Below are positions 1 through 45,139 of a DNA stretch of 45,139 nt, piece after piece. The stretch lies in the NCBI GenBank assembly GCA_028693565.1, contig JAQUVE010000005.1, positions 1-45,139 of the forward strand, written 5' to 3'. How positions within the stretch are numbered: position 1 is the stretch's first letter; each line of letters opens with the position of its first letter. Both the position numbers and the translations under genes were made by a program. The DNA comes from Sulfurospirillaceae bacterium. GTDB taxonomy: Bacteria; Campylobacterota; Campylobacteria; Campylobacterales; Sulfurospirillaceae. The notes under the pieces were generated by a model that saw nothing but the letters and a program-made list of their open reading frames with translations, made no database searches and was not told the DNA's origin.

Positions 1-32
1 ATAGCCGCCAAGCTAAGTTTAGCTAATTTCAT
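1..32 (-). CDS. OprD-like porin paralogue, N-terminal fragment at window edge
   Basis: Only the first ten codons of a minus-strand gene lie in the window. They read MKLAKLSLAA, differing from the start of the complete porin (MKLAQLSLAA) at one residue. The upstream AAGGAG ribosome binding site and its flank match as well. This is therefore the start of a second, tandem porin gene transcribed in the same direction, and the visible part is the beginning of its signal peptide. Everything downstream is outside the window, so its intactness cannot be judged. Confidence 0.75.
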   Translation of the reverse strand, partial: MKLAKLSLAA

Positions 33-50
33 ATTTTCTCCTTGAATTTT
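1..50. repeat. Near-identical porin 5' ends, copy 1
   Basis: Positions 1-50 match 1353-1402 with one mismatch. The shared block covers the first ten codons, the ribosome binding site and a few bases upstream, then the sequences diverge completely. It marks a tandem porin duplication in which signal peptide and translation start stayed identical while the promoters differ. Confidence 0.85.
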
Positions 51-150
51 TTGATTACCATTCGGTTTCAATAAAGAAGTATACAAAAAAAAGTATTAAA
101 AGGGAAGAAAAAAAATGATTAAAAAGTAAGCTTTTAGGAAGTTTGGAAGA

Positions 151-178
151 AAAACGGTGACAAAAATGTCACCGTTTT
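151..178 (-). terminator. Rho-independent terminator of the complete porin gene
   Basis: A perfect 12-bp inverted repeat (AAAACGGTGACA, a 4-nt loop, then its complement) starts 22 nt beyond the porin stop codon. Read on the minus strand it ends in a T-rich run. It separates the two tandem porin genes, so they are probably separate transcripts. Confidence 0.85.
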
Positions 179-199
179 AAGATTTAAATCATGTACAAA

Positions 200-1384
200 T
201 TAGAATTTGTAGTTAGCTTTAAACCAAAGTTCTTTACCTTCAGCATCTTTGCTCATATCTTCGTAAGATAATTCAGCACCAAGACCTTTTAAAGCACCGG
301 CAAAAGTGTACTGTGCATAAACATCTGTGTAAGCTTTTTTAGTAGATACATCGCCATCTTTTACTTCTGTATATCTAGCACCAACTAAAGTACTGATAGC
401 CTTGAAGTTATAAGTTGCATCTAAAGAGTATGCTTTTGTATTATCTGTGTATGTACCTGCAGTATATTGGTAACCTTTTGCAAACACAGGCTGAGCACCA
501 CCACCTAGACCTGGAGCTAAGTCAGAACCATCTTTGATTTTTGAATATGCTACGTATGCATTAAAATCACCAACACCAATACTAGCTTTTGCACCATACA
601 TTTTAGCTGTATCAGTACCTGAAGCGTCATAATCTGACATCATGTAGTTTGCAGCTAAGCCATATGTAAAATTAGAAGCTTTTCCAGCATATGCTGCTTC
701 AAAATAATAATCATCTACTACATCAGTAACTTCTGCCCATTGTGCTGTTAATGTTGTACCAGGAAGTGACTTGTTAATTGCAAGTAATGTATAAGCACCA
801 TCACCATTTGCTCCAACTTGTGCAAACTCTGGCATATTACCAATATCTGTTGCATCAGTATTAGTGCTTGTTCTTTGTTGATATTTATCAACATAACCTG
901 CAACTAAAGTTGTATTTGGTAAATCTGTATTAATGATTACAGCACCCTCAAATGATTGCTTAATCATACGGGAACCAGAACCAGCAACCAATGGAGTTGT
1001 AATAAATTGGCGACCAACTTTTGCGACAGTGTTGCCAAATTTATATTGAATATATGCTTCTGATAAAATTGCACCTGAACCGTACATATCAGTTTTAAAT
1101 ACTCTTTTCGCATCAGCATCAGCAAATGGTGCAAAGTTTGATTGCATTGTAGCACCAAAACTAAATCCATATAAAGAGTCTGTCACATAACCAAGAACTA
1201 ATCCTGTATTAAAAATATCAGCATCGTTTGTAGAACCAGCTCTATCTCTGTCAAAATACCATGCACGAAGTTCACCACTTACTTTTCCGTTTTTAAATGC
1301 GTCAGCAAGTGTATCTGCTGCAAAAGAGCTAGTCGCAAGACCAGCAACTACGATAGCCGCCAAGCTAAGTTGAGCTAATTTCAT
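200..1384 (-). CDS. OprD-like outer-membrane porin
   Basis: This 394-residue protein has a typical signal peptide (residues 1-22, cleavage after SSFA before ADT). Its body is rich in alternating aromatic and small residues, as expected of beta-strands, and it ends in Phe (ANYKF), the usual outer-membrane beta-barrel end signal. The start of the mature protein (KVSGELRAWYFDRD) resembles the OprD-like porins that are abundant in Sulfurospirillum and Arcobacter. It should form a diffusion channel for small solutes. The TRAP dicarboxylate operon lies directly upstream in the same orientation, suggesting organic acids as cargo; that is inference. The start is fixed by AAGGAG at 1390-1395. A strong terminator follows the stop. 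A paralogue with a nearly identical 5' end begins at the left window edge. Confidence 0.85.
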   Translation of the reverse strand: MKLAQLSLAAIVVAGLATSSFAADTLADAFKNGKVSGELRAWYFDRDRAGSTNDADIFNTGLVLGYVTDSLYGFSFGATMQSNFAPFADADAKRVFKTDMYGSGAILSEAYIQYKFGNTVAKVGRQFITTPLVAGSGSRMIKQSFEGAVIINTDLPNTTLVAGYVDKYQQRTSTNTDATDIGNMPEFAQVGANGDGAYTLLAINKSLPGTTLTAQWAEVTDVVDDYYFEAAYAGKASNFTYGLAANYMMSDYDASGTDTAKMYGAKASIGVGDFNAYVAYSKIKDGSDLAPGLGGGAQPVFAKGYQYTAGTYTDNTKAYSLDATYNFKAISTLVGARYTEVKDGDVSTKKAYTDVYAQYTFAGALKGLGAELSYEDMSKDAEGKELWFKANYKF

Positions 1385-1402
1385 ATTTTCTCCTTGAATT
1401 TT
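1353..1402. repeat. Near-identical porin 5' ends, copy 2
   Basis: This is the second copy of the 50-bp block at 1-50. It lies over the start of the complete porin gene. Confidence 0.85.
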
Positions 1403-1483
1403 TATAAATGCAAGATAAGTCTATCACAAAAATTTAGAATATTCAATAAAAACTTGGCAAATAGCGTCACTATGTGTTATTTT

Positions 1484-1502
1484 GTAATCAAGTGGTAATC
1501 AA
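1484..1502 (-). promoter_or_regulatory. Direct repeat TTGATTAC x2, 11-bp spacing, upstream of porin
   Basis: Two exact copies of TTGATTAC (minus-strand reading) occur 11 bp apart, one helical turn, 100-118 bp upstream of the porin start. Such spacing is typical of sites bound by a dimeric OmpR-type regulator. The rest of the 281-bp intergenic region is AT-rich and shows no gene. Which regulator binds is unknown. Confidence 0.35.
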
Positions 1503-1625
1503 AAGTAAAAAAAATTAAATCTTATAGGGAAAATAAAAAATACTTTTCTATAACAAGGGTTAGATGAGAAGTGTCTGGCTCATAAGATGTGTTTTTATTG
1601 AAAGTATTATAATGGGTGAGGGAAG

Positions 1626-1646
1626 AAGGGCAGAAATACTGCCCTT
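1626..1646 (-). terminator. Hairpin downstream of dctM
   Basis: A perfect 8-bp stem (AAGGGCAG / CTGCCCTT) with a 5-nt loop lies 20 nt past the dctM stop. The T-run is weak on the minus strand and better on the plus strand (TTTTCTTGTT), so it may act in either direction. It closes the dctPQM operon. Confidence 0.6.
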
Positions 1647-1665
1647 TTCTTGTTAGAATGTAGGC

Positions 1666-2949
1666 CTAAATTCCAAACATCAACTGTGGCAACCACAAAG
1701 AGATAATTGGGATATATGTTATAAGTAATAATCCTACAAATAGAACGGCAACCCATGGTAAAGAGGCAACAACAACCTCTTTTAGGCTTAGTCCTGTCAT
1801 TCCTGCGGCAACAAAAAGGTTGAGCCCCACAGGTGGAGTTATCATCCCTATCTCCATGTTGACAACCATTATTACACCAAAGTGAATAGGATCAATTCCT
1901 AATGCCATAACAAGAGGTAACAACAAAGGTACCGTAATCATAACAATAGAGCTTGGCTCCATAAACTGTCCCATTAACAACAATAGAATATTGACAATAA
2001 CCAAGAACATAATCGGTCCAACATTGGCTTGCATAATCATATGTGTGATTTGTTGAGGGATGGTTTCATCGGTTAAGAAATGCGCAAAAATCATCGCATT
2101 AGCAATAACAAAGAAAATCATTGCACTGGTCATTGCTGATTCTAGTATAATAGGATAGACATCTTTAAGTTTCAAATCTTTATAGATAAAGACAGAAACA
2201 ATAAAAGCATACACTGCACTAGCAGCTCCCGCTTCAGTTGGTGTAAAAAGTCCGCCATAAATACCACCAATAACAATAACAATCAGCATTAACGCCCAAA
2301 ACGCTTCTTTAAACTTTATCAAACGTTCTTTAAAAGATGCTGGTTTTTCTTTCTTAAATCCTAATCTGACAGCCCCTATATAGGTAAGAGCCATGAGCAT
2401 AAACCCAATTAAAAAACCAGGAACAACACCTGCCATAAAAAGCTTACCAATCGAAAGGTCTGCTGTAACACCATACACGATAAAAACAATGGAAGGTGGA
2501 ATCAAAATACCCAAGCTTCCTGAGGTTGCAATCGTTCCTATCGCATACCCTTGCGGATATCCCGCTTCTTTAATCGCGCTAAACATAACAGAACCAATGG
2601 CTGCAACGGTTGCAGGGGAACTTCCGCTCACTGCTGCAAAAATCATCGATGCAAAAATAGCTGCTATGGGTAGACCTCCTGGAAGGTGCCCAACAATAGA
2701 CTTAGCAAAATCAATGATACGCCCAGCCGCTCCACCTTTTGAGAGGAATGAGCCCGCTAGAATAAACATTGGAATTGCCATCAATGAATACTTATTAAGT
2801 CCATCGAAGACATGTGAAACAATGCCAATAACATCATAATCTGTAAAATAGTGCGCTGTAATGAGTGTACTAGAGCCCAATGCAACGGAAACAGGAACAC
2901 CTAAGAACATCAATAAAAAGAGTAACCCGAATAAACTAAGCATGAGCAT
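1666..2949 (-). CDS. dctM: TRAP transporter large permease subunit DctM
   Basis: This 427-residue integral membrane protein is hydrophobic throughout, with about twelve predicted membrane segments. It carries the conserved TRAP large-subunit stretches GSSPATVAAIGS (around residue 110), LGILIPPSIVFIVYG (around 150) and GMITPPVGLNLFVAAG (near the C-terminus). Together with DctQ and DctP it takes up a carboxylate across the inner membrane, driven by the sodium or proton gradient. It is the last gene of a dctP-dctQ-dctM operon, and its start overlaps the end of dctQ by 14 bp, implying translational coupling. Length is normal for the family. The substrate is probably a C4-dicarboxylate, from the overall resemblance of the binding protein, but it is not proven by sequence. 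Confidence 0.93.
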   Translation of the reverse strand: MLMLSLFGLLFLLMFLGVPVSVALGSSTLITAHYFTDYDVIGIVSHVFDGLNKYSLMAIPMFILAGSFLSKGGAAGRIIDFAKSIVGHLPGGLPIAAIFASMIFAAVSGSSPATVAAIGSVMFSAIKEAGYPQGYAIGTIATSGSLGILIPPSIVFIVYGVTADLSIGKLFMAGVVPGFLIGFMLMALTYIGAVRLGFKKEKPASFKERLIKFKEAFWALMLIVIVIGGIYGGLFTPTEAGAASAVYAFIVSVFIYKDLKLKDVYPIILESAMTSAMIFFVIANAMIFAHFLTDETIPQQITHMIMQANVGPIMFLVIVNILLLLMGQFMEPSSIVMITVPLLLPLVMALGIDPIHFGVIMVVNMEIGMITPPVGLNLFVAAGMTGLSLKEVVVASLPWVAVLFVGLLLITYIPIISLWLPQLMFGI

Positions 2950-3502
2950 TGCGATTTCCTCCTCTTAGTTCAAGTTCATCTTTAATAGTTTCAAGTTCAC
3001 TATTTACAATGACATCTTTTGCATCCATCGCTGCAACTTCAAACACTTTTTCTCCTGCCCGAAATGCCGCACCAATAAAAGCAAACGGCAGCATAAGATG
3101 TGGTATCCACATCGGTATCTTAAGGTCAATACTCATCTCACCAAAATCAATTAACACCAATATCAATTCATAACCAAGGTACGCCATTAGCGCCAGATAG
3201 GCACAACTAAACGCATGTGCTAGCATCAAAATTACTTTTGCTAATGGGGCTGGCAAAAGCTCCAAAAGCATCGTAACGGAAATGTGAATGCCTTTTTTAA
3301 AGCCATAAGCACCACCAAAGAGGGCTGACCACATAAACAAATAGTTTGTTAGCTCTCCGGCCCATGTGATACTCATATCAAATGCATAGCGAAGGACAAC
3401 ATTAATGAATGCTAATAGTACGCCTCCTGCTATACCGACAACCGCGATATTTTTATTTATCGCGGTGACACCTAAGTCAAGAATTTCAAAATACTTTTTC
3501 AT
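2936..3502 (-). CDS. dctQ: TRAP transporter small permease subunit DctQ
   Basis: This 188-residue protein has four membrane segments and the DctQ-type core around residues 40-60 (TWAGELTNYLFMWSALFGGAYGFKKG region, with the conserved W, E and R/K neighbourhood). The last 40 residues form a charged cytoplasmic tail rich in Glu. It pairs with DctM to form the membrane part of the transporter. It lies between dctP (25-bp gap) and dctM (14-bp overlap) in one transcription unit. Confidence 0.9.
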   Translation of the reverse strand: MKKYFEILDLGVTAINKNIAVVGIAGGVLLAFINVVLRYAFDMSITWAGELTNYLFMWSALFGGAYGFKKGIHISVTMLLELLPAPLAKVILMLAHAFSCAYLALMAYLGYELILVLIDFGEMSIDLKIPMWIPHLMLPFAFIGAAFRAGEKVFEVAAMDAKDVIVNSELETIKDELELRGGNRNAHA

Positions 3503-3527
3503 ATTTTCTCTTTCAACAGCTCAAGAT

Positions 3528-4514
3528 TTATTGTACTGCTTGTGCTTTTTTAATCAACCCATTGCCAATTGTGTTATAAAATTGTGGATAGATACTTTCC
3601 ATTGCTTTTTGCCATACTGCTTTTTGCTCTGGTGTTAAGGTATGTATCGTTAATTTACCAGAAGTTTTGGCATATTCTTTAATTTTGGCCATTGTAGCGT
3701 CATCATCTTCTGATGCAATTTTTCGCTCATATTCTGTTGCTTCTTTCATCGCTTGAATGATTAAAGGCTTGTATGTTGCTGGAAACTTCTTCCAAAAACT
3801 CTCACTCATAACAACTAAATAACCAAGGTATCCGTGTTCTGTCATCGTTAAGTCAGTTTGAACTTCATTGAATTTTTTAGTATAGAAGTTTGAGAGTGGG
3901 TTTTCTGCACCATCAACAACTCCTTGTTGTAATGCTGAATACACTTCTGAAAATGGTAAAACTTGTGGATTTGCACCAACAGCTTTGAACTGAGCTTCCA
4001 ATACATGTGAACTCATAATTCTAAATTTTAGACCTGCTGCATCATCTGGCTTAATCAAAGGCTTATTAGCCGAAAGACTTTTAAACCCAGCATCCCAGTA
4101 ATCAAGAGCAACGAAACCTTTAGCCGTTACTTTATCTTTAATCGCTTGCCCTACTTCACCGTCTAAGACATGATGTAAGTGTGTTTTATCTCTAAATAAA
4201 AATGGCAAGTCAAAGATTTGCATTTCAGGAACAATACTTGTAAACTTTGAAAAACTAGGAATTGCGATATGTGCATTACCAAGTTTTAAAGCTTTCATCT
4301 CTTCACCATCTCCGTAAAGTTGAGAATTTGGGAAAACAATCACTTCAACTTTACCAGCCGTAAGTTCACCAACTCTTTTGGCAAAAAAGTCTGCACCCAT
4401 TCCTTTTGGGGTATTTGGACTTACAACGTGGGTAAGCTTTATCGTGTATTCTGCAGCAATAACTGAAGAAACTAGTAGTGCTGTCGCTGCAGCAACTCTC
4501 AAGAATTTTGTCAT
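3528..4514 (-). CDS. dctP: TRAP transporter periplasmic solute-binding protein DctP
   Basis: This 328-residue protein starts with a cleavable signal peptide (residues 1-20, cut before AEYTIKL). It has the features of DctP-type receptors: an N-terminal strand ending in H-V-V-S, the central GLKFRI segment whose Arg normally holds the substrate carboxylate, and QQGVVDGAENPLSNF. It captures a dicarboxylate-like ligand in the periplasm and delivers it to DctQM. It is the first gene of the operon, with AAAGGAG just upstream, a strong -10 box and direct repeats that may bind the neighbouring response regulator. C4-dicarboxylate specificity is the best guess. Confidence 0.93.
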   Translation of the reverse strand: MTKFLRVAAATALLVSSVIAAEYTIKLTHVVSPNTPKGMGADFFAKRVGELTAGKVEVIVFPNSQLYGDGEEMKALKLGNAHIAIPSFSKFTSIVPEMQIFDLPFLFRDKTHLHHVLDGEVGQAIKDKVTAKGFVALDYWDAGFKSLSANKPLIKPDDAAGLKFRIMSSHVLEAQFKAVGANPQVLPFSEVYSALQQGVVDGAENPLSNFYTKKFNEVQTDLTMTEHGYLGYLVVMSESFWKKFPATYKPLIIQAMKEATEYERKIASEDDDATMAKIKEYAKTSGKLTIHTLTPEQKAVWQKAMESIYPQFYNTIGNGLIKKAQAVQ

Positions 4515-4545
4515 GATTTACTCCTTTAATTTCTTTTCACTTTCG

Positions 4546-4551
4546 ATTATA
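4546..4551 (-). promoter_or_regulatory. dctPQM promoter -10 box
   Basis: The minus strand reads TATAAT here, giving a start around 4539 and a leader of about 25 nt before dctP. There is no good -35 at 17 bp, which is typical of an activator-dependent promoter. A short dyad (ACTTTC at 4540-4545, GAAAGT at 4555-4560) brackets the -10. Confidence 0.55.
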
Positions 4552-4561
4552 TGTGAAAGTT

Positions 4562-4592
4562 ATGTCAAAATTATGTAAATCTACATGTAAAG
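4562..4592 (-). promoter_or_regulatory. Three direct repeats upstream of dctP, candidate response-regulator sites
   Basis: The plus strand shows ATGTCAAA (4562), ATGTAAAT (4573) and ATGTAAAG (4585), spaced 11 and 12 bp. They cover the -35 region of dctP and run upstream. Helically phased direct repeats beside a promoter without a -35 fit activation by an OmpR-family regulator such as the one encoded next door. Confidence 0.45.
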
Positions 4593-4675
4593 CGGTAAAG
4601 AATCATCAATCAGTTAAGAAAAGTTTCTTTTTGTAACTATTTGGAGTAAATTGAAAGTTTTATTAAATTACTACG

Positions 4676-5350
4676 TTACAATTTGTAACCAATTCCTTGA
4701 ATATTTTTTAAAGTGCTTTCTGGTAGCTTCTTTCTTAAGTTTTTTATCATGAGTCTTAGAGCATTTAAACTCATATATTCTCCCTCCCATAACTTCTCTT
4801 CAATTTCCTCATAAGTAATAATCGAATCCTTAGCTAAAAGCAGTTCAACTAATTTTGCTTCTTTTTTTGTAAGTTCATACATTAATTCATTATGTAAAAC
4901 CATTTTTTGAAGATTGTCATAATACCAGTTTGGTGCCAACTCTTTGAGATTTGTTTTTTCTTTAGATTGCAAAAACTTTTCCAAAGCATCAAACAATTTT
5001 GGCTCTGTAATCGGTTTTACAATATACCGTAATAATGAAAGTTCAATCGCTTGAAGCATAAAGTCAACTTCAGTATATGCAGTAATAATAATAATATGGG
5101 CTTCATGATCACTTTCACGTATTTTAGTTGCCAAATCAATACCACTTAATTTTGGCATTTTAATATCTGTAATGACCAAATCAGGCTTATTCATTAAAAA
5201 AAGCTCATACGCTTCTTCACCATCCTCTGCCAAATAGACATCTTTAAAAAGTAAAGAAAGTAATTCATAGACATTTTTGCGTACGCCAGCATCATCTTCA
5301 GCATAAACAACACTATAATTTGTCAGTTTTTTTAACATCTTCTCGTCCAT
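4676..5350 (-). CDS. OmpR-type response regulator
   Basis: This 224-residue protein has a receiver domain (about residues 10-125) with acidic pocket residues D19 and D20, phosphoacceptor D62 in VITDIKMP, and the conserved Lys in IVKPITEP. The DNA-binding winged helix is at about 140-224 (LTKKEAKLVELLL through the C-terminal IQGIGYKL). It is most likely the partner of the divergent sensor kinase and the controller of dctPQM, which lies downstream in the same orientation. The open frame extends 53 codons further upstream to 5509, but that part has unusual hydrophobic composition and would overlap the kinase gene. The ATG at 5350 has an AAGGG ribosome binding site and begins directly before a normal receiver domain. 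Confidence 0.9.
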   Translation of the reverse strand: MDEKMLKKLTNYSVVYAEDDAGVRKNVYELLSLLFKDVYLAEDGEEAYELFLMNKPDLVITDIKMPKLSGIDLATKIRESDHEAHIIIITAYTEVDFMLQAIELSLLRYIVKPITEPKLFDALEKFLQSKEKTNLKELAPNWYYDNLQKMVLHNELMYELTKKEAKLVELLLAKDSIITYEEIEEKLWEGEYMSLNALRLMIKNLRKKLPESTLKNIQGIGYKL

Positions 5351-5447
5351 AACAACCCTTTTGAAAAATATCGTTTGCAGATAGAAAGAATAAACAGAGA
5401 TATGATAATATATTTTCTTTTTTCTTTCTATTAAAATAGGAGTTTCG

Positions 5448-7016
5448 ATGCAAATTATCAAAGAGAGTAATATCTCAAGTATTATTATTTTTAGTACTAT
5501 TTTCATCATTACATCTTTGATGCTTTTTAATGGCTACTTTTTTATCACTAAACAGTATGAAATACTCGATACACAAATTAACGATAGTAGAAATACCTTT
5601 ATCGAAAATCAGCGTAATATACTGAAACGTGAAGTCGATTCAATCATTGATTTTATTACTTTTCGACAATCCATATTAGCCGATAGCCCAGAGGTAGAAA
5701 TTGCCCTCAAAGAAGAAGTTTACGCATGGATACGCCATATTCGTTTTGGTAAAGATGAAAATAATTATGTTTTTGTGTATAAAGTCGAAAATTTTGAAGG
5801 TGGAGATCATTTTGCAAAAATGCTTATCAATCCCAATAGACCTGATTTAGAAGGGCGCTTTATTTCTGATGCATATACCGACGATAATGGTAAAGCTTTT
5901 CGAAAAATTTTCTTACATGATATTCAAATAAAAGGGTACTCCTTTGTTAATTACATGTACAAAAAACCTGAAAGTAATCTTGTTCGTCCTAAAGTTTCCT
6001 ATTTTAAACAGTATAAACCATGGAATCTTATCATTGCAGCAGGAGCTTATTTGGATGATATAGATGAAGACTTGGAGGCAGAAAAAGTAAAATTTAAGCA
6101 TAAGGTTCAGATTGAAGCCACGTCGGCAGTTATCATTTTTATCCTCTTTGCTTTTATAGCTAATGGCTTTGCTGTCATGCTGGGTAAGCGTATTGAACGT
6201 TTTTTAAGTAGCTACAATGCCCAAGTCAAACAAAAAAAACTGGAGCTTGAAAACCTTAACAAAACACTTGAAAGTCGTGTTAGCGAAGAGATAGCAAAAA
6301 ATAGGGAACAAGAACAACTGCTCATTCAAAAATCAAAATTTATAGCATTAGGAGAGATGATAAGCAACATCGCTCATCAATGGCGTCAACCACTTTCCCA
6401 ACTCTCTGCTCTGATGATGACACTAAAGCTCAAGCATCGACTCAATAAACTTACAAAAGAAGAGATGGAAAACAAATGTGGGGAAGCCGAAAAAATTCTT
6501 GAATACATGTCCCATACCATTGATGATTTTCGTAATTTTTTCATGCCTAATAAAGACAAAAAGTCTTTTAGCATCGTAAATTCTATTGAAGAAGTATTGC
6601 GTATTATTGGGAAATCCATTACCAATCAAGGTATCGTTATCGAAATGAAAATCGAGGAAGATGTCTTTGTTGTTGGGTATATGAGAGAATATGAACAAGT
6701 TATTTTAAACCTCCTTAGCAATGCTAAAGACTCGATTATCGCATCCAAAACACCTCAGCCTAAAATTACTATTACGCTTAAGCATGATACCTACAGTGTT
6801 GAGCTTAGTATTGAAGATAATGGTGGAGGTATCAAAATTGAGCCTATTGAAAAGATTTTCGAGCCTTATGTTAGTACCAAAGAGCAAAATGAAGGTATCG
6901 GTATTGGTCTTTACATGTCAAAGCTCATTATTGAAAAAAGTATGAAAGGTACCTTGGAAGCAAAAAATAGTGAAAATGGGGCAATTTTTACGATTGGGTT
7001 AAAAAGAGAATCTTAA
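5448..7016 (+). CDS. Cache-domain sensor histidine kinase
   Basis: This 522-residue membrane kinase has membrane segments at about residues 12-32 and 222-245. They flank a periplasmic single-Cache domain that ends with the typical YFKQYKPWNLIIAAGAYLDD stretch. A short coiled coil (about 255-290) leads to the dimerisation and phosphoacceptor helix with H310 in IAHQWRQPLSQLS. The ATPase domain has an N-box (NLLSNAKDSI), a G1 box (DNGGGI) and a G2 box (GIGIGLYMSK). Cache sensors of this kind bind small organic acids outside the membrane. It is divergent from the response regulator (97-bp gap) and next to the dct operon, so it probably senses the transported dicarboxylate. It belongs to the Campylobacterota group with an HQWRQPL H-box. 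Confidence 0.92.
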   Translation: MQIIKESNISSIIIFSTIFIITSLMLFNGYFFITKQYEILDTQINDSRNTFIENQRNILKREVDSIIDFITFRQSILADSPEVEIALKEEVYAWIRHIRFGKDENNYVFVYKVENFEGGDHFAKMLINPNRPDLEGRFISDAYTDDNGKAFRKIFLHDIQIKGYSFVNYMYKKPESNLVRPKVSYFKQYKPWNLIIAAGAYLDDIDEDLEAEKVKFKHKVQIEATSAVIIFILFAFIANGFAVMLGKRIERFLSSYNAQVKQKKLELENLNKTLESRVSEEIAKNREQEQLLIQKSKFIALGEMISNIAHQWRQPLSQLSALMMTLKLKHRLNKLTKEEMENKCGEAEKILEYMSHTIDDFRNFFMPNKDKKSFSIVNSIEEVLRIIGKSITNQGIVIEMKIEEDVFVVGYMREYEQVILNLLSNAKDSIIASKTPQPKITITLKHDTYSVELSIEDNGGGIKIEPIEKIFEPYVSTKEQNEGIGIGLYMSKLIIEKSMKGTLEAKNSENGAIFTIGLKRES

Positions 7017-7124
7017 AGAGGCGCTTGGCGGAACGCCTCTTAGATGTTTTTAAAAGTTAGAAAAGAAAATATGAAATTCGCTAAGAGAAGTATAGGAATT
7101 CAAAGTAAACGATCGGTTAACATA
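7015..7124 (+). repeat. Tandem structured element, copy A
   Basis: The element begins on the last bases of the kinase stop codon. It consists of an 8-bp hairpin (arms 7016-7023 and 7034-7041) with loop CTTGGCGGAA, an A-rich spacer, then a block starting ATGAAATTCGCTAAG that stays nearly identical to copy B to about 7115. The hairpin could serve as kinase terminator, but the T-run begins only five bases later. A 31-codon frame starts at 7071. No family is recognised. Confidence 0.7.
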
Positions 7125-7166
7125 TTGGACTTCATGGATCTAAAAATTGTTATTGATACACACTAA
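7071..7166 (+). CDS. Doubtful 31-residue ORF inside repeat copy A
   Basis: The frame reads MKFAKRSIGIQSKRSVNI and continues to a stop at 7164. It is basic, with no signal or membrane segment. There is no clear ribosome binding site, only an A-rich stretch. The related frame in copy B differs at residues 9 and 10 by non-synonymous changes and has one synonymous change. It may be a small protein or simply part of a non-coding element. Confidence 0.2.
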   Translation: MKFAKRSIGIQSKRSVNILDFMDLKIVIDTH

Positions 7167-7210
7167 GCTAGATTTTTTAAAAGAATTTTTGGGAAGGTAG
7201 GAAAGAGAGT

Positions 7211-7316
7211 TCAAAGAGACGCTTGGCGGAACGTCTCTTTGAGTTATTCTTCAAAAGAAAATATGAAATTCGCTAAGAGAAGTATAGAAACTCAAAGTAA
7301 ACGGTCGGTTAACATA
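7211..7316 (+). repeat. Tandem structured element, copy B
   Basis: This is the second copy of the element at 7015. The 10-nt loop CTTGGCGGAA is identical. The stem is 11 bp and perfect (7211-7221 with 7232-7242) and carries one compensatory change relative to copy A: a G-C pair becomes A-T. The spacer is six bases shorter. A frame starting at 7263 shares most of its first 18 codons with the copy A frame. The 86 bp between the copies hold nothing recognisable. Confidence 0.7.
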
Positions 7317-7328
7317 GGTAATAGTTAG
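7263..7328 (+). CDS. Doubtful 21-residue ORF inside repeat copy B
   Basis: This is the counterpart of the frame at 7071. It starts MKFAKRSIETQSKRSVNI and stops early (after GNS), overlapping the 3' end of the convergent lipoprotein gene by 4 bp. The same caution applies: no good ribosome binding site and no known family. Confidence 0.15.
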   Translation: MKFAKRSIETQSKRSVNIGNS

Positions 7329-7840
7329 TTTAATCTAATCGTCTCTTCTTGAGGAATTGCTAAGATTTGATGCTCTTTGTCACGTTTTCCAGCAGATTTT
7401 TCACCTGAATTCTTCTTTTTAGGCATCACAGGTGGTCGTTTAGCCTTCATAAATCCTGGTTTAATCACTAACATCTCAGTCAAATGGTTGCCATCGAAGG
7501 TTGCATAAACAAGGTCTGACTCATTAGCTTGCACACTTTTATGATTGAAGTTAACATACGGGAGTTTACCATTACTCGTATCAATACCTTCAATAATGTA
7601 ATTCCATGTATTCAACCCATCATCACGTTTAACAGAAGTGACAATCCCTTTGATGTAATTTCTTCCGACAAGATTGGAAAGTTTTGGATTAGTTGAGGCA
7701 ACACTTTGCGTTTCTTTCGAAACATTTTTAGTATTGATTGTAGGTGTTTTCTGTGGTGAAGTTAAAGCACACCCTTGCATCAAAAGGGCAACGGTAGCAC
7801 ATGATACAAAAAATGAACGATACGGTATAAAATTTTTCAA
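7325..7840 (-). CDS. Putative lipoprotein of unknown function
   Basis: The 171-residue protein has a hydrophobic N-terminus (residues 8-24) ending in LMQGC. This is a plausible but not perfect lipobox, so acylation at C25 and an outer or inner membrane location are likely. The mature part has a Thr/Ser/Asn-rich linker (about 30-55), then a compact region with strands (YIKGIVTSVKRDDGLNTWNYIIEGID) that resembles a small beta-barrel. The C-terminal tail is very basic (about 125-155, many Lys and Pro). No family is recognised. It is divergent from ssrA and convergent with the tandem repeats. Confidence 0.7.
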   Translation of the reverse strand: MKNFIPYRSFFVSCATVALLMQGCALTSPQKTPTINTKNVSKETQSVASTNPKLSNLVGRNYIKGIVTSVKRDDGLNTWNYIIEGIDTSNGKLPYVNFNHKSVQANESDLVYATFDGNHLTEMLVIKPGFMKAKRPPVMPKKKNSGEKSAGKRDKEHQILAIPQEETIRLN

Positions 7841-7900
7841 CGACGATTTCCTTATTCTATTTTGCGAATTATAACAGACTTAACTAAATTGTAGGTTTAT

Positions 7901-7906
7901 TATGAT
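7901..7906 (+). promoter_or_regulatory. Probable ssrA promoter -10 box
   Basis: TATGAT lies 20 bp before the mature tmRNA 5' end. Transcription would start near 7913, leaving a short leader for RNase P to remove. No clear -35 is visible. Confidence 0.4.
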
Positions 7907-7925
7907 AAAATTGAAGTTCTATTCT

Positions 7926-8299
7926 GGGGTTGACATGGCTTCGACAGGAGTAGTTTTAGCTTATGGCTGCATGTCGGAAGTGAGGGTCTTTCGTTACACA
8001 ACCTTCAAACAATAACTGCTAACAACAGTAACTATCGTCCTGCTTACGCTGTAGCGTAAGTTTAATAAATAACGGACTGCTTCCCCCTTTAATGCTATTT
8101 GAGGAGGACCGGGAAGTATCATAGCCATAATAGCTATATTACATGAACGCCTTTACATGTAACGAAGTTAAAGGCTCGTCTTGTGTAGTTTTCTGATTGT
8201 TGTACGAAGCGAGATCAAACACTATCAACAATATCTAAGCATGTAGACGTCATAGGTGGCTATTTTTGGACTGGGGTTCAATTCCCCACAACTCCACCA
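7926..8299 (+). ncRNA. ssrA: Transfer-messenger RNA (tmRNA)
   Basis: The 5' end GGGGTTGACATGGCTTCGAC and the 3' end with a T-arm (GGTTCAATTCC) and encoded CCA are the hallmark ends of one-piece tmRNA and pair as a tRNA-like domain. The tag frame starts at GCT 8018 and stops with TAA at 8057-8059. It encodes ANNSNYRPAYAVA, clearly of the ANN...PAYA type seen in Campylobacter and Helicobacter. The RNA rescues ribosomes stalled on broken messages and marks the products for proteolysis. Its 3' end is a classical integration site, and a relic integrase lies immediately downstream. Confidence 0.97.
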
Positions 8300-8303
8300 A
8301 TTT
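8286..8303. other. Putative attL within the ssrA 3' end
   Basis: The tmRNA 3' terminus contains CCACAACTCCA at 8286-8296 followed by CCAATTTT. The 11-mer recurs at 10446 followed by ATTTTT, beyond the Fic gene. This is consistent with integration at ssrA. Confidence 0.45.
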
Positions 8304-8330
8304 TACCTTCAAAAGGATTCGTAAGAATAT

Positions 8331-8356
8331 AAAAGCCTCTTCAAATAGGGCTTTTT
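8331..8356 (+). terminator. ssrA terminator
   Basis: AAAAGCC (8331-8337) pairs with GGCTTTT (8349-8355), with T's completing the run. It lies 31 nt after the tmRNA CCA end. Confidence 0.7.
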
Positions 8357-8383
8357 CGCTTCGTCTGTATTCATGTAAATCCA

Positions 8384-8898
8384 TTGACTTCCAATATTTC
8401 TTACGGTAGTATTAACGGTATAGCCATTTACAACACAAGTGAATACCGTAACGTAAAACCTCTCACAGATACCGAAATAAAGCTCGCTAAACCCAAAGAC
8501 AAATTATATAAATTAAGCGACGGACAAAATTTATTTTTTGTCGTTCAGCCCAATGGTACTAAGTTCTTTCGATATCTTTTTCCTATAAGAGAAGTTCTTT
8601 TGTCTTTCCAAGCCCAACTTCAAGCTTAAAAGTCATTAGCGAGGGTACGCTTAATCAAGCACTTATGCGATTAGGATATAAAGACACCATGACACCTCAT
8701 GGCTTTAGAGCTGTGTTTTCTACTACGGCACATGAGCATATCAAAGAGCATGGTTTTCATACAGCAATCATTGAATCATGTTTAGCGCACACCGATACCA
8801 ATAAAGTACGTTCCGCATACAATCGTGAAAGCAAAATGAAGTATTTTGAAGAGAAAAGAGAGCTTATTGAGTGGTGGGAAAAGTGGTTAGCTAATTAA
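8384..8898 (+). pseudogene. Broken P4-type tyrosine integrase
   Basis: Two fragments in different frames are joined near 8600. The first (about 8450-8595) holds the N-terminal arm-binding domain of P4-like integrases (LTDTEIKLAKPKDKLYKLSDGQ, then FVVQPNGTKFFRYL). The second (from about 8605 to 8898, frame of 8665) holds the end of the catalytic domain: ISEGTLNQALMRLGY, the HGFR box with catalytic Arg, and VRSAYNRE with the nucleophile Tyr. Roughly the middle half of the usual 400 residues, including the first catalytic Arg, is missing, so it cannot be active. Its place directly behind ssrA is typical for an island integrase. Confidence 0.85.
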
Positions 8899-9132
8899 GA
8901 AGTCAATTTCATAATACTTATTATTAAATTGATATGAGTAAAAAAATTGAGCTGATTTTTTACCTTAAAATATTTTTTTTACTATTTGTTGTGAAAAGCA
9001 CTATAATGAAAAATATTGATAGTCAAAAAGGAAGTAGTGCACGGCCAAGAATGGAAGTAATTGAGTCTTATTTTATAATACTTATTTCGATATAATGGTA
9101 ATTCAAAAACATTTAAAGAGAAGTAGTGAAAC
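8899..9132 (+). promoter_or_regulatory. AT-rich leader region of the Fic gene, -10 box at 9091
   Basis: This 234-bp region is very AT-rich. TATAAT at 9091-9096 is the likely fic promoter, with a start near 9103. A second TATAAT at 9002-9007 precedes a 29-codon frame of no recognisable character. A 13-bp block (ATAATACTTATT type) occurs near 8911 and near 9075. Nothing else is supported. Confidence 0.4.
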
Positions 9133-10299
9133 ATGATAGAAGAACTAAATAGTAAAAAAATTGCGATTCCTGACCCATCTTGGGGAAGTGATTTGGCTAA
9201 TATTATTTTGGATTTGGAAAAGCTACGGACTCGACATCTTAGTGGTAATGTTCCTCCATATATCTTTTTCCAGCTCAAAAATATCTTTCAAATTTTAGAG
9301 ACCTTAGGTTCTGCTAGGATTGAGGGAAACAACACTACATTATCTGAGTATGTCGAAAAACTTATTGATACCCATATTAAAGATGAAAGTGATGATGAAA
9401 TAAAGAATCTAGAGAATGCCATACGATTTATAGAAGAAAATACAGATGAAGAGACTATTTTTAATCGTGCTTATATCTCGCAGATTCATAAAATTATCAC
9501 AAAAGATTTAACGCCACCACCACATGGTGAAGGCTCTAAATACCCAGGAGAGCTGAGAAAACATGATGTAAGTATTAAAAAATCAGGGCATACTCCACCA
9601 CAACATTTTGTCTTAGTTGAATATTTTGAAAAATTTGTTGAGTTCATCAATGCTCCTTATAAAGAGCAATATCAACTTTTAATGGTAGCAATTGCGCATC
9701 ATCGATTTGAACATATTCACCCCTTTGACAACGGAAATGGTCGGATGGGACGGCTTTTAAATTATGCTTTTTTGATAAAACTGGGTTTTAAAGTAAAACA
9801 AGGAAGACTTATCAATCCTTCTTCAGTTTTTTATACCAATAGAGACCAATACTATGACATGCTTTCACGTGCTGATAGTTTAGAAGCAAGTGATTTGTTG
9901 GCATGGTGTGAGTACTTCTTAAGAGGTCTCAAAAACGAGATTGAAAAGATAGACCATCTTTTAAAAAAAGAATATGTGCAAAAAGAGATACTTTTACCAA
10001 CGTTAAAAATAGCGCTTGAAAGAGAACATATCACAAAACAAGAATTCGACATCTTGTCTTATCTTATCAAAAAAGATGATATGGCAATGAAAGCTGAAGA
10101 GCTTAGTACATTTGGGATAACAGACTCAAAGAAAAAATCGTTAGTTATAAATAAATTAAGAGATAAAAAAATGATTGCACCTATAACAGATGGTGGGCGA
10201 ATATACACCGTACACTTTGTAAACAATTATCTCTTACGAGGAATTATGCAAGTATTAAAAGAAAATGGGTTTGTATCTGATTTTTTGAATAATAACTAG
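9133..10299 (+). CDS. Fic family protein, probable AMP-transferase
   Basis: This 388-residue protein contains the Fic active-site motif HPFDNGNGRMGR starting at H196, with all key residues present. The N-terminal domain carries the inhibitory-helix motif S60-A-R-I-E64-G65, matching (S/T)xxxE(G/N). It therefore belongs to the class whose inhibitor is built into its own N-terminus. The C-terminal third (about 285-388) resembles a winged helix (TKQEFDILSYLI, then VINKLRDKKMIAP). Fic enzymes transfer AMP or a related group to a hydroxyl side chain of a target protein. The target here is unknown. No separate antitoxin gene is nearby, as expected with in-cis inhibition. It is the only intact gene in the ssrA island and is AT-rich, consistent with transfer. 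Confidence 0.9.
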   Translation: MIEELNSKKIAIPDPSWGSDLANIILDLEKLRTRHLSGNVPPYIFFQLKNIFQILETLGSARIEGNNTTLSEYVEKLIDTHIKDESDDEIKNLENAIRFIEENTDEETIFNRAYISQIHKIITKDLTPPPHGEGSKYPGELRKHDVSIKKSGHTPPQHFVLVEYFEKFVEFINAPYKEQYQLLMVAIAHHRFEHIHPFDNGNGRMGRLLNYAFLIKLGFKVKQGRLINPSSVFYTNRDQYYDMLSRADSLEASDLLAWCEYFLRGLKNEIEKIDHLLKKEYVQKEILLPTLKIALEREHITKQEFDILSYLIKKDDMAMKAEELSTFGITDSKKKSLVINKLRDKKMIAPITDGGRIYTVHFVNNYLLRGIMQVLKENGFVSDFLNNN

Positions 10300-10339
10300 A
10301 ACACGACATACATCGTTGCTCGATATTATTTGCCCACAG

Positions 10340-10376
10340 TAAAAAATACAATAAATACTTTTCACGGTATTTTTTA
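10340..10376 (+). terminator. AT-rich inverted repeat behind fic
   Basis: TAAAAAATAC (10340-10349) pairs perfectly with GTATTTTTTA (10367-10376). A second pair, GTTGCT (10315-10320) with AGCAAC (10378-10383), encloses it. The inner stem has few G-C pairs, so termination strength is doubtful. It may be a relic end structure of the island. Confidence 0.35.
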
Positions 10377-10445
10377 TAGCAACAAATAATGCAGTATATG
10401 GATAAAACATCTATTTATAGACATTTTAAAGATTAGTTTGGTTAT

Positions 10446-10462
10446 CCACAACTCCAATTTTT
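10446..10462. other. Putative degenerate attR
   Basis: CCACAACTCCA followed by ATTTTT repeats the ssrA 3' end in the same orientation, lacking three bases (CCA). It lies between fic and the convergent lysR and would define a relic element of about 2.15 kb. Confidence 0.45.
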
Positions 10463-10465
10463 CTA

Positions 10466-11305
10466 TCAAGGCTTATGGTTTAGCCTTAGCGTTTTTAAAT
10501 ACTCTGCAATCATAGGGACATAATCTTTTCGACATACTAAATGCGTTTCTAAACCACACTCTTTTTCAGGCAGTTTAGTGAGTTTTAAATCTTTGCTATA
10601 GCCGTATTTATCAACAATAATCTTTGATAAGAAGGCTCTCCCCATACCCGCTTTGACACATCCCAACATCACTTCATAATTTTCTAAAATGATGGTTTTA
10701 TAAGTATTATTTCCCGCTTGTTTGCAATAATTTTGAAAATATTGAAAATGCGTACTTAGTTCACGATACCCTAAAATGCAATTTTGACTCTTTCTGGATT
10801 TAGATTCAACCACATACAAATCATCATTAAAAGTATTTAAAATTTCAATATCCTTATGATTGGGATTACCCGTAATAAAGGCAATATCAACCTTGTAATC
10901 CAATAGTTTCTCAAGCACCTGCGGCGTACCACTGGCGTAAAGCTCAAATTCCATTTGAGGAAAATCATGCTTTAATTGTTCGATAAATGGCAAAAGCCTA
11001 ATGGTTGCATTTGCTTGAGAAGTGCCTATGCGTAAGAGTTCTTGATGTGTCAGATTTTTCATATGTAAAATTGCCATTTCAACTTTTTGCACAATCTCAA
11101 CAGCATAGGGATAAAGTTTTTCACCCTCATGGGTTAAAATGACCCCTTTTGGTACACGATGAAACAGGGGATAACCTAGTTTTTTTTCTAATTGTTTGAT
11201 GCGAAGCGTGACATTGGACTGAGTAAAGTTGAGCTCATTGGCTCCAAGTGAGATGCTTTTGTGATTGGCAACAGCTACAAATACTTTCAACAATGATGAA
11301 TCCAT
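10466..11305 (-). CDS. LysR family transcriptional regulator
   Basis: This 279-residue protein has an N-terminal winged helix-turn-helix (residues 1-60: LLKVFVAVANHKSISLGANELNFTQS region, with VTLRIKQLEKKLG as recognition part) and a periplasmic-binding-like effector domain (about 90-279). It is divergent from the dehydratase/dehalogenase operon with 90 bp between the start codons, the usual arrangement for a LysR regulator of the neighbouring genes. The inducer is probably an organic acid of that pathway. The start at 11305 follows AGGAG. Confidence 0.92.
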   Translation of the reverse strand: MDSSLLKVFVAVANHKSISLGANELNFTQSNVTLRIKQLEKKLGYPLFHRVPKGVILTHEGEKLYPYAVEIVQKVEMAILHMKNLTHQELLRIGTSQANATIRLLPFIEQLKHDFPQMEFELYASGTPQVLEKLLDYKVDIAFITGNPNHKDIEILNTFNDDLYVVESKSRKSQNCILGYRELSTHFQYFQNYCKQAGNNTYKTIILENYEVMLGCVKAGMGRAFLSKIIVDKYGYSKDLKLTKLPEKECGLETHLVCRKDYVPMIAEYLKTLRLNHKP

Positions 11306-11360
11306 ATTGCTCTCCTTTATATTGTCTATAATTATGTATTATTTGATTTTAAATAACTTT

Positions 11361-11386
11361 TTGCAATATAATAGCGAAAATTGCAA
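11361..11386 (+). promoter_or_regulatory. Promoter of the dehydratase/dehalogenase operon
   Basis: TATAAT (11367-11372) lies between two TTGCAA copies (11361-11366 and 11381-11386) spaced 20 bp. Transcription would start near 11379, 17 nt before the first gene. No -35 is evident, consistent with LysR activation. An AT-rich near-palindrome around 11327-11342 is a possible LysR site. Confidence 0.5.
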
Positions 11387-11395
11387 GGAGATGTT

Positions 11396-12649
11396 ATGCA
11401 TGCGATTGAAAAACTGCTGGCAAAAAAAGCAGGTAAAGCTTCTGTACAAACAGGAGAAATCATCAATTGTGAGATAGATATGGCAGGCATTAATGATTTG
11501 TATCTTCAAACGATTCGCTCTTTTTTTGAGATGGGTGCAACGCGTGTATTTAACCCTCATAAAGTCATTATGTTCATGGACCATTACGCACCTGCTTCCA
11601 CCATAACACAAGCTCAAAATCAAAAACAATTTCGCGAATTTTGTTGGGAGCAAGGGATTGACCTACTCATGGACATCGACCAAGGCGTATGTCACCAAGT
11701 TTTAGCAGACAAAGGACTAGCTTATCCAGGGGAAATTGTGGTCATCACCGATTCTCATACGACAACACATGGCGCTTTTGGAGCTTTTGGAACGGGCGTA
11801 GGGGCGACTGATTTGGCTATTATTTTAGCCACAGGCAAATTGTGGTTTAGAGTGCCTGAGATTATCAAAATTAACTTTGAGGGTATTCCTCAAAAAGGCG
11901 TTTATGCCAAAGATATGATTTTATATGCGATTGGTAAATTGGGTGCGGACTATGCCGTGTATAAGGCCATTGAGTTTGGTGGCTCAACGCTTCAGCATCT
12001 CTGCGTTTCAGAACGTATGGCGATGTGCAATATGAGTACTGAAATGGGTGCGAAAGCAAGCTACATTCAGCCTGATGCGATAACGATGGCTTTTTTGAAT
12101 GAAAAAGTGACCCATCCTTATGAAATCTATCAAACGGATGCCAATTTTTGCTATGTCGATGAAATTACGTTTGATATTTCTCATCTTACCCCACAACTCT
12201 CCGCTCCTTCGAGTGTTGATAATGTCGATGATATCAGTAAATACATCGGTATCGCCATTGATCAAGCTTATTTGGGCTCTTGCACAGGTGGTAGAGCTGA
12301 GGATATAGGTATCGCTGCGGCTATCTTAGAGGGTAAAAAAATCTCTTCTCGCACACGTTTTGTTATTGTGCCAGCTTCCAAAGGTGTTTTACTTGAAGCG
12401 ATGGAAAAAGGCTATGTCAAAACCTTGATGGAAGCAGGAGCGACCTTTGTCACACCAGGCTGTGCGGCATGTTTGGGAACGCATGAAGGGATGCTTGCAT
12501 CGGGGGAAACATGCATTACCACGGCCAATCGTAACTTTCCTGGTCGGATGGGACATGTGAGCGCACAGATATTTTTAGGCTCACCTGCAGCTGTTGCGGC
12601 GTCTGCTTTAATGGGCAAAATCGTTGATCCACGTGATTATTTAAAATAA
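11396..12649 (+). CDS. Aconitase-superfamily dehydratase, large subunit (LeuC/HacA-like)
   Basis: This 417-residue protein has the iron-sulfur ligands of the family: Cys in YLGSCTGGR and the Cys pair in TPGCAACLG. It also has conserved DSHTTTHGAFGAFGTGVGATD and the C-terminal NRNFPGRMG. Such enzymes bind a 4Fe-4S cluster and isomerise or hydrate 2-hydroxy or unsaturated di- and tricarboxylic acids. It is of the compact type with a separate small subunit, encoded 13 bp downstream. It is not set in a leucine operon (no leuA or leuB nearby), so 3-isopropylmalate is not an obvious substrate; dimethylmalate, maleate or homoaconitate are alternatives. The ATG at 11396 is chosen for its AAGGAG five bases upstream; a TTG at 11381 is in frame but overlaps that site. 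Confidence 0.9.
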   Translation: MHAIEKLLAKKAGKASVQTGEIINCEIDMAGINDLYLQTIRSFFEMGATRVFNPHKVIMFMDHYAPASTITQAQNQKQFREFCWEQGIDLLMDIDQGVCHQVLADKGLAYPGEIVVITDSHTTTHGAFGAFGTGVGATDLAIILATGKLWFRVPEIIKINFEGIPQKGVYAKDMILYAIGKLGADYAVYKAIEFGGSTLQHLCVSERMAMCNMSTEMGAKASYIQPDAITMAFLNEKVTHPYEIYQTDANFCYVDEITFDISHLTPQLSAPSSVDNVDDISKYIGIAIDQAYLGSCTGGRAEDIGIAAAILEGKKISSRTRFVIVPASKGVLLEAMEKGYVKTLMEAGATFVTPGCAACLGTHEGMLASGETCITTANRNFPGRMGHVSAQIFLGSPAAVAASALMGKIVDPRDYLK

Positions 12650-12662
12650 CTAAGGAGATAAA

Positions 12663-13166
12663 ATGAAACCCATACTGATGGGAAAAGCGTTTCTCTTTGG
12701 CAACAACATTGATACAGACCAAATCTATCCCGGTCGATTTGTTGAATTGACCGATGCCAAAGACATAGCACAATATGCGATGCACGGAGTCGACCCAGAA
12801 TTTATCACTAAAGTCCGTGACGGCGATATCATCGTTGCAGGAACCAATTTTGGTTGTGGTTCGAGTCGTGAACACGCTGCAATTACCCTAAAAGAAGTTG
12901 GTATTGGTGCTATTATTGCAGAGTCTTTTGCACGTATTTTTTACCGCAATGCTATCAATTTAGGATTGCCTCTGTTTATATGTCCTCATATTTCAACACT
13001 AATACAACACAATGATCGTGTGAGTATCGATGTTTTTACAGGTGTTATAAGTAACGCTTCAGGACCTTTAGCCAAAGCAGAACCTTTATCAGAATATGTC
13101 GTTCATATCTTAGAAAGTGGGGGTATAAAGCCTCTGGTTAAGCAACAACTTGAAGAGAGGAGTTAA
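12663..13166 (+). CDS. Aconitase-superfamily dehydratase, small subunit (LeuD-like)
   Basis: This 167-residue swivel-domain protein carries NNIDTDQIYPGRF near its start and GTNFGCGSSREHA (about residues 60-72), the substrate-binding signature of LeuD-type subunits. It completes the active site of the preceding large subunit. The substrate-selecting loop after DTDQI reads YPGRFVEL, not the YLRT-type loop typical of isopropylmalate isomerases. That argues for another substrate, though specificity cannot be read with confidence. It ends 1 bp before the next gene's start. Confidence 0.9.
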   Translation: MKPILMGKAFLFGNNIDTDQIYPGRFVELTDAKDIAQYAMHGVDPEFITKVRDGDIIVAGTNFGCGSSREHAAITLKEVGIGAIIAESFARIFYRNAINLGLPLFICPHISTLIQHNDRVSIDVFTGVISNASGPLAKAEPLSEYVVHILESGGIKPLVKQQLEERS

Positions 13167-13167
13167 G

Positions 13168-14106
13168 ATGGCAATGGATCACTATTTTTTAGGCTTTAAA
13201 AGGCAATTGATTGATGTAGGAGAAGGTATTGTTATCAATACCCTTGTAGGAGGAAACGGTAAAGAGGTTATTTTACTTTTGCATGGACATCCTGAGAATT
13301 ATTTGATTTGGCGTGATATTGCACCTATACTAGCCAAAGAGTATACCGTTGTCGTAACTGACCTTCGAGGCTATGGTGACAGCTCAAAACCTACAGGGTT
13401 GCCTGATCATTCTAATTATTCTAAACGAGTGATGGCACAAGACCAAGTAAGCGTCATGGAAACATTAGGCTTTGACTCCTTTCATGTTGTAGGACACGAT
13501 CGAGGAGCAAGAGTGGCGCATCGTTTAATACTTGATTTCCCGCAAAAAGCACTTACATGTACGATGATGGATATCTTACCAACGTATGATATGTATGAAC
13601 AAACCAATCGAGAATTTGCAACGAAGTATTGGCATTGGTTTTTTTACATCCAAAAAGTGGGCTTTCCTGAGCGTTTTTTAGGGGCTGATCCTGAGTATTT
13701 TATTCGTACCAATCTGCTCAATAAAATAGCACCTGAAGCTTTAAAAAGATTTCCAGAAGATGTTATTCAAGAATATATTCGTCATTACAGTGACCCCGCT
13801 TGTCTTCATGGAATTTGCGAAGATTATCGTGCTTCAAATACCATCGACTTAGAGCATGACAAAAAAGACAGAGAACATCGTATTAGCACGCCTATTTTAG
13901 CCCTTTGGGGTGGCAATGGTGTCGTTGGAAAACTGTGGGATGTGCTAGAGGGATGGCGAATGTTTGCCGATGATGTGAGTGGGTTTGCCGTTGAAAACTG
14001 TGGTCATTTTGTTCCTGAAGAAAAACCTGAAATTTGCCTTGAGGCAATGCTTGCATTTTTTAGAAAAAAAGCCAAACTAACAAAGCCAGTCCAAACAGAA
14101 GGTTAA
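13168..14106 (+). CDS. Haloacetate (fluoroacetate) dehalogenase-like alpha/beta hydrolase
   Basis: This 312-residue alpha/beta hydrolase shows the full residue set known from Rhodopseudomonas palustris fluoroacetate dehalogenase. It has the nucleophile D111 in GHDRGAR, carboxylate-binding R112 and R115, the catalytic acid D135, halide-pocket H156 and W157 (in YWHWF) and Y220, and the catalytic H280 in CGHF. Numbering is shifted by one or zero from that enzyme (D110, R111, R114, D134, H155, W156, Y219, H280). It should hydrolyse 2-haloacetates to glycolate and halide in the cytoplasm. It is the third gene of the dehydratase operon. The start at 13168 has AGGAG five bases upstream; the TTG at 13150 would overlap the previous gene. 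Real substrate and halide preference need assays. Confidence 0.88.
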   Translation: MAMDHYFLGFKRQLIDVGEGIVINTLVGGNGKEVILLLHGHPENYLIWRDIAPILAKEYTVVVTDLRGYGDSSKPTGLPDHSNYSKRVMAQDQVSVMETLGFDSFHVVGHDRGARVAHRLILDFPQKALTCTMMDILPTYDMYEQTNREFATKYWHWFFYIQKVGFPERFLGADPEYFIRTNLLNKIAPEALKRFPEDVIQEYIRHYSDPACLHGICEDYRASNTIDLEHDKKDREHRISTPILALWGGNGVVGKLWDVLEGWRMFADDVSGFAVENCGHFVPEEKPEICLEAMLAFFRKKAKLTKPVQTEG

Positions 14107-14377
14107 ACCAACTCATACCATCTTCAAAAAGCATGATTAAGAGTTCATACGATTTGGCTTCCGCAAAGGATGCCGCAAGAAGAAGAGCTGCTTTTGCGTA
14201 CTGCGTAATCTCAGCACCCCAAATATAAGCGATAATCTCAGGAAGGATAAAAAAAATAATAACGCCTAAAATGCCCCAAAGACTCTTTTGGGGTTTCATG
14301 GATTTAAACGCTTCTTGAACTTTTGGATTTTGTGCGATTTGTCGTGCTTTTTCATTAAATGCTCTTTTGTTAGCCAT
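14060..14377 (-). CDS. Small membrane protein of unknown function
   Basis: The 105-residue protein has a basic N-terminal helix (residues 1-32) and about three hydrophobic segments (33-52, 58-72 and 88-105), ending abruptly in VWLFF. Its start overlaps the stop of the helicase gene in an ATGGCTAA arrangement, suggesting translational coupling. Its 3' end overlaps the convergent dehalogenase gene by 47 bp. No family is recognised. The coupling and plausible composition support a real gene. Confidence 0.7.
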   Translation of the reverse strand: MANKRAFNEKARQIAQNPKVQEAFKSMKPQKSLWGILGVIIFFILPEIIAYIWGAEITQYAKAALLLAASFAEAKSYELLIMLFEDGMSWFNLLFGLALLVWLFF

Positions 14378-15608
14378 TCTCTTTTTGCGCCTTTTCTCTG
14401 AGTTTATCTTTTTTACTTTTGCGCTTGCCCTTCACAGGAGCACTACCTTTTTCTTTAATAGGCGCCTCACCAACCAATTCAAAGCCCGCTATCTGCTCAA
14501 AAGGCAAATGGATAGAAGAGCGTTTTTCGATTAAGGCAAAATGCGCCTTATCCACATGGTCGATAAAGGAGATAGCAACACCATCTTTGCCTGCCCTCCC
14601 CGTTCGCCCAATACGGTGAATGTAATCTTCAGGGGAGCGAGGTAAATCAAAATTCACCACGCACTGTACATCATTAATATCAAGACCTCGCGCGGCAATA
14701 TCCGTTGCAAATAAAATGCGAATTTTACGTGCTTTAAAGGCATCAAGTGTCCAAGTCCTATCATCTTGATTTAAAGCGCCATGAAATGATTCAGCTGAAA
14801 AACCATGTTTACGAAACTTCTCCGCGATATTATCAGAAGCCCGTTTATTTGCCATAAAAACCAAGACCAAATCCCAAGCGTTTGTGTGTAAAAGATGCCG
14901 CAATAATGGACCACGATTTTCACGATTGACCTCAATGGCATGCTGTGCGATTTTAGCAACTGTTGGAGTTTCTTCTTCGATACTGACTTCAACAGCGTTT
15001 TGAGTGATATGTGATGCAATGGTTTGCATTTTAAGCGGATAGGTTGCTGAAAAAAGAAGATTTTGCCGTTGTTTTGGTAGCTCCTTTAAAACAAGCTCCA
15101 ACTCCTCTGCAAAACCTAAGTCTAACATTTTGTCCGCTTCATCCAATACAAAATGCTTAACATGTAAAAGATTGATTTGCTTTTTGGCAACAATGTCCAA
15201 CAAACGACCCGACGTTGCCACGACAATATCACACCCTTGTTGGATGTCGTAAAGTTGCTCACCGATACGCTCACCACCAATGATGCTAACTACTTTTGGC
15301 TTGCTATCCAACAATGCTCCAAAAGCGCGAAATGCCTCAGCCACTTGCAGCGTTAACTCACGTGTGGGTGTTAAAACCAACACGTTTATTTTTGCTTTAC
15401 CTTCACCTTTATTGTGCGCCCACAACTCCAAAAGTGGCAAGACAAAGCTTGCACTTTTCCCACTACCCGTTTGCGCCTGCGCTAAAATATCACTTCCTTC
15501 CAACACTAAAGGAATCACTTTTTTTTGAATCGGCGTTGGCGCTAAAAAGCCCTCTTCAGAAAGTGCTTGGAGGATTTGAGGGCAGAATTTAAGGGTGGAA
15601 AATGGCAT
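14370..15608 (-). CDS. DEAD-box RNA helicase (RhlE-like)
   Basis: This 412-residue protein has all helicase motifs in order: the Q motif (FCPQILQALSEEGFLAPTPIQ), AQTGSGKSA, PTRELTLQV, LDEADKMLDLGF, the SAT box, and in domain 2 ATDIAARGLDI and HRIGRTGRAGKDG. A basic Lys-rich tail (about 390-412) likely aids RNA binding. It unwinds short RNA duplexes with ATP, typically in ribosome assembly or mRNA turnover. It is followed by the coupled small membrane protein. RhlE-type is the closest match by eye. Confidence 0.93.
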   Translation of the reverse strand: MPFSTLKFCPQILQALSEEGFLAPTPIQKKVIPLVLEGSDILAQAQTGSGKSASFVLPLLELWAHNKGEGKAKINVLVLTPTRELTLQVAEAFRAFGALLDSKPKVVSIIGGERIGEQLYDIQQGCDIVVATSGRLLDIVAKKQINLLHVKHFVLDEADKMLDLGFAEELELVLKELPKQRQNLLFSATYPLKMQTIASHITQNAVEVSIEEETPTVAKIAQHAIEVNRENRGPLLRHLLHTNAWDLVLVFMANKRASDNIAEKFRKHGFSAESFHGALNQDDRTWTLDAFKARKIRILFATDIAARGLDINDVQCVVNFDLPRSPEDYIHRIGRTGRAGKDGVAISFIDHVDKAHFALIEKRSSIHLPFEQIAGFELVGEAPIKEKGSAPVKGKRKSKKDKLREKAQKENG

Positions 15609-15720
15609 CGTTTGGCATCCTTTGAGTCTTTATGCCATTGTAGAATGTTTTCACTTTAGAGGAGGTTTAAAAATTGATGTGTAAAGAAAAATTCGGATAT
15701 TATTGCGCAAAGGAATGAAC

Positions 15721-15936
15721 ATGAAATTTGAACTAGAAGAAGACTACATCGAGTTGTTTAAACTACTCAAAGTCTTGGGGCTTGCAGAAAGTGGAGCGCA
15801 TGCTAAAATGCTCATCGAAGAGGAACAAGTGAAACGAAACGGTGAAGTGGAGACAAGAAAACGTGCTAAAATCGTTGCAGGCGAGCAGATCGAAGTGGGC
15901 GGTGAAATCATCACAGTTGAAGCCATTTCGATGTGA
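15721..15936 (+). CDS. S4-domain RNA-binding protein (YbcJ/RlbA-like)
   Basis: The 71-residue protein is a single S4 domain: FKLLKVLGLAESGAHAKMLI, then the turn with VKRNGEVETRKRAKIVAG, then IEVGGEIITVEA. Such small stand-alone proteins bind structured RNA, probably ribosomal. The start at 15721 is preceded by AAAGGA at proper distance. An in-frame ATG six bases earlier lies too close to that site. It is divergent from the helicase gene. Confidence 0.88.
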   Translation: MKFELEEDYIELFKLLKVLGLAESGAHAKMLIEEEQVKRNGEVETRKRAKIVAGEQIEVGGEIITVEAISM

Positions 15937-16073
15937 AATAGGACACACCTACTTTAAAAAGCATTGTTTTCTCTAATTTAATTTGGAGTATAGTACCTCC
16001 TTCATTTTAAACACTACAATGCATCCTCAAAACGTTTTTTGTCGCTACTGCATTCATGAAGGATGGCTAAACT

Positions 16074-17360
16074 ATGCTAAATTTGAATATGACAAAGCGA
16101 ATTGCCGTTTTTATTTTAGGGCAATTTGTCATGGCGTTAGGTGTCTCACTTTCGGTTAAAGCCTATCTCGGTGTTTCGCCTATCTCGTGTGTACCGTATG
16201 TGTACAGTTTAACGATGCCTCTTAGTTTGGGTGAATTGACCATTTTGCTCAACCTTGTTTTTATTGCCCTACAAATGGCGGTTCTGCGCAAAAACTATCA
16301 ATGGGCACAACTGGTGCAACTCCCTTCTGTGATCATTTTTGGGTACTGCATTGATTTTTCGATGCATCTGCTCTCTTTGCTAACTCCAATGTCGTATGTC
16401 GCACAAGTTTTTTGGTGTTTACTAGCATGTGCCACACTCGCCTTTGGTATCTTTTTACTCTTAAAAACAAAACTGACCTATTTACCGCTCGATGGTTTGG
16501 CGGTTGCTATTTCACACACGTACCACAAAGAGTTTGGTAAAGTCAAAATCATCTTAGACAGCTCAATGGTCACCATAGGTATCATCAGCTCTTTTACTTT
16601 TTTAAATCGACTGGAAGGCATACGTGAAGGTAGTGTTGTTGCCGCGTTACTCGTCGGAGCGTTGATTAAATTTTACAGTACCAAATTGGTGTTTGTCGAA
16701 CAATGGCTGGGAACGTATGTCGCTCCTCAAACACAAAGCACCCAAGAGACGGCTCTTAATTCTCTGGTCATTACCATTTCAAGAGAGTACGGCAGTGGCG
16801 GCCATGAGATAGGAGAGATGATCGCCCAAAAGCTTGGCATTCCTTTTTACGATAAAGAGCTTATTAAGCTGACTGCCGAAGAGACGGGCTACACGGCGGA
16901 ATACATCCAAGCCAACGAACAGCATTTAGCCAGTGAATTGCTCTATGAACTCTACGAGCAAAACTACGCCTACGTGGACAACCAACTCCCGCCTGCGGAT
17001 GTTTTGTTTATGGTGCAAAGCAAGATTATTCGCAACATTTGCGCTAAAGGTGCGTGCGTCATTGTCGGGCGTTGTGCCAATTTTATCTTGAAAGACGACC
17101 CAAATTGTTTCAATGTCTTCATTCACGCAAACATGGCGTATCGTAAAACAAAAGTCAATGAAAAATACAAAGCCACGCCACCGTGCAGCGACAAAGACTT
17201 AGAGATGTCCGATAAAAATCGTGCCAATTACTGCCTTCACTATACCAAACACGATTGGAAAGATGCAACCAATTACCATGTCACGATGGATGCTTCTTTG
17301 TATGGTTCCGAAAAAGCGGCTCAAAAGGTTATTGAATTACTCAAAGATTTTGCGCACTAG
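16074..17360 (+). CDS. YczE/YitT-like membrane domain fused to cytidylate-kinase-like domain
   Basis: The 428-residue protein has two parts. Residues 1-215 contain about five or six membrane helices and look like the YczE/YitT-type membrane family. Residues 225-428 start with ISREYGSGGHEIGEMIAQKLGIPFYD, the opening of the cytidylate-kinase-like family, with GSGGHEIG as the phosphate-binding loop, followed by IVGRCANFIL. A membrane-anchored nucleotide or small-molecule kinase acting at the cytoplasmic face is plausible; the substrate is unknown. The gene stands alone. GAAGGA 10 bp upstream supports the ATG at 16074. That site pairs with an upstream CATCCT (16022-16027), which could mask it in the mRNA. 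Confidence 0.85.
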   Translation: MLNLNMTKRIAVFILGQFVMALGVSLSVKAYLGVSPISCVPYVYSLTMPLSLGELTILLNLVFIALQMAVLRKNYQWAQLVQLPSVIIFGYCIDFSMHLLSLLTPMSYVAQVFWCLLACATLAFGIFLLLKTKLTYLPLDGLAVAISHTYHKEFGKVKIILDSSMVTIGIISSFTFLNRLEGIREGSVVAALLVGALIKFYSTKLVFVEQWLGTYVAPQTQSTQETALNSLVITISREYGSGGHEIGEMIAQKLGIPFYDKELIKLTAEETGYTAEYIQANEQHLASELLYELYEQNYAYVDNQLPPADVLFMVQSKIIRNICAKGACVIVGRCANFILKDDPNCFNVFIHANMAYRKTKVNEKYKATPPCSDKDLEMSDKNRANYCLHYTKHDWKDATNYHVTMDASLYGSEKAAQKVIELLKDFAH

Positions 17361-17429
17361 CGTTTTTATATGTCAAAGTAAAAAGGTGTGAAAGATTGAG
17401 AATTTAGCCGCTTACTCGCGTATCACATT

Positions 17430-17438
17430 TGCTATAAT
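17430..17438 (+). promoter_or_regulatory. Extended -10 promoter of the NTF2-like gene
   Basis: TGCTATAAT forms an extended -10 element 32 bp before the start codon. Transcription would begin near 17445. The -35 region is weak. Confidence 0.55.
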
Positions 17439-17469
17439 TAACTCATAACAATTATTTTAGGAATCAATC

Positions 17470-17844
17470 ATGAATCACTCACAGTTGATAGAACACTACA
17501 TCGAAGCGTATAATGCCTTTGACATCGAAACCATGCTCAGCACGCTTCACCATGACATCACATTTCAAAACATTTCAAGCGGCGAAATCAACGCCGAAAC
17601 ACACGGCATCGAAGCCTTTCGCACCCTCGCTGAACAGTCCAAAAGCCTCTTTACTTCACGCAAACAAACCATCACCAACGTCGAAACAAACGAGACTCAA
17701 ACATGCATCGACGTGACATTTGAAGCCACCCTCACCATCGACCTCCCCAACGGACTAAAAACTGGCGAGCTCCTCCAACTCCAAGGACGCTCAGAGTTTA
17801 TGTTTCGTGAGGGGAAGATTGTCAGCATTGTGGATAGGGCTTGA
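17470..17844 (+). CDS. SnoaL/NTF2-like protein
   Basis: The 124-residue protein fits the NTF2-like cone fold. It has an N-terminal helix with IEHYIEAYNAFDIETMLSTLHHDITF, followed by strands (TCIDVTFEATLTIDL and RSEFMFREGKIVSIVD). Members bind small hydrophobic ligands or act as isomerases or as uncharacterised housekeeping proteins, so no specific role can be given. It is a single gene with its own promoter. A TTTACATGTAAA palindrome lies 6 bp after its stop. Confidence 0.85.
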   Translation: MNHSQLIEHYIEAYNAFDIETMLSTLHHDITFQNISSGEINAETHGIEAFRTLAEQSKSLFTSRKQTITNVETNETQTCIDVTFEATLTIDLPNGLKTGELLQLQGRSEFMFREGKIVSIVDRA

Positions 17845-17850
17845 ATATTT

Positions 17851-17862
17851 TTTACATGTAAA
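17851..17862. repeat. TTTACATGTAAA palindrome, left of the restriction cassette
   Basis: Perfect 12-bp palindrome in the gap between the NTF2-like gene and hsdM. It is one of four perfect copies in the window (17851, 19504, 21074, 26194). Confidence 0.8.
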
Positions 17863-17953
17863 GGTTCTTACACAATGGATTCCAAGGGACAATGTAATTA
17901 ACTTTTAGATAGAATATCTCCTAAAAATTCACAAAAAAGCAAATAACCGAACC

Positions 17954-20596
17954 ATGAAACAAAAAATAACCCTACAAAAACTTGAAAATTTTCTCTTCTC
18001 TCTTGCAGATGATTTGCGTTCAAAAATGGATGCAAGTGAATACAAATACTACATCATCGGACTTATTTTTATAAAGCGACTTTCTGATGAGTTTAAAAAA
18101 GCACAAGAAGATGTCAAGAAAAAGTACAGACATCTTCCTCAAGAATTTCAAGAAAGACTTTTAGAAGACCCCATGTCCTATGGCGATATATTTTTTGTTC
18201 CCAAGCGAGCGCGCTGGCATGAGGGTTTTATAGATGCAAACGGTAACGAACAACCTCCCTTAAAGCACCTCAAATCAAACATCGGTGAGCGACTTAACAA
18301 AGCCATTGCTGCTATTGAGGAGAGTAACGACCGATTAAACGGTGTACTCAAAAATAACATCAACTTCAACGAAAGCCGTGGCAAAAACAACGAAAGGGTT
18401 AAAGATAGTGACTGGCGAAGTTTGCTGATTAAGCTTGAAAATTTTGGTTCACTTAGCGGAGAAAACTTTGAGTTTCCAGACCTCTTAGGAGCGGCGTATG
18501 AGTATCTCATCAAATACTTCGCCGATAGTGCAGGCAAAAAAGGAGGCGAGTTTTATACTCCTAATGAAGTCGTCAGACTCATGGTACAAATCGTCGAACC
18601 CAAAGAAGGTGAAAGCGTTTACGACCCGACAGTGGGAAGTGGGGGTATGCTTATCCAGTCCCACCAATTCGTTGAAGAGAGCGGTGGAAACACCAACCGC
18701 ATTTCACTCAACGGTCAAGAAAATGATGGTGGTGTGTGGGCTACATGTATTATGAATATGATTTTACACGATGTCAAAGATTTTGAGATCGAACACGGCA
18801 ACACATTAGAAGAGCCACTCTTTAAAGACTACGGTGGAAAATACAAAAAATTTGACAAGATTTTGGCAAACCCACCTTTTAGTATCGACTATAAAAAAGA
18901 GAACCTCACCCAAACCTCACGCTACCGATGGGGCTATGCACCACAAAAGAAAAAAGCGGATTTGATGTTTGTACAACACATGGCAAGCTCACTCAAACGA
19001 AACGGTTTGATGGCAAGTGTTGTACCGCATGGTGTGCTCTTTCGAGGCTCAAAAGAGAAAGAGATACGCGCTTCCATGCTTGAAGACAACATCATCGACG
19101 CTATCATCGGTCTGCCTCCTGCTCTTTTTTACGGCACGGGAATCCCTGCGGCGATTATCGTTGTTAGGAAAAACCGCAAAGAAGATGAAGGGGTGCTTTT
19201 TATCAATGCAGATGCTCAGTATGCAGAAGAAAAAGCCCGTAACCGTCTTAGAGCTCGTGACATTGAAAAAATATCGTATGTGTACCGCACCAAAGATGTG
19301 AGCGATGAGCGCTACTCAAAACTCATCAGCCTTCAAACGCTAAGAGATAACGACTACAACCTCAATATCAGAAGATATGTGGATAACTCTACCCCCAGTG
19401 AGATGGAAGATGTCAAAGCACACCTCAAAGGCGGCATACCCAAAAAAGAGGTACATTTGCACCAAAACCAATATGACAAATTTGCTTTTGACCCTTTGGA
19501 TGTTTTACATGTAAAAGATAAAGCCTATTTTGAGTTTAAAGTCTATGAAGATATCAAAGAGCACATCGCATCAAACCAAAGTGTTATAACATCGCTCGAA
19601 ACCTACCGCACCCATTTAACGCAGTGGTGGGATGAGACCAAAGAGACGTTTAGTCTTCTTGAAGAGACCAAAAACATCAACCAAACCAAGCGCATACTTT
19701 TGGACTCTTTTAAAAAGCATTTTTTACATTTCCATGTACTTGACACTTTTCAAGTTGCAGGGGTATTTGCCGAGTGGTGGAATGCCATCAAGTATGACCT
19801 CAAAACCATCAGCGCTATCGGCTTTGGTGAGAGCCTGCTGAGTGATGAGATGCTCATCGATGCTTTTTTTGTGCGTGAAAAAACGCAGATAGAAGCGTGT
19901 GAGATGGAGATTTCTCAGAGTGAAAACGCTCTTAGTGACGCGGTCGAAGAGGTGGAGTACGAGACGGAGGAAGACAATGAGGGCAACAAAGAGGAGAAAA
20001 AACCCTCAAGCGCAAAAGCCTATCTCAAAGAGAGCATCAAAGCCCTTGAGTTTGAAGAGAGGGCATCGTATGTGAGTGAACGAGAGGGCTTGCAAACACA
20101 ACTTATAGCCATCGAGGAGCTGGAAAAAATCATCAAAGAGCTTAAAGCCCAAAAGAAAACGTTAGAGTATGAGCTACGCATCAAACTAGAGATCAAACGC
20201 TACGGTGAAGTTGAAGAACTAGAGGAACTCAATGCCTCACTTCAAGCCGTTCACAAAGAGCTTCAAACGAAAAACCTCATCAAAAAAGAGCAAGATAAAC
20301 TCACCAAAGATAAAGCAAAGCTAGAAGCAGCACAGGCAAAACTCAATGCTCTGTTGCGAGAAGTAGGCATCATCACCCATGAAGAAGCCAAAGCGCTGAC
20401 GCTGCAAAAACACTACAGACTTATCCAAAACGAACTAGAGAGTGAGCTCAAAGAGGAGCTTAACGCCCTGTACTGCATCTTTGAAAATCTGCACGCAAAA
20501 TACTCCGTAAGCTTAGAAGCGATTGAGGAAAACCTAGAGCAGAGCGAGCAAACGATAGAAGGGTATTTAAAAGCGTTGGGGTATATTGATGCGTGA
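17954..20596 (+). CDS. hsdM: Type I restriction-modification methyltransferase subunit HsdM, with long C-terminal extension
   Basis: This adenine-N6 methyltransferase has the HsdM N-terminal helical domain (about 1-150), then GGEFYTPNEVVRLMV, the SAM-binding motif DPTVGSGGM (around 224) and the catalytic NPPF at N306. With HsdS it methylates and recognises the target; with HsdR it restricts unmodified DNA. At 880 residues it is about 350 longer than common HsdM proteins. The extra part (about 520-880) is highly charged and coiled-coil-like (for example 690-790, rich in Glu, Lys and Leu). The frame is uninterrupted, so this is a true extension and not a frameshift product. It carries a TTTACATGTAAA palindrome at 19504. 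Confidence 0.95.
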   Translation: MKQKITLQKLENFLFSLADDLRSKMDASEYKYYIIGLIFIKRLSDEFKKAQEDVKKKYRHLPQEFQERLLEDPMSYGDIFFVPKRARWHEGFIDANGNEQPPLKHLKSNIGERLNKAIAAIEESNDRLNGVLKNNINFNESRGKNNERVKDSDWRSLLIKLENFGSLSGENFEFPDLLGAAYEYLIKYFADSAGKKGGEFYTPNEVVRLMVQIVEPKEGESVYDPTVGSGGMLIQSHQFVEESGGNTNRISLNGQENDGGVWATCIMNMILHDVKDFEIEHGNTLEEPLFKDYGGKYKKFDKILANPPFSIDYKKENLTQTSRYRWGYAPQKKKADLMFVQHMASSLKRNGLMASVVPHGVLFRGSKEKEIRASMLEDNIIDAIIGLPPALFYGTGIPAAIIVVRKNRKEDEGVLFINADAQYAEEKARNRLRARDIEKISYVYRTKDVSDERYSKLISLQTLRDNDYNLNIRRYVDNSTPSEMEDVKAHLKGGIPKKEVHLHQNQYDKFAFDPLDVLHVKDKAYFEFKVYEDIKEHIASNQSVITSLETYRTHLTQWWDETKETFSLLEETKNINQTKRILLDSFKKHFLHFHVLDTFQVAGVFAEWWNAIKYDLKTISAIGFGESLLSDEMLIDAFFVREKTQIEACEMEISQSENALSDAVEEVEYETEEDNEGNKEEKKPSSAKAYLKESIKALEFEERASYVSEREGLQTQLIAIEELEKIIKELKAQKKTLEYELRIKLEIKRYGEVEELEELNASLQAVHKELQTKNLIKKEQDKLTKDKAKLEAAQAKLNALLREVGIITHEEAKALTLQKHYRLIQNELESELKEELNALYCIFENLHAKYSVSLEAIEENLEQSEQTIEGYLKALGYIDA
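19504..19515. repeat. TTTACATGTAAA palindrome inside hsdM
   Basis: Perfect 12-bp palindrome, extended to 14 bp (TTTTACATGTAAAA). It encodes Leu-His-Val-Lys at the start of the HsdM extension. Confidence 0.8.
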
Positions 20597-21740
20597 GGTG
20601 TTGAATGTTCCTCAGGGGTGGGAAAGTATTAAATTAAATGAAGTATTAGAATATGAGCAACCTACAAAATATTTAGTTAAAACTGAAAATTATGACAATG
20701 CTTTTAACACACCCGTTTTAACAGCTGGAAAAACTTTTATTTTAGGATATACAGATGAAAAAGATGGTATTTTTAAAAGTAATTTACCTGTAATTATTTT
20801 TGATGATTTTACTACTTCGTCGAAATTTGTAGATTTCAATTTTAAAGCAAAATCATCAGCCATGAAAATTTTAAAATTAAAAGACAATCTTGCAAATATT
20901 AAATTAGTTTTTGAGTTGATGCAAAAGCTAAATTTTGCACCTGAAGAACATAAGAGGCATTGGATTTCTACATATTCAAAACTTAAAATAAATCTTCCAA
21001 AATCAAAAAAAGAGCAAGAGAAAATTGCGGAGATTTTAAGCGAAGTCGATAGTGCTATAGAACATGCGCAAGCTTTACATGTAAAGCATCAAAAAGTCAA
21101 AACCGCCCTGATGCAAGACCTCCTCACCCACGGGATAGACCAACACGGAAAGATACGCAACCCCAAAACCCACGCCTACAAACCTTCCCTTTTGGGTGAT
21201 GTACCTGTGGAGTGGGATGTTAAAGAATTACAAAAGATTCTAAAAATTGGTAGTGGACAAGATTATAAATTTCTACAAGAAGGTGCAATCCCAGTATATG
21301 GAACAGGGGGCTATATGACATCCGTAAATAATTTTTTATATGATGGGGAAAGTGTCTGTATCGGAAGAAAGGGAACTATTGATAATCCAATGTATCTTGA
21401 GGGTAAGTTTTGGACAGTAGATACATTATTTTATACCCACAAATTTAAACAATCCGTTCCAAAATATATCTATTATGTTTTTCAAAACATAAATTGGAAG
21501 CTATACAATGAAGCTTCTGGGGTGCCTAGTCTATCGAAAACAACAATAGAGAATATTCAAATTAAAATACCTCAACAAGAAGAACAACAAAAAATAGCCC
21601 AAATCCTTTCATCCCACGATGACAAAATAGAAAAAGTCAAAACCAAACTCGAAAAATTACAGCAACTTAAAACCGCACTGATGCAAGATTTGCTCAACGG
21701 AACCAAACGCGTGAACCACCTGCTAGGAGAAGAGCAATGA
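20589..21740 (+). CDS. hsdS: Type I restriction-modification specificity subunit HsdS
   Basis: The 383-residue protein has the usual two halves. Target-recognition domain 1 spans about 1-135 and a conserved helical spacer about 136-200 (EQEKIAEILSEVDSAIEHAQ, ending KTALMQDLLTHG). Target-recognition domain 2 spans about 205-325 and is followed by a second conserved helix (EQQKIAQILSSHDDKIEKV, ending KTALMQDLLNG). The two helical parts are clear repeats of each other and set the spacing of the bipartite DNA target. Both recognition domains are much more AT-rich than the conserved parts, a sign of domain exchange. The ATG at 20589 overlaps the hsdM stop by 8 bp. The stop overlaps hsdR by 4 bp. 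The target sequence cannot be predicted by eye. Confidence 0.95.
   Translation: MREVLNVPQGWESIKLNEVLEYEQPTKYLVKTENYDNAFNTPVLTAGKTFILGYTDEKDGIFKSNLPVIIFDDFTTSSKFVDFNFKAKSSAMKILKLKDNLANIKLVFELMQKLNFAPEEHKRHWISTYSKLKINLPKSKKEQEKIAEILSEVDSAIEHAQALHVKHQKVKTALMQDLLTHGIDQHGKIRNPKTHAYKPSLLGDVPVEWDVKELQKILKIGSGQDYKFLQEGAIPVYGTGGYMTSVNNFLYDGESVCIGRKGTIDNPMYLEGKFWTVDTLFYTHKFKQSVPKYIYYVFQNINWKLYNEASGVPSLSKTTIENIQIKIPQQEEQQKIAQILSSHDDKIEKVKTKLEKLQQLKTALMQDLLNGTKRVNHLLGEEQ
21072..21087. repeat. 16-bp palindrome GCTTTACATGTAAAGC inside hsdS
   Basis: Perfect 16-bp palindrome containing the TTTACATGTAAA core, in the conserved spacer between the two recognition domains. It again encodes Leu-His-Val-Lys. Confidence 0.8.
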
Positions 21741-24700
21741 GAGAAGATACCTTTGTGCATGAGCCGTTTTTAGAGAGTCTTGAACGGATTGATTGGGAAG
21801 TGATACGTCTCAATAGATTGCATCAAACACCCCAACAAAGCCATAGAGAGAGCTTTAAAGAGGTGGTGATGCGCTCTAAACTCCACGATGCGCTACACGC
21901 CATCAATCCCTTTTTAGAAGATGACCAGATAGTTGAGTGTATCGATCGTCTTCTAAACTTCTCTTCTCATGCGCTCATCTCCCAAAACAGTCGTATTTTT
22001 GAGCTTCTCTTAAACGGCACAAGCGTCGATGAAAACCGAAAAACCAAAGAGAAAAGCCCCACGGTACGCTATATCGATTTTGACCACTTAGAACACAACA
22101 GCTTTATCGCCGTGAGTGAGCTTGGGGTTAAAGTCAAAGGCATCGAAGTCGAAGATAAAAAAGTATCGATGTTCTACCCCGATGTGGTTTTATTTCTCAA
22201 TGGCATCCCTTTGGTGGTGGTCGAAGCCAAAAAACCTAAAGGCAAAAAAGACAGCCTGCAAGAGGCTTTGAGCGATTTACAAGACTACGCACAACAAAAA
22301 GAGGGAGCCAAAAAAGGGAACCGAGAGCTTTTTTACTTCAACCATTTTGTAGTCGTTACCGACAACAACAAAGCAAAATTTGGTACCATCACTGCTACAA
22401 ACCTCAAACAATTTTGGCGATGGAGCAACCCTTACCCCATGCGTTTAGAAGAGCTCCCTATGAGTGGAGCAGGTGTGGTCAATGACCAAAACAGACTCAT
22501 CTACGGAATGCTCAAACCACGCCATTTACTAGAGATTTTCCAAAGCTTTACCGTCTTTAGCTCGACCGAGAGCGGTGTGGAAAAAGTGGTCTGTCGTCAT
22601 CAACAATTTCGTGCCGTCAAAAAAGCGATAGAGCGACTTCAAAACGGTGAAACGGCACAGGAAAAAGGCGGACTCATCTGGCATACGCAAGGTAGCGGCA
22701 AGTCTTTGACGATGATGTTTTTGATTCGTGCGATGTATGCGACCAAAAAATTTGATGACTGGAAAATCATCCTTATCAACGACCGAACCGACTTAGAGAC
22801 ACAACTCAAAGGAACCGCAGGAAAAATCGGCGTGACAGTCAGCAGTGCCAACAGCATTGCCGAACTTAAAGAGCTTATCAAAAGCGACGCATCGGACATC
22901 GTGATGGCAATGGTGCAAAAATTCCAACAACGAGAGTTAAGCAGTAGTGCCTTTCCCGTACTCAACAAAAGCGAAAAAATCCTCATCATGGTCGATGAAG
23001 CGCACCGAAGTATTTACAGTTCACTGGGTTCTAATATCAAAAACGCCGCACCCAATGCGGTGATGATAGGCTATACGGGCACACCCATCGAAAAAAGCCA
23101 TAAACTTTTTAAGGACTACATCGATAAATACACGATGAAAGAGTCCATCGAAGACGGCGCAACGCTGAGAATTGTCTATGAAGGGCGTGCGCACGATACC
23201 GAACTTAAAGAAGGTGCCATCGTTAATATCTACGATGAGCTGGATGTGGAAGATGATGAGAGTGATGAGCTCAAAGGTCTCAATGCCCAAATCAAAAAAG
23301 CCTACCTAGAGAGTGAAAAAACCATCACGACCAAAGCCAAAGATATGTTGGAGCACTACTTTACGCATGTGTTTCCTAACGGTTACAAAGCGCAAATCGT
23401 CGCACCTTCTCAAAAGGCGGCGGTGAGTTATAAAAAGATTATTGATGCGCTTTTAAAAGAGAGAGAAGAGGCAAAAGAAAAAACGGTTAAAGCTGACATC
23501 GTTATCTCAGGGATTGCCAACGACGATGAAGTTAGAGAGTATGGCAAACGGGACAAAGAAAGCATCACCGATAGCTTTATAATGAAATTTGATAGCGAAG
23601 CAAAAGACGGCATCACGGGAGAGATAGGCATACTCATCGTAAACAACATGCTTTTAACAGGTTTTGATGCCAAGATAGAGCAAGTCATGTACATCGACAG
23701 AGTGCTCAAAGCGCACAGTCTGCTTCAAGCCATTGCTCGGGTCAATCGTGTCTATGATGAGGGCAAAACCGTTGGGTTTGTGGTGGACTATATCGGGGTG
23801 GGGGATTTGCTCAAACGAGCTGTCGAATACTACAATGAAAAAGAACAAAAAGACTCACTTAATAGCGGGCTTTGGGATGTGGATAAACTCGAGAGTGAGC
23901 TTAAAGAGTGTTCACGAAAAATCGATGAGTTTATAGCAAGCCGCACAATTGCGATAGATGATAAGGATGATTGGTACGCAGAATTTTACGATGATGAATT
24001 GCGTTATGAATTTTTAATGCTTTTTAAAGAGTATGCACAATATCTTGACGAGCTTTATCCGTCTGAAAAAGCAGTGGCTTTTATCGATGAGTTTAACAAA
24101 CTCAAAGACTTACATGACCAAGCTTTATGTCATGAAGTGGATGAAAATGCTTACAAAATTGACTCTAAAAAACTTCAGGCAATCATTGACGAGCATCTTC
24201 TATCAAAAGGCATTAAGCAAAGAGTTGCCCCTATTGAAGTTTTTAGTGATGAGTTTGTTAAAAGAAAAGATGCAAGGAAAAGCGCAAAAGCAAAAGCTGC
24301 GGAGATAGAAAACGCACTGATTCGGCACATCAACCTCAATATGCAATATGACCCTGCACTTTATAGTAGTTTTTTCGAGATGCTTAAAAAAATCCTTGAG
24401 CAATTTAAAGAAAACTGGGACGAAATCGTCAAAGAGCTTGAAGCGTTACGAGAAAGGCTCAAAAAGACAGAAGAGAAGACTTTTCATGGACTGAAAAAAG
24501 AGTATAAACCCTATTTCAATCTTTTTGCGCAAGAGATTTTTGGAAAAATAGAGGATTTGAATGAAGATGAAACTTCTTTGGCGATAAGGCTTACAAAAGA
24601 TATAACAGCTATCATCGAAGCAGAAGAGACTTCTTTTTTATGGAGTAGCACACCTGCAAAAGCAAGGCTCCAAATGGAAATACAAGATACGCTTTTAAGC

Positions 24701-24802
24701 GAGGACTACATCAAAATAAAAGGTATAAGCGAAAAATACAAAACCTTAATCGTACAGATTATGAATATTGCGGAGCCAAATAAAAATGGAACTAAACTAT
24801 AG
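21737..24802 (+). CDS. hsdR: Type I restriction endonuclease subunit HsdR
   Basis: This 1021-residue motor and nuclease has the N-terminal PD-(D/E)xK nuclease with YPDVVLFL and VVVEAKKP (E163, K165). The first helicase domain has Walker A QGSGKS (from about 318) and Walker B DEAH at 420. The second has LLTGFDAK and the arginine-finger region QAIARVNR. The C-terminal part (about 850-1021) is helical and charged and would dock on HsdM. It translocates DNA with ATP and cuts when blocked. The gene starts in a 4-bp ATGA overlap with hsdS and ends overlapping the metallopeptidase gene. Length and motifs are complete, so the system looks functional. Confidence 0.95.
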   Translation: MREDTFVHEPFLESLERIDWEVIRLNRLHQTPQQSHRESFKEVVMRSKLHDALHAINPFLEDDQIVECIDRLLNFSSHALISQNSRIFELLLNGTSVDENRKTKEKSPTVRYIDFDHLEHNSFIAVSELGVKVKGIEVEDKKVSMFYPDVVLFLNGIPLVVVEAKKPKGKKDSLQEALSDLQDYAQQKEGAKKGNRELFYFNHFVVVTDNNKAKFGTITATNLKQFWRWSNPYPMRLEELPMSGAGVVNDQNRLIYGMLKPRHLLEIFQSFTVFSSTESGVEKVVCRHQQFRAVKKAIERLQNGETAQEKGGLIWHTQGSGKSLTMMFLIRAMYATKKFDDWKIILINDRTDLETQLKGTAGKIGVTVSSANSIAELKELIKSDASDIVMAMVQKFQQRELSSSAFPVLNKSEKILIMVDEAHRSIYSSLGSNIKNAAPNAVMIGYTGTPIEKSHKLFKDYIDKYTMKESIEDGATLRIVYEGRAHDTELKEGAIVNIYDELDVEDDESDELKGLNAQIKKAYLESEKTITTKAKDMLEHYFTHVFPNGYKAQIVAPSQKAAVSYKKIIDALLKEREEAKEKTVKADIVISGIANDDEVREYGKRDKESITDSFIMKFDSEAKDGITGEIGILIVNNMLLTGFDAKIEQVMYIDRVLKAHSLLQAIARVNRVYDEGKTVGFVVDYIGVGDLLKRAVEYYNEKEQKDSLNSGLWDVDKLESELKECSRKIDEFIASRTIAIDDKDDWYAEFYDDELRYEFLMLFKEYAQYLDELYPSEKAVAFIDEFNKLKDLHDQALCHEVDENAYKIDSKKLQAIIDEHLLSKGIKQRVAPIEVFSDEFVKRKDARKSAKAKAAEIENALIRHINLNMQYDPALYSSFFEMLKKILEQFKENWDEIVKELEALRERLKKTEEKTFHGLKKEYKPYFNLFAQEIFGKIEDLNEDETSLAIRLTKDITAIIEAEETSFLWSSTPAKARLQMEIQDTLLSEDYIKIKGISEKYKTLIVQIMNIAEPNKNGTKL

Positions 24803-25445
24803 TATCCAAAGAAGCTCTGCACGCAAAACTTTGTGCTTGAAAATGGCTCAAGATGGAACGCTTGAAGTGTTAGCACCGATAGATGTATCGGATGAAAAAA
24901 TCGACACCCTTGTGCAAAAAAAGAAATTTTGGGTTTATAAAAACAAAAAAGAACTTGTTGAGAAAAAAATGGCTTTTGAAAAAGAGTTTGTATCGGGTGA
25001 GTCGTTTTTATATCTGGGTAAAAAATTTCGGCTTGATGTAACAGCATGTGAGCACAAAGGTTTAGTATTTAAACAAAACAAATTCATCCTCAACAAAACA
25101 GAGCAAAAAAGTGCTCAGAAACTTTTTGAACAATGGTACAAGCAAAAGGCAAAAGAGAAGCTAATTCCAAGAGTTGAAAAATTTGCAAGCCAAATGGGCG
25201 TAACCCCACAAAAAACAAAAATATTGTCAATGCAAAAAAGATGGGGAAGCTGCACCTGTGATGGTAATATCATCCTGAATTACCATCTCATTAAAGCACC
25301 TCTTTATATTATAGACTATGTGATAATACATGAACTCGCCCACTTGTTAGAGCATAACCATAGTGATAAATTTTGGAAAATTATTCAAACGCAAATGGGA
25401 GATTATAAAAAGCATAAAGAGTGGTTGGGAAAACTAGAAATTTAA
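24786..25445 (+). CDS. YgjP-like zinc metallopeptidase (M48/DUF45 type)
   Basis: The 219-residue protein has the zinc-peptidase motif HELAHLLEHNHSDKFW, preceded by MQKRWGSCTCDGNIILNYHLI, the two signatures of the YgjP (SprT-like, DUF45) family. Genes of this family often lie beside type I restriction genes, but their role there is not settled. The ATG at 24786 lies inside the hsdR end (17-bp overlap) with GGAG ten bases upstream. An upstream in-frame start would overlap further and lacks a site. It is probably cotranslated with HsdR. Confidence 0.9.
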   Translation: MELNYSIQRSSARKTLCLKMAQDGTLEVLAPIDVSDEKIDTLVQKKKFWVYKNKKELVEKKMAFEKEFVSGESFLYLGKKFRLDVTACEHKGLVFKQNKFILNKTEQKSAQKLFEQWYKQKAKEKLIPRVEKFASQMGVTPQKTKILSMQKRWGSCTCDGNIILNYHLIKAPLYIIDYVIIHELAHLLEHNHSDKFWKIIQTQMGDYKKHKEWLGKLEI

Positions 25446-25454
25446 AGGATGACT

Positions 25455-26144
25455 ATGAAAATCCATGAAAAATACCTCGAAGCGTTAAAGACATTTGATG
25501 ACTTCGTAACCGTTTCCGAATGGGCAGTAAGATTTGGCGAAATGTACCCTGAGCTTTTGGACAAAGCCAACAAAGAAGCCCAAAACCAAAAGAACGATAC
25601 AACAGGTCTGCGTGAACTTGCCGCGCGTATCTCTTCACGCCTTGCCACGGGTGGATTTGATGGGTTGGTTGAGATAGATGCAACCGAACGCCCTCGCAAA
25701 GTCAAATACATCACCAAAGAAGAACTCACCGAAAAAGCGACCCAAGAGCTAGAAGAAGACATCGAGCCGCTTCGCCGTCAAGACATCATCAACCAAGCCA
25801 AAGAGAGTTTGGAAGCAAAAGAGCTTTACAGGATTAGCGAGTTTGAGGACATTCAAAAAAAATTTAAAAACTTCCTTGGCATTGACTTTGAGATAGACCA
25901 CGCTCAGGCACTTTTAGATGATGCCAAACAAGGCAAACATCACCCTGACAATTTTCAACTTTTGCTTAAATACCACAATGTGAAAAAGTATAAAAACAGC
26001 TGGCAGAGATTTAGCATCGAAGAACAAATAGACTACATCTATAAAGTCGTAGAATTGCACAAAATCTTAGAAGATAAATTAGATGTCAAACTGGATACTG
26101 CTATTTTGGAGAATTTGTTGAGCAGGTTAAAAGCAGTCTATTAA
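25455..26144 (+). CDS. HNH-like nuclease candidate, accessory gene of the restriction cassette
   Basis: The 229-residue protein has three parts. Residues 1-85 look like a winged-helix DNA-binding region (TVSEWAVRFGEMYPELLDKA, then VKYITKEE). Residues 90-135 are helical and charged. Residues 140-190 hold an HNH-like pattern: D148-H149 in EIDHAQAL, then HHPDN with N166, then QLLLKYHN with H174 and N175 and a following Lys. This matches the DH...N-Q-L...(C/H)-N-x-x-K arrangement of beta-beta-alpha metal nucleases, but without zinc cysteines. It starts 10 bp after the metallopeptidase gene, with AAAGGA five bases before the ATG at 25455. Nuclease function is inferred from the motif. It could also be a non-catalytic DNA-binding partner. 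Confidence 0.7.
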   Translation: MKIHEKYLEALKTFDDFVTVSEWAVRFGEMYPELLDKANKEAQNQKNDTTGLRELAARISSRLATGGFDGLVEIDATERPRKVKYITKEELTEKATQELEEDIEPLRRQDIINQAKESLEAKELYRISEFEDIQKKFKNFLGIDFEIDHAQALLDDAKQGKHHPDNFQLLLKYHNVKKYKNSWQRFSIEEQIDYIYKVVELHKILEDKLDVKLDTAILENLLSRLKAVY

Positions 26145-26148
26145 ATCT

Positions 26149-26206
26149 TTTACATGTAAGACTGAGAAAGCCATTTCAAGGCTTACCCGTCTTTTTACAT
26201 GTAAAA
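26149..26206. terminator. Bidirectional terminator with two TTTACATGTAA palindromes
   Basis: The inner stem is AAGAC/AAGCC (26158-26162, 26168-26172) with GGCTT/GTCTT (26180-26184, 26189-26193). It is extended outward by TTTACATGT pairing with ACATGTAAA across a small bulge. The right arm is a perfect 14-bp palindrome. It separates the convergent HNH-like gene and hcp. Confidence 0.65.
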
Positions 26207-26208
26207 CC

Positions 26209-27540
26209 TTACTCTACTTTTTTAATCAACAATTTTTCCATATCAGAACTTGCATCACCCGTTAAATGCAAGTTAAAGTTCTCTTGCAAGAATGAGAAGA
26301 TGTCATCGGTGACAAATTGTGGTGGTTTTGGTCCGAGGTAGATATCTTGGATACCGATGCTAAAGAGTGACAACAAGATCAATACCGCTTTTTGCTCCAT
26401 CCAGCTTAGAACAATCGAAACGGGTAAATCGTTCACAGGAGTGCTTAATGCTTCACTGAGTACTAATGCGATGTGAATGCCGCCATTGCTATCGTTGCAT
26501 TGTCCAAGGTCGAGGTAGCGAGGAATGCCTGTGTCTGCAACCGTTCCAAAGTCAATGTCGTTAAATCTAAATTTACCACAGCTTGATGTTAAAATCACAC
26601 AGTCATTCGGAAGATTTTTTGCCATTTCTCTGAAGTATTCACCACCACTGCCTGGAGCATCACAACCCGCGATAACGAAGAATTGGCTGATTTTACCCGC
26701 TTGTACTGCTTCCAAAATTTGAGGTGCAAGTCCTAAGATGGTTTTATAGTGGTGACCAGTGACCAGTGTTTCCTCACTGTCAAAACCTGTTACATCTGGC
26801 AAAGAAAGCGTTTGAGCGATCACTTCACTAAAGTCATTGTTGTGAATTTTTTTGCCCTCTTTGATACCTACGATGTCGTAGGTGTAGAGTCTATCCACAT
26901 AGGTTGAGTTTGATTTTGGAGGCACGATACAGTTGGTATTCACGATGATGGTTCCACCCCATGCTTCAAAAAGTTTGGTTTGGTCAAACCATGATTTGCC
27001 AATGTTCCCTTTAAGGTGTGCATATTTGCGAAGTTCTGGGTAGCCGTGTGCTGGGATCATCTCAGAGTGCGTGTAGATGTTGATGCCTTTGCCATCGGTT
27101 TGTTTAAGAAGCTCTAAGAGCATATCAAGGTTGTGACCACTGACCAAGATCGCTTTGCCCTCAGCCTTGTTTTGAGAGATGCGAACAGGCGTTGGGATAC
27201 CAAGGTGAGACGTGTGCGCTTCACTTAAGATGTTCATCATCTCAATGCCAGCAGTTCCTACTTTCATGAGTTGTTTGATGTGGTCATCAAAGTTAAAATT
27301 GACGTTGGTAAGGGTAAAATAAAGTGTCTCAGCGATAACATCGTCAACTTTTTTGGTATCGGCACCAAATTCATTGGCGTGCGTTCTATAAGCACTAAGT
27401 CCTTTAAGACCGTAAATCATGATATCTTGTAACTTTGCGAGATTGGCATCTTTGCCACACGTTCCTATTTCTTGACCTTTAGCACCACAGCCATTAATGG
27501 CGCTCATTGAGCATTGGTCACAAAACATACTTAAAGACAT
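26209..27540 (-). CDS. hcp: Hybrid cluster protein (hydroxylamine reductase), short form
   Basis: The 443-residue protein has N-terminal cluster cysteines C7, C10, C18 and C28. Hybrid-cluster ligand regions follow: SGHNLDML, VNTNCIVPP, VIAGCDAPG, LTSSCGKFRFNDIDFG and LDLGQCNDSNGG. Hcp handles nitric oxide and hydroxylamine under low oxygen. The usual class I and II enzymes have about 540-550 residues. This one lacks about 100, probably the second helical segment, as in the short class III forms. The C18 to C28 spacing is also longer than the usual five or six residues. An FNR-type box and an extended -10 lie just upstream, in line with anaerobic or nitrosative control. Confidence 0.92.
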   Translation of the reverse strand: MSLSMFCDQCSMSAINGCGAKGQEIGTCGKDANLAKLQDIMIYGLKGLSAYRTHANEFGADTKKVDDVIAETLYFTLTNVNFNFDDHIKQLMKVGTAGIEMMNILSEAHTSHLGIPTPVRISQNKAEGKAILVSGHNLDMLLELLKQTDGKGINIYTHSEMIPAHGYPELRKYAHLKGNIGKSWFDQTKLFEAWGGTIIVNTNCIVPPKSNSTYVDRLYTYDIVGIKEGKKIHNNDFSEVIAQTLSLPDVTGFDSEETLVTGHHYKTILGLAPQILEAVQAGKISQFFVIAGCDAPGSGGEYFREMAKNLPNDCVILTSSCGKFRFNDIDFGTVADTGIPRYLDLGQCNDSNGGIHIALVLSEALSTPVNDLPVSIVLSWMEQKAVLILLSLFSIGIQDIYLGPKPPQFVTDDIFSFLQENFNLHLTGDASSDMEKLLIKKVE

Positions 27541-27566
27541 ATTTTCTCCTAATTAAATTTTAGGAA

Positions 27567-27575
27567 ATCTTAGCA
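27567..27575 (-). promoter_or_regulatory. hcp extended -10 element
   Basis: The minus strand reads TGCTAAGAT, giving a start near 27560 and a 20-nt leader with AGGAG before hcp. The predicted start is 41.5 bp from the centre of the FNR-type box, the exact class II activator distance. Confidence 0.55.
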
Positions 27576-27590
27576 GGAGCAAAAAAAGAT

Positions 27591-27616
27591 TACATTGATT
27601 GACATCAATCAATGTA
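27591..27616 (-). promoter_or_regulatory. FNR-type box for hcp, also the uppS terminator hairpin
   Basis: A 12-bp perfect inverted repeat contains TTGATTGACATCAA (27595-27608), an exact match to the FNR/CRP-family consensus TTGAT-N4-ATCAA. On the minus strand the repeat begins 5 nt past the uppS stop and is followed by ATCTTTTTTT. It thus also has the form of an intrinsic terminator for uppS. Confidence 0.65.
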
Positions 27617-27620
27617 GAAG

Positions 27621-28307
27621 TTATTCGCTAATAACAGCTCCAAAACGGCGTTCTGTTTGGCGGTATTCGGAGACAATCGCTTCAAGCTCTCCAAAAGAGA
27701 ACTCAGGCCAAAGTGTTTTGGTAAAAAAGAGTTCCGCATAGGCGGCTTGCCAAAGCAAAAAGTTCGACAACCGACAATCTCCACCTGTGCGTATGAGTAA
27801 ATCTACAGGGGGCATACCTGCTGTATCAAGGTGATTTTCAAGTATCTCTGGTGTTAGGATTTGATGTGTTTTTGTTGCTTCATTGATTGCACGTATAATC
27901 TCATCACGGGCACCATAATTGATGGCAACGACTTGCGTCATCCCTGTGCAATGAGCTGTTTGCTCTTTTGCATTATGTATCTCTTTTTGTAACGAATGCG
28001 AAAACTTGCTGATATCTCCGATGACGGTAAACTTAATATTATGCTCTTTTAAAACACTCACTTCTGTTTTAAGATATTTTTCTAAAAGTTTCATCAACAC
28101 TGCAACTTCTGTTTTGGGTCTATTCCAATTTTCCGTACTAAAAGCATAGAGGCTAAGATACTTTATCCCCATTTTAGCGGCATATTTTGTAATCTCTCGT
28201 ACATTTTTAGCCCCTACCCTATGACCATAGGAGCGCTCTTTGCCATAACGTTTTGCCCAACGCCCATTGCCATCCATGATAATTGCTAAATGTTCCAAAT
28301 CATTCAT
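27621..28307 (-). CDS. uppS: Undecaprenyl diphosphate synthase
   Basis: The 228-residue protein has the catalytic start AIIMDGNGRWAKR (Asp in MDGN), then YALFSTENW-like SLYAFSTENWNRP and the C-terminal LIRTGGDCRLSNFLLWQAAYAELFF. It adds isopentenyl units in cis to farnesyl diphosphate, making the lipid carrier for peptidoglycan and O-antigen synthesis. It acts in the cytoplasm at the membrane. Length is normal for the epsilonproteobacterial form. It is divergent from rho. Confidence 0.96.
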   Translation of the reverse strand: MNDLEHLAIIMDGNGRWAKRYGKERSYGHRVGAKNVREITKYAAKMGIKYLSLYAFSTENWNRPKTEVAVLMKLLEKYLKTEVSVLKEHNIKFTVIGDISKFSHSLQKEIHNAKEQTAHCTGMTQVVAINYGARDEIIRAINEATKTHQILTPEILENHLDTAGMPPVDLLIRTGGDCRLSNFLLWQAAYAELFFTKTLWPEFSFGELEAIVSEYRQTERRFGAVISE

Positions 28308-28337
28308 ACTCTCTACTTTATGACATTCTAAATTTTG

Positions 28338-28365
28338 AAAGTCAAATTCTACCCTCTTTGACTTT
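28338..28365. promoter_or_regulatory. 9-bp inverted repeat between uppS and rho
   Basis: AAAGTCAAA (28338-28346) and TTTGACTTT (28357-28365) form a perfect dyad eight bases upstream of the rho -35 box. It could be an operator for either divergent gene. Confidence 0.35.
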
Positions 28366-28373
28366 AGCTTTAC

Positions 28374-28402
28374 TTGACAAATTTTCTTGCTTTGAATAAA
28401 AT
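28374..28402 (+). promoter_or_regulatory. Strong sigma-70 promoter of rho
   Basis: TTGACA (28374-28379), a 17-bp spacer and TAAAAT (28397-28402). Transcription would start near 28409, leaving a leader of about 108 nt before rho. Confidence 0.75.
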
Positions 28403-28484
28403 AACGGCATTACTACTTAAATCGACTCAAGCAACTCATTCTCTTAGAATACCTTTATTCTTTAACAAGAGACATCTTAGCTTC

Positions 28485-28520
28485 ATGAACGATAAAATAC
28501 ATAAAAAGAAGGCGAAATGA
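28485..28520 (+). CDS. Possible leader peptide overlapping the rho start
   Basis: An 11-codon frame reads [11 protein letters not shown]. Its TGA overlaps the rho ATG as ATGA. Lys-rich content and coupling to rho suggest a regulatory upstream frame, but there is no good ribosome binding site of its own. Confidence 0.25.
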
Positions 28521-29872
28521 GCGGAAACACTCCAACCTCAACCAATCCAAACTGTGCTACTCCCACCGGTCATCCTAAAGCAAATCATCATGCAAAATCT
28601 CGAACACACGTTCCTGTTGATGGTTACAAAATAGAAGGGCTGAGAACAACACCACTTGAAAAACTTTTAGAAATTGCAACAGACCTTGGTATCGAAAATC
28701 CTAATGAACTTAAACGTCAAGATTTGATGTTTGAAATTTTAAAATCGCAAGTCAATCAAGGTGGATTTATCCTTTTTACGGGTATCTTAGAAATTGCTGG
28801 CGAAGGCTATGGCTTTTTGCGAGCTACCGATGCTAACTTCTCAGATAGTGCTAATGATGCCTATGTTAGTAGTACGCAAGTTAAGAAATTTGCACTTAGA
28901 ACAGGTGATATTGTCACAGGACAAGTACGACCACCAAAAGATCAAGAGCGTTATTATGCGCTTCTAAAAATCGAAGCGATTAATTATTTGCCGATGGCAG
29001 AAAGTAAAAAACGTCCTTTATTTGAAAACTTAACACCTCTTTATCCGACAGAAAAAATCAAACTTGAATACGATCCGATGAAGATCACTGGGCGTGTACT
29101 TGACCTTTTTACGCCATTGGGTAAAGGTCAACGTGGGCTTATCGTAGCGCCTCCACGAAGCGGTAAAACAGAACTTATGAAAGAGCTTGCGCATGGAATT
29201 TCTCGCAATCATCCTGAAGCGGAACTTATCGTTTTACTTGTTGATGAAAGACCTGAAGAAGTAACGGATATGCAACGTTGTGTACAAGGTGAAGTGTATA
29301 GTTCAACGTTTGATATGCCAGCATCAAACCATGTGCGTGTCGCAAACCTTGTCATTGAAAAAGCAAAACGCCGTGTAGAGATGGGTAAAGATGTTATCAT
29401 TCTTTTGGACTCTATCACCCGACTTGCACGTGCTTACAACACCGTAACGCCTTCTAGCGGAAAAGTACTCAGCGGTGGTGTCGATGCCAATGCTTTACAT
29501 AAACCTAAACGCTTCTTTGGAGCGGCTAGAAATATTGAATTTGGCGGTAGTTTAACCATCATCTCAACTGCACTTATTGAAACGGGTAGTCGCATGGATG
29601 AAGTTATCTTTGAAGAATTCAAAGGTACAGGTAACAGTGAAATTGTTTTGGATAGAAATATCTCTGATAGAAGAATCTACCCAGCGATTAACATCATGAA
29701 ATCAGCTACACGTAAAGAAGAGCTTCTACTCTCACCTGATCGTCTCCAAAAAATTTGGGCACTTAGAAGTGCGTTTAGCCAAATGGATGATATCGAGGCT
29801 CTTAAATTTCTCTATGCAAAAATGTTAAAAACCAAGGATAATGAAGAACTTTTATCAATTATGAATGACTAA
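28517..29872 (+). CDS. rho: Transcription termination factor Rho
   Basis: The 451-residue protein has the RNA-binding domain (about 50-165, with GYGFLRA) and the ATPase core with Walker A PPRSGKTE (about 212-219), [14 protein letters not shown], the [11 protein letters not shown] region and the R-loop [11 protein letters not shown]. It forms a hexamer that tracks along RNA and ends transcription. Compared with the 419-residue E. coli protein it has an extra N-terminal tail of about 45 residues rich in Asn, Thr, Pro and His. It is first in a rho-dnaX-asparaginase-domain operon. The start has AAGG upstream. Confidence 0.97.
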
Positions 29873-29893
29873 AATTATTACAAAGGTAGCGTT

Positions 29894-31519
29894 GTGTCAC
29901 AAGTACTAGCCCTTAAATATCGCCCATCATCATTTGATAAATTGATTGGGCAAGAGTCGATTACGCAAACACTTACTCTTGCTCTTACGCAAAATAGGCT
30001 CTCTCACGCGTACCTTTTTTCAGGCCTTAGAGGAAGTGGAAAAACATCAACGGCGCGTATCTTTGCAAAGGCACTTTTATGTGATTTAGGGCCAACAGCT
30101 ACCCCATGTGAACTCTGCCCTCACTGCTTAAGTGCCAATGAAAATCGCCATATCGACATCATTGAAATGGATGCCGCATCAAATCGTGGAATCGACGATA
30201 TCCGTGATTTAATCGAAAATACCAAATACAAACCTAATAGCGCTCGTTTTAAAATTTTTATCATCGATGAAGTGCATATGCTAACCCCACAAGCGTTTAA
30301 CGCCCTTTTAAAAACACTGGAAGAGCCTCCGCCTTATGTCAAATTTATTTTAGCGACAACAGATCCACTTAAACTTCCAGCAACGATACTTTCACGCACA
30401 CAGCATTTTCGTTTTAAACAGATCAAAACCACCGATGTAGTCAACCACCTTTGCCATATCCTTAATCTGGAAAATGTCGAATATGAAAAAGAGGCTCTAG
30501 AGATGCTTAGTCGAGCAGGCAATGGCTCATTGCGTGACACCTTGACCTTACTTGATCAAGCAATAATCTATGCTAAAGGCTTTATATCTCCACAAAGTAT
30601 TGCTACAATGCTAGGATTACTTGATCCCAATCAGCTAGAAACCATTTTTACAGCTATCTTAAATGGCGACAAAACGGCACTTTTACACATCATCAAAGAG
30701 CTTGAAAACTACGAATGTGAAGTCGTTATAGATGAGCTTATCGCTTATCTTAAAAACGCTTTTTTTGAGCAAGACAGACGCTTTTCAACGCTTTTGTATG
30801 AACGTTTTTTTAAGATACTCAGTGAATCTAAACAGCTTTTATATATCAATGCTAACAATGGTTTTGTACTCAGCCTACTCCTTTTTAAAATGGTGGAAGC
30901 AACACATATTAAAACCATCGAAGAGATGATTGACTCACTTGAAAATGAAAAATTCAGAGTACCTCATCATGCGGCAGTAAAACCCATAGAAAAGGCAGAA
31001 GTACCTACTACTACAACAGTTCACGCGCAAACGACCTCTTCATCAGGCTTATTTCAAAAATTGATCGAAAAACTATATGATCGCAATATAGAGCTTGGCG
31101 AATGCTTTGAGCAAAATATTCATTTTATCAGCCATGAAGAGCATCTTTTAATGCTTGAATCCTCAGCCGTTGAAGAAGCTAGTAAAAAACTCAATACCCA
31201 TTATGGTATTATCAAACATTTTGTTCAAGAACTTTATGGCTTAGAGACTAAAATCAAAATTATTAAAAATACGAAAGAAGAAGCGCTTACACAACCTTTA
31301 AACAATCAAGCGGAAACCCATGCCAACGAGGAAAGCTCCTCGATGTTAGAAGATGAATTAAATCAGCTTGAAGGAAGCAATACTGAAAGTTGTGTAGCAA
31401 GTCATATCAGTGCAGAGAAACGTGAGATTGATGCTAAAGAGATTCTAAAGGATCCTTTTATCCAAAGAGCACAAGAGCTTTTCGATCCACGTAAAATTAC
31501 CATACACCCAAAGGTCTAA
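29894..31519 (+). CDS. dnaX: DNA polymerase III subunit gamma/tau
   Basis: The 541-residue clamp-loader subunit has Walker A GLRGSGKTST (about 45), the zinc-binding set C-ELC-PHC (about 75-85), IIDEVHMLTPQAFNALLKTLEEPP and sensor 1 ATTDPLKLPATILSR. The C-terminal part (from about 370) is variable and acidic. It loads the sliding clamp onto primed DNA. The GTG start at 29894 follows AAAGG and lies 21 bp after rho. I see no obvious slippery run for a separate gamma form. Confidence 0.95.
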   Translation: MSQVLALKYRPSSFDKLIGQESITQTLTLALTQNRLSHAYLFSGLRGSGKTSTARIFAKALLCDLGPTATPCELCPHCLSANENRHIDIIEMDAASNRGIDDIRDLIENTKYKPNSARFKIFIIDEVHMLTPQAFNALLKTLEEPPPYVKFILATTDPLKLPATILSRTQHFRFKQIKTTDVVNHLCHILNLENVEYEKEALEMLSRAGNGSLRDTLTLLDQAIIYAKGFISPQSIATMLGLLDPNQLETIFTAILNGDKTALLHIIKELENYECEVVIDELIAYLKNAFFEQDRRFSTLLYERFFKILSESKQLLYINANNGFVLSLLLFKMVEATHIKTIEEMIDSLENEKFRVPHHAAVKPIEKAEVPTTTTVHAQTTSSSGLFQKLIEKLYDRNIELGECFEQNIHFISHEEHLLMLESSAVEEASKKLNTHYGIIKHFVQELYGLETKIKIIKNTKEEALTQPLNNQAETHANEESSSMLEDELNQLEGSNTESCVASHISAEKREIDAKEILKDPFIQRAQELFDPRKITIHPKV

Positions 31520-31522
31520 ACT

Positions 31523-32035
31523 ATGTCAAAAATCCTTATTCTCAATACAGGCGGAACATTTAATAAACGTTATAATCCACTACGCGGTGAATTAGAAGTT
31601 CCCAATGACTCATTTGCATTAGAGTCAATCTTATGCTACTGTTATAATAGCGCCTATGAAATACAAAACATTATTCATAAAGACAGCTTAGATATGAACG
31701 ATGATGACCGTGCTTTAATAGCGCAATGCATCAATAATTCAACACATGACAAAATTATCATTGTACACGGTACTGACACTATGGATATTACAGCATCTTA
31801 TTTAGCCTCACATGTTACCTATAAAACAGTGATTCTTACAGGAGCCATGGTTCCTTTTAGTATCAATACCGTTGAAGCGACATCCAATTTTATGTTGGCA
31901 CTTTCAGACTTGCAAAGTAGAGAAAAAAGAGGTATTTTTATCGCTATGCACGGATTAGTTGCCCCATACAATGCTATTTATAAGAACAGAACGAAAGGAA
32001 TTTTTGAGCCTTGTGAAAACTCACAAGACTCGTAA
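31523..32035 (+). CDS. Stand-alone asparaginase N-terminal domain protein
   Basis: The 170-residue protein matches only the first domain of L-asparaginase. It has the TGGTFN loop with the catalytic Thr near residue 11, the HGTDTM box (about 82-87) with the second Thr-Asp pair, and VILTGAMVPFS. Normal asparaginases have about 330 residues and a C-terminal domain that completes the active site across the dimer. That domain is absent and no remains follow, because the next gene is convergent and overlaps by 15 bp. The gene starts 3 bp after dnaX. It is more likely a conserved short form than a recent truncation. Catalysis is uncertain. Confidence 0.8.
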   Translation: MSKILILNTGGTFNKRYNPLRGELEVPNDSFALESILCYCYNSAYEIQNIIHKDSLDMNDDDRALIAQCINNSTHDKIIIVHGTDTMDITASYLASHVTYKTVILTGAMVPFSINTVEATSNFMLALSDLQSREKRGIFIAMHGLVAPYNAIYKNRTKGIFEPCENSQDS

Positions 32036-32755
32036 GTTTTTTGTTTCTCTAAAGATAAAGTGACTCATAACAATCACATAATAGGGATAAATCACCACAC
32101 CAAAAAAGGGAATCATGGTTAAGAAGAAACAGACCATTGATATCCCTTTCAATTCTATACTCTTACGTGTTTTAAGCATTGTATATTCTGTTTGATTCAT
32201 CAGTGCAGAAGCAACTTCAAGCACCAACATTTTATGAAACATATAAAAGATAGGAAGAAAAAGCAGTAGATTAACCAATGGTAAAAGAGCTAATGGTAAC
32301 AGTACCATGAAGAGTACTAATGAAATCACAAGCGTTTTGACCAAAAGATACCCATAAGCAAAGAGGCTCATTCCCTTTTGCTGAACCTCAGGATAATATT
32401 TTGTCCCAATCTCTTTAATAAAATAACCGCTAAAAAATCCTACAATCGTTGAAAAAACTACTAAAAAAAGCACATATACAATAAACGCTGATGTAAAGAA
32501 AAATAGAACCGTTACAATCATTTTTGTCACGAAAAAAAGCGAAATAAGGCTTAGAAACCACGACTGCTCAATACTTTGATTGAGTCCATCCATCATGGAG
32601 ACAAACCATGTTGCCAAGGTTTCAACACTGCCAAATAAAAGAGCAACACCTATGACAAAAACAGCGATCGTAAGTATAAAAGAAAACAAGGTCACCAACA
32701 ATACCCTCGGTGAGAAAAAATCACCAAGGGCTGAGATAAAGATATTATGGGACAT
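32021..32755 (-). CDS. EI24-domain membrane protein (CysZ-like)
   Basis: The 244-residue protein has about five hydrophobic segments in the EI24/CysZ arrangement, including a long hairpin (about 15-90) and the PLALLPLVNLLLFLPIFYMFHKMLV stretch near 160-185. CysZ itself imports sulfate, but many EI24 proteins have no known cargo. It is the last gene of a prfB operon, its start touching the DUF945 stop. It overlaps the convergent asparaginase-domain gene by 15 bp. Confidence 0.8.
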   Translation of the reverse strand: MSHNIFISALGDFFSPRVLLVTLFSFILTIAVFVIGVALLFGSVETLATWFVSMMDGLNQSIEQSWFLSLISLFFVTKMIVTVLFFFTSAFIVYVLFLVVFSTIVGFFSGYFIKEIGTKYYPEVQQKGMSLFAYGYLLVKTLVISLVLFMVLLPLALLPLVNLLLFLPIFYMFHKMLVLEVASALMNQTEYTMLKTRKSIELKGISMVCFFLTMIPFFGVVIYPYYVIVMSHFIFRETKNLRVL

Positions 32756-34149
32756 TATTGAATTGCTTTACCATTGATAGTAACTTCACCTTTTTTCATC
32801 ACAATATCATAAATGAAAAAATCACCTTCCGCACGGCCATAGTTCATCTCTGGTGTAGAACCACTAAGCGTTTCTAATGTTTGTTTATCCTCTTTGTGCA
32901 CTTTGATGCGTGACGTAATATCCAGCAAACCTACAAGTTCTAACGGGCTTTGTTTATCGCTGTAACTGTTCTTTGGTATTGTTAACGTTACATCGACACC
33001 GATATCTTTCAGTGTCATGATTCCCGTGATATTTTGCATTGCTACATTCAACGTAATTGTTATACCATTGTTGATGAGAGCCACAAAATCATCAATAATG
33101 ACTTTATCATTCACACTGGTCGCTCCACTGATGAGTAACGTGTTGTAATCTTGTTGAATTTTTTTCATTGTGTCACTATTGATGCCTTCTAAAACAAGTT
33201 TAATGCCTAATTTTTCAATATTTAATGAATCTTGAACACTATCAGCAAAAGCAATCATATTGAGCCTATAATCAGCCTTTACATGGAGACTTTTAGCAAC
33301 ATCTTCAACACTACTTAGTGCTTTAATCGGGCCAAATGAAAGCTTTGTTGTACTATATGGCTCTTCTAAAACAAATGCATATTTGTCAATAGACAGATCA
33401 CCTTTATTGTTTAAATCATCTTTATAAGTAAACCCATAGTTAAAATTATCCAATTGTGTTGAGAAATTCACACTCTTACTGTGAAGATTGATGGCTTGTT
33501 TACCAATGCTCGCTTTCCCTGTGATAACACCACCACTTTCACTCAAATCAAGCATTTGATTACCCATATCAAGGCTTAACGTTGCTGCTTCGAGTTTTAA
33601 TTCCTCTTTAATATCTTTTAACTTGAAAGATTTTAACTTTTCATCGCTACCAAAGACCATGTCAGCAGCAAAAACACCTCGATTCAATAAAGGCAAAATA
33701 GCATCAGCGGCAACTTTTTCTTGAGCTAATTCATTTTGTAACGACGTTGACAGAGAAGATAATGCTAAACTCACGGTTGTATCACTTGCTAAAAGGTTCG
33801 AATTCGTCATCTCTCCTTTAAATTTGATACCATTAAATGCTTCATTAATCTCATCTCTGGTTTGTCTTTTCATGTTTTGTGCAAAAAGTTTGTATTGTGG
33901 GTTTTTTTCAACTAAAGCCTCCAGTAAAAAATCCCTAACTTTTTGCGCATCTACAACCTCAAGTGTAAAGGTTCGTGTGGTATTTAAATAACCAACTTTA
34001 CTGATAATCTCTTGCTTTAAGCCATGACTTTCGAGCTTTACTTTAGTCTCTTCGACTTTTTGGTCAATACCACTTGCGATAAATAAAGGAGTCGCAGCAA
34101 CCGCCGCCACAATAATTCCTGAGGCTACTAGATATTTCATTTTAGACAT
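32755..34149 (-). CDS. DUF945 (YdgA) family protein
   Basis: The 464-residue protein has an N-terminal membrane anchor (residues 5-25, YLVASGIIVAAVAATPLFIA), then the conserved opening VEETKVKLESHGLKQEII of the YdgA/DUF945 family. A long mostly beta-strand periplasmic part follows, rich in short LKDI and LSL repeats. The function of the family is unknown; a role in the envelope is likely. It shares a base with the EI24 start and follows a small unknown gene after 15 bp. Confidence 0.85.
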   Translation of the reverse strand: MSKMKYLVASGIIVAAVAATPLFIASGIDQKVEETKVKLESHGLKQEIISKVGYLNTTRTFTLEVVDAQKVRDFLLEALVEKNPQYKLFAQNMKRQTRDEINEAFNGIKFKGEMTNSNLLASDTTVSLALSSLSTSLQNELAQEKVAADAILPLLNRGVFAADMVFGSDEKLKSFKLKDIKEELKLEAATLSLDMGNQMLDLSESGGVITGKASIGKQAINLHSKSVNFSTQLDNFNYGFTYKDDLNNKGDLSIDKYAFVLEEPYSTTKLSFGPIKALSSVEDVAKSLHVKADYRLNMIAFADSVQDSLNIEKLGIKLVLEGINSDTMKKIQQDYNTLLISGATSVNDKVIIDDFVALINNGITITLNVAMQNITGIMTLKDIGVDVTLTIPKNSYSDKQSPLELVGLLDITSRIKVHKEDKQTLETLSGSTPEMNYGRAEGDFFIYDIVMKKGEVTINGKAIQ

Positions 34150-34164
34150 GTATTGCCTTTGTAT

Positions 34165-34488
34165 TTAATTGTAACCTATGACATAATAGGTATGTTTATT
34201 GGGAACTTTTTCTATCGCTATTTTATACTTTTGGGACCATTTGACTATCATCTCATCCACTTCTGCAATCATCTCATCCCCTAAGGCTTCATTTTTTATT
34301 TTAAAATAGTCCTTATTACTAGAGAGTGCCACAAAAGAGTGATGTGATTGAAGCGCAACATGTAAAGCAATCAAATGCTTTTCGACGTGTTCAAACCCTT
34401 TTGTATTGTCAATTACACGTTGTATTTGCGCTGTTGTATTTGGGGAAACACTGTATCCCAACTGTGTCAATAGTCCTTCATTTCTCAT
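34165..34488 (-). CDS. Conserved-looking small protein of unknown function
   Basis: The 107-residue soluble protein is mostly helical with a mixed charge pattern. It has HVALQSHHSF in the middle and ends YYVIGYN. There is no membrane segment, signal or recognisable domain. It sits between prfB (10-bp gap) and the DUF945 gene (15-bp gap), so it is surely cotranscribed with them. Confidence 0.75.
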   Translation of the reverse strand: MRNEGLLTQLGYSVSPNTTAQIQRVIDNTKGFEHVEKHLIALHVALQSHHSFVALSSNKDYFKIKNEALGDEMIAEVDEMIVKWSQKYKIAIEKVPNKHTYYVIGYN

Positions 34489-34498
34489 GATTATCCTT

Positions 34499-35593
34499 TT
34501 AGCGTTTTTGAGCGATTAATACGCCCTCTATCATTTTGGTAATATCACCATCTAAAATCGCATTCACTTGCGAATAAGCAATATTGCTTCGGTTATCCTT
34601 CACTTGCTGATACGGTGCTAACACGTAAGAGCGTATTTGATGACCCCAGCCAATTTCACTTTTTTCAACACCATCTTTTTCAGCTTGTTGTTTTTCAAGT
34701 TCGAGCTCATACATACGTGATTTTAGCATCTTCATTGCCGATGCTTTATTCTTATGTTGGGAGCGATCATTTTGGCATTGCACCACAATACCAGTAGGTA
34801 TATGAGTGATACGAATGGCGCTATCGGTTTTATTGACGTGTTGTCCCCCTGCTCCACCAGAGCGGTACGTATCAATTTTAAGATCACGCTCTTCAATCAC
34901 AATATCAATATCATCATCCACTTCTGGAGAAACCATCACAGAACTAAATGACGTATGACGTTTAGCATTGGCATCGAATGGACTGATGCGTACCAAGCGA
35001 TGAATGCCATTTTCAACTTTCATATATCCGTACGCATTTTCCCCACGGATAATAAAACTGACATCTTTAAGCCCTGCTTCATCACCTTCTTGATAATCCA
35101 GCACCTCGATTTTAAAACCACATCGCTCTGCCCAACGAAGATACATTCGATACAACATACTTGCCCAATCTTGGCTTTCTGTTCCGCCCGCACCTGGGTG
35201 GATGCTGACGATAGCATTACTGCTATCATTTTCGCCACTAAGCATCATCGTAATTTCAAGATTAGTGATATGATCTTCCAAATTTCCAGCATCTTCATAA
35301 AGTGAATTAATTGTGCTTTCATCATTCTCGCTATTAGCCATTTCATATAAATCCACAGCATCCATGACGACATTTTTGGCTTTAGTATAACGTACCAACA
35401 AAGAGTTCAATGATGTTTTTTCTTTTTGCATCTCTCCCGCTTTTTTGGCATCATTCCAAAATTCAGGGTCTTGCTCAATCGTCTCAATCTCACCTAATCT
35501 TCGTTCAAGCTCAACGGGTTTAATGATTTGTGCGATATTTTCTACTTTTGTAGAAAGTTTTTTGAGTAATTCTGTATATTCATAACTATCCAA
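34499..35593 (-). CDS. prfB: Peptide chain release factor 2
   Basis: The 364-residue factor has the GGQ motif (about 248-250, in [12 protein letters not shown]) for peptide release and the SPF tripeptide (in [11 protein letters not shown]) that reads UGA and UAA. This marks it as RF2 and not RF1. The frame is continuous from ATG: the internal UGA and programmed +1 frameshift of many bacterial prfB genes are absent. It is first in a four-gene operon. It is divergent from panC. Confidence 0.97.
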
Positions 35594-35655
35594 ACAGGTA
35601 TCCTTTTGCTATAATGCGCTCTTTAAAGTTTATATTTTACTCAAAAGTGCCTAAA

Positions 35656-36477
35656 ATGAAAATAGTAAAAACAATTGATGAATTAAAAGCCTACCGTAGC
35701 GAGTGTTCAGGGAGCATTGGCTTCGTTCCGACAATGGGAGCTTTACACAATGGTCACCTTTCTTTGATACAAAAATCAACCAGTGAAAATGACCACACAA
35801 TCGTCTCCGTTTTTGTCAACCCAACACAATTTTTGGAAGGTGAAGATTTCCATACCTATCCTAAACGTACAGAAGCTGATATTAAGATTTGTGAATTTGC
35901 AGGGGTTAGTGCTTTATTTATGCCCAACAGTGAAGAAATGTATAGTATGTGTGAGCCCTCTTTATGTGCCCCTAGTCACAAAGCGTATATTTTAGAAGGT
36001 TTAGCAAGACCTGGACATTTTGATGGTGTTTTACGCGTAGTGCTCAAACTCTTAAACCTAGCACAACCAACCCATGCCTATTTTGGTAAAAAAGACGCAC
36101 AACAACTCTATCTCATTCAAAATATGGTAAAAACTTTTTTTCTTAACACACAGATTATACCGTGTGAAATTGTACGAGAAGATGATGGACTCGCCCTTTC
36201 TAGCCGCAATGTTTACCTCTCATCTTCTGAACGACAAGAAGCATTACTCTTATCACAATCACTTAAAGTTGCAACGCAAAAAATCATTGCAGGTCAAAGA
36301 GATACTTTATCCATCAAAGCATCGATGTATGAAGTACTTAAACCTTTACACGTAGAATATGTGGAGATAGTAAACCGAGATTTTGATACAATATCTACGA
36401 TCGAAATAGGTCAGAGTATTATTTTAGTCTGTGCGAAAGTGGGTACTACCCGCCTCATTGATAATCTTTGGATTTAA
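35656..36477 (+). CDS. panC: Pantothenate synthetase
   Basis: The 273-residue enzyme has [13 protein letters not shown] (HIGH-type nucleotide site), [18 protein letters not shown] and [13 protein letters not shown], all expected of PanC. It joins pantoate and beta-alanine with ATP in coenzyme A synthesis. The frame is open from 35614, but the ATG at 35656 gives the usual family length. No clear ribosome binding site is visible there. It is followed by rimO after 8 bp. Confidence 0.95.
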
Positions 36478-36485
36478 GGAAAAGA

Positions 36486-37799
36486 GTGAAGAAAAAACTG
36501 CATTTAGTCTCATTGGGATGTAATAAAAATTTAGTTGATAGTGAAGTCATGTTAGGGCGTTTAAGTGCCTATGAGCTTTGCGATGAGCCCTCTCTTGCAG
36601 ATGTCTTGATCGTCAATACATGTGGCTTTATTGGACCTGCTAAAGAAGAGAGTCTCAATACTATTTTTTCACTGCATGAATCTCGAAAAAAAGAGTCTTT
36701 ACTCGTTGTAGCAGGTTGTTTGACCGAACGCTATAAAGAAGAGTTGATGGAAGAACTAAAAGAGGTCGACCTTTTTACTGGTGTGGGAGATTATGATAAA
36801 ATTGATGAAATTATCGCGCTAAAGCAAAATCGATTTTCACCTAAAACCTATCTGCTCAATGAAGAAGAACGTGTGATTACAGGCTCTAATGCTCACGCTT
36901 ACATTAAACTCAGTGAAGGGTGCAACCAAGCGTGTAGCTTCTGTGCCATCCCCGGATTTAAAGGCAAATTACTCTCTCGAACTTTGGAGTCTTTGGTTAA
37001 AGAAGTAAGCTCGTTAGTTAAAAAAGGCTTTTATGATTTTAGTTTTATCTCCCAAGATAGTAGCTCTTTTTTAAGAGACACGGGTGAAAAAGAGGGGCTC
37101 ATCAAACTTATTGATGCTGTTGAGAAGATCAAAGGCGTTAAGAGTGCACGCATATTGTATCTTTATCCCACCACAACCTCTAATGCACTCATTGAGCGTA
37201 TTATCAGCTCTCCTTTGTTTCATAACTACTTCGATATGCCTATCCAACACATCAATGATGCTATGTTAAAGCGTATGAAAAGAGGAGCTGGGAAAGAGCG
37301 TATCATGGAGCAGCTTACGTTGATGCGTAATGCTAAAGATAGTTTTGTTCGTACAAGCTTTATTATCGGGCACCCAGGTGAGAGTGAAGCAGAATTTAAT
37401 GAGCTTTTAGCGTTTACGCAATCTTTTGATTTTGATAGGGTCAATCTTTTTGCCTATTCAGACGAAGAAGATACCTCAGCATATGATATGAGCGATAAAA
37501 TTGATGCTAAGGTAACCACAAAACGTATCAAACAAATTGATAAAATTATTCAAGGCAAAACAAAAAAAAGTCTCCAAAAAGAGTTAGGACAACAAACAAT
37601 TCTCTTGGTTGAAGGTGAGAGCAGTGAGCATGAATTTTTTATGGGTGCAAGAAAATTGTTATGGGCACCTAGTATTGATGGCGAAATCTTAATCAATGAC
37701 TCAGATATTGGTACACTTGAAGTAGGAAAAAGCTATCACGCTACGATTACAGATATTGCTGGAGACAAACTCGTTGCAACCGTTACCAAGCCTGCATGA
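36486..37799 (+). CDS. rimO: Ribosomal protein S12 methylthiotransferase
   Basis: The 437-residue radical SAM protein has the N-terminal cluster cysteines ([22 protein letters not shown]) and the radical SAM triad CNQACSFC with AIPGFKG. A TRAM-like C-terminal domain follows. It adds a methylthio group to an aspartate of ribosomal protein S12. The GTG at 36486 is chosen because AAGGA lies five bases upstream; the TTG at 36468 overlaps panC. The sister enzyme gene miaB lies at 41601, and the [12 protein letters not shown] opening distinguishes RimO. Confidence 0.96.
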
Positions 37800-38787
37800 G
37801 AGCACCCTTGAGGCATTAAAAAACAGCACCAATCTTTTAGCTTTCTCAGGTGGTGGAGATTCTACCGCCCTCTTTTTTCTCTTACTTGAACACAATATCG
37901 CTTTTGATATTGCCATTGTTAATTACCATACGAGAGCTCAAAGTAATGAAGAAGTAGCGTACGCTAGAACACTTGCTAAAAAATATCATAAGCACTGTTT
38001 TGTATATGATTGTCATCTCTCCTTAGCAAATTTTGAACACCATGCCCGAAAAGAGCGTTACAGTTTTTTTGAAAAACTGATTCATGAGCATCACTATACA
38101 ACACTTTTAAGCGCCCACCATTTAAACGATAAATTAGAGTGGTTTTTGATGCAGCTCTCTCGTGGCGCAGGTTTGGTAGAGATGATTGGAATGAGTGAGC
38201 GAGAACAGAGAGAAGACTATGTTATGGTACGACCTTTGTTGCATATCAGTAAAGCTTCACTACAACACTTTTTACAGATGCGAAACATTACTTACTTTCA
38301 TGATGAAAGTAATGATAAAACATACTATGCACGAAACCACATTCGAGCACACTACGCCAATGCCTTTATTGATGAATTTGCCCTAGGGGTTAGTAAGAGT
38401 TTTGAGTATTTGCAAAATGATGCCTTAAGACTACTGCCTCTACAAATTGTGCGCATTAAAAATCTTTTTATTATCACACGTCATAACGATGATCTTTTCA
38501 ATATTCGTCATATAGATAAAGTGCTTAAGCAATTAGGTACATTGGTATCACAAGCCCAACGTGATGAAATTTTACGTACTAAAGAGTGTGTTGTAGGCGG
38601 GGTGATTTCTGTCTGTTTTACAGACAAATCGATTTTTATAGCACCTTATTGCCATACCGTGATGACAAAAGCTTTTAAAGAAGCATGTCGAAATGCCCGC
38701 ATCCCCTCAAAAATAAGACCCTACATGTATCAAGAATCTATTGCTCCTTGTGAGGTTCTTTTGTTGCATTCAGATCATATACTTTAA
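37774..38787 (+). CDS. tilS: tRNA(Ile)-lysidine synthase
   Basis: The 337-residue protein has the PP-loop [12 protein letters not shown] near the start, then [21 protein letters not shown] and the RPLL region, the TilS core. It converts C34 of the CAU-anticodon isoleucine tRNA to lysidine with ATP and lysine. It is short, lacking a long C-terminal domain, as is usual in Campylobacterota. The start is uncertain. No ATG lies before the PP-loop in frame, and the TTG at 37774 has GGAGA eight bases upstream, inside rimO. The TTG at 37756 is an alternative. Confidence 0.92.
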
Positions 38788-39304
38788 TGGTAAACGTCGA
38801 AGTGATTCGATCTTGATTTGATTCAAGATGAATGGGGAAGTCAGCTTGCACAATGCTACTGTAATGATTAAGCCCTTCTAAAAAGTTATAAAAATTTGTC
38901 GGTGTTTTTAGTAACGACGTGACATTCAGCTCATACTCTACAAACTCTTTTTTATAGTCTGTTTTAGTCACTTGCGTTAAATTGACTTGTGTAAAAAATT
39001 TGCCGGCATATTTTAAAAATTCCTCTTGCGTAAAAGGGTGTTTAAAGGCTAAGAGTACCGCTGCATTTTCCGTTTTTAAGCGTGTCAACTCTGCTTCTCG
39101 TTCTAAATAAAGATTTTCAACTCTTGTTTTGTGCACCAAAACCCGTTTATGTTCTGCTTGCAAACTGCGATGCTCTTTAACGTTAGGGATAATAATCAAA
39201 AAGATAATACTAAAAATGATTACAATGAACGCCATAAAGAAAAGCAATAACTTCATCAAATCTATTTTTTCTAGACTTCTATCAATACTATTCACGTATA
39301 CCAT
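38738..39304 (-). CDS. PilO-like membrane protein
   Basis: The 188-residue protein has one N-terminal membrane helix (about 17-40), a coiled coil (about 45-85), and a small alpha/beta domain with VNLTQVTKTDYKKEFVEYELNV, the plan of PilO/GspM proteins. These assemble with PilN and PilM-like partners in type IV pilus or DNA-uptake machines. It is the third gene of the trio and overlaps the PilN-like gene by 17 bp. Its 3' end overlaps the convergent tilS by 50 bp. The call rests on architecture and order. Confidence 0.65.
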   Translation of the reverse strand: MVYVNSIDRSLEKIDLMKLLLFFMAFIVIIFSIIFLIIIPNVKEHRSLQAEHKRVLVHKTRVENLYLEREAELTRLKTENAAVLLAFKHPFTQEEFLKYAGKFFTQVNLTQVTKTDYKKEFVEYELNVTSLLKTPTNFYNFLEGLNHYSSIVQADFPIHLESNQDRITSTFTIKVYDLNATKEPHKEQ

Positions 39305-39809
39305 CCGTTCCTACAATTTTATTGATACTTACAAAATTATACCAGCCCTCTTTGGTTAAATAAAACGTTGTGCTACTCGTATGAAAGATTGATTTTAGCG
39401 GTGCTGCAAGTAAAAAATTGAACGTATCTTGTGTAGGGGAAGTTCCATATAAAATAAGAGAATTACGTTCCATCTCTACTTTGCGAAGGGTAATTTGATC
39501 GGGAACCAAATCAAAAAGATTTTTCATGCTTTCTTTCAACAAGGTATTGTTTGAATAAACCTCTTCAGAGAGTGCTTTTTCACGTAAAATCAAACTAATA
39601 GCTTCATCATCTTGGTCAATACGCGTTTCTAATGCCTCACGTTGAGCTGTTAACTCAACAGCACCTTCTTTAAAAGAACGCATCTCCATTTGAATATAAA
39701 AATCAAATGTAAAAAGAAAAACAACCATTAATGTAATAAAAATAATCCACAATTTACTAAAGAGAGAAACAAAATGTTTTTTTCGAGGGGCTATAAAGCT
39801 ATATCTCAT
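39288..39809 (-). CDS. PilN-like membrane protein
   Basis: The 173-residue protein has a short cytoplasmic N-terminus, one membrane helix (about 19-40), a helical coiled part (about 45-95) and a C-terminal alpha/beta domain with LVPDQITLRKVEMERNSLILYGTSPT. That segment is a hallmark of PilN-type proteins, which relate motif changes between helix and strand. It overlaps the preceding PilM-like gene by 4 bp (ATGA). It probably belongs to a pilus or natural-transformation apparatus. Confidence 0.7.
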   Translation of the reverse strand: MRYSFIAPRKKHFVSLFSKLWIIFITLMVVFLFTFDFYIQMEMRSFKEGAVELTAQREALETRIDQDDEAISLILREKALSEEVYSNNTLLKESMKNLFDLVPDQITLRKVEMERNSLILYGTSPTQDTFNFLLAAPLKSIFHTSSTTFYLTKEGWYNFVSINKIVGTDGIRE

Positions 39810-40864
39810 CGAAAAACCTCTTTTATAGCGATATCACAAAGCCTATCTGGAATATCCACTTTGTGAATTTCAACATCCATCATGAGCTCATCTTCAAGTT
39901 GATGAATAAGATCTGAGCTCATTTCAAATCCATCAAAAATAATAATTTCTTCAATAAACTCACCATGAAATAAAGGGTTGTGATAATACTCTTCAAAAGA
40001 AGATTTAAGATATTTATACACTAAAAGATCACGCCCATATAACTCTAAGCTCGTATCTTCTTCTTTAACATTGTCAAAACCTTTAAAATGGCCGAGTGTT
40101 TTGGCATCATCCAAATCCGAAAAAGAGTCTACTTCATGCAGTTCATCAATATCTTCTAAATCACTAAGACCACTTAATCCCTCGTCATCATCTTCCTCAT
40201 CCATTTCAAGTTCAGGCATCTCTCCTAAATTAGTGATACTCTCTTCTTCTTGCTCATTTTCCCAATCACTGACTTCATTTGTTTGTGTGAAAGAGTTATT
40301 ACTTTGTGTCTTAAAGAAGGCTCCAAAATGAAGTTTTGTATCATTAAAAACTGCCGAGATAAAAAAATCTTGACAGTTTAATAAATAGAGCGTTGGTTTA
40401 GATTTTAATTTTTGAGAAACAATGAAGTCGTATAAAATTAAAAAGGGAGAGTAAACAAGATCCACTCCTGTTTCACTAAAAAGATTTCCCACCCATTTGA
40501 TTTCAATAAAAGAAGCATACATAGACCATTGCTTATTAACACTGATCGCATGGACATTTTTGATGTCGACGTTATGTTTACGATAACTTTCAGCTCCTGT
40601 GCCCTCAATTGCGCCTTGTCCCATTGCATTGAGTAAAAAAACAATATAGACAAATCCATATTCTTCTTGGAGCGAAATCAAATAATTTTGAATTGTACTA
40701 TCTAAATTTTCTGTATCATAAATCCCTGTGAAAGATTTTTCAAATGTTTTTTTAATAACACCATCTTTATACACTTTGCACTTGATATGGCACGCACTTT
40801 CATGTAAAACAACTGCAACAAAAAGATTTTGAAATTTTTTTTGTAATATGCGTCTTAGACTCAT
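39806..40864 (-). CDS. PilM-like protein with acidic insert
   Basis: The 352-residue soluble protein resembles a degenerate actin-like (PilM/GspL) domain in outline: residues 12-190, then 275-352 with IEEIIIFDGFE. Between them lies a strongly acidic, probably disordered stretch (about 197-270) with runs of Asp and Glu. A typical ATP-binding motif is not evident. As first gene of the trio it would be the cytoplasmic partner of the PilN-like protein. The call depends on context and is tentative. Confidence 0.55.
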   Translation of the reverse strand: MSLRRILQKKFQNLFVAVVLHESACHIKCKVYKDGVIKKTFEKSFTGIYDTENLDSTIQNYLISLQEEYGFVYIVFLLNAMGQGAIEGTGAESYRKHNVDIKNVHAISVNKQWSMYASFIEIKWVGNLFSETGVDLVYSPFLILYDFIVSQKLKSKPTLYLLNCQDFFISAVFNDTKLHFGAFFKTQSNNSFTQTNEVSDWENEQEEESITNLGEMPELEMDEEDDDEGLSGLSDLEDIDELHEVDSFSDLDDAKTLGHFKGFDNVKEEDTSLELYGRDLLVYKYLKSSFEEYYHNPLFHGEFIEEIIIFDGFEMSSDLIHQLEDELMMDVEIHKVDIPDRLCDIAIKEVFR

Positions 40865-40984
40865 ACAATTGACTCTTTACTCACGGGCTTCTCTTGTGTT
40901 AATTTGTGATATATATAGTAGACTAATCTTGCTTAAGTTTTCTAAAATAGAAAGCAAAATCAGTACCATTCTTATGCACCTAAG

Positions 40985-41620
40985 CTAGATTGCATGGTTC
41001 AGTAGCTTTTTTTGGATGATTTTCTTGGCTTCATCAAGGCTTAAATCACCTACATAAAAGGGCTCACCAATATAAAAAGACAATGTACAAAATGGCTTTG
41101 GTATGCAAAAAGCATCCCAGCTTTTCATCTTCCAATAGGAAGAAGGCTGACAGTTCAAAGTAACAATCGGTACATTTTTAAGCTTTGCAAGTGTGATTAG
41201 TCCATCGGCAACACTATGCTTTGGTCCTCTTGGCCCATCAGGCGTTATCGCGATATCTCGACCTTTTTGCAATGAGCGAAGCGCATTTTTAAGAACGGTT
41301 GAGGAACCTTTTGAACTACTCCCTCGAATCGTTCCTCCTCCAAAAAGTTGAATGACCTTAGCGATAATTTCACCATCTCCATGGCGACTAATTATCGCGT
41401 CAAGTTGTTGCGACTTGGAGATATGAATATAGGCGAAGGGGAGCATCAAAAGCTCCCCATGCCATAGCGCATAAAGGCTTGGCTCTACCATATCTTGTGA
41501 TGGTATATGATATTTTTTTTTACATGTACTGTATAAAAGCTTTATGATAGCAAAGGCAAGAGGTGGTACTATCCATACCAAAAATTTTTTACGATTTGAT
41601 TTAGAGAACAATGTCGCCAT
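40985..41620 (-). CDS. DUF374 lysophospholipid acyltransferase-like protein
   Basis: The 211-residue protein has an N-terminal hydrophobic anchor (about 12-30), [47 protein letters not shown] and [13 protein letters not shown]. These are the signatures of DUF374, a branch of the acyltransferase superfamily in which the HxxxxD box is replaced by the HGDGE region. A role in lipid A or phospholipid acylation is possible. Its start overlaps the miaB end by 20 bp. The 120-bp gap before the PilM-like gene shows only a weak hairpin. Confidence 0.88.
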
Positions 41621-42914
41621 AGAGTGCTAAACGTTTAGGATTGGTTATCTTCACATTCACAGTTGTGCCAAGTAAATTCTCATCACCTTCAATCTGAACT
41701 AATGCATTGTTGTCACTTCTACCGGCTAAAAATCCACTATTTCGAAGCTCTTCAATATAAACAGGATAAATTTTCCCTCGATTTGACTCAGCGATTTCAT
41801 CCAAAATTTCGTCTTGCATCAATTGCAATCGTTCCAATCTTTTTGAACCAATTTCAGGGTCAATTTGATGATCAAACTCTGCTGCTTTTGTTAATGGGCG
41901 TGCTGAATATTTGAAAGCAAACACTTGTTCAAACTTAACCTGACGCATCACATCAAGAGTATCTTCAAAATCTTCTTCACTCTCGCCTGGGAAAGCGACA
42001 ATGATATCGGTACTAATTGAGACATCAGGAATCATGGCACGAAGTTTAAGAGCGCGATCTAAGAACCACTCTTTAGTATAACCACGTTTCATTTGCTCTA
42101 AAATATGGGTTGACCCACTTTGCAAAGGCATATGCATCGATTTGCATACTTTTGGGTTTTTGGCAAATGTTTCTAAGAATTTATCATCCATATGCAAAGG
42201 ATGTGGTGACGTAAAGCGAATACGTTCGACTTCTTTAATCTCACTGATGCGATTCAGCAAATCTGAAAAATCTATTTTTTCTTGCGCTCCGCTAAAACGT
42301 CTCCCATAATTATTAACATTTTGACCCAGTAAGAATATCTCTTTCGCTCCATTGAGTGCTGCTTTTCGTGCTTCATTAATGATAAGCTCTGAGGGAATAG
42401 ATATCTCTTCACCTCTGGTTTGAGGGACAATGCAATAGGTACATTTTTTATCGCATCCTATAGAAATATTGACATAAGCCTTGTAAAGGCTATTACGAAA
42501 TTCTCCAAAAGCATAGGTACTCTCATCATAATCCGTATCAACACTTAAGAAGCGTTCTGTATTCACGGCTGTTGAGATTTTTGAAACATTACGAGCCCCG
42601 AGTACAAAACTTACATAGGGAGCTCGTTTAAATATCTCTTCCCCTAAATGGCTAGCAGTACAACCACACACGCCAATTTTAGCACCACTTTTTTTTCGTT
42701 TATTATACTTCCCAATTTCAGAAAAAAGCTTACTAACAGGCTTTTCACGTACACTACACGTATTGATTAAAATTAAATCCGCTTCTTGCATATTATCTGT
42801 TAATGTGTAGTGCTCCTTGTCTCCAAGTTCAGCGATAATATGCTCGGAATCTCGCACGTTCATAGCACATCCGAGCGTTTCAATGTAAAGCTTTTTTTCC
42901 TCTTTTGTATTCAA
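41601..42914 (-). CDS. miaB: tRNA-2-methylthio-N6-dimethylallyladenosine synthase
   Basis: The 437-residue radical SAM enzyme has the N-terminal cluster cysteines ([27 protein letters not shown]) and the radical SAM motif [11 protein letters not shown] followed by TRGEE. A C-terminal TRAM domain ([11 protein letters not shown] at the end) completes it. It adds the 2-methylthio group to A37 of tRNAs reading codons that start with U. GCAMN instead of GCNKN separates it from RimO. It lies 9 bp downstream of the HP0268-family gene. Confidence 0.96.
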
Positions 42915-42923
42915 AACAGAGCC

Positions 42924-43166
42924 TTATAATATATGCACTTCGTACATATAATCAGCCTCACCAAGGCCGTATTTAATTTCACGAAGGTACACACTAAAAC
43001 CTTTACCCTCAAAATACTCCACTAAAGTTACTAAATCTTTATGTGAATTTTCTTTATCAAAGTAAAATATTTTCTGTCCATCTTTTTCAATAACTTCTGT
43101 AACCTTATCGAGTGTGATTGTTTTTGGTTTTCCGTTTATTTCATTTCGAGCTAATTTTATTTCCAT
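42924..43166 (-). CDS. HP0268-family protein
   Basis: The 80-residue protein lines up along its whole length with Helicobacter pylori HP0268, including IFYFDKENSHKDL, the YFEGKGFSVYL region and the C-terminal YEVHIL. HP0268 has been reported as a small SMR-fold-like protein with nicking and ribonuclease activity. The family is largely confined to Campylobacterota. It heads an operon with miaB and the acyltransferase. The start follows AGAGG. Confidence 0.88.
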   Translation of the reverse strand: MEIKLARNEINGKPKTITLDKVTEVIEKDGQKIFYFDKENSHKDLVTLVEYFEGKGFSVYLREIKYGLGEADYMYEVHIL

Positions 43167-43202
43167 CGTAAACCTCTTTTCATAGAGAAAATTATCATGT
43201 AC

Positions 43203-43217
43203 GTCTGAAATTCAGAC
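43203..43217. promoter_or_regulatory. Palindrome GTCTGAAATTCAGAC upstream of the HP0268-family gene
   Basis: 7-bp perfect inverted repeat around one central base, 37 bp before the start codon. Its position fits an operator near the promoter. Confidence 0.35.
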
Positions 43218-43309
43218 ACAGATATATCGCGAAGTATACTTTGTTTTCAATAAATTCCTTATTAAGAGAGTTTTTAACCCTTCTAAAGAAAATAAAAGAA
43301 GATTTTTGT

Positions 43310-43315
43310 TATAAT
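43310..43315 (+). promoter_or_regulatory. nusA promoter -10 box
   Basis: TATAAT preceded by a T-rich stretch. Transcription would start near 43322 with a leader of about 90 nt. No good -35 is present, as is common in Campylobacterota. Confidence 0.5.
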
Positions 43316-43412
43316 CTCATTTCTTCCCTCGCAATCATTTAAAATTCCTTTAAATTTGCAATATTGCGGCAATCACACCGATAGAGAATTATGTATAACC
43401 CTAAGGATAACT

Positions 43413-44528
43413 ATGGAAAAAATCGTTGATATTATAGAATCAATCGCCCACGAAAAAGGTCTTGATATTAGAGAAGTTAAAGAGACCGTTACATTAGCTT
43501 TGGTAAAAACTGCTAAAAAAATTTATGGTCAACAATATGAGTATGGTGCAGAAATTGACCCTGCCACTAAAAGTTTAAAACTCTACCAAAAAGTACTCGT
43601 TGTTGCTCCTGAAGATGAACGATTAATAGATGGAAATGAAAACTTTATTGCCATTAAAGCAGCGAAAGAAGTGGACCCTGAGATTGAAATCGGCGATGAA
43701 CTAACATACGCTCTACCTCTTGATAATCTTGGTCGAACGGCAGCAGCAACACTTCAAAAAGAGCTTGAATACCATATCCAACGTTTGTTAGAAAATAATA
43801 TTTTCGAAAAGTACCAAAACCTTGTTGGTAAAACAGTATTTGGTACTGTTGTACGTATTGATAACGATGAAAATACTTATATTGAAATTGATGAAATTCG
43901 TGCTATTTTACCACGCAAAAATCGTATCAAAGGTGAAAAATTCAAAATTGGCAATGTTGTTAAAAGCGTTATTCGAAAAGCTCTTATTGACAAAGCTCAA
44001 GGTATTTATGTTGAACTCTCTCGCACGAGCCCTAAATTTTTAGAGTCTCTTTTAGAACTTGAAGTTCCTGAAATTAAAGATGGTATGATTAAAATCGTTG
44101 GTAGTGCTAGGATTCCTGGAGAGCGCGCTAAGATATCACTTCTATCTCTACATCCTAATATTGATGCAGTTGGCGCAACCGTTGGTACCAAAGGTGTGAG
44201 AATTAATGCCGTGAGTAAAGAGCTCCATAATGAAAATATTGATTGTATTGAATTTTCTAATATTCCAGAAATTTTCATTGCACGTGCACTTAGCCCTGCT
44301 ATGGTTTCGAATGTTAGAATTACAGCGGGTAAAGCTATAGTCACTCTCCCAAGTGATCAAAAATCCAAAGCAATTGGTAAAAGCGGTATTAATATTCGTT
44401 TAACATCTATGCTCTGTGGCCTAGATATTGAGTTAGTTGAATCAGGGGTAAGTGAAGCAAAAAGCACCCATGATGATCAACCACAACGTGACCCTAATGC
44501 ACTTAAAAATCTTTTTGGTGGACTTTAA
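43413..44528 (+). CDS. nusA: Transcription termination/antitermination factor NusA
   Basis: The 371-residue protein has the RNA-polymerase-binding N-terminal domain (1-125), an S1 domain (about 130-200), and two KH domains (about 225-345) with VGATVGTKGVRI and AIGKSGINIRL. The acidic repeats found at the C-terminus of the longer E. coli protein are missing, which is usual outside gammaproteobacteria. The ATG at 43413 has AAGGA five bases before it. The frame is open further upstream, but that part has no family match. Confidence 0.95.
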   Translation: MEKIVDIIESIAHEKGLDIREVKETVTLALVKTAKKIYGQQYEYGAEIDPATKSLKLYQKVLVVAPEDERLIDGNENFIAIKAAKEVDPEIEIGDELTYALPLDNLGRTAAATLQKELEYHIQRLLENNIFEKYQNLVGKTVFGTVVRIDNDENTYIEIDEIRAILPRKNRIKGEKFKIGNVVKSVIRKALIDKAQGIYVELSRTSPKFLESLLELEVPEIKDGMIKIVGSARIPGERAKISLLSLHPNIDAVGATVGTKGVRINAVSKELHNENIDCIEFSNIPEIFIARALSPAMVSNVRITAGKAIVTLPSDQKSKAIGKSGINIRLTSMLCGLDIELVESGVSEAKSTHDDQPQRDPNALKNLFGGL

Positions 44529-44535
44529 TCCACCT

Positions 44536-44565
44536 CTTTACATGTAGAAATTTCTACATGTAAAG
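44536..44565. terminator. 30-bp perfect palindrome, bidirectional terminator of nusA and the small lipoprotein gene
   Basis: CTTTACATGTAGAAA (44536-44550) is followed directly by its reverse complement (44551-44565). The repeat starts 7 bp after the nusA stop and ends 2 bp before the convergent lipoprotein stop. T-runs follow on the plus strand only after about ten bases. Each arm contains an ACATGT core. Confidence 0.65.
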
Positions 44566-44567
44566 CT

Positions 44568-44717
44568 CTATTCTGTTTTTTCTTTTACCCAATCAGCACC
44601 TTGATTGACCTTCTCTTTAGTCCAATGAGCGCCGTCTTTTGCATCTTGTTTAATACCACCCCATGTGGCACATCCGCTAAATATAAACAGCATTAAAACT
44701 AAAAGTATCGTTTTCAT
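44568..44717 (-). CDS. Small entericidin-like lipoprotein
   Basis: The 49-residue precursor reads MKTILLVLMLFIFSGC at its start. This is a signal peptide with lipobox IFSGC, giving acylation at C16. The mature peptide of about 34 residues contains two similar units (AKDGAHWTKEK and NQGADWVKEK), resembling small entericidin-type envelope lipoproteins. A good ribosome binding site (AAAGGAGA) precedes the ATG. Confidence 0.8.
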   Translation of the reverse strand: MKTILLVLMLFIFSGCATWGGIKQDAKDGAHWTKEKVNQGADWVKEKTE

Positions 44718-44736
44718 TTTTCTCCTTTATTAAATA

Positions 44737-45139
44737 TTATCCTCGTCTTTTAAAATGAGGATTGAGTTTGGTTAATACTATATCGGCAATCATATTTCCC
44801 ATAAGCGTTAACAAAGAAGCGATGATTAGTATGCCCATGATGACAGGATAATCTCGACTCAAAGCACTTTGGTAAAATAAAAGCCCCATACCATTTATCG
44901 CAAAAATAGATTCTAAAATAACACTTCCCCCAATTAAGCCTGGCAATGACAGTCCTAATATCGTCACCAGTGGAGGAGAAAGATTTGGTAAAATAAAACG
45001 TTTTAAAAGCTCTATTCCTTCTATACCTTGACTACGAGCAAAAAAGATATAATCACTTTTAAGAATATTCAGTGTCAAACTTCGCACATATAAGAGTAAG
45101 CTTCCAAGACCTCCAAAAACCATTACAAAAATGGGCAAG
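44737..45139 (-). CDS. ABC transporter permease, OppB/DppB type (5' end outside the window)
   Basis: The C-terminal 133 or more residues of an integral membrane permease are visible. They include the cytoplasmic loop DYIFFARSQGIEGIELLKRFILPN, the coupling-helix motif of peptide-type importers, then GLIGGSVILESIFAINGMG and LSRDYPVIMG. It would import peptides, nickel or similar solutes with ATP. The stop lies 20 bp upstream of the small lipoprotein gene's start. The rest is beyond the window edge. Confidence 0.9.
   Translation of the reverse strand, partial: LPIFVMVFGGLGSLLLYVRSLTLNILKSDYIFFARSQGIEGIELLKRFILPNLSPPLVTILGLSLPGLIGGSVILESIFAINGMGLLFYQSALSRDYPVIMGILIIASLLTLMGNMIADIVLTKLNPHFKRRG

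Follow-up and report, generated by a model that had tools for sequence, protein, structure and literature searches.

HHN, a predicted winged helix-HNH endonuclease exchanged as a single gene between the tails of defence operons

The last gene of a type I restriction cassette in a Sulfurospirillaceae bacterium encodes a 229-residue protein, HHN, which we studied in a contig of 45,139 nucleotides (the whole stretch is called the window here) and at related loci. We show by computation the domain layout and the conserved catalytic set of HHN, its purifying selection, its place at the tail of operons and its exchange as a single gene between defence cassettes. Our reading, which we hold with a little more confidence than doubt, is that HHN is a stand-alone endonuclease composed of a winged helix and an HNH domain, swapped singly onto the tails of defence operons, where it would act as an auxiliary restriction effector; its cleavage activity, target and part in defence are what we infer. 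In the open-access literature, the coverage of which is incomplete, we found no published description of the family.

The cassette and the two domains of HHN

The genes of the cassette and the domains of HHN, with their positions in the window, are as follows.

17954-20596, + strand: hsdM, methyltransferase subunit of 880 residues with a long C-terminal extension (TIGR00497, PF02384, PF12161)
20586-21740, + strand: hsdS, specificity subunit with a TTG start (PF01420, PADLOC Specificity_I)
21737-24802, + strand: hsdR, restriction/translocase subunit (TIGR00348, E=1.3e-139; HSDR_N, SWI2_SNF2)
24786-25445, + strand: ygjP, zinc-peptidase-like protein with an HELAH motif, 17-bp overlap with hsdR (PF01863, E=1.2e-60)
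25455-26144, + strand: HHN, gene for a predicted winged-helix and HNH nuclease of 229 residues
25455-25715, + strand: winged helix-turn-helix domain, HHN residues 1-87 (AlphaFold2, Foldseek)
25599-25640, + strand: recognition-helix segment TTGLRELAARISSR, HHN residues 49-62 (column identity)
25887-25988, + strand: HNH core, HHN residues 145-178 (conserved residues, AlphaFold2)

We named HHN as the fifth gene, the last after hsdM, hsdS, hsdR and ygjP. It follows ygjP after a gap of 9 bp, and AAAGG is present 5' of its ATG. A first-pass annotation, made from the letters of the window, had described a cassette with two near-overlapping trailing genes; the coordinates, the strand and the length of 229 residues were all confirmed, and D148, H149, N166, H174, N175 and K178 lie exactly where it had placed them. 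The other four genes were clearly named by Pfam/NCBIfam, and HHN matched no named family among the Pfam, NCBIfam or PADLOC models.

The same annotation proposed that HHN was a second nuclease, of the HNH type, and this is the prediction that our structural and profile comparisons returned. In the final AlphaFold2 model (mean pLDDT 89.4, pTM 0.58; core pLDDT 80-95), a strand at residues 145-149 carrying D148 and H149 is followed by a strand at 167-171, just after N166, and by a helix at 172-178 carrying H174, N175 and K178. A first run with 23 close homologues had given a pLDDT of 81.5, which rose to 89.4 when phage HNH proteins were added. Members of the HNH superfamily are recognised by a beta-beta-alpha fold bearing conserved His, Asn and His/Asn, and this is what we found in HHN, both in the modelled core and in its matches to phage HNH proteins. 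By searching 397 genomes of the phylum with a profile and scanning species-representative genomes, we obtained 26 bacterial homologues with 52-94% identity to the HHN of the window. D148, H149, H162, H163, P164, N166, Q168, H174, N175 and K178 are invariant among them; the motif thus exceeds what chance would give. Thus, we encountered neither a predicted fold unlike beta-beta-alpha metal nor homologues devoid of the D, H and N residues.

T4-like phages yielded four separate homologues in a translated search (from Aeh1, nt-1, D484 and VS1); in their alignment D148, H149, N166 and N175 are invariant and H174 varies. Two of these homologues, Aeh1p114 (UniProt Q76YX7) and ORF023 of Vibrio phage nt-1, are full-length homologues with an N-terminal domain and a D-H/N/N core (25% and 29% identity), but they are phage genes with no defence cassette and with H174 replaced. 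Comparison of the HHN family with 17 IMG/VR phage proteins by hhalign aligned residues 107-192 and paired EIDHA...GKHHPDNFQLL...HNVKK of HHN with EVDHI...GGLHHPDNLQIL...ENRKK of the phage HNH proteins; the probability was 98.2%, a value that is not independent, since the 17 proteins all match PF01844 but were picked by their similarity to HHN. The structure test therefore carries more weight. Foldseek against the viral models of BFVD returned the Aeh1 HNH endonuclease (E=2.6e-10) and the nt-1 protein (1.9e-7), followed mostly by phage HNH proteins.

Direct searches were less informative. The HHN of the window had no HNH match in Pfam at E<=1; PF01844 was reached weakly by 4 of the 26 homologues (best E 0.018), and none scored above the curated HNH cut-off, which is a convention of the library rather than a biological definition. 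Membership of HHN in the HNH superfamily therefore rests on the fold, the profile-profile match and the conserved residues. Taken together, these support placing HHN in the HNH (beta-beta-alpha metal) superfamily, with cleavage as the predicted activity. Neither the protein nor the profile gave a useful match among PDB sequences, no relatives were present in the plasmid collection searched, and most viral scans that used single proteins or T4-like sequences as queries were negative. A weak match in G013 (29% over 95 residues) was dropped, as it was absent from the profile search and the adjoining HNH gene belongs to a different family.

The N-terminal half was modelled with helices at residues 3-12, 20-30 and 51-64, strands at 72-75 and 82-85, and an additional helix at 32-43, that is, with the three-helix core and beta wing by which winged helices are generically recognised. 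The best matches of this region in the PDB, by Foldseek, were winged-helix proteins (Fur, probability 0.99, E 0.17), with weak E-values. Conservation in the family is highest in segment 49-62, with a mean pairwise identity of 0.83 as compared to 0.68 in the HNH core and 0.57 overall. This suggests that all HHN members may recognise one kind of DNA regardless of the system that they accompany, though it could instead reflect dimerisation or folding. HARE-HTH (PF05066) looked right by eye for this domain, with its extra helix lying between the second helix and the recognition helix, but was rejected: hhalign against 16 HARE-HTH domains gave probabilities of 0.2-0.3%, no better than column-shuffled controls. 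One HHN copy (L027, 9552-10142) apparently does not possess the linker helix (about residues 96-130); the reading frame and both domains are kept.

Neighbours of HHN at 28 loci

We identified the neighbouring genes at 28 HHN loci, many of them contigs of metagenome-assembled genomes, with Pfam, PADLOC, NCBIfam and BLAST. As a raw count, a restriction or methylase gene lies upstream of HHN in 20 of the 28, and three further loci carry another defence or toxin system, so that 23 copies stand behind a recognisable system of either kind. The remaining five (L033, L034, L035, L038 and L040) showed no recognised defence gene upstream. The systems found were the following.

Window, L030, L025, L026, L041-L047, L049: type I cassettes of several designs, before HHN
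L005, L006, L032: methyltransferase-nuclease fusion with S, with or without a DndB-like gene, before HHN
L023: Dam-family methylase with GmrSD and DpnII-type nucleases, before HHN
L024: two type II methylases, an HNH gene and a gene of an exonuclease family, before HHN
L048: type IIG with a GIY-YIG gene, before HHN
L050, and L027 by similarity: type III-like pair, before HHN
L036: PDC-M12A/RloB-like pair, beside HHN
L051: HipA-like toxin, beside HHN
L022: CRISPR array, beside HHN (array and cas genes assigned by visual inspection)

The preceding gene is on the same strand as HHN in all 27 loci that could be judged. It lies within 66 bp in 17 cases and overlaps HHN by 4 bp in five. The gene 3' of HHN may be on either strand (same strand in 13 of 23). 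Thus, HHN is typically the tail gene of an operon. Two of the type I loci harbour an additional pair between hsdS and HHN, an AAA ATPase and a protein with weak matches to the PtuB and PDC-M01B/PDC-M62B models (L025 11917-14723; L026 6940-9651); these are Septu-like pairs lying inside type I loci.

Exchange, selection and decay of HHN

The window and G020 share one chromosomal site, with common SnoaL-like and hcp flanks, but carry different cassettes before HHN; DNA identity between them is 90% in HHN and 81-86% in the flanking chromosome. The cassette of the window recurs at another site in L030, where M and R are 92-94% identical. When G020 and L030 were compared, HHN alone was shared, and the similar block coincided with the open reading frame to within one base. 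Other pairs gave a similar picture. Similarity runs 1 and 0 bp beyond the ends of the reading frame in L005/L030 (92% DNA identity) and 0 and 4 bp beyond them in L048/L049 (87%); it ends within about 20 bases of the frame in L048/L049 and L043/L046, and continues 42 bases upstream in L034/L036. DNA similarity between HHN loci thus usually ends at or near the ends of the reading frame, a result that is expected at about 75% identity and informative at 84-92%.

On the HHN tree the partner types are scattered, with 15 changes as compared to a mean of 17.2 for shuffled labels, which indicates some clustering of partner types and no single partner. The dN/dS values of 0.06-0.12 reveal purifying selection, so the gene is retained for its protein. 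Damaged copies also occur, with a stop in L028 and L052, an apparent loss of frame after residue 163 in L051 and a fragment in L029; HHN is therefore dispensable.

Two further observations concern the same DNA. HsdS is 41% identical between the window (20586-21740) and L030 (3991-5289), though HsdM and HsdR are 92-94% identical, and this looks like an exchange of target-recognition domains. A palindrome, TTTACATGTAAA, was noted in the window (8153, 17852, 19505, 21075, 26150 and 26195) and in genomes G000-G018; TTACATGTAA has 6 copies in the window against 0.1 expected. The 12-mer has 14-792 copies per genome in the 16 genomes of the window's genus that were counted, with 62 in G000; the reversed 12-mer has 0-3 per genome, and other genera of the order have 0-1. 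By these counts the palindrome is enormously over-represented in the genus, and it resembles the HIP1-type highly iterated palindrome of cyanobacteria; a limited literature search found no report of it. Similarity between the window and L030 cassettes ends at the last base of one copy (26150-26159), 15 bp past HHN, possibly by chance and possibly at a recombination boundary.

Proposed role of HHN and alternative explanations

In the role that we propose, the N-terminal winged helix would bind DNA and the C-terminal HNH core would cut the DNA so bound. HHN would be expressed with whichever defence operon precedes it, and would act on DNA that escapes or blocks the primary system. Since the recognition helix hardly changes from one partner system to the next, the target is probably one feature common to invading DNA, such as a modification or structure absent from the hosts, and not the recognition site of the partner. 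The PD...ExK nuclease, Walker A and DEAH motifs are all legible in the HsdR of the window, so that HHN would be an addition to the primary nuclease and not a replacement. The first-pass annotation had imagined a back-up or conditional effector, for example one coupled to the peptidase; the varied defence neighbours make a back-up plausible, and the peptidase coupling finds no support, for the reasons given below. More tentatively, and with doubt outweighing confidence, HHN may be a portable tail nuclease with a fixed DNA reader, independent of its partner, that joins the ends of defence operons of many classes (type I, II, IIG, III, methyltransferase-nuclease fusions, GmrSD, RloB-type pair, toxin-type), supplies them with a common second cut on invading DNA, recombines as a single gene and perhaps serves as an anchor for cassette exchange.

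Known systems resemble HHN in part. The proteins with wHTH, SAD(SRA) and HNH domains in Dnd neighbourhoods (PMC10853773) also combine a winged helix with HNH directly after a modification module, but HHN lacks SAD/SRA and shows no tie to phosphorothioate systems. The auxiliary nucleases of BREX and BREX-related loci (PMC12839542) likewise place an extra HNH protein, with a proposed back-up role in restriction, in a primary defence operon; HHN, in contrast, is one family across type I, II, IIG, III, GmrSD, RloB-type, HipA-type and CRISPR-adjacent loci, and moves singly. What sets HHN apart from known concepts is that a single family accompanies so many types of restriction system.

The closest likeness in layout raises an alternative that we consider unlikely, namely that HHN is a modification-dependent (type IV) enzyme reading N6-methyladenine, as has been reported for SruGXI and its relatives, and that the neighbouring genes are incidental to it. 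Winged helix-HNH enzymes of 224-283 residues, toxic in Dam+ cells, have been reported (PMC11037411), and the predicted domains of HHN match them in order and size; SruGXI and HpaD253I, from the same work, join a winged helix to an HNH domain in a single polypeptide of about 230 residues with no PUA domain, a likeness of layout and size. However, such enzymes are mostly stand-alone, and for 87% of the published fusions the three nearest genes on each side include no methylase (PMC11037411), whereas 20 of the 28 HHN loci place HHN at the tail of restriction or methylase genes. In L023, moreover, HHN overlaps the DpnII-type nuclease gene and a Dam-family methylase lies beside it. There, an enzyme that depends on Gm6ATC would cut the DNA of its host, and this mode is therefore unlikely family-wide.

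We give slightly less credence to a second alternative, in which HHN is selfish, a homing-like HNH gene standing free and recombining between defence operons with little benefit to the host. Its relatives are indeed free-standing HNH genes of T4-like and other phages, and single-gene exchange and decayed copies would both be expected of such an element. No flanking DNA is shared among loci with different partners, as a conserved homing-type target would be, and the flanks are unrelated. Since there is no common insertion sequence, homing is disfavoured. It also argues against a selfish gene that HHN consistently lies at the tail on the strand of the preceding gene, with 4-bp stop/start overlaps, that it is under strong purifying selection and that it recurs in defence operons.

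Marginally less probable again is a suicide effector that cuts host DNA once a phage inhibitor jams the primary restriction complex. HHN adjoins intact primary nucleases, HipA or RloB-type genes lie beside some loci, and backup suicidal effectors have been described for BREX neighbourhoods (PMC12839542), but HHN has no conserved antitoxin or sensor as a partner, and the partners differ between lineages.

The first-pass annotation suggested that the nuclease was released or activated by the peptidase, and it looked to a conserved hsdR-ygjP-HNH gene order for support. An HsdR-like protein lies just 5' of YgjP in 28 of 30 YgjP loci from Campylobacteria (L109-L138), which are the best-scoring in the class and not a random sample, and HHN is present in one of these 30, the window itself. 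Conversely, YgjP directly precedes HHN in three of the 28 HHN loci (window, L030 and L046), two of which are the same cassette. Since the triple order occurs in just three loci, the type I locus is not the exclusive setting of HHN. At the chromosomal site of the window, a near relative (93%) lacks both hsdR and ygjP. The order in those three loci speaks for a conditional nuclease, specific to type I, that YgjP would release or activate, but this is very improbable, as 25 HHN loci have no YgjP upstream. By these gene neighbourhoods YgjP goes with hsdR, and HHN is an independent passenger. An open-access search of incomplete coverage found no relevant paper on the ygjP-hsdR linkage; the part that a peptidase plays in type I restriction is worth a separate study.

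Catalogues exist of the auxiliary nucleases that lie beside BREX and Dnd systems, and backup roles have been suggested, but each nuclease is usually treated within one system. With one protein, one conserved reader and many natural partners, the HHN family offers a simple test of whether such nucleases act alone. HHN would also be an additional, so far unannotated marker for defence islands, with 23 of its 28 copies behind a recognisable defence or toxin system.
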